From contig NC_016478.1 in NCBI RefSeq assembly GCF_000226095.1, positions 1,850,001 to 1,914,000 of the forward strand: a stretch of 64,000 nt of DNA, written 5' to 3'. This DNA is from Thermothelomyces thermophilus ATCC 42464 (lineage: Eukaryota; Ascomycota; Sordariomycetes; Sordariales; Chaetomiaceae). The position numbers and the translations under genes were made by a program. The notes beneath the pieces were generated by a model. That model searched no databases, had not been told where the DNA came from, and saw only the letters and a list, made by a program, of their open reading frames with translations. Below, piece after piece: positions 1 to 64,000 of the stretch (position 1 is its first letter; each line of letters begins with the position of its first letter).

Positions 1-10850: not shown

Positions 10851-10893
<43 letters not shown>

Positions 10894-11266
10894 GGGCCTC
10901 GAGTCGCGGTCGCTAACGCTCAGCCAGGTCGAAATCGTCGTCGCCTCTGCCGACCTCATCCCCCAACCCCCGTCACTCGCTCAGCGCATGACGCAGCCCA
11001 AGCCGCAGCCCAAGTCTGCGGCGACGGTGAAGAAGAATACCACCAAGGACGGCAAGGGCGGTGCCGCGGGCGGCAAGGGGGGCAAGAAGGGTGGCCGGGG
11101 CCGCGCTAGCCGGCCGAAGAAAACAGCAGAGGAGCTCGACTTGGAGATGGCCGACTACTTTGAGAACCGCAACAACGAGAACAATGCCAACGGGGCTGCT
11201 CCTGCGGCGGCCGCGGATGGCGCAGCCGCCGGGGGCGATGCTGCGATGGAGGAGGACGTTCTTTAG
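9422..11266 (+). CDS. yra1: mRNA export adaptor Yra1/ALY-REF
   Basis: Exons 9422-9652, 9713-9742, 10667-10831 and 10928-11266 join in frame to 254 residues. The N-terminus MSGKLDQSLDEIL matches the UAP56/Sub2-binding motif. An Arg/Gly/Ala-rich linker follows. The RRM (about 70-150) is split across three introns: RNP2 is IVVSNL, RNP1 is GIAHVTF. A Lys/Gly-rich segment then leads to a second Sub2-binding motif, ELDLEMADYF, near the C-terminus. Family members load onto spliced mRNA through TREX and hand it to the Mex67-Mtr2 exporter in the nucleus. Exon 2 encodes only 10 residues (PKDVSEGQIK). Intron 2 is 924 nt, far above the fungal norm, with consensus donor GTATGT and branch site GCTAAC (10642-10647) close to the acceptor. 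Intron 3 holds a run of 38 T. Confidence 0.93.
9743..10666 (+). promoter_or_regulatory. Unusually long intron 2 of yra1 (candidate autoregulatory)
   Basis: The 924-nt intron interrupts the RRM-coding region of yra1. It begins GTATGT, has GCTAAC 20 nt before the terminal TAG, and contains no convincing coding exon: skipping it restores the RRM alignment exactly (PKDVSEGQIK followed by EYFQQSVGPVKKVEIS). In Saccharomyces cerevisiae the 766-nt YRA1 intron is known to mediate negative autoregulation through inefficient splicing. A similar role here is inferred from size and gene identity only. Confidence 0.6.
10853..10890 (+). repeat. Homopolymer T38 in yra1 intron 3
   Basis: Thirty-eight consecutive T occupy nearly half of the 96-nt intron 10832-10927. 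They lie between the donor (GTAGGA) and a GCTAACG branch-like site at about 10913, so they would be the upstream polypyrimidine zone. Length polymorphism between strains is very likely. Confidence 0.9.
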
Positions 11267-11889
11267 AGAGGGGAATGTAGTCGTCTTGTGGGAACATATG
11301 GGTAGAGGGAAGCGTTTCTTTTCTGAGACTCCTGAGAGCGGGTGTTTTTAGTGGGACATGGGTGTACGAAACGAGACAGGGACCGGCGGGCATTTGGGGG
11401 AGAACGGATTGGGCACTGCTTTCACGTGGCAGTTATTCAGCAATTTCTTCGGCACAGATTGGCAATCCTCGGTAGCTAGCTTTGTCGGGTGTGTTGTATC
11501 TACTGTATAATTAAAGCCCTAGCGGTCTTGGGCGCACACGGCGTGGTTACCTTGATGTATGTCCGAGGTTGTGATTTCTCAGAGAGAAGGTTGCAAACCA
11601 AGCCTGAGCAATGCAGTTCGCACTTGATTTGGAGATGCGTTGCTCTGTATAGGGGGTTGGTCCCGCCGAGGGGAAGCAGTCACTCGTTCTGCTGTGCCTC
11701 TGGGCACTTCCAGATCGCGGGACCGGGAATCGTGTAGTTACCGGCTTCGACACGATGTTAGTTAGCCATGGTTGAGGAAAAATAGGATCATGATCATAGC
11801 AAGAAGACAACAACAACAAAACAACAATGCACACGCGTATGTACGCGCGCGCACACACACACACACACACAAAAGAAGGGAGGGAAAAA
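11267..11889. other. Intergenic region downstream of yra1
   Basis: 3' flank of yra1 with no coding signal. Contains a (CA)n microsatellite at about 11850-11870 flanked by GCGCGC, and A-rich runs up to 11910. Confidence 0.4.
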
Positions 11890-11894
11890 AAGGA

Positions 11895-12140
11895 AAAAGG
11901 GGGAAGGGGTAGAACTGGGCCTCGCCCTCGGCCCAGGCCGAGTGCAGCGCGATGATCTCGTGGCGGACGAGGTAGTGGCCCGGGCGGAGGCAGGCGGGTT
12001 GTAGGGAGTCATCAGGGAGGTCTGCTTATGATTTTTGTTTAGAAACAAAATTCGTTTGAGTGTGTCCTTGTGAGGATGGGACCCATGTGGGAGTTGGGCC
12101 ACAGGGTCCATCTCAGGGTCACGGTCGACTCGGATATGGC
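11895..12140 (-). pseudogene. Relic of an AA9 (GH61) lytic polysaccharide monooxygenase gene
   Basis: Two segments on the minus strand read as AA9 pieces in the correct order. The first, about 12130-12055, encodes TVTLRWTLWPNSHMGP, matching the family motif around the second copper-ligand His (typically LQWT.WPDSHHGP). The second, about 12020-11900, encodes [19 protein letters not shown] and then EGEAQFYP, matching the motif [13 protein letters not shown]...AQ.YP that precedes the cellulose-facing core. The roughly 80 residues that normally separate these motifs are absent, the two pieces lie in different frames, and neither an N-terminal His1 exon nor a C-terminal end is visible; the flanks are low-complexity. 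So this is a partly deleted host gene, not a working enzyme. AA9 enzymes oxidatively cleave cellulose in the extracellular space. Confidence 0.75.
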
Positions 12141-12458
12141 AAACACGTCTCTTACTATATTATATATATGCGTGTTGCTCTCTTTCCTTTCATAGTTCTT
12201 AAGAAACTTTATCTATCTATTTTCTCCATCTTTTTCTCTATTGCTCCACTTCATTTAACAGAATATTTTCTCAATCCTTTCTTTATGGTTTAACTTTATT
12301 CAAGAGAAAGTCGCACAGAAAGGGAAAGAGAAAAAGTCAGATTCCGAATGTCCACTACCAGGTGGCCTCGAGAAGGTTGCATCGAAGGCACGTCGGCTAG
12401 CAGCAATATCTTGCCGCGAGACGCACTGTCGATCATGCTGCCACCCTAGCGGTGCTCA

Positions 12459-12480
12459 CGTATGTATGTACATACATACG
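12459..12480. repeat. Perfect 22-bp palindrome
   Basis: CGTATGTATGT followed at once by its reverse complement ACATACATACG. A second perfect palindrome with the same core (GTATGTATGT/ACATACATAC) occurs at 56069-56088, and related (GTAT)n/(CATA)n strings occur at 18110-18135 and 37081-37105. Confidence 0.9.
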
Positions 12481-12834
12481 GAGTCAAGCAGTTCCACCAA
12501 CCTCGTGGGAGACCGACTGACCCCCCCCATATCGGAGGCTCGGCTCCGTACCGGATAAGGGGTGACAGTGGCCGCTCTCCCCTTGCCCTGCCTTCCGGTT
12601 CTGAACCCGCCCCGAACCGGTTCGTGAGTATGGGGTAACTAGCGGAGCTGCTAGCCAAAGCGAGAGCGTCCAACGGCTCGACTAGCTTGGAGTGTGATGG
12701 TCTTGGGCCCCTGCTGAACGGCGCAAACAAGGGACGGCACTCGAGATTAACCCCGTCCAGGAACGTGGGGAGAGCCGCAGGCGCGGATGGCACCCTACTA
12801 CTGCTGCGTCAATATACATACGCAGCAGCACGAC

Positions 12835-12845
<11 letters not shown>

Positions 12846-12866
<21 letters not shown>

Positions 12867-12867
12867 G
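12846..12867. repeat. (TA)n microsatellite
   Basis: About eleven TA units preceded by (CATA)n, roughly 140 nt before the GH43 start codon. Confidence 0.9.
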
Positions 12868-13007
12868 TATATCCCGCTCTCGCAGTGGTACGTACCGTGA
12901 GGTGACTCCCCTCTCCTCTCCCCCCTTTTCTCCTCTGGACTGCCCAACCGAGAACTCGGTGATCTCTTAACCGCCTGTGGCCTCTTTTTCTGTTTGGTTT
13001 GTGAATA

Positions 13008-14780
13008 ATGCCCGCCCCTCGCACCACGATGACGATGCTCAAGTCGGCCCTCCCCGCGGCGCTGGCCCTCCTCCTAACGGCGGCCAACGGCCACCCTTCC
13101 AGGACCCCGGCGGCGGCGGCGGCGGGGGGATGGGCACCGCTGGCGAATGGGACATTCCGGAACCCGATCCTGTACGAGGACTTCCCGGACAACGACGTGT
13201 CGGTCGGGCCGGACGGGGCCTTCTACCTGTCGGCGTCCAACTTCCACTTCAGCCCCGGGGCGCCCATCCTGCGGTCTTACGACCTGGTCGACTGGGAGTT
13301 TGTGGGCCACTCGATCCCGCGCCTCGACTTCGGCGCCGGCTACGACCTGCCGCCGACGGGCGAGCGGGCGTACCGCGCGGGCACGTGGGCGTCGACGCTG
13401 CGGTACCGCGAGAGCACGGGGCTCTGGTACTGGATCGGGTGCACCAACTTCTGGCGCACCTGGGTCTTCACCGCCCCGGCGCCCGAGGGGCCCTGGACCC
13501 GGGCGGGCGACTTCGGCGACGGCGTGTGCTTCTACGACAACGGCCTGCTGGTCGACGACGACGACACCATGTACGTCGTCTACACCCACGACGGCGGCAA
13601 GCGGGTCAACGTGACCCAGCTGAGCGCGGACGGGCTGAGCGCCGTCCGCACCGAGACCGTCCTGGTGCCGGAGCAGGCCGGCGTCGACGCCCTCGAGGGC
13701 AACCGCATGTACAAGATCGACGGCCGCTACTACATCCTCAACGACCACCCGGGCACCACCGCCTACGTCTGGAAGTCCGACTCGCCCTGGGGTCCCTACG
13801 AGGGCAAGGCGCTGGCCGACAACGTCGCCAGCCCCCTGCCCGGCGGCGGCGCCCCGCACCAGGGCAGCCTGGTGCCCACGCCCTCGGGCGCCTGGTACTT
13901 TATGTCCTTCACCTGGGCCTACCCGTCCGGCCGCCTGCCCGTGCTGGCCCCGATCGAGTTCCAGCCGGACGGGTTCCCGACCCTCGTCACCGCCAAGGAC
14001 AACAACAACAACAACAACAACAACGCCTGGGGCGCCAGCTACCCGCTGCCGCCGCTACCGCGCCGGCCGCTGGGCTACCCGTGGTCGCGGGCGCGGTACG
14101 ACTTCAGCGCGCTCGCCGAACTGCCGCCCGCGTTCGAGTGGAACCACAACCCGGACGCGAGCAACTACACGCTGGGAGGGAACGGCGCTGCCGGCCTGAT
14201 CCTGCGGGCCGCCACCGTCGCGCCCGACGACGACCTGTACTCGGCGCGCAACACGCTGACGCACCGCGCCCACGGGCCCTTCCCCTCGGCCACGCTGGTC
14301 CTCGACGTCGCGGACATGGCCGACGGCGACCGCGCCGGGCTGGCCGCCTTCCGCGACCGCAGTGCCTACATCGGCATCCACTGCTCCTCCTCCTCTGATG
14401 AGAAGAAGAAGAAGACGTACGAGGTGGTGGCGCGATTCAACATGACGCTGGACGAGTGGGGCAGCGGCGAGACGCTCGATCTGGGCGAGGTGGTGGAGCG
14501 GGTCGAGCTGGCCTCGGGCGTGACGCGCGTGTGGCTGCGGGCGAGCATGGACGCGCGGCCCGACGGCGAGCGGACGGCCCGGTTCGGGTACAGCGTCGAC
14601 GGGGGCGAGACCTTTGCCGGCCTGGGGCCCGCCTACCAACTCTACGCCGGGTGGCCCTTCTTTGTCGGCTACCGCTTCGCCGTCTTCAACTACGCCACCA
14701 AGGCCCTCGGCGGGAGCGTCACCGTCCTGAGCCTCGAGACCGACTCGGGCGAGGGTGAGCGCGATGCCGAGCAAGCGTGA
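13008..14780 (+). CDS. Secreted glycoside hydrolase family 43 (xylosidase/arabinofuranosidase type)
   Basis: Intronless, 590 residues. The N-terminus has a signal peptide, best read from Met8 or Met10 (MTMLKSALPAALALLLTAANG). The five-bladed GH43 domain starts at FRNPILYEDFPDNDVSV (50-66), which carries the catalytic-base Asp in the DxD context. A blade motif CFYDNGLLVDDDDTMYVVYT (174-193) holds the probable pKa-tuning Asp. ALEGNRMYK (228-236) matches the EGP/HMYK motif with the general-acid Glu230. The last ~200 residues form a beta-sandwich like the XynB C-terminal domain (GYSVDGGETF, AGWPFFVGYRFAVFNYAT). A run of eight Asn (after TAKD) and a KKKK stretch in the second domain are local low-complexity insertions. 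Family members release xylose or arabinose from hemicellulose outside the cell; the exact specificity cannot be read from sequence. GC-rich codons like its neighbours, so no sign of recent transfer. Confidence 0.9.
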   Translation: MPAPRTTMTMLKSALPAALALLLTAANGHPSRTPAAAAAGGWAPLANGTFRNPILYEDFPDNDVSVGPDGAFYLSASNFHFSPGAPILRSYDLVDWEFVGHSIPRLDFGAGYDLPPTGERAYRAGTWASTLRYRESTGLWYWIGCTNFWRTWVFTAPAPEGPWTRAGDFGDGVCFYDNGLLVDDDDTMYVVYTHDGGKRVNVTQLSADGLSAVRTETVLVPEQAGVDALEGNRMYKIDGRYYILNDHPGTTAYVWKSDSPWGPYEGKALADNVASPLPGGGAPHQGSLVPTPSGAWYFMSFTWAYPSGRLPVLAPIEFQPDGFPTLVTAKDNNNNNNNNAWGASYPLPPLPRRPLGYPWSRARYDFSALAELPPAFEWNHNPDASNYTLGGNGAAGLILRAATVAPDDDLYSARNTLTHRAHGPFPSATLVLDVADMADGDRAGLAAFRDRSAYIGIHCSSSSDEKKKKTYEVVARFNMTLDEWGSGETLDLGEVVERVELASGVTRVWLRASMDARPDGERTARFGYSVDGGETFAGLGPAYQLYAGWPFFVGYRFAVFNYATKALGGSVTVLSLETDSGEGERDAEQA

Positions 14781-15826
14781 GGTCTGGTCTGAGGGGAAAA
14801 GAAAAACAAAAGTGAGAAACCAATAAAAGAAGAATATATATGAAAAAAAAAAAAAAAGAAAAGGAAAGGAAAAGATTGTGAGAGCCACGGTGGTTGAAGG
14901 CAAGTTAACCGAGTCAATATTTGCTTGAAGAAAAAAAAAAGGGGGGGGGGGAAGAAGAAAAAAAGAAGAAGAAGAAGTGGTGCCTGAAGAGAATAGGGGC
15001 AAGAACGGGCACAAAAATGGCATTCCTCTCTCTTGGTCCCAAGGCACACTCAGAGGAATTTCGGAACTGCAAGGCCACGAGGACAAATAAGGTGCCACGG
15101 TAACCAACAAAGCAGATTAGTCTTCCTCGCGGCCATGAATAGTAACCAGTTGGAAAGTTCAGACGGTTAGACTGAGTCCAGACACGATTCCCTCGCGTAA
15201 CATGGTCGGCTAAGCGCGCCAAAGGAAACAATGACGCATATGAAGGGGCGTCGAAACAGTAAGAAATCCCGACCTGATCTGATCCGACAGTGCTTGCGTT
15301 GCCTTGCAACCAAGCAAGGCGGTCTCCATCTCACCAAACCCGCCGGTTTAGATCTAAGTTAGCTTACGGCCGATCGGGTGTAAGACAATGCGCGGGTTTG
15401 CCAACAGCAACTCGATATGCAAGCCTCGATCTCGTTTTCGAGTCCGTGACCCCGGAGTACCGTATCGTACCGCATCCCCGTGATGGGACAAGCATCTAGA
15501 GGAATCAGCAGATTCACTTCAAGTCACGTACAAGCCACACACCACATCCAAGGTTCGAGGCAAACAAATTAGCTTCATTCGCCGGTGCGTAAAGGCAAGA
15601 AAGAAATCCTTGTCTCAGTACATCAGATTGCTCCGCCGCTGCGCCAGCCGCCGAGCCCCGAGGCCAAGCGCCATATGTGAACCAATTTTGCTAACCCATA
15701 TCATTGCTTCGTCCTTGTCCGGGCCTGAAGGTCAAGCTGTTAGACGCGGCATCTCCCAACGACGCGAGGAAAAGAAAGGAGGGGGGGGGGGGGGGAGAGA
15801 GGTTCAAGACTTACGGATTACTCGCT
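14781..15826. other. Intergenic region between GH43 and sba1 (convergent)
   Basis: Contains 3' flanks only. A/GA-rich strands at 14799-14985 (poly-A, poly-G and GAA runs) could serve as polyadenylation context. A stretch of 15 G lies at 15781-15795, just beyond the sba1 stop. No gene is seen between 15000 and 15780. Confidence 0.45.
15781..15795. repeat. Homopolymer G15
   Basis: Fifteen consecutive G on the + strand (C15 on the coding strand of sba1), about 30 nt beyond the sba1 stop codon, in its probable 3' UTR. Confidence 0.9.
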
Positions 15827-16992
15827 CTACGAGTCGGTGACGACCTCCTTCGATGTGTCCTCGTCCTTCTCAGGCTTTTTGTTCTCTTCCTCGCCCTCAA
15901 GTGGCGGCATGTCGTCGTCTGACTCATCCTCGTCGTCGTCGTCGTCGTTGGGCACACCAGAGCCGCCGCCGAGCTTGGAGAAGTCGATGTTGCCAAAGTC
16001 GCCGCCACCTGCAGAGTATGGTCAGCAAGATCCAATTGTCCCCCAGGAAAAAAAAAAAAGAAAAAAAACTTAATTAGACGCCGCCTGGGATATGGGCACG
16101 CCTGCAGAGCGGTAGCTGACGCCGCATCCCGCCTGAGCGCCCCGAGCCGGCCCGGGCAGAGGCTAACATGTTACGTACCACCCATGCCTGGTAGTCCCGC
16201 TGGAGACAGGTACGCCATGTTTAGCCAACGGAGCGTTGAGCCAACGGAGCAACGGCCGTCTGGACAGAGAGGGTCTCTCTTATTTTTGGCAGACCCGACC
16301 GGCGCGCCGATTCCCCCAGGCAGCGAAGCCCTGCGTTTCGGGGAGGGAGGAAGGGGAAGCAGGATCACTCACCCATGCCACCAAAGTTGGCAAAGTCGTC
16401 GTCGGCCGCCTCGTTCTGCTCGTCCTCATCCACCCACTTGTCAAAGTCGGTCTTGAGGAAGTGAGCCTTCTTGGTGTCCTTGAGCAGACGCGGCCAATAC
16501 GACTCGTTGAGCTCCTTCTTGCGCAGCTTCAGCTCGACATCGCGAGCCGTGTGGTGCGTCTTGCTCTCGGCGGGGTCAATCTCGGCATAGAACTCGAGGT
16601 CGACGTGGTACGTCTTCTTGAGCGTGTCCGAATGGCCCTCGAACGACAGTTTCGTCGGCTCGAGCTCGAGCTTGATGTTCTCCTTGGGCACGTCGGGCAC
16701 CTTGATGGTCAGGTAGATGAAGTTCTTCTCCGCGTCCGTGTTGGACGAGCGCTGCGCCCAGAGGACTGCAAAGCGACAACACGGCGGTTAGCAGGCGCCC
16801 AAGCCTAACTCCCCTGTTACTACTGGCCTGGGCAAGACTCAAGCTAAGCTAAAACTGCGGCGCCCGGGTGACGGGCAGAAGCCAGGTCCGGCCCAGGCCA
16901 CGAAATGGGACGAAAGCAAAAAGGAAGAAATGAAAAGAGAGTTAGTGAGAGCTAGTCGACTTACCCTCGGGTGTCACCTTGGTGTCAGCCAT
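15827..16992 (-). CDS. sba1: Hsp90 co-chaperone p23/Sba1 (Wos2)
   Basis: Exons on the minus strand: 16992-16965, 16765-16373, 16199-16179 and 16008-15827, in frame, 207 residues. The CS domain (about 7-115) starts VTPEVLWAQRSSNT and includes LSFEGHS and the p23 signature NESYWPRLLKD. A Gly/Met-rich linker follows, partly encoded by a 21-nt exon (AGLPGMG). The acidic tail (DDDDDEDESDDDMPPLEGEE) is typical for the family and carries the intrinsic chaperone activity. p23 binds the ATP-closed N-domain of Hsp90 in cytosol and nucleus and slows ATP hydrolysis. Exon 1 encodes only nine residues plus one base. If the third exon is skipped the frame is kept, so two isoforms are possible. The ATG follows a sequence with no competing upstream start. 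Confidence 0.92.
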
Positions 16993-18557
16993 TGCGATCT
17001 GTTAGGGTGAAGCAGGTCGTCAGTTCCGTGTCGTCCCAGTAAGTGCTGCGTGGAGGGGCTTTGAAGGTGGGGTAGCTCTCGGATGGCGAAACCAACGTTT
17101 TGCTGCGCGCGAAATAGTGAGTGGAATTCGAGTTTCAAAAAGTGTTGAGCCGTATGTGTTTCAATGTTGCGTTTGCGAATTCGAGTGGTGGTGGTTGAAG
17201 AAAGAGGAATTGAGAGGTTCAAGTTGAATCCGGGAGTGGAAAGAGTCGCAAGGCGGGATGTTGTGAGGCTGCTATGATTTGCACCGCCTTGCCAGCTAGG
17301 GTGACGGTGGAATTCGTCAGAAGCCCAAAGATTCGACCAGCACGGGCCATCCCAGCCTGGAACGACCCAGTATCTTGCACCTGCAGTGGGGCCCTGGGCT
17401 GAGGTGTCGAGCTTTCCTACGACAAGCTTTCCTCGATCGATCAGCAATCTCGCAACTACCCACACCATCACTTCACTGTAGGTAGGTAGGCACTTGTGAG
17501 ATGTACTGTACTACGCCGTGCCCTTTCACTCATTTGAATCGCTGAGTTACGCGTGTGTCTGCACTTGTCCCTCATGAGAGTACTGGGGCTCAGGGTCGCT
17601 AACCGAGCTCTCAGTCCCGCTTCCTTTTTTTTTTTGTGCGGAACCTGTATGGGGATTACAGGGCGATCTGCCGCATGAACCTTTTTTATATTCCAGGGTA
17701 GCTGGCCAAAAGCCCAAAAATTGGATCGTGCTCTACCACTGGTCTTCGTTTCCTCCCCAAAGTGATCGATGATGCTTTTTTCCTAGGCACTCGCTGCGCA
17801 GGCAGTGGATGTTCAGCTCCTTGAACCGAGCCCGGCTGCAAGAGACCTCAGTTTCATAGGCTCTGAGGTCGGCTCTGCCACGCATTGGGACTGTTAAGAC
17901 ACAAAGACCCAGAGAATCGTTTAGGTCTTTGTATCATGACCTGAGAAACTGCTGGCCTCGGAGGAAGGATGAAATCCATTTAAGAACGACCTAGTGAATT
18001 CAGAGGCCATTAGTATACTCTATTACTGCAGGTGTAGGTAGGAAAGCATTTCTATGCGCAGGTATCAGCCGTGGTTCGTCTCCGACTTCTTTACAGCTAA
18101 CCACGGAGTACATACATACATACATACATACATACCTATACATACAGTACCTGCGTAACGGGGCGAGGCTTTCGCACGCAACATTGGTGGGGCCACGGCA
18201 ACGGCTACCTCAGGTAAGAAGCGGGGTTGCCTGACGGCGCCGGGGCTTCCCTGGGCCCGCTCCGATTCAGCGGCTGTTTGGAGGGGAGGAGGGGAGCGCA
18301 GGGCGACCTTGGCTCAACGCTCGGCCGAGAGATCTTCCAACGACGTCAGAGTCCAACGTCCGCGCAAACAACCGACAGACGAACCGCCCGACCGCGGTAA
18401 CGCTTTCCACGGCCGCTGGCAACCACCCGGGAATTGCGTTTCCGGGCAATCACCCTCGGATAACTTTTCTCCTTTCATTTTTTTTCCCTTTCTTTCTTCC
18501 TTTTCTTCCGATTTTCCAGGCGTTGGTCCCCGCCTTGCAGCGGCCGCAGCAGCAGCC
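16993..18557. other. Divergent intergenic region of sba1 and vps24
   Basis: Carries both promoters. Contains (ACAT)n at 18110-18135 directly after CCACGGAGTA, and a pyrimidine-rich leader (TTCTTTTCTTCC) before vps24. I saw no gene; heat-shock elements for sba1 were not obvious by eye. Confidence 0.4.
18110..18135. repeat. (ACAT)n microsatellite
   Basis: Six to seven ACAT units joined to a CGGAGTA motif, in the sba1-vps24 intergenic region. Confidence 0.9.
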
Positions 18558-19488
18558 ATGGAGACGCTCCGAAACATGTTTTCGAAGCCGGACCCTCAGG
18601 CCCAGGTTCGTGTCTTGTCCCCTTTCCCTCGCCCGGTCTCTCTCTCTCTTTCTTCCCCTTCCAACCCACCCCCCCCCAAAAAAAAAAAAAAAAGAAAAAG
18701 AAAAAGAAACCAGACAAACCAATTTATTCCTCTGGCTAACTCGTCGATCCTCCTCCTCCTCCTCCTCCTTCTCCCTCCAGTACCGCAAATGTAACGCCCT
18801 CCTCCGAGCCAACATGCGCAAGCTGGACCGCGACATCGCGGCGCTCAAGCAGACCGAGATCAAGACCAAGAACCTCATCATCGCGGCCAACAAGCGGGCT
18901 CAGCGGGGCGACCCGTCGCGGCAGCGGCAGGCGCAGCGCGAGGTGCGCGACTTCGCGCGCGAGCTGATCCGCACGCGCAAGGCGAGCGACCGGCTGGTGA
19001 CGGGGCGCGCCCAGCTCGCGAGCGTGCAGATGCAGGTCAGCGAGGCGTTCGCGCTGCGCCGCATCGAGGGCAGCATCCGGGCCGGCGTCGGCATCATGAA
19101 GGACGTCAACGCGCTCGTCCGCCTGCCCCAGTTCGCCCAGGCCATGCAGGAGCTCAGCGTCGAGCTCGTCAAGGCCGGCATCATCGAGGAGATGGTCGGC
19201 GACGTCCTGCCCGAGGACGCCGACGCCCTCGCCGCCGACCTGGAGGAGGACGAGGAGGCCGAGGGCGAGATCGACAAGGTCCTCGGCGAGATCCTCAAGG
19301 ACCGCTTGGTCACCGCCGGCACCCTGCCCAGCGTGCCCCCGCCACAGAAGCAGGTGCCCGCTCAGCAACAGCCCCTCCAGCAACAGCAGCAGCAGCAGAA
19401 GCAGCAGGTGGAAGAGGAGGAAGACGAGGAAGATACGGAGGCCATGATGGACCAGATGAGGAACCGGCTGGAGGCTCTGAGGAGTTGA
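18558..19488 (+). CDS. vps24: ESCRT-III subunit Vps24 (CHMP3)
   Basis: Exon 1 18558-18605 (16 codons, METLRNMFSKPDPQAQ) and exon 2 18781-19488 give 251 residues. The donor is GTTCGT, a weaker consensus, but frame and family alignment fix it. Snf7-domain features: basic helix 1 (RKCNALLRANMRKLDRDIAAL), long helix 2, the diagnostic VNALVRLPQ and GIIEEMVGDVLPE in the middle, an acidic helix, and the C-terminal MIM1 motif MDQMRNRLEALRS, which binds the MIT domain of Vps4. Vps24 caps Snf7 filaments with Vps2 and drives intralumenal vesicle formation at endosomes. An extra Gln-rich linker (LQQQQQQQKQQ) and an acidic stretch before the MIM are longer than in yeast. Vps2 is the nearest alternative, but the VRLPQ/GIIEEM pattern fits Vps24. 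Confidence 0.9.
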
Positions 19489-22000
19489 AGTCGCTTGTGA
19501 ACGCACGCGTTAGATCCGGGGCCGTCGTGTCATCGCTGAGGCTTTTGTTGTCGCTGTTTATGGTGATGGTGGTGATGGAGCTTGTCGTCTTCTTCGTGCT
19601 CGGCGGGATGTTGGCGGGCGCTAGGCGCTGGATATCGGGGAACCGCGGCGTTTTGGGCGTTTGGGTCAGACCACTTTGCTTGCTATCGGTTTGGCACGTT
19701 TCTACGTCATGTCTGGGACTTTACATATGCGTACTCGTCCGTCTCATGGGGCATACAGATGGCCTCCTGAAATAACATGGGGTCGTTGCAGCTGGCCGTA
19801 CGCCCATTCGCTCTATTTTTCTGGCCACCTGGCGTGTCAGATATATTTCTTGAAGTCGTGGCCATCGCTAGCTCAGGGGCTAGCATCTCGCACGGTGAGT
19901 CGGGGAAGCCAATTTCCTCCTGGGAGCATTCGAGGGAAGTCCGTACTCTGCTTCTTGACCGGTTCTAGTTGGACATGGCTCATCCGTCCTGGGGCTTGAC
20001 CAAAGTACGCTGTGCTTTGAACAGCAAAATCAATGGCCATATGGCCTGCGATCACGGCCTCGAAACCGTTTAATTTGGAGAGGTTCATGCTGTACTTGCA
20101 GTTTTGCTTGCGATTACCAAACATGTAATACGAACAAACGGAACACCTGGATTCTACGCACTTCCGGGCTTCTTTGTTCTCGGTTCTGTCAACCACCGCA
20201 CAGCACGGCCTCCTTCTCAGACGTCTTCGATGCTGTGGCTTGTCTTCCGATACACATCCCCTTCCGCACCCTCATGCTGCCCAGGTCAATGCAGCATGAC
20301 TATCAATTCAAATCCCAAAAAGAAAAGAAAATAAAATAGATGCTGATCGATTGACTTTGAAAAGAACGCCAAGAGGGTGTGAGACCGGGAAACTGGAACT
20401 GTAATGTAAAGCCTCCTTTCTATCGCTATTGACGCTCATAGACGCCCACTGCCGACAGCCAGATGGCAAAAGAGCCGCCAAACACGAAGAAAAAAAGAAA
20501 AAGGGATATGATGCCGCGGGCTGCGTGGGCGAGTTCAGATCGCGGTTCCCATTGACCTCCTAGCGCTCGAGTGATAGTGGTGGTGAGCGAAAGAAACGCG
20601 CAAGAACCCCCGAGGCAGAACGCGAGCTTTAAGCGCCCGCCCTTTCCCCCCAACTTGTGTCACACTATGTCACACGACCCGATGATTCGCCGGATCTCGC
20701 CGGCGCTTCTCCTATCACGCCTCGATACACACTATACACACACTGCGCACCAAGACTCCAGGTTCAGTTCAGCTCATCTCCTGACTCCTCTCTTTCGCCA
20801 ACTACCCGTTAGTTATCGTCGTCCTCGCGAACGGAGGGAAACGAGTCATTTCTTGCCGCCGGCGGCAATTTTGCCCTCGCGTGGGGAAAAAAAAAGGGGG
20901 GGGTAGAACATGAGCCGAGCTGAGACCGGTAGTAAACGATGCCAGGCCTGATATTGTTTTTATATTATTGCACAAGCGCTGATCTCCACGGGGTAACTCG
21001 AAAGGAATAAAAATACGTTGGGCTTTTTTTCACTATAGAGACCCGTCAAGCCAGCGTGCTACAGCAGCGTTACGAGACTCAGATCTTGGTGGTGATGATG
21101 ATGATGCATTCATAGAGTATCATGCTTGGTTGGCGTGTTGATGAAAAATAATAACTGTATATCCCTCTGATCCTGCCCAGCCCAGAATAATATATAGCAA
21201 CGTGGTAATCCGTGCAGGGTAGCTGAAGTGCTAGTTACGCCCGTTTGGGAGACAACCACTAAGACGCCGTGGGGGGCCACTGCGTGAATATATCGATGAT
21301 CACTCTGTCGCCGAGACGGAAGACGATGCTATCCTCACGGTTATCTGGGACGCGTCACTAAGAGGAAGCTTAACCCCACGCTCCGTTCGCCCTTGTGGCA
21401 GTGACTTATCTCACGATACATCATGGTGGTTGCTCAAGCATAGGTATTGGGTGTGCTGCGAGCATCTGACGACGACGACAACTCTGGCTGAACGGGGCAG
21501 AGAGGTTGGGAAGCAGTCCGGCAACATGATTCGACGTTGAGGTGTTAAACTACACTACCTACCCTTGGCCGACCAAAGAGAGAACCGGCAACCGTGTGTA
21601 ACTAACGGATGAGAGTTACGAGCAGCTCAGGGCTGGTGTCACTGGACCTGGAACTCGCACCTAGGGGAGAACACCGGACGAATCACGAGTCTCCTTGCGA
21701 TGCCCATTCCCCGGACAGGTTCGAAGAAGCTGTGGCCCGAGCTGCGGCCTGCAGAAAGTGTGGCGGTGCGAGTCAAATGCATGCATGCACTCCGTCGACG
21801 GATTAGGTACTTGTCTACCTGTGGTTTACATATACGAGACGGGATCGCCACTCCAATCATCCGGCGCGGACAATGAGTGACAAGCTTATTGCCGGCGCAG
21901 GTCGGGAACGGAAAACACCAACAAAGGTCTCCCCATGGGATCCCGCCGAGAATCCTCCCTCTGTTCAACCTTCCGAACTCCTGAAACGGAACCTCCGCGG
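19489..22000. other. Start of gene-poor block; no gene seen
   Basis: Includes the vps24 3' flank and then about 2.4 kb with no conserved-looking frame. 20930-21250 is relatively AT-rich with GATGATGATG and TATATAG strings and a GTAATCCGTGC motif at 21205-21215. No transposase, reverse transcriptase or tRNA was recognised. Confidence 0.4.
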
Positions 22001-22472
22001 CTTCTCTACACTACGGACTCCAACCCTCGAGTCTGGTGATCCTTTCAAATGAAGCAGACCTGACTGATGTGATATCATGTTAGTTACGGCCCCCAGCGAC
22101 AAGCCACCTCCATTCTCTTCCGTTCCCGCATTTCCAAAAGAAGGATGCGGGAAGATAATAATAGGGATGGGCCAAAAAAAATGCGCCGCAACACCACGCC
22201 TCAGGTATTCCCCCTTTTGATACACCGATCAGCCTGCTTATTAAGGCAAGAGGAAAGAACGCGAGATACCCGCTCGAGCACACCACCATTCCCCCCTCGT
22301 CCTGGTGGGCGACACGGGGGGAGGACGGGGGAAGTTCAAAGGTGTGGGGGGTTGGGTTTCGCGAAGGCTGCAAGCCCAACATCCAGCCCACGTGTCCGGA
22401 TGGAGCGCCGGGAAGATGAATGCCCAAGCCCCCACGCTCGCTCCAGACACATCCCGCGGACCGACTTGTCGG

Positions 22473-22484
22473 TACACTAGTGTA
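22473..22484. repeat. Palindrome TACACTAGTGTA
   Basis: Perfect 12-bp palindrome. Spaced versions of the same half-site (TACACTA...TAGTGTA) occur at 24163-24181 and GTAGTGTA-CTA-TACACTAC occurs near 55158-55176. Confidence 0.85.
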
Positions 22485-25400
22485 GTGGACAAGCACAAGC
22501 ACACTAACGTTAATCACAACCGCTGTTCTTTTTCGCCGTTCCCTCCCCCCCCCAAATTTCCCCCTCTCTTTTAGTCTTTTAGTTATTTCTTTTTTTCCGC
22601 GGATCCAACCCCTTAGTTCCCGGGGACCCCAAAACTTGGTGACCTTCCCAACTTCCCGGCGTATAACGTCAATTTTCTCGACCGGGGGGAGGGAGAGGGC
22701 AGGGGTGGAGGCATGAGAAATGACTGAACGGTCGGTGGACGGGACGGGATCCATTCCACCGGTAGCCAGCGTTTTCGTTTTGCCAGGGAAGGGGTGAGAG
22801 ACGGGGACATCCTTTTGCCGAAAAGAGCATTTCCTTCGAAGCGAAAGGAAGGGGAAGAAGGCCGCGGTTAACGTTGACTAGCGCCACGGGGAGTCCGATC
22901 CCCTGGCTCCGGTTCCTGACTCCTGGGTCTCCCGGAAAAAAATTTTCTTTTCCTCGACGAGGGGGAAGAAACCGAGTCCAGGGAACTGGTGCATGGTGAA
23001 ATTTCGCCAAAAGGGGGTCTAGTTTCCGATCAGGTGGCTCATTCCCAGCGGGAAGCGTTCCCGCCGGCGCCGCCGCCGACGGCGACAAGGGGCCCCAGGA
23101 GGATTAGGCAGCGTACACTAGCTAGCCCGACCGCGGGGAAGGCTTCCGCGTCCCGGAATCCATGGCGAAAGCATGGCCGACATGGATTGGGCTCCACGGT
23201 CCAATTTGAGTTGCTGGGTCAGCGCATGGACTCCTTTCCACCGGTGACCAGGGCCCCGGCTGGCCGGCCGCTCAGACACCTTTGCTGCTTGTAGGCTGGG
23301 ATGAAGTTCATCATCAAAAGTTCGGTTCCCCGGCGGAAGCGACAAGGTCAGTATCCGTTCTGAGCGCTCGTGTGCACGGGGGAGTGTACCGAGTAAAGTT
23401 ACCAGATGCACGCCAACCTGCAAGGCCCGATAGGATCTCGCCTCCCTTGCGTGCGGCGAAGGCTTCCCGTGAACGACGGAGAGGGAGTGGAGGGAGAAGG
23501 GGTAGGATTTTTCTTTTGGGGACCTTGATGTCTTTTTTATTTTCTCGGCTAGTTAATGAGCCCCTGCTTCCGCTGATCAGAACCACCAACCTTTGCGTAC
23601 TGCGTAGGCTAGGATATTCGTGGAGTGTGCCAGCGAGCGTAATGTATGGACCAGGGCGAGCTGCTGTTTCATCTCAGAAGTGCAGAGTCCGGATCCCATC
23701 CGAAGGGAGGGAGCACTCGGGTCCGCGGCCGGGTCCGAGCATGTGTGGTGTTTGGTCAACGTTATCATAGGTCGCCTTTGTTTCGAGACGGAGTGATCTT
23801 CGGGGCGGCACAGCGCGACGGGGCACGAAAAACCGCCGAAAACCGCCGTTTCAGCACCAATCGCACAACAGCATGGTTAGTTAGCGCAACTACATAGCGC
23901 GTGATGAGCAAGAGCCCGAATGGCAAAATTGTCACCTTCTCTTCGCGTGCAAGCGCTATCATGATCCTCGCTGCCGAAAACCCACTACTGATAAGCGGCG
24001 CCTGGGGCGGCCTGGACCGCCCCTTTCTTTGTGTGGGACACCTTGTGGCATTTCTTGAAGCCGACCGTCGGTCGGCCAGTCGGCGAGAAGAACGGTCAAT
24101 CCGGGGGAGGCGCCCGGGAAGCGGAGCACCCGCCGTCGCGTGTAGCGTTGGTGAAGCAAGCGTACACTAAACGCTAGTGTATGGGGTCTAGCGTGAGATC
24201 AGCGGGCAAGCTAAGAGGGTGGGGAGCACCTTCCCCATCTCCAAGTCGTCGTGTAGTAGTGTAATGCGTGCGTGTAGCGTTGTTTTGGCGCCTTCCATCC
24301 GGGAATAGTGTGCGCATAGCACAATAAGAAACTCGTCAGCTCTTGCCTCTGGAGCAATTTGTCCGTCAGTTACACGATGCGCAGGCCGGGCGAAAGGGGC
24401 GTAAGTCTAGGAAAGTGCGCTTCGAGGAAAGGCGGTCTGGCCCGGGCGTTGGGTGAATTGACAGCTCAGGGAGAGTTGCAGCAGCAGTGCAAAGCTCTCT
24501 GGATCGGCCAAGGAGCGGAGAGAGGGTGGCCGATTTTGTTACTATACATGCAGAAACGACAGCTCAGCATAGACCGCCGACATTCAAGGACGGTGTGAAG
24601 CTTGCATGACTATCAACAAGTCTGCCGCCATGGCGTCTGGCATTTCGGCAGAGCCTGTCGGTTTGTCCTTATCAGCATCCGATGCGACAAGGCCGTCCGC
24701 ATGCTCGGCCGCTAATAAGGCTGTTTTGGCACGTCGTCCGCAAAAAAGCCCGTAAATGCGCGCGACGCGGCAAGCGGATAGCAGCAACCCTCGGGAAGCC
24801 ACACCAGCAAACTGCCGAAACCCGCACTTTGGCGACCGCAACGGACTTCTTGCTTACGGCCGATACCGAAGGGCGCCTCCCAAAGAAACCAGCGCTGGTT
24901 CTGCTTCGCTCCGACCTTCCCGCCGATTAATAATAATGAGCCCGTGTTCGAAGTACGGGTGTAATCCTTCCCGGGCCTTCCCGTCCGGGGGAGGCGGGAG
25001 GTGAGATAATGCAAAAATGAAGACGGAGTCAGCAATGACTTGTCTCGGCGTCGTTGTGCTTCCCCAGGCTGACCCGAGGCCGCGTCGGAATTTGCGTTGG
25101 TGTCGGCGGCGGCGTGCCTACGCAGTAATGTCAAGTGGAGAGGAAGAGGGTGATGTAGTTTAAATGTCAGCGTGCAGCGAGCCGGCAGCCAACAATCTGA
25201 TGGAAAGGCGGTTACCGTGCCGAGCGTGCTTATTATTGCCGTGCGACTTATCGGTCTGTTTTCGCGTAGGGCTGCGCCCTCCTGCATGCAACCACTCATA
25301 TCAGCATTTCTCTCATCCGGTATCTATGGAGTACCACATCCGCGATACGGATCCGTCACAATCGTAAACCGTTGCGCAAACGGACCCAAAGATTAGAGAA

Positions 25401-27202
25401 GTGGTCCAGACACTTCCCGGTGGTTAAGGAGGTCGGGGCGGGCTCAGATGGGGAGGACCACGAGAACCTCCCGTTGGGCACACGGGCAACCCCTCAGCTA
25501 GGTCATGTTTGGCTTCGCATGTCGCGGGTGACTCAAGATTCAAACAACAACAACACCTCCGCAGCCAAGGCAGAAAACACATCAAAAACTGGTGAGCCCA
25601 ACGTGAGGGGTCGCGGTGACGTAGCGTGCCACCTCGTCGTCTGCTTCATCTTCTAGCTTTTCCTTTCTTCTGTTTCCCACATGCAACGTTCCAAGTGCGG
25701 TGAAGGAACCAAGTGGAGGGGTGGTGGGCGTGAGCTGGACAAGTTTTCTTTTTTTATTTAGACGCACGTTTGTGTTGGCAATCAAGAAACAAAGGCTCGG
25801 AGCTAGTTTAGAAACCGCGCCGCAACTAACAGCGCTCACTCGTCAATGGCGTTGGGTGTGGCCGAATCTGGCCACCACTTGTTTCGCTCCTCCCTTGTCG
25901 GAGGGCCTCCAAAGCCTGGTTTTCCAACCCATCATATTCCCGTTTCTCTGTTGGGCGGTCCAAACAAGCTGAGAAAGGAGAGAGTAGAATGGGGGCCAGG
26001 CAGGTTTCGCGCGTTGGTTGGGGAGCAGTATACTAATTGGTGTCACACCGTGGCGCGGCGACCCGGTTTGGGCGCTGGTGACAAGTCAAATATGAGCCAA
26101 GCCAGCGTCGAGTGAGAGAAAAGCAAGCAAGCGAGCTGAGCTGAGACAGACAATCGAGATCTCTTCCCACTTCAAACGACAGAACAAGCAAAAGACAAAG
26201 AAGAAAAAAGATATTGCGTTTAATTACGACAGTGTCGGCGCCAGCGTGAATCCGGGAGGCGTTGGCAGTTTGTTTCTTCGTCTTTCAGGTTGCCGTTTCA
26301 GGCAGTGAGGCGCGACCGTGGCAGTTCTGGGCCGCCAGAACTCATGGGGTAACAGGGGCCTTGATCTCCCGGGGAGCAAACCCGGGGAAGATGTGTTCCA
26401 GGGTTAGCGGAGTTATGACGGTCTGACTCCGCCCCAGACCTTGCTCCCCCCTACACTAGGCGGAAGAAGCAACCCCGGAACAGGGGTTTGGTGGGCGAAA
26501 GTGGTCAAAACGTTAGACCCTCAGGTTTGTACTGTACCTCCGTTTTTAAAAACGCTGAGGGCCTCTTCCCCTTCCCCACAGGCACGGAAACCCGGGGAGC
26601 TACACTAGGCTCAGCCACGGGGAATTTCCAAGGCGCGCGACTTTTGACTCGTTCTTCGTATCTGGGGGCGGCGTCGCGATAGGCTCCCTTTTTATCTCGA
26701 ACCTTCCAATCCCAACTTCCATCACCTTCCAACCCAGGGAGAGGAATCCGATACGGTTGTAAACTGGAGCGAGGTCGCTCGGATACGATGGTTGTGTACC
26801 ATCGTAAGCCAGACGTGGGGGGAAGGGGGGGAAAGGGGGGGCGTTTTCTTACCCTCTCGTCCTTGCCGCCGTTGCGAAAGAATCAACGAACAGGCGGGAG
26901 GCGGTCTTACACCGCAACTCTGTCGCTCGGGCGTGCAGTGGTGTACTGTGTACGTGCGTGCTTGCGTGCTTGCGAGTGTGCGGTGAGCAGGTGTGTCTGT
27001 CTAATCTTGCGATACTCTTAGTGTGCCCGTGGGGGCTCGTCCGGCGCCAATCCGAGCCATCAGAATTTGAGACGGAGGGTCATCATGGTTGGGCGTTGCC
27101 GCTCCCAGGCAGCTTCGTTTGGAGGTTGGCACAGCTGATCCCGCGGACACGATCCGACAGCCTAAGGGCACCCAGGGGGGGGAAACAAAGCTACCTATTC
27201 GG

Positions 27203-27218
27203 TGTAGTGTACACTACA
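27203..27218. repeat. Palindrome TGTAGTGTACACTACA
   Basis: Perfect 16-bp palindrome followed directly by TACATACTCCGTAA, so both dispersed motif families meet here, about 550 nt before the start codon of the small Ser-rich gene. Confidence 0.85.
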
Positions 27219-27524
27219 TACATACTCCGTAACTCTTCCGTATCGTAATTCGTCCCACGGTACATTGGTACCTGCCTTGATAAGTTCCGTGCCGCATCCC
27301 GCCGCCCCCGTGTTGTCTGGCCCCCCCGGTCCAGATTCCAGAGCACACCCCCCCCCTTGCCTGCCTTGCTTTGCTTTTACAAGTCCTTTGCTTTGCTTTT
27401 CGACCGTTTTGACACACCCCGGCACTTCACATTTAATCTGCCCCACGGCATCCTGATCCTTGGGACTGCTCACCCTTGCCCTTCCGCACCCACCGCACCC
27501 ACTCCTCTCACGAACCCCCCGAGG

Positions 27525-27533
27525 CATATAAGG
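27525..27533 (+). promoter_or_regulatory. TATA box of the Ser-rich gene
   Basis: CATATAAGG lies about 230 nt before the ATG at 27763 and is followed by a C/T-rich leader (CTCTCTTGGG, CATCGTCAACATC). It is the best TATA element in the 8 kb upstream and argues for a regulated promoter. Confidence 0.5.
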
Positions 27534-27762
27534 CCTTTCGTCCCATCTCTCTTGGGTCGTGCACCACCGAGTTTGCCTCGTCAGCTCCATCATCAATACC
27601 ATCGTCAACATCATTCGGCGTTGACCCGAGCTGTGAACCTGACACGAACCCACTGGGCTCCACAGCGACCCCTAAAGCACGCACATACGTCATCCATCGA
27701 AACAAGGAACGCGTTTCACACACGCACACACGCAGACACTCGGCAAAGACACAAAGTAAGCC

Positions 27763-28314
27763 ATGTTCGGCTCATACAGCTCCTCGAGCTCCCCGGGCAG
27801 CTCCCTCGACTCCTTCACATCCTCGAGCCCCTACAGCAGCAGCATGTCGGCGCCCATGGACATTGCGCCGCGCTCGTCGTCGTCGTCGCGGCGAGGACCC
27901 GATCCCGAGTGCGCCTATCCCTCGTGGCCGCGGCGGTCGTCGCTGGGCGAGGGCGACTCGGAGGAGCGGGCGTCCTCTTACATCACCGACGACGAGCTGT
28001 ACATGGACGTCTTCGACGACGACGCCTGCAGCGTCTCGAGCAGCCAGGGCAGCGCCTCTCCGGCGCGCTCGCCCGCCGTCGTCCCCGCGGCGCCCGTCAT
28101 GACCGAGGCCGAGTTCCTCCAGCTGCAGCGGGAGCAGCTCGCGTACCAGCGCGAGATGCGCCGCATCCTGCTGGCCGAGAAGGAACTGCGCCGGCGACAG
28201 GCCGAGGCGGACGCGCAGCGCCGCCGGCCCGGCCCCAAGCGCCGCACCAGCTCCTCCAGGAAGGCGACCAAGAGCAAGCTCTCGGCCATGACTACCATCG
28301 TCGAGGCTGAGTGA
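27763..28314 (+). CDS. Small Ser-rich, coiled-coil protein of unknown function
   Basis: Intronless, 183 residues. Not assigned to a named family. The N-terminus is Ser-rich (MFGSYSSSSSPGSS), followed by a polar segment RRSSLGEGDSEERASSYITDDELYMDV with an acidic, phosphorylatable SYITDDELY motif, then a Ser/Ala/Pro linker. Residues about 112-155 are predicted by eye to form a charged helix or coiled coil (EAEFLQLQREQLAYQREMRR). The C-terminus is basic (RRRPGPKRRTSSSRKATKSK), able to serve as a nuclear localisation signal or nucleic-acid contact. Third positions are strongly G/C, as in real genes here. It is the only convincing gene in a block of about 19 kb, with about 8.3 kb of non-coding DNA upstream and 10.4 kb downstream, the layout often seen around developmental or stress regulators. 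Function unknown. Confidence 0.75.
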   Translation: MFGSYSSSSSPGSSLDSFTSSSPYSSSMSAPMDIAPRSSSSSRRGPDPECAYPSWPRRSSLGEGDSEERASSYITDDELYMDVFDDDACSVSSSQGSASPARSPAVVPAAPVMTEAEFLQLQREQLAYQREMRRILLAEKELRRRQAEADAQRRRPGPKRRTSSSRKATKSKLSAMTTIVEAE

Positions 28315-30523
28315 TTTTGCTCCATGTGTTCCTTTTTTGGTCTTGTTCTCTTCTTAAGACAGGAAGGGGATGGCGGAGAGCGGCAGTTCGGAACCGATCG
28401 GTGACAATCATGTTGATTCCCAGGCTTTGCCCATGTGCTACCGAGCCTACGGTGCATTACCCGAAGCTTCCCGATACGGCCAGTAACGGAGGGTTGACTA
28501 ACATGCGGCAAACAGATGCATCCACCGATTGACTCATTGTCGGGAGGGGGTGTGGGGGCGGCATGCGCAATCAACCTTGACCGTTGATTGATTAACCTGC
28601 TTCCCGGCGCGCATGCAGCTTCCCGAGAGAGAGAGCCCTATCTAGGGTGGGTCTCTATCTGATTTGGGGAACTGGCACCCCAAGAACACAAGGCAAATGA
28701 GCAACGTGTTCTCCGGCCCTGCTTCCCAGAGGCGCCGCGCCGCGCCACGCCCAAAGAGCATTTTCATGGAACCCGAGGTTCCCTCTTTGTGGTTTACCCC
28801 CGCAACCCTCTGGGGGAAAATTTTTTTCCTTTTTTTTTCCCGCGCTCGCTGGTTCGGGCGTGCGCTCAGACCGCTCACCGAGCGAAACCAGCAAATCTTC
28901 GGCTTAAGCGCGCGGGGAAACTGAACCGAGCCCGAGGCACTTGACCCACATTTTTATACCTTACCTTCGCTGCCCGACCGACTTTACTCAACTCGGACTT
29001 GCCACGCTCCAAGTAATCGCCCGCATCAACGGTGAACCAGCCCCCTTTCACTGCGACATACGCAATACTGCATACCCGCTAATCTTCACCGCCCTTGCCC
29101 GCCAAAACACCGACACTTTGCCGAAACAGCACACCGTCCCGCGGTTTCGCCCGGTGTAGCCGACCACGCGAGTCCCACCAATGGGATCGGCGACCGGGGA
29201 GGCAGGTCTTGGTCTGGACGCTTTGATCGGCCAAATCAAGCAGGCTCGACTGCAAACGTGCTCGGGCATCCGGCTTGCGCCTTATCCTCCTCGGTCTGCG
29301 AGTGGAGGAGGTGCCCGGTTCTGCTTCCGTCCGGAACGGTCTCGCCTTTTATTATCTTCTGGCTGGTTGGGCCGAAGAGCCCTCTTTTTTTTCTGTTATT
29401 CTTGTTCCGTTTTGAGTTCTTGTTTTCTTCCAGTCATAGCGTCGTTGCATCACTCCAAATGGTTCGAACAAGAGCTTATCGGCTCGGTCGGGATTGGGAT
29501 TCTCTTGATTACACCGATACCTAAGCGGGTCGGTCTTCTTAATATTCTTTCGTTGTCGTGTTTTTCCATTTGACCATAGCGGCATTTGAGCGTTTTTCCA
29601 GCACATGTTGGGATTTATCAATCATTGGGGACTTGGGGGTTTCAACATCATACCACGGGGGTTCTCAAAAAGTTTGGGGTCATTACACGGCGGCACTGAC
29701 GCAACTGGGCTCAGTATACACAAGCATTGGGGATGGTCAGCATTATGGAGTCATTTGTCTTTTTTTTTTGTCTTTTTGTTGTCCCCTTATCTGTCTCTGC
29801 GTTTCATCGTTACTGGACTGGATACCCCTAACTTTTTGTACCGTGGTGATACCCCGACTATTGGTCGTTTTCTCGCTGGAAGACGTTTGGTCCTATGGTG
29901 GCTTGTCCTGGGCTATTAATCTTATTAGGTAGTGTAGTAGTTAGTACAACTTGATGGTTACCGTCAATCCTCATGGTCCTCGCACGCTCTCCCCTCGGAT
30001 GCCTTTTGCTCTGTGTGACAGGTTCTGAAGTGTTGCCCAAGGGGATGCGTTCTTGCCATTTACCCTTCGTTGTAAGATCCATGGAGGGAAATACCTGGAA
30101 GATGGATGTGGCTCGGTCCTTCCTCTTCGTGATGACACTACTGCTGTAGTAGCCCTGAGCGCCCTCCTAGACAAGCGGCAGTCTCTCAAGGAACCACTTT
30201 GTCAGGAGTCAACAACACCAGAAGAAGAAATCAGGGGAAAATCTTGTGCGCTTGTGGTGATCGCAACCTACACCCCATCGCTACCATATCTGACGCGGGA
30301 GTTACGCACTCTCTTAGTTTAGTTTGATGGCTTCGTAGGAAAGAAAACCTGCTACCGTTCTGGCCCCATGATAGAAGGAAGACTCGGCAAATGTTGTTAA
30401 CGCTGGTGGTTGCAGCAGACGGAAAGCAAGTTCACGAGGAGTCTGCACAGAGATATGAAGAAATTCGCGAGCCGCAGGCTGTGTTCTTCAGGATTGTTGA
30501 CAAGACAAGGTCTGGCATCCTCC

Positions 30524-30559
<36 letters not shown>

Positions 30560-33500
30560 CTCTCTCTCTCTCTCTCTACCCCCGACCTTCGACGGGGTCA
30601 TTCCCTATCTTATACTTAGAGGCTTAATTGTTATAGAATGGACTGATGGATAGAGAATCGTCAGTTCTAGGGCGTCTTGATCTTGTCTGGAAAAAAAAGA
30701 AATAAAGTCACTGAGAAGCATGACCCAGTCGACTGGTGCTTTGGGATGGGGCCCGGGGCCGGGGGAGGAAGAGACTGTTTCTTAAGGCCTCATTCATGTA
30801 CAGCCCTGCACTGTCCTCACGGCCTTGCACATGTGATGAACATCATATCCAGGCAAGTTAGGGGTGGAGGAGACCCCCTGGCTCCAACATTCTCATATAA
30901 CATGTGGAGCAGGTTGGCTACGTTCAGTCGCAACGGCCTACCTGACGTATGTCAAAGGAGCTCTTACTCCTTTAAGTGTCAAAAATCAGCGAGGGAGAAG
31001 GAAGGGTAAGGGGGAGACGACAAACACACTCCGTCATGGGTCTAGAATGCACAAGGTAAGATACTGAGCAGTCTGCACACAGAATGGCGTGTTGATCAGC
31101 GCTATCTCGCGGTTATTGATCCCCAGATTGCCAGATTGAGGTGTCCACGGACCACAGCAGAGATGTATGTACAGGACATACCGCCGTTTCTGATCTTCCC
31201 GGCAGCCACCGGATAGCCTACCAATGCCCGAAGGCGCTGACGCTCCCGACTGATGAACCCCCGTAAGAGAGATATGGCCAGCCAGTAGCCTGGCTGGGCA
31301 ATCCAACCACGTCAATGCCAGTCTATAGAGGAGGGGGCTCTGCGAGGTGGGAAGGAGAGCGCCCCTGGATTGTCTCTTCCCAGACGACGGGGTTTATTTA
31401 CGGTCTCAAGGCGGAAGAGGGGCGTGAATGTGTATCTCAAACCGCTCATCTTCATTAATTATTAGGAGTACGGAGTATACGTAGCCCTTCGAGGGACGAT
31501 GCTCCCAGAGCTGTCTTGGCCGTCAGACTGCTCTTGGGAAGTGATTCTGGCTCGCCAAAAGACAGTTTCTCGTCATTCATTTCTTGGCCCTGCTGAGTAT
31601 TGAGAGGTGATACACTTGCTTACTGACCGAAATTAGGATGCTCTTGCTCAGTCGCTGGCCAGTTGTTGCTCTCTGGCGTTTCATTAAGACTCCATAATCG
31701 TTGGACTGAGAACCTAAACACCTCTCACTACCCCTTGTGAAAGAGAACTACTAGCTAACTGTCAGAGCTGAGCCATACGAGATACTCTTTCTACCCCCGA
31801 GTCCAAGCTCCCTTGCCAGAGGGACCACCGAGGACACTGGACCAACACGGGCAAAAGCTGCCGTGTCTATATATAGTACGTTTCAGGATCTCGGGGGAGC
31901 TTCGGATGGGCGAGCTCTGAACCACTCCCTTGAATACTTTCTTCACTCAGCATCGGGAGTCTCTGTAGGGATTTATGTGTAACCAGTTGATCAGGGTAAC
32001 GTCTTTGACGAGCCCCTTCTCGATATGGTCCGGCACGGGGACACAATTTGTCCTCAGCTTGAGGTTCCGCTTCCCAACCAGTGCGCGGTACCCAGACATG
32101 GCTAATCAGCTTTAGTCCTTGCAGCATGTTGGGGTGCGCGTGGCGGGAAGGAACCAACTAACAGGCATTGCGCCACAGTTCTGAACCTCGGACCCGAACC
32201 CTTGTTCAGCTCCGATGTAAACTACTAGTAGCCGTGTGATGAACGTGCGGCCCGCTCCAGGCAGTTGGCATGAACATCGTCAAGAGAGCCCTCCCTTCTA
32301 AGGGGAACGGCTATTGGCGCCGGCTAACCAGACCGCCTCTTTGGCCCAGAGCAGAGTCCTCGGCCAGTCCTGACCGTTGCCGATGATAGCAAGGGATATA
32401 GACGCTGTTGGCGCCAGCCTCGAATAACCCCGGCCGCGCGGCGATCGGCCATGCGTTTGCGGCTCTTCCCCCGATTCTCTGGTGGCTGTACCGGGTTAGG
32501 CGAGGCTTCACATGCAGGAGCTATGATCTTTCGTCATGCTTCATATCCTCGAGAGATATGATGAACCGGGGAGGCGCCGCCGGTGAGGTACCGTCATCTT
32601 GAGAAAGACGCACGGCTATGCATGTAATATGCGCAGAAGACCCGCGGAGTAGAACCAAACCTGGTAAGTCACCTGCCTTGTTCATCCCGTCCATCATGCG
32701 CGGTGATCAAGAGAGCTGGCAGTCTTTGACCCCCGTTCCCCCTATTCCATACCCAGGACTCCGTACACATTACATAGGCTGGTTCGGAAGGAAGGCGGGG
32801 AGGCAAGGGAGGCATACTGTGACTGTGAACCGGTAAAACCGCTAATGGGATCCTTCGAGTCTAAAATTAAACCACCTGCAGCAATTCCATCATCAATGGC
32901 ATTGGCGTGACCGAGTCTCTGTGGCTGGCATGCCACCCCGCTTGGCATCCATTTTGGGCACTTTTCTGAGGGAGTGACTTCCTCGTAGAGCACGGAGAAC
33001 CGATGGGGCACAGTCCCGGTCGAATCAGGTGCGCTTTCGCGGTCGATTGTTGCATCTCTTTGTATGCTCAAGGCAAAGTGATCTTAGCGCTACGGTCGAG
33101 TCGGCAGCCGGGAGACGTCTGCAAGCATCAGCCAGCTCAATTGACGAAAAGGGGGTTAGCACGTTGCGGGCTGCACATATGTGCTTTCTTGTCACGTTCC
33201 TTGGGTGAGTTGCAATATTGTACTGTACCAGTGAGGTGTGAGACAGAGCGAGCGGTGAAGCTGTACGGATTACAGCACTGTATGTACATAATCCGCATGC
33301 CGAGTAACTGGACGGGAGGCTGTGGACTCGGGATGGCGCAACAATGGGAGGGTTGAGGCGCCGAAGGGGTGGCGCTTTGAGGCTTGACTCGTTTGCACAA
33401 CAACCAAGCCGGGGAACTCTAATATGAAGGGGAAGAGGACCCGAGACCTGCAGGCGCTCCAGTCCGTTCGTGCGGGTGGCTCTCAAAGCACGATGGACAA
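28315..33500. other. Gene-poor block downstream; no gene seen
   Basis: No supported coding region. 29340-29930 is T-rich with many short frames, which could be a non-coding transcript or decayed sequence. A compound microsatellite (AC)n(TC)n sits at 30524-30577. A GGAGTACGGAGTATAC motif is at 31465-31480, ACTCCGTAC at 32758-32766 and GTACGGATTAC at 33263-33273. No transposon domains recognised. Confidence 0.4.
30524..30577. repeat. Compound microsatellite (AC)n(TC)n
   Basis: About seventeen AC units followed by about ten TC units. Located in the gene-poor block. Confidence 0.9.
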
Positions 33501-36500
33501 TTGGCACGCTGGGCTCGTCAAATGCAGCCGAGTGTGGTGTGATGCCGGATTTACGGCGACTCAGCGTGATTTTTGCACTAGGGTATGCAGCAGAGTGAGG
33601 CGAGATCGCAAACTCTTTTGCTTAATCGTACCCACCCTCCGATCCTTCCTCCCTCTTAGGTAGGGGGAGGGGTTAATGAAAGATAAATCGAGAAACTGGA
33701 GATGGAAGGGCCGAGCGAGCAATCCCCAACTTGCTCAAAGCGCTGTGTTACTTTACACTTTGGTAGTTGGTGGTTGCGCGACCGAGGTAAGCGTTGCGTT
33801 GCGTTGTTACTTCTGGTAGTTACTGGCAGCTGTTGACCAAAGAAGCAAAAAGCTGATGTTCATGCCGTGATTGATTTAAATTGCGATGCGCACAGCTCAG
33901 AGTTGCCATATCTCAGCATGACAACATTCTGCCTCGTCGTCCCGTTGCAACTTGCAGCCGTCTAGACCCAAGCTCTCTACATCGAACTAACAGAGGATGT
34001 GGCGCGAGTTGAAGAACAGTTCATGTTGCAGGGGAAGCCCTTGCAAAGGACACGGGATGAACAGGAAGCTGCCGTCGGGCCCGCCCTTATTATTATTGCC
34101 CGCAGAGGTCAGAGCTCCCTTCCCGGTCGGTCCCGCTCTGATGTTGCCCCGGGCATCCACCTTCCCATCAATTCAAGATTCAAGATTACCAGTCCGAATC
34201 GGGCAACCTGGGCCCCAAGGTAACCCGTACACTCATTGCACCCCAGCTCAGGGCTCTACTATACCTGTTAGCATTTATGTACACAGTAGTAGAAGAGGCA
34301 ACCCGGCAGATGCTCTGCACTGATGCATCGCTCTCTCGAGAATTTGTCTTCAGTTTCCTTCTCCCTTGCCTTCTGCACCGAACCTGGGCTTTGAAAACGG
34401 CAATGCGACGTGGCCGGCTGTGACATCCGACAGTCCCGAAAAGCGCCGTCGCGGGGCAAAACCCCACGCTGTCCGACGCTCGGCGACAATGAGGGCGCCG
34501 CGGGTTGGACAAATGATTCCTTCCCACTCACACAGTACTGCTCCGGACGACAATGCCGTGGTCCCTTTCCAGACGCACGGTGACGCAGATGGGGGTGACG
34601 TGAAGTTGAAGCGCGTTTGCCGTGTCAGGGCATCTGCAACCACTTCACTCTGACGTCTGACAAGCATAAAAGTAATGCGGCATGCCAGGGGCGGAACCGT
34701 GGAGACGGTGGTCGCGAATGGGCCTCCCCAACGTGGCCACCTGGTGCTCCCAATTCTGATGTATGTAGGAAGCGCGCCCTTGCAGCCTGGCCACAGCTCG
34801 CGGCCTGAGACGCCCTATCTTATCGAGGGCTTTGGGATATGTGGGTGTGGATGTGGGCGTGGGTTTGCGCGGGTAGGTCTGCAACCGCTTTCAGCACGCT
34901 ACATGTATACCTGGACGGATTACATACAGGGTGGGATGTACGCATATGCCAGTAAATTAGTATGGGTTTCACCGGCTGCGGGTGTGCCGTGCCTGCAGCT
35001 GAATGCATCTGCTTCTCGTGTACTCTGGCTGATGAATCGGTGCCCGTCGAAGCACCCCCGGGTAAGCGAGACGGGAATAGGATTTGGGGTCAAAGGATTC
35101 TCAACCTGAATGTACGGAATACAGCACGGATGAAGTTGACAGAAGCTGGGTTGTAACCGAGAACGACTAATTTTTAAGGACAGGCGAACGAGGTTAAGTT
35201 ATGAATCTCACCCCTATCCATACGAAACAAGGGCGGAAACGAATAGGGTCTCACAGCTGCAGAACCGTTGGCGAGGTGGGTGCACCGAAGCCGGCGGCAG
35301 AGATCCGCGGGCACGTGTTGTTGGATGTTATTGGAGAGCGGCGTTTCTCATTGACAAGACCACAGAGGCATCTGGACCGAATCATGAAGAGCGAAGACCA
35401 CCCGGGGGAAATGAAAAGCCCACTGAGGTACGGAGTGCTGGGTTGGCATGCGACCTCATCTGCAATCCATCCTTCGGGACTTCGTAGAGAATAGTGCACC
35501 TGCAGCTCGGAAAGGTGGGGTGTATAGTAGTGTATGTCGCACACACCACCTCGAAGGTTGGAGGGGAGGAGGGAGAAGGGGGGGAAAGTTGCATTATCCG
35601 GGTTGAGAGTTCTCAGAGATTTTGTAATCCATAGCACAGAATTCAAGCAATATTTTCCCTCATTTACTTCCGGTAGCTTAGGCTTCACCGCATAGGTATG
35701 ACAAGAGACAGTCTGCTGCGCAGTTCAGGTCTTGCGAACTAGGCCAAACCTTTGAAGGCGGGGGCATTCCGGAGGGATGAGCGGGGTGTGCTTGTTCAAG
35801 GCATGATGGCCCGACAGTTTCCTATCATCCTATGATTGGAAGCGCGTGAACTGTCAGTGATAGCTTTAACTGTTCGACGAACTTACTTAAGAAGACATCC
35901 GAACGGTGAAACAAACCATCATCAGAAAAAAAAGGCAGAGGAAACGTCACATTGTTGCATAAACCTCCACGTGTCTTGTGATTACTAGTATTAGTGGTAC
36001 TACGGCGAGTACTACTAGCCATTCCATTGTTCTTAAGACTTTGAAAGACTCGAGGCGAGGACAATGGAATAATACGGCAAGGACGTATCGCAAGATCCAA
36101 GTAGGGATAGCAAGCGCACCCCTGCCAGCACGGTGATAGCAGCCGTGATTGGCTGCACGGCAAGGATTTCCCAGCCAATCGCCAGACCCGGCGCTTAAGT
36201 CCCTTGCCCTCAGGTGTGCTTCTCCACTTCTCCCCCCACTCCACAGCCAACCACATCTTGAATCTTCAATAAGTCGCAGAGTGCCAGGAATACACTACCC
36301 CATTGATGCAGAAGGTAAGACGAACGGGAGGCAACTCCCAGACCGTCGTCTGATTCAAAACCCGCCGGTCAGATATTCCGAGGATTAGGGAGACAATGGC
36401 CGGCGGCGAAATGTTGACGCAGCGGAGAAAGAAGGGCGACGAGGAAAGAGCACTTTGCGCGCACCCTCCCCCCCAACCTCCCCTCGACCATAAACGGCGG

Positions 36501-38695
36501 CACAGCTGCCGCGGGGCAGACATCCCGCCTGCAGATCGTTGCAACCTCACGGTTAAGGTACCGCTGGAAACAGCCCAGGTTCCTGGAGGTAATAATATCT
36601 CGTGCGCTACGACCAGGGCGGCAACCTCGAGACTCAGACGGGCCGCATCGGGACATGCCTGCGTCATGCCTGCAACCCAGCCATCTTTCGCATTCCATTT
36701 ACTCTGTACACACAGCACCCATTGCGATGGAGCTAGGGTCGCGCCACACCACCGCCGCTCGGCCCCGAGACGGGCCCAGCGTTCGTTCGTCCCTGTTTCA
36801 TCTCTCTTTCATCCCTCTTTCGTCCCTCTGAGGTCGCCCTCCCTCCCGGCAGAGCGAGAGGCGAGGTCGACGAGGTCGACAAGGTCAACAAGTAAATATT
36901 GGCAAATGCCAGAGATGAACAGATTGGGAGCAAGTCATGTGGGCCGTGTCAATCAACAGCCCCCATGCAATTCTTCTCGTCATGAGCCTTTTGACGAGCT
37001 CACGAGGGGCCGAAAGGAGAGTCCAGAATAGCGGCCAAAATCGATGGGTTACCCATACCCAAGCACATCAGTACAGTACTGTATGTATGTATGTACATAC
37101 ACACATACATAACTAGCTCGCCGGCTGCTGCGAGCCAACCACAGTTGATGCGGTCCGCTGCAAAGCACTGGTCGAGTCGGCGCGACTGGACCTCCCACCA
37201 GTGACAGCGCCAGATCGAAGTCACTCTCTGCTCCTGCAGACCAGGGTCTCGTCCAGCCCAGGTGCAAGCCGCATTGCTACTCGACAGAACACCCCGGCTG
37301 CTAGTGCCGCCCTAGTCAATGCGCATCTTGCCATCTGCCTTTCCTTGCAGCACACCCAACCCAACCCTTCCCCCCTTGGCCCCGGTTGACCCGCACCTGT
37401 TCTCAGATTCGCGCAGTGGGTGCTAGCGCAGAGAGGCAGTTGAGAGCCGGAATAACGCACGAGAGAGCAGGAGTAGGGCCTTTCTCATCTTATAGTGGAT
37501 GTGTCCCAGGGCTCGTCCAGTGGCCGGGTCAAACACATCCGATTTAAGCGCCTGCGGATGGCTGGGGTTTGTCTTATTTTCCGGCATACCCTCGTGGCAA
37601 CAGTGTATTCATACTTCTCTTTCTCTTTTTCCCATCTGCCTCTGGGTCTTCCCGATATTTTGCATAACGCACATCGTGCATACACTACACCGGAGAGTCT
37701 AAAAAAAAACAATAGAGGGCGAGAACTCTCGCGGTAACAAGGAGGCGCAGTTTCGGACGCCTCCCGGACTCTCTTTGGTTTGGTTTTGGTGCAATCACTC
37801 GATCCGCTCACACGCGCACACGCAAACAACACACATACACTGGTGTCGCTTCGCCAGAAGACGCTTGGCTACACGCCCAAGCCATTTCTTTGCAGCAAAA
37901 CAAGCGCCGGACGGAACTCAAGACGAGTCTCCCGTCAATGAGGCGAGGCCGGTAGACTTATCTTTGCCGCCCCCATACAGCTCAGCCCGCCCACACCCCT
38001 CTCTCCCCTGCGTCTACGGCGGTTCCCTCCCTACCCCCCTTGCCCCCCGAAGAGAGACACGTTCAGTGCGACAGTACTGCGGCTGATCCAATACCTTCCC
38101 GGCCCTCGTCTCAAACCCGCCTCTTCCCTTCCACCCTCCCTTGCCGTACCGTGCCGGCAGCCTTCACCCTCTCTTTCGTCAACACAAACACGCTTCACCA
38201 TCGACCGCACTGGCATCCCGGGACACGACAGCCGTAACGGTTGGCCACACCCACGCCAACTCGTCGACACATGCCTCACGGAGCCTTCGACGCTCGGATT
38301 GTTTAGGTGTACGGAACGTGGAGGAACGTGCGAGTTGCGGAAACTCACAGCGGGAGGCACCATCCCATGTGATGAATTGAAGGTCGGATCGTGTAGCCTC
38401 GCCGCCCGCCCTGGTTCGCCGCTCCACCACGTCCGGTAGGCGTTATTCTACTTCCCGATCGGTACGTTGTCTTTTTTCCCCTACTATCGTCGTCTCCGGC
38501 ACGCTGCCGGTTGCTCTACCGGCTGATGCGATAGAAGTTTGCCCCCTCGAGGGTTGGGGTGCAGTCCGGCTGCAATATCTCGCCGGACCGCAGGAATGCA
38601 AGCAGCCGACTAACACACATTGGAGGCAGGTGGCTTCTCACCATTTCGTGAACAGGGAGATCGAGGACATATCTAGCCCGTCCCCGTTGCCCGGC
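33501..38695. other. Gene-poor block, right part, and upstream region of the WD40 gene
   Basis: No supported coding region. Contains GGACGGATTACAT at 34913-34925, a (GTAT)n/(CATA)n tract at 37071-37110, and Pyr-rich and CA-rich sequence at 37780-38260 that probably belongs to the long leader of the WD40 gene. Frames at 36396-37031 and 35825-36256 are open but have no domain or codon signature. Confidence 0.4.
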
Positions 38696-41600
38696 ATGTC
38701 TGCCGCCGGTCGTCATAGTTCCCGGAGCCGTGCTGGGTCAAGCACCGCCGCCCACGAGAAGGGACGAATGGCCCAATTGCACGGCTACGCCATGGCACCA
38801 CCGAAGCCCAGCAACGTTGGCCGCTACTTCGAACCATGCGCCGCCACCGCGTCCATGTTCCTCTATGCTCAGGGGACCTCGGTGGTGTGCTGCCACTACG
38901 ACACCCTCGCGATCGAGAGACGGTTTGCACGACACTCGGAGGAGGTGCAGCTGCTGGCCGTCGACAACCACAGCGACATCGGGGCGGGGAGATTGGTAGT
39001 CAGCTACGACGCGGGGCAGACGGCCATTGTGTGGGATCTCCTGACCGGAGATGAAGTCGCCCGATTCGCGTCCTATGAGAATCTCACATGCGCCGCTTGG
39101 ATGCGCAACGGCAATGTCGCCTTTGGTGAGTGCGACGTGCCACCGCTTCCGCTGCTGTGAGGGGCTTGGCTGACGGCGGACCCAGGGAATACCCAAGGCA
39201 ATGTGATCCTTTTCGAGCCCACAACGTCGGAGCACCTCTCCGCGAGGACGATCGACCAGATTCCCATCACCGCCATCTCACCGGCGGCCGACTGCAGGAC
39301 CTTTGCCATCGGGTATGTTCTCCAGTTTTACCTCACGCAGGCGAAATGGCGAACTCGAGGCTGACGCGATCTGAACCCTCCCCAACCCCCCCCCCCCCCC
39401 CTTCTTCAGCTACCAAAACGGTTCGCTTTTGATCGCGACGCTCCAACCACGGTTCACAATCTTGCACAATCTTAGCACGTCAAGGGGCCCGTCTCCCATC
39501 GTGACCCTAGCATGGCATGCCTCATCTTCCCGGTCAAAATCGGATATGCTGGCGGTGCAGACGAACGACGGCGACCTCCGTGTCTGGAGTGTGTCAAAGA
39601 CCCACAACGCGGAAGACGGAGCCAAGGTCGTGCGCATCTTGAAGAGGACAGAAAACTACATCCCGGGCCCCAAATGGATGGGCTGGTCTAAGAACGGCCG
39701 CATCATTCAGTACTCGGAAGGGTGAGTGCCAACCGGCCCGGCCCTTGCATCGTCCTCCTCCACCCTCCCTCTGCTAAACAAGGTTGCTTGCAGCGAGACA
39801 ATATCATGGGACGTGCGAACGAAGCATGTCACGTACGATACGATCCCGACCTTCGAGACTGTTCGTGGCCTGGCCGTTTACGGCCCCGGCGCCACGCTCT
39901 TCACGCTCGGAGCCAACAATACGGTCCAGCAGTTCGACCTCAACGCTCCAGCCATGCTTGTGCAGAACGTCCAACACCCAGCGAACCTGCTCCCTCCGTC
40001 TCCTCCCATCTCGTTGGAGGCAGAAGATAAGAGCCAGCCGAGCAACGCGTCCGAGTCTGAATCCCAGGTCGAGATCGCGTTCCGTCCGTCCGATATCTCG
40101 GACCAGGAAGAAGACGGCAGGTCGCCGCTGGCACGCTACCTCCAAAACGAATCGGACACCGAGATGTACCGTCCCGCCACTCCGACATCGAACATCTCCC
40201 GCTCGACGGTGTCGATTTCCTCCTCGACATCCCAGATGGCGCAGAGGCGGTATCCGGCGTCTACCGTCTCGCGGACCATGACCGAGAACACGTACATCTC
40301 GACCGGCTCGTCACTCCGATCGGGCACCCAACCTCGGGAGAGGAGAGAGGGGGAGTCTCTGTCGACGACGAGCTCCATGTCGATGGGGAGCTCGCATTAC
40401 CACTCTGCACGCAAGCCCTCGAGGCTGCGCAACGAGGTGCCGCGCAGTCCCGAGGACACGCGAGCCGTCGACCTGTTCAAGTTCACAAAGAGCCGCCTTG
40501 CCGACGTGCCGTACAAGGCCCCATCCTCCGACCACGGCCGTCTGACCAACGACGACCTGCGGCGACAGATGCTCAGCACAATCTTTGGGTGGCACAAGGA
40601 AGTTGACGAACTGGTTCGGGACGAGATGTCTCGCCACCCCCTGGGCTCGACGAGCCGCATCTTGCTGGCCAAGTGGCTGGGCGACATGAGCACGGATATC
40701 ATGGCGATGGGCTCGGAGAACATGACCTCGTCTGACTGGATGATCCTAGCGCTGAGCGGCATCGGCGGACAGGCATCCCAATACAAGCTGGGCCGCGCCT
40801 ACGTGCAGCGACTCCTGGAGAGCGGCGACGTCCATACGGCGGCCACGATCATGGTGGGCATGGGCGACCACCATGATGCCATCGAGATCTACGTCTCGCA
40901 CAAAAAGTACATGGAGGCACTCATCCTTACCTGCCTCTTCTTCCCCTCGGCCTGGGAACGGCAGGAACAGATCGTCAAGAAATGGGGCGAGTGGGCGGTG
41001 CAGCACGGCCAGCAGCAACTCGCTATCCGGTGCTTTGCTTGTACCGGCCGCCAGTCGACCGAGCCCTGGACCTCCCCGTCCGCCCAACAGCTCACCTTTC
41101 CCAGCATCACCCAGACGGTCCCCGAGCTGGCCAGCCCTCCGCTCTCCCCTCCTGTAGTGAACCACGGGCCGCAGAGGAGTATCGCCAAGAACTCGTCGCT
41201 GAAGCTCATCACTTCCTTTGACGGCCAAGTCAAAAACAAGTTCACGAGGAACGTCGACGACGGAAGGACGCCGATCGCCGGTGGAGCAACCCCCATCCTG
41301 GATTCGGCTCTTTCTCCTGGCGGTGCCGACCCAACCACTGCCATCCTGCGAGGAAACCGCAGCCAGTTCAACACACCGGCCACCGCCCGCCCCGCGCACG
41401 GGTTCGGTCGCGAACGCCTGCCTTCGATCGGCGAGGCTCCCGATTCGGGCGGCGGCGGCGGTCGAGATCTGCTGACCTCGTCGGTAACGCGGAAGCCCGA
41501 GGATCCTCATGCCAACGCGCTCCGGTCGATGGAGGAGGCGCAGGATGGCGCCATCAGGAGGCTCGAGCAGACGCGGCCGAACACGGCTAGCCCAAGGTTA

Positions 41601-44261
41601 GTGAAGGACAAGGCGAAGGGACACCCGCCCCCGTCTCCCTCGCCAGCAGCCGTGGCTGCTCTAATGGAAGGGGGGAGGTCCAAGAGGAACGGGTCTCGCA
41701 ATCGGATCCCCGAAGGCGTCGACTTGTCCCTCCCCTCGTTTAAGGATTCGCTGCTGGAGGACCTCACGTCGCCGGAGCCGTCAGCAAACTCCTCCATCCG
41801 GTACCACTGGCCATCCAGGCGGAAAGGGCCAGGGTCCGTGGCCAGCTCTGTGAGCATGGCGTCGGCGGCCTCGAGCGCGGCAAGGAGCCAGCGCGGGCAC
41901 CATCGCGAGCATGGAAGAAGCCTAGACGAGTACATCCATAGTCTGGACGCGGCACAGACCCGACAGAAGACCCGGGGGGGCAGCCGGGACGGTCGGCACG
42001 CGCGTGACGCCAGCCTGTCGCGCAATGACGGCCGTGACAAGTCGCTGGATCGCGGGCGGGCCACAACCCGGAACTACACGCCAAAAGGCGGCAAGCGCTC
42101 ACCAAAGTCACCGGTGCCCATGTCGCCAGAGGATCTCATCAACTTGGTGACGCCCAAGGAGGACCAGCACCAGCACCAGGACCAGAACCAGGACCAGCAC
42201 CAGCACCAGCACCAGGCGCGCCAGGGCGGTTCCGGGAACGGGCCGATGTATGACTCCAACGACGAGCTGGAGCCGTCAAGCCAGCCGAGCACCGTGAGAA
42301 AGGTGGGATACGCGAACCGCGACGGGTCCCGCGTAAGGGGTTCCAGCCGCCGTACAGCCAGCCGAAACGGCCGCGGTTCGAGTCGCGCCCGCAGCCCCGG
42401 CAAGCGCCACCTCCCGCCTTCTCTGGAGCTCCGTGGCCGCTCTGCTTCGCGTGGCCCGCCCTCGAACAGGTCGCCGTCCTCGCCGCAGCCCATGTCGGCG
42501 AGCAACCTGCAGCACCACTACGCCTCCGACGACGCCCCCGACGACGACGACGATTACGACGACGACGACGACGAGGAGGACTATCGACGGGCGCTTGAGG
42601 ATCAGGAGAGGTTCCGGCAGAGGAACAACCGGAGCAACAGCAGCGCTCGGCGCGGAGAGGCCATCGCCTCTCCGGTCTCGGCTCGGTCGAGCGCATGGTC
42701 GACCCGGGAGTCGGGCAGGGAGAGGTCCGATATTCGTCGGACTACGTCGCACGCCGGATCCGAGAGCTCTTCTCGGCGCAACAAGGCCGGCGTCCCGATG
42801 CAGACCCCGGCCCCGGCGGCCGTGCAGCTCGTCACGGACAGCTCGGGAGACCTCAAGGTCATCAAGGACGAGAGACAGCTGAAGAAGGAGGCGGCTGCGC
42901 GCGAACTCGAGGCCCGCCGGAAGTCGCTGGCAAGGAGGCCGTCGGCCCCGCCGATCCTGCATCCCAGCGAGATCACGCCCGGGCCGGGGACCAACAACAA
43001 CGGTAGTACCAACAACAGCACGCGACCCACCCTCATGGAGCTTCCCAGCACGACGTACGTGCCCCCGAAGAAGGAGGACCTCCCGTCACGCAGCGCGAGT
43101 GTGGATGCCAACGCCGGGAGGAGCATGTTTGCGAACCGCAACGGACCGGCAGCGATCGGGCTGCCGGCGACGCCGAGGGCGATGCGATTGGTGATGGAGT
43201 CGGAGCCGAGCAGGAAGAAGGTTCCCGTCCCGCCGATGCCGACCAGCTTCTCCCAGGCCCCGCCCGCCGCGCCGGCGCCGTCGCAGAGTGAGTCGCAAAG
43301 TGAGTCGCAGAGCAGACGATCGCCCGGGACCGCCGAGAAGGAGCGAAAGGATGAGGATATTCCCCTCCTACTCCCGTCGACGGTCTACACTCCGCCCCCA
43401 CCGGCCAATTCTCGGGTGGCAGCCCAGATCGGGAGGTCCATGTCCGCCCCGCCTGCAGACTTGGTCCAGCCCCAAGGCCACTCCAGGCGTCCCTCGGCCA
43501 TGAACCCGACGCCTACGGGACGAAGGCCGTCACACGACGCGAACGCTGCCGCCCCGAGCCGGAGACCCTCGCACGATGCGAACATCCCGCCTCCTCCGCC
43601 CCCTCCGCCGCCCGCCCCGCCCGTACTCAAAGAGCTACAGCACCTGGCCCAGCCCCCGCCGCCACCTCCGGCACCCCTTCCGCACGTTAGCGGGCCCAAG
43701 CCGGTCGTCTATGGTGGTAGCTCGGGCTTGATTGAAATTGTCATGGACGATGACCAGCCCGAGCAGCAACAACAACAACAACAACAACAACAACAGCAGC
43801 AGCAGCAGCAGCAGCAACAACAACAACAGCAGCAGCAGCAACAACATCAACAACCCCCTCCACCTCCGCCTCCACCGATCCCCGCCGCCATCCCCGTCAG
43901 CGAGTCCACGGTGCCCATCATCTCGCCTCCCAACCCGCGGCAGAACCACAACCGGGGGCGCAGCAGTGTCGACAACAGCATCGGTGCGCGCATCACGCGG
44001 GCCACGGAGCGCATGCGGTCGGCCAGCCGCAGCCGCGCGTCGTCGTCGGCGGCGGTCAAGTCGCCCCCGCCCCCGCCCGAGATGATGACGATGGGCACGG
44101 CGCCGCCGTACGAGAGCGTGCAAATCCAGCCGCCGCACGTGAGCATGATGAACTACCGCGCGCAGAACCAGGTGGTCTATCAGCAGGTGCAGGCGCAAGT
44201 GGCGCAGCAGGAGGGGAGGAACGAGTACCGCACCGGGCTGCACCAGAGCGAGATGATTTGA
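38696..44261 (+). CDS. Large WD40 / alpha-solenoid protein with disordered, poly-Q C-terminal half
   Basis: Exons 38696-39125, 39186-39312, 39410-39721 and 39794-44261 join in frame to about 1,778 residues. Residues about 40-410 form WD40-like repeats (GQTAIVWDLLTGDEVARF, NGDLRVWSVSKT, ETISWDVRTKHVTYD). Residues about 560-770 look like a helical solenoid (LTNDDLRRQMLSTIFGWHK, GDVHTAATIMVGMGDHHDAIEIY, KYMEALILTCLFF), an architecture shared with coat and Sec31/SEA-type scaffolds. The last thousand residues are disordered, with HQDQNQDQHQHQ, an acidic DDDDDYDDDDDEEDY, long Gln and Pro runs and many RS/SR sites. The first in-frame ATG (MSAAGRHSSRS) was chosen; the frame is open further upstream but without an ATG. 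Likely a cytoplasmic scaffold or trafficking/signalling protein conserved in Pezizomycotina; I cannot name an orthologue. Confidence 0.8.
43764..43853 (+). repeat. CAA/CAG repeat encoding poly-Gln
   Basis: About 28 mixed CAA/CAG codons in the WD40 gene, followed by a proline-coding CCT/CCA run. The interruption pattern (blocks of CAA and CAG) suggests repeated slippage. Confidence 0.9.
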
Positions 44262-44264
44262 GTC

Positions 44265-44266
<2 letters not shown>

Positions 44267-44302
<36 letters not shown>
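44267..44302 (+). repeat. Homopolymer T36 directly after the WD40 stop codon
   Basis: Thirty-six consecutive T begin 5 nt after the TGA at 44259-44261. In the transcript this would be a U-tract at the start of the 3' UTR. Confidence 0.9.
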
Positions 44303-44303
<1 letters not shown>

Positions 44304-45660
44304 GTTGGGTCCCGTCCCCGGGGGATGATGACGTGACAAGACGAAAACGGTACAAATGACTGAAAGAGGAGTGAATTGTTCCGTGGTTACCGGTTGCGTC
44401 TGAGCAATGATGATGGAGAGAGGTGGAGAGGAGATGGGGGGGAGGGAATGGTTCCGGAAGCACGAGGCATCGGTGGTAAAAGGGGAGGACGCCTGTTCTT
44501 CCTTTCTTGTCTTGCAAGCGTCTGTTCCTCGAATATTCGCAGCAATTCTTGTTTTTGTTTTTGTTTTTGTTTTTTCTGCATCGGACATTTTGCATTCTGG
44601 TTTCAATGTTTTACCTGTCTTTTTTCTTCTTTTTTATTGTTCTCTTTTCCACGATTTTTTTTGGGATACCTTCCTCCTCCTTTTGCTCGTCTTATGATTT
44701 TATGAGAAACATACCTAGGGATGTACGTGACGGGATTTGCTACTGTACGCCGTGACAGATGGGTGAGCGTGGACACCAAGATTGGACAATCCATACCCGA
44801 ACCTCCCGAAAATCGCGGGCAACGTGGGAGCGATCGCAAAGGGCAACAAAAGTCGGTGGTGGTGGTTGATGCGTCAATGCCTGCCTGACTGTGCTGAGCA
44901 GCGGTGGAAAGGAGGGGATGATGAGCTTACATTGTTGCCTCGCGGCAGTGTGTTGGACGGTGTTTCGATTCGACCGGGGAGACTTTTAAATTTTACACCG
45001 CTAGGTATTGTAATGGGTGCTATATATATATAGCTGATAGTGGATGGCAGATGGTAAATGTTGGAACGTTGGTGTTTTTGTTCACCGTCTCGTTGACTTT
45101 TTGTGGTGCAAGTGTTGTGTCGACCTTGTTGGAATAGCTTCTTCAACTCGATACCACGCCTTCTCCAAGCACGTATGCACCATCACCCAAGAACCGCGCA
45201 AACTTGGTTTCCCACTTATTCTATAACGATGCTAATTAAGAAAGTGAAACTCATACACGCATAGTCGCTCGATCGGAACCGCCTGAGCAAATTTCGAAAA
45301 TGCAAAAAAGTGCGGCAAAAATGGGAGTCGACATCCCCATCCCGCCGCTCTACCCCAAGCCCCCAGCGATCGTCATCCAGCGCGCTATCTGACGGTGAAG
45401 ATGTCTCTGCAGAGTGAAACCTCCCTCAAGTGTCATCTTCATTGCTTAGGGCCACGCGCAGCGATCGCAGGCTTCCCGTGCGAGTGGGTGGCCACCGCGA
45501 GATTCGTGCTGGGCGCCGCTGGAGGGTTCTTATGGAGATGGGACAGAGGCTGCGAGAAAATCGAGTGCCTCCTAAACCAAACTGACCATTACAGTCGGAA
45601 AATCCGACATGTGGATCTAATACATATAGTCCCAACAGGACCTGCCGGAGAGAACGGCAA

Positions 45661-45671
45661 GGGTTAGGGTT
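45661..45671. promoter_or_regulatory. Telobox-like motif
   Basis: GGGTTAGGGTT, about 425 nt before the gpi15 start. Same kind of element as at 4035-4048. Confidence 0.3.
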
Positions 45672-46095
45672 CGATTCATTTCCACGTTCCCTAGCTTGTT
45701 CGCGCCCCACTTTGGCTTCGGCGACTTGGCGCGGTCGCGTTCCTGCAACTTCCCTCGATTGATATCCAGCTCGGAAGGAGCTAGCGCATTTGCTCACAAA
45801 TAACGGCGGGACTTACGTTTCGGTTTCAAAGGATGGCAACATTGCATTATCAGCGGTGATATGCGCCCGGCTTTTTGAGATCGCTTCACCCGCAGAGGTC
45901 CAGCGAGAACACTTTACTTTGCTGAAGGGGACCATTGAAACGGTTTAGCTTTTCCCCCTTCGGCCTAAGAAGTGAAAGAAGAAGAAACAAGGAGGGAGAA
46001 GAAAGACGGGAGGAGGGGAAAAGGCAAAAAAAAAAAAAAAAAAGAACGAGTAGAATCCACGGGCAGAGAAGTTGGGGTAGCTCAACTGGGCCACC

Positions 46096-46998
46096 ATGCT
46101 CACAACCGCCCCTCGCCTCTACATCCGCCGGCCGTCCCCCACGACCGCCGAGTTCACCGTCACCACCTGCCCGCCGCTCACCGTTCCGCTCCGCCTGCTC
46201 CTGCTGGCCATCCACCTCCTGCGCGTCGTCCTCGTGTCCGCCTCCGTCCTGGCCCTCTACTCCCGCTTCTTCTTCACCGAGGGCCCCCCCACCATCACCA
46301 CTACTACTACCACCAATACCGCCAACACCACCGTCACCGGCCACCAGCAGCTGGGTCATGCCACGAGCCACCACGGCACAAACAACGGCAACGGCAACGG
46401 CAGCGGCGACGGCAACGAGGCGGGCCCGCTCGCGCTGCTGCTCGGGGGCGACCTGGTCGCCTGCGCGGCGGCGGTGCTGACGGCGGCGCGGCAGTCGCGG
46501 GCGGGGGCGCTGCTGGCGGAGGCGACGGCGCCGCTGGCGGACTGGGCGCTGGCGGCGGCGTGCGCGGGCACGGCGTGCGCGGCGGCGTGCCGGTTCCGGC
46601 TGCACAAGACCGAGTCGGTGCTGGTGCTGCGGGGGCTGGGCATCCAGACGTGCGCGTCGGGCGGCGGCGGCGGCGGCGGCTTCGGCGGCGGCTTCGGCGG
46701 CTTCTTGAGCCGCTGGTGGTGGGGGGGTTGGGGAACGCAGACGAGGTTCATCCCGACCGAGAAGATCCGGGACGTGCTCATCAACGAGGCCTTCCGCGGC
46801 TTCGAGGTGCGGTACTACCTGTGCGTCGTCGTCGAGGACGAGGAGGACGTGGTCGTCTTGTTCCCAGGGACGCTGCCGCGGAGGAAGATCGTCGAGGCCG
46901 TCTGGAGGGGCATAAGGGGGTGTCTGATGGAGGGGGAAGGGGAAGAAGAAGGAGGAGGAGGAGGAGGGGGAGGGGGAGGAGAGGAGAAGGGGTGATTC
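46096..46998 (+). CDS. gpi15: GPI-GlcNAc transferase subunit Gpi15 / PIG-H
   Basis: Intronless, 300 residues with Kozak-like CCACC before the ATG. Two hydrophobic segments (about 29-60, LTVPLRLLLLAIHLLRVVLV and onward, and about 112-168) anchor it in the ER membrane. The PIG-H domain (about 172-275) reads HKTESVLVLRGLGIQT, then TRFIPTEKIRDVLINEAFRG and VVVLFPGTLPRRKIVEAVWRG, which are the family signatures. Gpi15 works with Gpi3 in the first step of GPI-anchor synthesis, transfer of GlcNAc to phosphatidylinositol. Low-complexity inserts (Thr run 68-76, NGNGNGSG, GGGGGGG inside the domain) and a Glu/Gly tail make it longer than the yeast protein. Convergent with pus3; the stop codons are about 116 nt apart. 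Confidence 0.88.
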
Positions 46999-47114
46999 GA
47001 GGTCATCTGACGTTTTCGTATTAGAGGGGGGGTTTACTTCTTATTTCTCAAAAAAGATCTGGAATGGAAGGGGGAGGGGAATAATAATAATAATCAAGAG
47101 AAACGGCTTGGCTT

Positions 47115-48289
47115 TTATTCGTCCATGCTGCTGTCTACCGCGCTGCTGCTCCCGCCGGTCTTGTTCGCCTTGATGACGCTCCGCCAGTTCTTGGTCTTGG
47201 CCAGCTCCTCCGCGTTGGCGAATCCCTTGCTCTGTGCCCACTTGTCATTGACTTCCTCCGGCGTGGCCAGGAGCTGCTTCTTGAGCACCGGCACGTACGT
47301 CCCCGTCGCCCTCGCCGTGTTCCCGCCCTCAAACACCCGCTGGCTGCTGCTCGGCTTCTCCGGCAGGCCCGACTCGGCCAGCCTGCGGCCGAGGTTCGCC
47401 TTCCGCGCGACCGAATCCAGCAGCTGGTTCGCCAGCAGCTCGTCCATCTTGCGCTCGCGCCAGCCCTCCCACAGATTGTCTACCAACCCGTTCGGCCCGT
47501 GCAGGTTGGACGGCCTGTCCTCGCCCAGCCATACCCAGTCGATGGCGTCCTGCAGGTTGGTGTCGACCTGCGCATCCGGGTTGTGCACATCCAGCGCCGC
47601 CTTCTTGCTCTTGAGCTCATCCTCCCTGGGGAAGATGCAGTCCCACAGCACCAGCGGCACCTCGTCGGCCATGGTGTAGTTCGGCTTGCGCGGGTATTTC
47701 TCCACGTCCAGCAGGTCCGTCACCAGCGACGGCTTCTCCAGCCCCTGGCCGATGAGGAACAGGACGGCGACCATGTGCCGGATCTGGTGCCACAGGAACG
47801 CCGAGCCGCGGACGTGAAAGTAGTACACCTTGGGGTACGCCGTCCCGTCCGCCGAACCGTCCGCCTTGAAGTCGGGCAGGTCCAGGTACGGCAGCGCCGA
47901 GCCCGTGTCTTTGACCTCGACAATGTCCGCCTCGAACACCCTCCGCGTGAAGTTGGTGATCTGCTTGGCGCCGTCGACCTTGCAAAAGTTGCGGAAGTCG
48001 TGCACGCCCTCAAACAGCTTGGCCGCCTGCCGCATGGCGCCGATGTCGAGCCAGCCCTCCTTGCCCCCCCTTTTGCCCTCCGGGTCCAGCGAAGCCGGCA
48101 GCGGCGTGAAGGCGGGCTGGGTGAAGAAGTACCGATACTGCCGCTCCCAGCACGAGAAGCGCGCCGAGAAGCCGGCCGGCAGCGTCGGCGCCCACGCCAG
48201 CACCCGGATGTCTGGCGGCAGCAGCCGGTTCAGCACGCGCGGGTAGTTGATCTCGTCCGCGATCGGATCCCACGCCGGTTTCCCCCCGT

Positions 48290-48340
<51 letters not shown>

Positions 48341-49322
48341 CCTGGTCCCGCATGACCACATCGCCCCCTTGCTGCTGCTGCTGCTGCTGCTGCTTCTCCT
48401 CCTCCTTCTTTGCTGCCGGTGTCGGCGCCGGCGCCACCGGCCGGTTGCTCCGCAGGCGGATGCCAATCACCTGCCCAAAGGCGCTCACCCCGCGGTCGGT
48501 GCGGCCGCACTTGGAGTACTCCCAGGGGCCGAAGTCGACGCGGGCCGGGTCGTCGGGCCAGATCAGGCAGCTCTTGACCAGCGCCTTCCACAGCTCCTCC
48601 TCGACCGTCGGCACCGTCACGCCGGCCTGGTACTCGAACCCACCATAGCGCTTGCCCAGGTAGGCCAGCTTGAGGGCGACCAGGCGGGTCGAGTACTTGG
48701 AGGGGTCGATCTTGGAGGCCTTCTTGGCCTTCTTCTTCTTCTCTTTGGGAGGGTAAGGGTTTGGCCCCGCGGGAGGTGCCGTCGATGAGGATGCGGCCGG
48801 GGTCGAAGCTGGTAATGAAGGCGGAAGGGGTTGCTGCTGCTGCTGCTGCTGCTGCTGTTGTTGTTGTTGTTGTTGTTGTTGTTGTGGCTGCTGCTGTTGT
48901 TTTCGGTTTTGGTTTTCTTGTTTTTGTTGCTTTGTGGCGGGCTGCTGATTTTGCTGATTTTGCTGATTTTGCTGATTTTGCTGATTTTGCTGATTTTGCT
49001 GATTTTGCTGATTTTGCTGATTTTGCTGATTTTGCTGATTTTGCTGATTTTGCTGATTTTGCTGATTTTGCTGATTTTGCTGGAGTTGCTGTTCCAGCTC
49101 CTTGACGCGCTCGAGGAGCTGGTCTCTGGACCAGTCCTGATAGTTGCGGTTGTCTGTCATGGTTTGTGAGGCCGCGGATGAGCTTGAGCGGCGGCACAAT
49201 TGTGGGTAAGAAAATGCACGGCTTGCGGCTCGAGATGGTGGTCGTAGCAGCAGCAGCGCGACCACAGATCGGCCTTGCGCTTGGGTGAGAGCCTTCCAAG
49301 CGCTACTGGAAATAACATTCAT
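47115..49322 (-). CDS. deg1: tRNA pseudouridine-38/39 synthase Pus3/Deg1
   Basis: One exon, 735 residues from the ATG at 49322. The TruA-type catalytic motif KCGRTDRGVSAFGQ holds the Asp nucleophile. Flanking family motifs are LKLAYLGKRYGGFEYQ, RVLNRLLPPDIRVLAW, GVHDFRNFCKVD and SAFLWHQIRHMVAVLFLIG. In yeast the enzyme makes pseudouridine at positions 38 and 39 of cytosolic and mitochondrial tRNAs. The first 54 residues (MNVISSSAWKALTQ...RAASRAFSYPQLCRRSSSS) are Arg/Ser-rich without acids and look like a mitochondrial presequence; a second Met at 49160 (MTDNRNYQDW) would make a cytosolic form. Between the coiled-coil start and the catalytic domain lie about 15 copies of Gln-Asn-Gln, then poly-Q. 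A GEGEGE run (about nine GGGTGA units, at about 48288-48343) interrupts the domain. The frame stays open upstream but only to a TTG. Confidence 0.9.
48288..48343 (-). repeat. Hexanucleotide (GGGTGA)n, Gly-Glu coding
   Basis: About nine tandem six-base units inside deg1, coding for alternating Gly-Glu within a surface insert of the synthase domain. Confidence 0.9.
48944..49083 (-). repeat. Nonanucleotide minisatellite coding (Gln-Asn-Gln)n
   Basis: About fifteen nearly identical copies of the 9-bp unit TCAGCAAAA in deg1. Its near perfection, including synonymous positions, indicates recent expansion. Confidence 0.95.
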
Positions 49323-49750
49323 AGGACCATGGAATCTAAACACTGGTCCCCTTCTCTTTCCCACTTTCAAATTATCGTGTTTGAACCCGCCCGCAGCAGG
49401 TGTCGGCAGGTGGAAGCAATGTCCAAGTGAGCTTTTGTCAGTTGTGGGTCCCGTAAGATCGAAGTTCCTTTGTGCGGATTACAAGTATGGATCCGTAAGG
49501 TAAGGTTCCTAGTTAGTTAGTTACAAAACTACGGTACAGTACTGTACAAATTGTACCGCTAGTGTACAGCTAATCCCGTACACACTTTATTACCACTTTG
49601 TTACTTTGTGCTTGTCTTGCAACTGCGTAAATGAATCTTGGCATGAGCGATAAGCTCTGCGAATTGCTGATAAGGACGGTCGAGTAATAGAGTGATAACC
49701 GGTGAAGGAATCCATTGCGCAACGCTCACTTGACGACAAGCATCATCACA
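49323..49750. other. Divergent intergenic region of deg1 and the CaaX GTPase
   Basis: Shared promoter region. Contains GTGCGGATTACA at 49472-49482, GATCCGTAA at 49490-49498, a GGTACAGTACTGTAC palindromic string at 49533-49547, and AGTGTACA nearby. No gene. Confidence 0.45.
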
Positions 49751-50549
49751 ATGGAGGAACACACAGTCACAATCCTGTTGCTGGGAGACGAGGGATGCGG
49801 GAAATCAACTTTTCTATCGTCAGTACCCTTTCGAACCAGCCTCTCAGAGTCGCCGCCCCGACGTCCCGGAGATGCATCCTTTCTCTTCCATTAATACAAG
49901 ATACATAGCATTTTATGCTGTATGGACATATAGGCACACGCGGCTGACCCCGCGCAGGAGGATAAGCCGGGGGCGCCAGAACCTCCGATCCAACTCCCCC
50001 CTCGCTCTCCTCCGAGACGGGGACCAGCCGTTTGTTTTCGACATCCGCACTCGCAAGGGACAGTATCGCTTCGAGTTCTATGACACTTCTAGCCCCGAGA
50101 ACTGGAGGCTCCTCCGACCAGACCTCGTCATTATCTGCTACGACATAAGCCAGCGGCTCAGCCTCATCAACCTCCAGCGGGTGGTACGTCCCCTGCCAAC
50201 CGAGATCCTCCCCTCCCATCTCCAAAAAGTAAGCGAATCGAGCCGGAGTTGACAGCGTCATCCCCAGTGGATCAAAGAAGTCCGTTCGACGTTCCCAACA
50301 AGCGACACCCTCCCCGTGGTGGTGCTGGGGCTCAAGCGGGACCTGCGGTCCGAGGATGACCCGAATGGCATCATCTATCCGCAGGAGGGATACCGGGTCG
50401 CACAAGAAATGCGGGCCGACAAGTACATCGAGTGCTCGGCCGTAAGCGGCGAGTTGATGATCGAGGCATTTGACGACATCTGCAGCACCGCCATCAAGAC
50501 AACGACCGCAGCCGGCGGGCAGAGCGAGGGCAGCTGCACGGTTATGTGA
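49751..50549 (+). CDS. Atypical Ras/Rho-like small GTPase with CaaX box
   Basis: Exons 49751-49818, 49958-50183 and 50268-50549 give 191 residues. The P-loop GDEGCGKS (12-19) is canonical. Switch I is replaced by RISRGRQNLRS and a low-charge segment. The G3 motif reads YDTSSPENW instead of DTAGQ, so the Gly that senses the gamma-phosphate is missing. G4 reads GLKRDLR (a K-x-D variant) and G5 is ECSAVSG, Rho-like. The C-terminus CTVM is a farnesylation-type CaaX box, so it should be membrane-anchored. First donor is GTCAGT, which is unusual; phase and alignment support it (STFLS-RISRGRQN). Related proteins occur in other filamentous fungi as far as I recall, but the function is unknown. Altered G3 suggests slow or absent GTP hydrolysis. 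Confidence 0.8.
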
Positions 50550-50599
50550 GCCGGGTGGGGCTGCGTATGCTCAATGAGCGCGCGCTCAGTATCGGGGGC

Positions 50600-51186
50600 T
50601 TAGCAGCCGTTCTCGACCGTGGGCGCGACGTCGGCATCCATCTCGTCTCCTCCGCCCTCCTCATCCGCCGCCTCGTCCGCCGCCTCCTCGGGCTCGTCCC
50701 GGCCAAGCACCTCGGCGATGATGTCGACTATCCTGTTTTGGTCCTCATCGCTGAACCGCTCCTCCATGTCCTCAATGGCGGTGCTCAACAGTGCAGTCGA
50801 TGACGGGCGTTGGTTGAGGATCGAAAGCAGCTCGCTCTTGGTCAACTCGCTCGGCAGGTTGGCCTCGCGGAGCTTCTCAAACAGGCGGTTGATGGCCGCC
50901 GCGCTGTATGCCCGGGTCTCTTGCTGTTTCTCTAGCGGGCTGGGCTTCGTGGTCAGATAGGTCATGACCTGTTCCTAGTCAGCCTGCGCACACACACACA
51001 CCCCCCCACACACCACGTTGTCATGTTCGTTGCCGGGTGAGAGTGAGCGCCAACCTCGGTCATGATCTGGTGCGCATTAGCCGGAACGCGTCGGTTTTGG
51101 GCCTTGTTCCGCTGGCGCTGGTCGAGGATATGCTGGTAGACCTCGTAGTTGGAGAGAAGCGCGTTTTGCGACTCGAGGACCTTCAT
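50600..51186 (-). CDS. rpc17: RNA polymerase III subunit Rpc17 (RPC9/CRCP)
   Basis: Exon 1 51186-51055 and exon 2 50968-50600 give 166 residues. MKVLESQNALLSNYEVYQHI is the family start; the middle QETRAYSAAAINRLFEKLREANLPSELTKSELLSILNQRP and the helix region with EDMEERFSDEDQNRIVDIIAEV match the HRDC-like domain of Rpc17. It forms the stalk subcomplex with Rpc25 and contacts TFIIIB during initiation at tRNA and 5S genes, in the nucleus. The acidic tail (DEPEEAADEAADEEGGGDE) is longer than in animals. The donor is GTTGGC, weaker than consensus, but the splice keeps frame and closes the N-terminal domain. Convergent with the GTPase gene; only 50 nt lie between the stop codons. Confidence 0.88.
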
Positions 51187-52387
51187 CTTGTCCTTTACGG
51201 TTGCACAGCCGCTTCTAGGAAATGAGACGACTTGCCGCAGCTTCTTTCTGGTTCGTTAGCAGCGCGGCTGTCGGATGGTTGCCTTACAGTGGTTGCCTTA
51301 CAGCTTTGTTTTTGCTCTCGGTGCCTCGTGATCAACCGATTTGTCTGCCGACAACTACACTCCAACTACAAAATACGAAATCAAGGTCCCAGTATTTTTT
51401 CGATGCCCCGTACGAAAACGCGAACCGTTATTACGGAGCGATGGCCACTGGTGAAGCTCTCGAGACATGAAGGTGCTTCCCCCCCCCCCCCCACACTTCC
51501 TCTCCACACATGCAGAGCACGTCCCAATTGGGCATCCCCAGCCCAATAGAAGGCTGCCCGTTTGCCCCGCCGAGAAAATTCTTGCATCGTCATTGCCCAA
51601 CGGGCTGGTACGTACCTTCAGGTTGCTTGGTCCCATGCCAGCCCTAGAACGTCAAAACCACGAGGCGAGAGCCTGGTTCAAACATCCGAGCCTGCAAAGG
51701 AGAAATTTTTGTTTTAGTTCCTGGCAGCCCCGCGGTCAAGCGGCGGTCCACACCTTGTCGCGGGACCGACCTTTACCCCCACACCATAATCCATTGCCGC
51801 TTCCGACGGCATTTCGCTCTTCCCTCCCCTCTGGTCAACTTCGTCTCAAACTTGTCGTCTCCAGAGTCGAAGATGATTCCGCTGTGACCTTTTTCCTTTT
51901 CGTCTACCCTCTTCCGTTTCAAATCTCTCCTCCTATTGCTCCCTCTAGCCTTGCCCCTGACCCCTCGCCCGCACCTAGCCGTGCTCGGCCCCTCCTCAAA
52001 ATCCAGTGGCCCTAAGGTGCATAGCGTTTCCTCGGCAATTTTTTGTTAGCGACCGACGACCGGCGTGAGGCATCTTCTGCCCTGGTTCTCGTCCTCCACC
52101 GCCCAGGACCCAACGACAGCAAACAAAGGGCCTCGTTGACCCGCTGCTGCGCTGCTGTTGCTGGCGTCGCATCGGCTGTGCAGCTTGATCCAGGCGCTGA
52201 TTCTTCTCTCGCCTGAGCAATCTGCATCGCGGGGTTTGGTTGTGCCGCTTTCTGCACGCCAAACGCGGATCTGCCTGCCGCCACCTTCGAGCCTTCTTTT
52301 CTTCTCCGATTCTGCCCCGCTACTCTTCACCTTCGATCGCGTCATTCAATTGCCGGGTAACCTGCTCACGCCAATTGTGCCGCCACC
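51187..52387. other. Divergent promoter region of rpc17 and prs1
   Basis: About 1.2 kb between two growth-related genes. The half next to prs1 (51850-52380) is pyrimidine-rich (CTTCCGTTTCAAATCTCTCC) and probably a long leader. A C14 run lies at 51480-51492. No gene seen; frames there are chance. Confidence 0.45.
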
Positions 52388-54043
52388 ATGGTCCGAAATA
52401 TCGTGGTCCTCGGGGGGAATTCGCATCCCGCCCTCGTGGAGAGCGTGTGCAACATTCTCGCTCTTCCCCCGTGCAACCGCATCCTGACCAAGTTCTCGTC
52501 CGGAGAGAGCCGCTGCGAGATTCAGGACTCGGTGCGCGGCAAAGATGTCTACATCATCCAGACCGGTTTTGGCGGCAACGGGAGCACGCTCAACGACCAC
52601 TTCATGGACCTGTGCATCATGATCTCGGCCTGCAAGACCGGCTCGGCCCGCAGGGTCACGGCCGTCCTGCCCCTCTTCCCCTACTCGAGGCAGCCCGACC
52701 TGCCCTACAAGAAGGCCGGTGCTCCTCTCTTCAAGGCTGGCTCGGAGAGCGGCAGGAAGGACTACACCTTTGAGAGTGTCCCGGCCACCCCGGCACCTGG
52801 CGTCCCCCGCACTGCCGGGCTCGTCAGTGCCACCGACATCACAAACCGCCTGACCAAGGAGACTTTGCCCAATGGCACCAGCTCCATGTCGCCCGTCAAG
52901 CAGGCTAATGGACACATCAACGGCGAGGCATACTCTGGAGCAAACGGTCAGAGTTTCGCGACCCCTACGTCGGGCGTCATTGGCAGTTATACGACGCACG
53001 ACTACGAGAACGTGTCCCACCTCGGGGTTTTCCAAGCAAAGCCGGGTTACAAGCAATGGGTTGCCCAGGCCGGGACGCTGGTGGCCAATCTCTTGACCTG
53101 TGCTGGTGCTGATCATGGTATTTCTCCCAGTGCCCCCCCCTCCCCCCTCTCCCCCTCTGCCTTGATTGGCACCCTTCGACTGGGAGTTCGCAAAGACCAC
53201 CTGCTAACACCTTTTATCTGCAGTCATTACTATGGACTTGCACGACCCTCAAGGTACGTGTAGCGCAAAATGGCAGATCCAGCCTACCAAGGTGTTAGGA
53301 TGTCGGGTCTGCTGTTTTGATTATCGTCGCCTCCATGGACCACCGGTGTTTCGCGTCACTTCCCCCACAAGCATCATGTGTTTCTGTAGTGGGTGGCATC
53401 AGGATATCCTGACCGGATCGTAGTCCAAGGATTCTTTGACATCCCTGTCGACAACCTCTACGGCAGGCCGCTCCTCAAGCGGTACATTCAGATGAACATC
53501 CCAAATTACAAGGATGCCGTCATCATCAGCCCCGATGCCGGCGGCGCGAAGCGTGCGACGGCAATTGCAGACAGCATGGGCGTCGAGTTTGCCCTCATCC
53601 ACAAGGTAACATCTCCTTGTTTCCCCTCTCGGCCACTTACCAACCCTTCTTTGCTGCAGGAACGCCGCCCCACCAAGATCACAGACAGGCAAAACGCGAG
53701 CATGATGCTTGTCGGCAACGTAACGGACCGTGTCTGCATCCTTATCGACGACCTTCTAGATACGGGTAACACCATCACGCGCGCGGCAAAGCTTCTCAAG
53801 AAAGAGGGTGCCACCAAGATTTATGCACTCCTCACCCACGGCGTCTTCAGCGGAGATGCCATCAACCGTGTCAAGGCTTCGGCGATTGACAAGCTGGTCG
53901 TCACCAACTCAGTGCCGCAAGACGAGCACAAGGCGCTGCTGGGCTCCAGGCTCGACGTCTTGGACATCTCGCCCATCTTCTCCGAGGCTATCCGGCGCGT
54001 GCACCACGGCGAATCGATCAGCGTCCTCTTCAACTACGACTAA
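52388..54043 (+). CDS. prs1: Ribose-phosphate pyrophosphokinase, Prs1 type
   Basis: Exons 52388-53117, 53224-53253, 53424-53605 and 53660-54043 give 441 residues (yeast Prs1 has 427). Motifs: [12 protein letters not shown] at the N-terminus, [11 protein letters not shown], the [11 protein letters not shown] loop, [39 protein letters not shown] and the PRPP loop [12 protein letters not shown]. The enzyme makes PRPP from ATP and ribose-5-phosphate for purine, pyrimidine, His, Trp and NAD synthesis in the cytosol. A non-homologous insert of about 110 residues (about 105-215, S/T/G-rich, including [16 protein letters not shown]) follows the YSRQ loop, the feature of yeast Prs1, which links PRPP synthesis to cell-wall integrity signalling. 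Exon 2 is only 30 nt. An upstream AG at 53401-53402 could add seven residues in frame. The second donor is GTACGT. Confidence 0.9.
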
Positions 54044-56068
54044 TCAATGGCGTGGATCTTGGGCTATAAAAAGAAAAGGTGCGCATCGCACATACATCAC
54101 ATTTGGCTTTTTTCCCTTCCCCGTTTTCTATCTGTCCATCTTTTGCAGGTGGTGTCTTTGGTGCCTTGGACAGTATAGAAAAAGACACTGCATTGGTGGT
54201 CACCGTGGAATGTCCGCCTTTGGGGCGTTTACCCACACGAGAGTCTCTCCTTGACGCCCGGGGGTTTCTCGATACTGGCGTTTGGGGTGTGCTTATATGG
54301 GCTGTTTTTCTCCCTCTCTCTCTCTTACTATCGCCGAGGACTCCATATCTGGGATAGAAACGGGCTGGTAGTGGTCACCAGCCAGATACCTAGACAGCCA
54401 TGCAGACAATGCATGTGCCCATCATTCCCATCGAGGATACCGCAATGATGTAGTGGCCGGTTGTGCTGCCGCTCTCTCTTGCGACTCGTTAGGAGCCCAG
54501 GTTCAGTCTACCGCGGCCTCCACCGCTCCTTGTTGTATGGAGCAGGTCTGCCCAACGCGGGATTGTGTTGGTTCTGTGCCCCGCTGTGTGTGACCGTTGT
54601 TCTGAGCGTGGGGACAACTTTACGAACGCTTGGCGTGGCAAGTCGTTCACATGTTGCTTGAGGTTGAAGGTCGAGAGTGACATCACAGAGGCACCGACAA
54701 AAAAAGTTGGAAAATCAATCGGTTCGCAAGATGCCAAAGCGCTTACTTCGGGTTGCTCGAACGCAGTCTTCGGAGTGCAAATCCCGTCAAGGAGTCTGTT
54801 CGTGATCGACAAGATATAGTTACGGATCCGTACACTACGCGTCCAGCAGCCGAGATCTCACTCGTGACTGCTTGGCAATTGGAGCCCCCGGAGGCGCAGG
54901 CAGAACAAGGTATCCGTGCAAGTTAGATCCGGGATCCGGGCCCGGTGCAGGGGGTCGGCTGGCCCCGGGAGTCCGGCTTGGCGTTCAATCGAGACCCTGG
55001 AATAACGTGCCTTTTAATGTACTGTGTAAAGCCGTTTCGTGCTTTGGCGCGGTGGGGCTCAAGTAGTGTAGTGTGCCTCAAAGTACGCTAGTGTAAAATA
55101 AGCTTCTAGTAGACAAGGGAATGTTCAAGAAGTTGGCTATCTTGTTGTGAATTGCTTGTAGTGTACTATACACTACCGTGGGCAGCAGCGTTAGATCCGA
55201 GGCAATGACCGCTGGTACAGTACAGTACATGTACGGCATCGCGGCTAGGGACCTCGAACATGTGCTGTGGTGTGTACGGACGTATTCGCTGTAGCGTTAT
55301 TGACATTCGTACGCCCAATAATTACGGGCTACATTACGAAGTACGAATACCTGAACCGAGATTTGAAACGCACCCAACAAACGGCGTAGCTAGTTCCAGT
55401 TTCACTTCCGATCCCACAGCGGAGATTATCCTACCCGTGATTCTGTTGTATGTAAGGTACTTCAGGTAGGACAGTGTACGGTCTGGCCACAGACCCAAAG
55501 CAGCACAAAATTTTGGCAGAACCATCACTTGAGATGAAAAATGCTAGTAATGATCAGTGAACAAAAGAGCCGGTCTTGCCATGGTCCTTCGCCCAACGTG
55601 CTATCCAATCACAGCATGCCTTTCCGCAAAGCCAAAAGAAGAATGGGGAAAGAACCAACTACGCGGTAGTCAAGAAACCCCCGACCCCCGCGCCGCATCC
55701 ACGCAGCACTACTGCAAGTTTACCAGGCGGCACACCGCAGCCAACTAACGTCCATGGCTCATCGCTAGTTTTTCGAGAAATCAGCATTTTTTCAGTTATG
55801 CTGTTCCCTCGCATTCCATCTATCAATTCGTTATCGTTGATCATTTCCACATTGTCATTGGTGTTCGGGTTTTATTCTTTACTTATGAGGCGAAAAAAAA
55901 AAGAAAGAGAATATTTTGCCATTGTTATCAGTATTCTATTCTTATCATTACCCGATTTTTTTTTCCTAGACTGGCGCCCTACCTACTTACGTATCCTTCC
56001 CCTGTACAGTACAACCACGCTTGCAGTAGTGGGCTGGTTTACTTGTACACTATCCGTACACTACGGAC

Positions 56069-56088
56069 GTATGTATGTACATACATAC
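56069..56088. repeat. Perfect 20-bp palindrome
   Basis: GTATGTATGT followed by its reverse complement, flanked by CCGTACACTACGG just upstream. Same core as the palindrome at 12459-12480. Confidence 0.9.
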
Positions 56089-56348
56089 TCTGTACCCAGT
56101 ACCTACCACCCTGGATAAAAGATTAAACAACGCTCCATCGGGATCTACGGATTACACCTACGCAGACAAGGGAGTTCCACCTTTTCCCCAACCCAATCCT
56201 AATCAGACCCATCCCGGTCCTGTTACACACACCCCGTTAGACATCAGCAAGCAGGTCAGAGTAGGATCAAGATCCAAAGCTCAAGAGAGGGATAGATCAG
56301 GAAAGGGGGAAGAAAGAAAAAGAGATCAAGAGAAAAAGAGATCAAGAG

Positions 56349-56351
<3 letters not shown>

Positions 56352-56379
<28 letters not shown>
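56352..56379 (+). repeat. (GA)n tract in the 5' leader next to the start codon
   Basis: About fourteen GA units end 7 nt before the ATG of the transporter. It continues a purine-rich leader from about 56285 (AAGAGATCAAGAG repeats). Confidence 0.9.
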
Positions 56380-56383
<4 letters not shown>

Positions 56384-56385
56384 AA

Positions 56386-58931
56386 ATGGCGGCCAAGGGC
56401 ACCATCTCCCGCCCGGCCCCCCCGGGCCGCCTGCCGACCTCGGGCTCCACGAGCTCCGGCCGCGCCCTCGGCTCCGGATACGAGACCCCCATGGGCGTCG
56501 AGGGCATGCCGTGGCCCGACACGCCCCTGTCCGCGCCGGCAACGGCGGCCGTACCCGGCGGCAGCGGGGGATTGGCGGCAACAACGGCAGGAGGACTCCG
56601 GCGGGCGAGGACGGATCTAGGAGGAGGAGCCGTTTCCGGCGGACCGGGGCCCGCGTCGCTGTCGGCTCGGCTGCAGGGCCTGGCGACGGGGTCGGGGGCG
56701 GGCAACGGGCCGTCGCTGAGGGGGGTGCACTCGCCGGCCGAGAGCCTCAACGGGGTGGTCACGCGCGCCAGGGGGACGGGCAGGAAGGTCGGGTGGAGGG
56801 ACCGGGTCGCGTGCTTCCAGTGGACTTGGTTCACCATGACCATGGTGCGTCCGTCTCTCGCTTTTTTTTTTACTTTCTTTCTTGCTTTCGGATGGGGAGA
56901 TCGTGGAGCTCGTCGCAGAGAGAGAAAAAAAAAGCTGGTATAATGCTGATGCTGATGTGGGAATGTCTTAGGCAACCGGGGGTATCGCGAACATGTTGCA
57001 TTCTAGTACGTTTTCTCATCTCCTCCTTCCCCGTCTCCTCCTCCTCCTCCTCCTGCTGCTGCTGCTGCTGCTGTTGCTTCTACTGCCCTTCTGCCGCTCT
57101 GAAGGGAAGAAAGACACTGGCTAACGCTGGCTGTAGTACCATACAGGTCACAATGGCTGACGGGTATCGGGTTGGGCTTTTTCTTCCTAAATCTCTGTCT
57201 CTTCGTTATGAACTGCATCTTGATCTCGCTACGGTTTTACTTGCGGCCCGGAAGTCTGGTGGACTCGTTCACAGACCAGTTTGAGAGTCTGTTCATATCC
57301 GCCATTGTGAGTAGCTGTTACTATTTCTTTTTTTTTTCTTTGTCCTTCTTCTCCTTCGATTCGACGCAACTCGAGCATGGGACTACTACTGACACAGGCT
57401 CGAGATCGTCTCGTAAGTCCCCGGAACTGCCCGCCGCCAACAGCGGCCGCACACCCCAAGCCGCTTGACTGCGTTACTCAACACCCGCCACAGAATAGCA
57501 ACCATCCTCATCACCATCACCCAATACGGCGTACCCCACACCGGGCACTGGCTTCTGAGTGTCACCGAAGCCCTCTTCTGGGTCTACATCGGACTGAGCG
57601 CCGTCGTCAGCGCCGCCCTCTATCTCACCATCTGGTCGACACAGTTCGTCCCCCCGGCCCCCGCCTTGCTTTCCCCCTTTTCCACCCCTCCAGCAACGAA
57701 ACAAAACAAAACAAATTCGAGACAAGCTCACATCTGCCCCCGTTAAATCCAGGGTGTTTCCAATCCACACCATGACCCCCGTTTGGGTCTTCCCGGCCTA
57801 CCCGCTGCTCCTCAGTGCCCCCTTCGGCGGCAACCTCATCTCGGCCGCCGGCCGCGCCGGCCGGCCCGACGGCATCAACACGGTCCCTGTCGCACTGGCC
57901 GCTATCACTGCCCAGGGAACGGGCTTTTTGATTAGCTTCATGATTTGCGCCGCCTTCCTGTACCGGCTCATGACGCAGAAGCTGCCGCGCGACCACCAAC
58001 GACCGGGTGTGTTCATCTCGATTGGGCCGAGCGCCTTTAGTTCTGCCGGTCTAGGTGCGTTTTGTTCTTCTTTTTCTTCTTCTTCTTCTTCTTCTTCTTC
58101 TTCTTCTTCTTCTTCTTCTTCTTCTTCTTCTTCTCCTCCTCTTTTCTATCTACCTTGCCTTCCCTCTCTTCCCCCTCACTCCTGTGCCTATTGCATACAG
58201 GAGTTCGAACGGCCGCCGCGATGGGGTACATAAACTAATCCAAACAAACATGAGGGGAACTAAACAGTACAACTGGGCTCCCTCAGTCACTCCATCTTCC
58301 CGTCCGACTTCATGGGCACGGAGCACGCCGTGCACATCCTTCGCTTGCTGGCCTACATGGCCGGCCTCTGGTTGTGGGGACTGAGCATCTGGTTCTTCCT
58401 CGTCTCGGTCGGCTCGCTGTGGAAGTACCTGCGGCCCGAGAGCAAGGGGAAGCTGCACTTCCAGATGACGTGGTTCTCTTTTGTCTTTCCCAATACCGCT
58501 CTGGTGAGTTCTTGCTTCCTCCCCCACACGAACCCATACACACACACACATACACACACTACCTGGCCTGGCCAAAACAAGGCCCAAAAGGGAAGAAAAT
58601 GGTCCGCTGACGAAGGGGGGAACCCACGTGCTTGTCCGTGACTTATACAGGTAGCGGCCACAGAAGCACTCGGCAGCGCCTTCGACAGCCCCGGTCTCCA
58701 GATCTTTGGCTGCGTGCTGGCGGGATGCTTGGTCCTGGTGTGGATCCTGGTGTTCACAAAGATGCTGCGCTGCTTGTGGAGGAGGGAGCTGTGAGTCCTC
58801 TCCCCGTCCCTTGCCCTCTCCCCCCCCTCCCACCTTTCCCCTTCCGCGTACAACTGGTTGGAGTCTACTTCTTCTTCTTCTTCTGGGACAGCGCAGCTGA
58901 TACAGAACCAGACTCTGGCCGAAGGATGTAG
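56386..58931 (+). CDS. TDT-family anion/dicarboxylate transporter (Mae1/Ssu1-like), ten exons
   Basis: Exons: 56386-56844, 56972-57005, 57137-57306, 57405-57412, 57494-57643, 57753-58054, 58201-58225, 58287-58503, 58651-58790 and 58892-58931, in frame, 514 residues. A disordered 130-residue N-terminus precedes about ten membrane helices of the tellurite-resistance/dicarboxylate transporter fold (PF03595). Family motifs: WTWFTMTMATGGIANMLH (helix 1, with a shift into IPYRSQWLTGIG), NLCLFVMNCILISLRF, ATILITITQYG, IWSTQVFPIHTMTPVWVFPAYPLLL, SIGPSAFSSAGLG. Members export malate and other C4-dicarboxylates (Mae1) or sulfite (Ssu1) across the plasma membrane; sequence alone does not decide. The fourth exon is only 8 nt (ATCGTCTC) and the seventh 25 nt; without the 8-nt exon the frame breaks. 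The last intron is optional: if retained, the protein stops at 58794 after RRREL. Codon use is like its neighbours. Confidence 0.82.
58076..58134 (+). repeat. (TTC)n microsatellite in a transporter intron
   Basis: About nineteen TTC units fill much of the 146-nt intron 58055-58200 and serve as its polypyrimidine region. Confidence 0.9.
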
Positions 58932-59620
58932 ACTAGAGGCCCGCCCATCCGAGATCTGGGGCTGACATGAGCGGGTCCTTATAGGGAGAGACTTCAAAGG
59001 CTGCCTCCCAACGGGTGAAGCATTGGTTTTCCTTGTCTACTGTCATCTTACTGTTGTCGGGGCTTCAAGAAAGGGGGGTCTTCGGGATATTGTCGAGCAT
59101 GCTCATCAAGAGGCGCATCGTTATATTGGTTCAGAGTCGGGCAGCATAGCGACGGATATACCCATAGACAGGTTATGACCGATTAAAGATCCCTTCATGA
59201 TGGCAGCGACAAGTTTTAGGGGTGCACGAATTATGTTTTGCCAACTGCTCGTTACGGTGAGAGAACATCTAAAGTCTGAGAGAGCCCCCCATAAGTTGTT
59301 TTTTTTTTTTTTTTCCCACAGCGACGAGAAAGAGGAAAAGAAACAAGATCAAAAAAAGGAAACAAAAAAGAGGAAATGTTCCCTTCCGCCATGCTTGCCT
59401 TTTCCATTTCCACCACTTGTTCCATTTTGATGCAGCAGCCCGTTACCGCCAAATTGTACAAGAAAGGAGCAGTTTTCCGCGGTACACTGGGCTGTATCTG
59501 CATCCCATTTGCCTCCGGACACAGTCTTGCTCTCAAAATTCCGAGCCAGGGTACAACAGGCCAATCTTTTACCTCCAACTACCGTACCGCGGATTCACCG
59601 TCGTGTCGTTTACCTAGATA
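58932..59620. other. Convergent 3' intergenic region
   Basis: 3' flanks of the transporter (+) and the RasGEF gene (-). A T16 run at 59299-59314 and A-rich sequence to 59375. No gene seen. Confidence 0.45.
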
Positions 59621-62600
59621 TTACCGATTCGCCAACCAGGCAAACTTTTTCTTGGCCGACTCCGCCGCCCCCCCGCCGGTCGTGGGCTCAACCTGAACAC
59701 TGCGTTGGTAAAGATCCTGTCGCGAGATTAGCAATGCATCCTCAGACAAGGGAACCAGAGAAGTGTGTGTGAAAGAGAGAGAGAGAGAGAGAGAGAGAGA
59801 TCCTACCTCTTCATCGGTGGATATCCGGCAATCTAGGATCAGCTCCCTGCAGGCCTCGTGGCGCTGCAGGTTCGGGTACGGCTGGCCCTGGCTCTTCATG
59901 ATGGGCAGCAGGACCTCGCCGAGCACCTCGAACTTCTTCCAGTTGATGCGGTCGCCGCCGGGCCCCACAAAGGTCTTGCTCCCCTCCTCGGCCGAGACCA
60001 GGTCGCGCCTGTGCAGGGGCATGAAGGGGATGCGCGGCAGGGGCGAGTTCTCCCAGGCGAGCCGGTAGGCGAAGTGGCTCTTTTGGGTGCCCATCAGCAG
60101 CACCAAGCCGGCGAACCGCTTCTGCACCTCCGGCGAGACCAGCGCGCGGGTCTGGGCGAGGCGGTGGATGGAGGTGCCGTTGATGCCCGCCAGCACGGCG
60201 GCCAGGCCGTTGTAGTTGTTCATCTGGCGCAGCTTCTGGGCGACCTGCATGAATTTCTCGAGGCAGGGGGCGCGGTGCTTGGCCTTGTCCCGGATCAGGA
60301 TCATGTTGGCGACCCACTGGGCGACGTGGTTGAAGTGGGCGACCATGCGGTTCATGTTCCTGAGCTGCCGGCACTTCTCCTTCTGCTCGTGCGAGAGGCT
60401 GACGTGGCGCACCATGTCGCGGATGCGGATCGAGCTGAACATGACCCAGTCTATCCGCGTCATCTCGTCCGCGACCTCCTCGACGTCAAGCTCCATGAAC
60501 TGATGGTACCTGAACTTGTTGAGGGGGAGGACGGGCGCGGGCACGAGGGTGGCCGCTTCGGCCTCGTAGTCTTCGACCGAATGGAACTGGAGCCGGGCCG
60601 GTCCGCGAGGGGGGCCGCGGCCCTCGATGCCGGACAGGTCGGAGCTCTGCGACGCGCGCCGCTGGCTTGGTGCTACTGCTGCTGCTGCTGCGCCCGGCTC
60701 GTCCAGCTGCAAGGAGCTCATCGACTCGGTCATGCCTCGCACCCTCTGTCCGGCGGCGGAAGCGGGCTCCTTGCTCTCGTTCTCGTCCGGCGGATCCGAG
60801 TTCGCCCACCCGGTATCGTCGTCCACCGTGACCTTCTGGTCGAGGTGCATCCGCATCTGCTGCGCGGCCGCGAGGAAGACTGGCTCCCTCGCGAGCTGCT
60901 GGATCAGCTCCTCCAGACTGTTCCTCGTCGCCGACCTGGCAAAGTCTCCGGGGTACAGGGAGAGCCACTTGGCCACCACTTCGATCGTGCGCATCTGCGC
61001 CTCTACCTTGATCAGGTACTCCATCGTCCGGTCGTTCCGCAACTGGTCCAGCCGTGCGCGGATTGCCGTGAGCAGTGCGGACGGAGCAGCGAACTTGCGG
61101 TACAGGCATAGGAAGATATCGGCAAAACTGTGATCGGCTTTCGACATCTTGGGGGCGAGAAGCCTGTCGACGAGCTCGTCAAAGGTGACGCCCGCCACCT
61201 TGGCCTGCCTGTCACTGCCGTCATCGCTCCGCCGCCGGGTCGAGGCGCCCTCGGAGAACTGGTCGCCGTCGGATTCGTCAACGTCGAGGAAGCTCTCGCC
61301 CCCCCCGTCTAGCCGGATGCCTGGGGTCCGCAGCATGCTCGACAACGTCTGCTGCTTGCCGTCCTCGGTGATGGCGGCGGCGCTGCCGGAGCTCAGGTTG
61401 CTGCCGGAAGCGGCGCTCTGGTAATCCGGTCTCGGCGACCTCGAGGCCGGTCCTCTGTGCTGACTCTCGTGGGGAGGCTGCGGGAAGCCGCGCAGGAGCG
61501 AGAAGTCGGAGCTGGCCCTGCTGTGTTTACTGTGCTGACTGATTGGGCGTCCGTTATGGAAGTCCGTGAGCGCGTCAAGGTTCGCCGTCGAAGCAGCACG
61601 CCTCCTGGGACCCGAGCCCTCCGACTTGTCTGATTGCGTTCGTTAGTCACCTCTCGCAGCGGATTTGCAGAACCAGGACCCGGAGGGGGGAGGACGGTGG
61701 GGGAGAGGAGGAAGAAGGTGGGTTAGACAAAAGGGAGATAGAGGCTCGAGACCGTATTCTCAGCCAGCTTGGGATAGTCAATCGGTTGGGACGAGGACGC
61801 TCACCTCTTCGGTTGGCGAGTGCAGCTCTCAGCATGGCCTGGAGGCACTCGCGGGCGCTGGCTGGCGCGTTGGACGCGGTCCTGAAGTGGCCTGCGCAAG
61901 TAGCAAATGCCGATGCGAGCCCGGCGAGATCTGGGTGTCGTAGGTCGTCGGGCGCGTCACACTTGGTGGCGACGAGGACGGTGGGCAGGGAGGAATTCGC
62001 GAGGGCAGCTGGGCCAATGACCAATGAGCATGCGCGCGCGACGGCTCGCCGGGCTCGGTTGGGAGACAGAGAGACTCACCCATAATCGGGGGCACCTCCC
62101 GCATACTCGCTTCATTCACGGCGTCGTACAGGATCATTGCGCCGTCCATGCGGGGCACCGAGTGACCTCCGATCTGCTTCGGCCAGTGCACGGGCTGGTT
62201 CGGGTCCAGCTCGATGCCCTCGAGATCGAGCTCGACGATGGTGACGAGGTGGTTCACGCCGTCGAGCTCGTGGCGGAGGGTCGTGATGTTCGAGCTCGAC
62301 GGCCTGGGGGCCCGGCGCAGGTGTTGTATGAAGGTGGATTTGCCGACGCCTACGGCGCCAATGACGGCGATGTTGATGGGCTCCATGTCGTTGCGGGCAT
62401 GCTCAAACTGGACCAGAGAAAAATTGAGAAAACGGTCAGCCCCGGAGGTCCTTCTCCTTTTCCTTTTCCTTCTTCTCCTTCTTTTTCTCGGGCGCGTCTT
62501 GGAGATGGCATTGTGGCGGCGACTCGACAGCCGCGCGCGTTTCCCTTGCACTCCAAGCGGCGGGGATTATATAAAAAAACAAGGACGGGCAGCGTACCCA

Positions 62601-63122
62601 GGGGGTCGGATTGGTATGGCTCAGAGACTCTTTCCGTGGCGGGATCCACGGTTGTCGCTCCTCGTTACGGTGGCCAGCACTCGTCGTCGGGGCGGTCGAC
62701 GCGCCGGGTTGGGGGGGCGCGGGACGGGAATGGGATTGTGGCTGCGGCTGCGAATGTGGATGGGAATGAGGGTGAGCAGGATGCGGCTCGGGGACGGCGG
62801 CAGCGATTGGGTCGGGGACGGGGTCGGGATCGGGATTGTGGTAGCGAAGGAAAAAAGGGTCGTCGACGATCGAAGCGAAGGAATCCCTGGTGCCGGCGAC
62901 GGGAGGGTCGTCGACGAGCAAGAAAGTGCTTTCGGAGCCAGCGATGGAGGAAAGCTGTCCGGATGGCGGAGCCAAGTCTGGTTCGCCTGTTCTCCCCGTC
63001 GCAGCGGCTGCATCAGCGCCAACAGCTCCCGGCGGGGTACTGGCCGGCAGCACAGGCTCAGAGAGCTGCGGCAGCGCTGCCCCGGGACGGTCTGACACGG
63101 CCTGGTGAGTCTGTGCCCACAT
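59621..63122 (-). CDS. Fusion protein: P-loop GTPase domain plus RasGEF (Cdc25-type)
   Basis: Exons on the minus strand: 63122-62598, 62407-62080, 62008-61805, 61629-59807 and 59716-59621, in frame, 991 residues. Residues 1-175 are Pro/Ser/His-rich and disordered (QPQPQSHSRPAPP). A Ras-like GTPase domain follows (about 183-350): P-loop GAVGVGKST (192-200), G4 TKCD (299-302), and ILYDAVNEAS like the Ras LVYDV; a DTAGQ motif is absent. A Ser-rich linker leads to a RasGEF_N module (about 497-610, VTFDELVDRLLAPKMSKADHSF starts it, IFLCLYRKFA is conserved) and a catalytic RasGEF domain (about 730-955) with ITGT-like NNYNGLAAVLAGINGTSIHRL and FVGPGGDRINWKKFEVLGEV. It should catalyse GDP release on a Ras/Rap-type GTPase at the membrane. 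The start is the ATG at 63122 (MWAQTHQAV); a 4-codon uORF precedes it by 2 nt. Confidence 0.85.
59775..59800 (-). repeat. (GA)n in the last intron of the RasGEF gene
   Basis: About thirteen GA units (TC on the transcribed strand) directly after the GTAGGA donor of the 90-nt intron 59717-59806. Confidence 0.9.
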
Positions 63123-64000
63123 GGCTAACCCGAGAGCATGGCGGCGCGCAGAGACAGCAAAATCATAGCGCTGCACCGACGACCCGGTTTGGGGATTGGG
63201 AGGGAAAACTGCGGACCGGGGATGGAGATGGCAATCTTTTTTCTTCTTTTGTGAGAGAGGTCGAAAGTCCAGGGCCGCCCCAGTGCGCCAAATTGAACGA
63301 ATTCAACAATCGGGTCGGATTGGAGTTTGGGTTAGACTCCTGTCAGGGTCAGGGTCGCCCTGGGTGGGATCCATTCGGTAGGATACCGGTAACTGTCGGG
63401 GTCGCCGCGAGGCCGGGGCACAGCTCCCTCCATCCCCCGGGCCAGCACCTACCAAGTATGTAATCCGCACATAACCTTCATTATCTACATCCATACCTAG
63501 CACTCATCACCTAATTAGCGCCCGCGCCCAAGCAGAAACTCGCCCAACAAAGGCCCCTGTCGTCTGCCATCGTTGGGTAATTCTCCCGCGGACGGAAAAC
63601 AGTCGACTCCTTGCAGCATGTTGTCAATTACTCTGCTGCGTGCCCAGTGAACCATGCAGCAAGCACAGGCCGCGCCGGGTCCGAGATGCGTGGTCCTGCA
63701 GAGTGCCGCAGCAAGTAGTGTGTAGTGTAGCACCCGGCTCCGGAAACGTGTCTCGACGAATTTTGCTGCCGGGCAGGCTCGGCCGCTTGTTTGCAGAGAG
63801 CTTCCCTCAGAGGTCAAGGTTGATAAAAAGCGGGGCCCAAGTTCGGTTAGTTCCGAGTCTTCGCTGCTCTCGATATGGTGCTGCCGCAATTTTACGTTTC
63901 CAATTCCACAGGTGTCCTGCAGGTGACGACTGCGTGTCCCGTAGAGTATTTACAAAGTAATCCAAGTGATGTAGGTAGCACGGAGTAATCCGTGTACGGA
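63123..64000. other. Upstream region of the RasGEF gene
   Basis: Leader and promoter of the minus-strand fusion gene. It contains the uORF at 63125-63139, TGGGATTGGG-type strings at 63180-63220, a GTAATCCGCAC motif at 63460-63470, AGTGTGTAGTGTAG at 63717-63729 and, at the very end, an inverted repeat CACGGA-GTAA-TCCGTG at 63979-63994. No further gene seen. Confidence 0.45.
63125..63139 (-). promoter_or_regulatory. Minimal upstream ORF (4 codons + stop) before the RasGEF gene
   Basis: ATGCTCTCGGGTTAG reads Met-Leu-Ser-Gly-stop and its stop codon ends 2 nt before the main ATG at 63122. If the transcription start lies upstream, scanning ribosomes would translate it first, with little room to reinitiate, so it could repress the main frame. 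Whether the mRNA includes it is not known. Confidence 0.45.

Follow-up and report, generated by a model that had tools for sequence, protein, structure and literature searches.

A RasGEF of Thermothelomyces thermophilus with a predicted degenerate Ras-like domain in the same chain

The question raised by this locus is whether a single polypeptide joins a Ras-like P-loop GTPase domain (G domain) to a RasGEF and, if so, what such a domain could do within an exchange factor. The gene occupies positions 63122-59621 on the minus strand of the window, by which we mean the 64,000-nucleotide stretch of T. thermophilus ATCC 42464 contig NC_016478.1 that was analysed as a whole. An earlier note, made from the letters alone, had placed a Ras-like GTPase domain ahead of RasGEF_N and Cdc25-type domains, and our profile scans recover the three domains in this order (Table 1). 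At the level of the predicted protein, the fusion of G domain and RasGEF is confirmed. The architecture is not new: it has already been published, and the gene is a further RasGEF of the GefC kind. Our additions are small: a reading of the G-domain motifs and a doubt about the Miro label that GefC carries, both derived from one sequence.

Gene model and domain layout

We reproduced the five-exon model proposed in the earlier note, which gives an open protein of 991 residues. All four introns, at the joins 62598/62407, 62080/62008, 61805/61629 and 59807/59716, have GT..AG ends and measure 190, 71, 175 and 90 nt in order. A branch-like site of the form CTRAY occurs in introns 1, 3 and 4, and none was found in intron 2 (62079-62009). 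The signals of intron 3 read GTGAGC, ACTAACG and CAG, and the branch-like site of intron 4 (59806-59717) reads GCTAATC. The joins are predicted to hold at the RNA level. Just within the 5' end of intron 4 lies a run of CT dinucleotides (59774-59800, minus strand). This intron is open and its length is a multiple of three, such that a protein made with the intron retained would gain 30 residues.

Third-position GC content (GC3) lies clearly above that of the other frames, which reach at most 0.66, in exons 2 and 4, and modestly above it in exons 3 and 5. Exon 1 is the least certain part of the model. Its GC3 does not exceed that of both other frames, and translation might therefore begin at Met183 in exon 2 instead.

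Table 1 Exons, predicted domains and G-domain motifs of the RasGEF gene. Positions are those of the window; GC3 is given for the coding frame, then for the two other frames.
Feature	Position	Strand	Residues	Remarks
Exon 1	62598..63122	-	1-175	N-terminus rich in Pro/His, probably disordered; GC3 0.66 vs 0.72/0.61
Exon 2	62080..62407	-	176-284	First part of the G domain; GC3 0.86 vs 0.66/0.39
Exon 3	61805..62008	-	285-352	Last strands of the G domain; GC3 0.73 vs 0.68/0.61
Exon 4	59807..61629	-	353-960	Linker, REM and CDC25; GC3 0.88 vs 0.63/0.45
Exon 5	59621..59716	-	961-991 and stop	C-terminal tail; GC3 0.69 vs 0.58/0.52
Degenerate Ras-like G domain (predicted)	61812..62386	-	~183-350	Contains intron 62079-62009; PF00071, TIGR00231
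RasGEF_N (REM)	60911..61198	-	497-592	PF00618, E 1.3e-12
RasGEF (CDC25), catalytic	59930..60478	-	737-919	PF00617, E 7e-50; IPFMPL..EEGSKTF retained
G1/P-loop GAVGVGKST	62333..62359	-	192-200	Val194 at the Ras Gly12 column (alignment)
G3 DLEG	62216..62227	-	236-239	Next residue is Ile240, in the Gln61 column of Ras (alignment)
G4 TKCD	61956..61967	-	299-302	Motif reading and alignment
G5-like TASN	61869..61880	-	328-331	TSA[KR] at this place in Ras proteins

The domains were assigned by profile scans with Pfam, of the whole protein and of residues 176-357 excised from it, and with TIGR00231 (small_GTP). The Pfam check of the 991-residue model that had been proposed in the earlier note makes the RasGEF_N and RasGEF assignments certain. 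For the G domain, PF00071 (Ras) reaches 22.9 bits (E 7.2e-5) in the excised residues, above its cut-off of 21.6, and 17.0 bits, under the same cut-off, in the whole 991-residue protein. GTP_EFTU (23.7 bits vs a cut-off of 26.5) and MMR_HSR1 (21.2 vs 21.9) both miss in the excised residues, and TIGR00231 gives E 2.2e-7 with 30.8 bits, under its cut-off of 42.5. A match of residues 183-350 to a P-loop GTPase profile had been singled out beforehand as a point on which the proposal could fail, and the excised PF00071 score provides that match.

Exon 2 alone gives no Ras match at E<=0.1 and only weak matches to P-loop NTPase models of Pfam, all under cut-off, while exon 3 alone gives no Pfam match at this threshold, Ras included. 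Passing the Ras cut-off thus requires exons 2 and 3 together, which supports the splice 62080/62008. The locus is missing from the lists of two exon-by-exon searches of the genome, one with PF08477 (42 candidates scored) and one with PF00071 (50 candidates scored), from the latter because the Ras match needs the joined exons. Four of five control sequences (four shuffles and one reversal) had no match at E<=10, and the fifth had an unrelated match with E 0.32.

Comparison of the G domain with the PDB by phmmer gives weak matches, the best being Era (E 0.0032) and Di-Ras (E 0.0059). Against the ORFs of 20 GTPase loci of its own genome, a tiny database, the matches are again weak; we do not take the best of them, a RAS2P-like ORF at E 0.0069, as a sign of descent. 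A search of the genome for further copies of the G domain at E<=10 returned only the two exons of the query itself. It is very likely, judged from these letters and profiles, that the P-loop GTPase domain is real and that it is remote from the profile families searched.

Class of the exchange factor and the Miro label

Aspergillus fumigatus has four RasGEFs, GefA and GefB of an SH3 class, GefC of a RasGRP class credited to van Dam et al. 2009, and GefD of an LTE class (PMC6522298), and Neurospora is likewise credited with four RasGEF genes (PMC12525002). GefC (Afu1g04700) is described as having an N-terminal 'Miro' domain, its class is called fungi-only, and homologues are mentioned in N. crassa and C. 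neoformans (PMC6522298). The earlier note mentions such proteins in other filamentous fungi, though no described function. The layout of GefC is in print together with the phenotype of the gefC deletion, namely later germination and sensitivity to cell-wall stress (PMC6522298). The authors of that study proposed RasB as the partner of GefC on the basis of co-occurrence. The SH3-bearing Cdc25 of Epichloe interacts with RasB in yeast two-hybrid assays (PMC12851848), which counts against RasB being exclusive to GefC. In the excerpts of the open-licence literature searched, we found no study dedicated to the G domain of GefC and met with no exchange assay for this protein.

We searched the T. thermophilus genome (7 contigs, 38.7 Mb) for further RasGEFs. 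It contains four RasGEF genes, with five matches to PF00617 distributed over the four and four matches to PF00618, one per gene. One paralogue carries SH3, WW, DUF7783 and DUF7784, and another has SH3 in an adjoining frame. The third is Lte1-like by layout, with REM and CDC25 widely separated in a 1716-residue frame, an arrangement that we take to be of the Lte1 type. No Ras match was obtained in the frames scanned of these three genes, and the PF00071 search of the genome lists none adjoining them. The gene at 63122-59621 is the only one of the four RasGEFs in which a G domain was found, and its 991-residue protein has no Pfam match to SH3. The four genes correspond to the four published A. 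fumigatus types (SH3 with WW, SH3, Lte1-like and the one with the G domain), and assignment of our gene to the GefC type ('RasGRP class') is shown by elimination. Like A. fumigatus GefC, it has a small-GTPase-like domain at the N-terminal side of REM and CDC25 and is a single gene beside two SH3-class and one Lte1-class RasGEF; unlike GefC, which we compare by published description only, it has a G domain that falls short of the Miro/Roc cut-off.

In a comparison of the REM-CDC25 part with the PDB, Epac2 (RAPGEF4) ranks first with 88.9 bits, followed by RasGRP2 (85.3), RasGRP4 (79.4) and RasGRP1 (78.8), with SOS2 (70), SOS1 (60.8) and yeast Cdc25 (47.5) scoring lower. Among the 28 distinct sequences matched, the order after RasGRP1 is a 'guanine nucleotide-releasing protein' (2ije, presumably RasGRF1), SOS2, SOS1, RalGPS1, yeast Cdc25 and RGL2. 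The IPFMPL..EEGSKTF stretch, presumably the catalytic hairpin, aligns with Epac2 without gaps. While Epac2 and RasGRP1, 2 and 4 provide the nearest solved CDC25 domains by sequence, the 991-residue protein differs from them in having no match to a cyclic-nucleotide, DEP, C1 or EF-hand domain, and we know of no G domain in any of these four proteins. For both SH3 paralogues, yeast Cdc25 is the top match, one of the two queries covering only the first part of CDC25. For the Lte1-like paralogue, Epac2 comes first and the three RasGRPs come last; the Epac/RasGRP ranking is therefore not peculiar to our gene. Domain content and PDB rankings, taken together, set this gene apart from the SH3-class and Lte1-class RasGEFs of T. 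thermophilus.

A mitochondrial role has been suggested in print for GefC (PMC6522298). For the protein studied here, it is very improbable that the RasGEF is tied to mitochondrial regulation by an N-terminal Miro domain. PF08477 scores 11.9 bits vs a Pfam cut-off of 27, no EF_assoc_1/2, EF-hand or second G domain is found in the 991-residue protein at E<=10, and a membrane anchor is improbable, with a top 19-residue Kyte-Doolittle mean of 1.42 at residue 280. A true Miro is encoded separately in the genome, on contig C4, and shows EF_assoc_1/2, EF-hand and two Ras stretches. The likeness to Miro/Gem1 ends with the small-GTPase-like domain, and Miro membership was rejected on the PF08477 score, the absence of EF domains and that of a C-terminal membrane anchor. 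Roco membership was rejected on the same score and the lack of a COR match.

The source of the published label may lie in the history of the profile. PF08477 was named 'Miro-like protein' in a paper of 2011 (PMC3023805) and still served to find fungal Miro proteins in 2021 (PMC8146680); in present Pfam, it is Roc. The 'Miro' label of GefC may thus derive from the old name of this model, and it would be the label, not the kinship with GefC, that is at fault.

State and possible role of the G domain

Motif states are read from the one G-domain sequence, which we aligned by MAFFT to four small GTPases from this genome (one entered twice). The motifs quoted in the earlier note, GAVGVGKST, the ILYDAVNEAS strand (residues 267-276) and TKCD, all lie in the gene on the minus strand, starting at 62359, 62134 and 61967, respectively. 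The G1, G3 and G4 motifs of Ras-type GTPases are all present. DTAGQ is absent, as had been observed; the G3 motif is nevertheless not lost, since DLEG, a valid DxxG, holds its place.

Gly12 and Gln61 have well-known roles in Ras, and neither residue is kept in the G domain, which has Val194 and Ile240 in the respective columns. An 8-residue insertion in switch II adds to these changes, and the three features together support the suggestion that the GTPase is of a 'degenerate or sensor-type' kind. Of the four aligned GTPases, three carry Gln in the Gln61 column and the fourth, Miro, carries Arg. The Gly12 column holds Gly only in the RAS2P-like sequence, the others having Ser, Glu and Ala; because this column is mostly non-Gly in the comparison set, Val194 is suggestive and not proof. 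A review describes the RhoH and Rnd proteins as lacking the glycine at the G12 position and not cycling, and RhoH as GTPase-deficient owing to changes in G3/switch II (PMC13236570). The Ile and Val in the Gln61 and Gly12 columns raise the possibility that the domain binds GTP and hydrolyses it poorly.

The gene probably encodes a GefC-type RasGEF in which the degenerate G domain is a regulatory or docking module. The REM-CDC25 half would most likely act in hyphal polarity signalling by driving the release of GDP from a Ras-family GTPase; with IPFMPL..EEGSKTF kept relative to Epac2, a working exchange factor is the most economical account. The G domain appears to lack catalytic features of Ras (Ile in place of Gln61, Val in place of Gly12, a changed switch II and G5) and most likely holds GTP, or nothing, without useful hydrolysis, so as to serve the attached exchange factor as a fixed regulatory or docking module and not as its substrate. 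Candidate substrates are present in the genome, where 4 of the 20 GTPase loci fetched have ORFs with a DPTIE effector loop (C6:463k, C2:742k, C5:2285k and C1:7248k). One locus, L026 (C5:2284600-2286200), has a 306-residue frame in which Ras motifs are accompanied by a long insertion ahead of NKCD, near in length to the 317-residue Neurospora RAS2P (PMC12525002).

Other roles for the G domain have to be weighed against that of a regulatory or docking module. CDC25 domains grip switch II of Ras around Tyr64. The earlier note had listed the G domain as a possible substrate of its own GEF, and this is not supported, as the domain lacks the DTAGQEEY switch II found in true Ras proteins. A pseudo-substrate brake, in which the G domain folds onto the CDC25 catalytic site, keeping it closed until displaced by a signal or by true Ras, would fit a domain that is Ras-like yet without the hydrolysis residues, and N-terminal autoinhibitory modules are common among RasGEFs; the divergence of switch II weakens the mimicry of substrate Ras, and we rate such a brake as rather unlikely. 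In SOS, feedback is exerted by free Ras-GTP at a regulatory site. That the G domain, having Val at Gly12 and no Gln61, is locked in a GTP-like state and is an always-on stand-in for Ras-GTP at the regulatory site of its own GEF, with no feedback needed from free Ras-GTP, is a long shot. A further idea is that the RasGEF half loads its own G domain with GTP, with feedback on the GEF or an outside partner. The retained P-loop, DxxG and TKCD are in its favour, as is the precedent of the Dictyostelium Roco protein GbpC, in which the RasGEF domain activates the Roc domain of the same chain (PMC6320773). We nevertheless consider it unlikely here, since the switch II that CDC25 grips in Ras is replaced and carries the insertion, and the states of the Gly12 and Gln61 columns speak against a normal cycle. 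GbpC shares with our protein a Ras-like domain and RasGEF_N/RasGEF in one chain, but it also has LRR, COR, kinase, cGMP-binding and GRAM domains (PMC6320773), none of which is matched in the 991-residue protein.

It could also be argued that a small GTPase-like gene and a separate RasGEF gene have been wrongly joined, as exon 3 read onward runs into a stop at 61647. This stop lies only 17 nt ahead of exon 4, leaving scant room for the start signals of a second gene, intron 3 has the splice signals given above, and an equal domain order is in print for A. fumigatus GefC (PMC6522298). On these three points, the separate-genes reading was rejected as hardly credible.

For the 991-residue protein, our tests argue against the Miro label and point to a hydrolysis-poor Ras-like module on a RasGEF. 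If these features are conserved, GefC would offer a testable case of a pseudoGTPase within an exchange factor in filamentous fungi.

Other genes in the window

A small GTPase gene lies on the plus strand at 50253-50549 and probably begins at about 49734. Its last exon matches Ras with 29.7 bits, over the cut-off; the protein has a CaaX-like CTVM end and looks Rho-like by eye. On the minus strand, a 787-residue frame (47115-49478) contains a tRNA pseudouridine synthase domain (E 3.3e-33) preceded by long tracts of NQQ and poly-Q, and the frame 50600-50974 matches the RNA polymerase Rpb4 family (E 1.6e-14).
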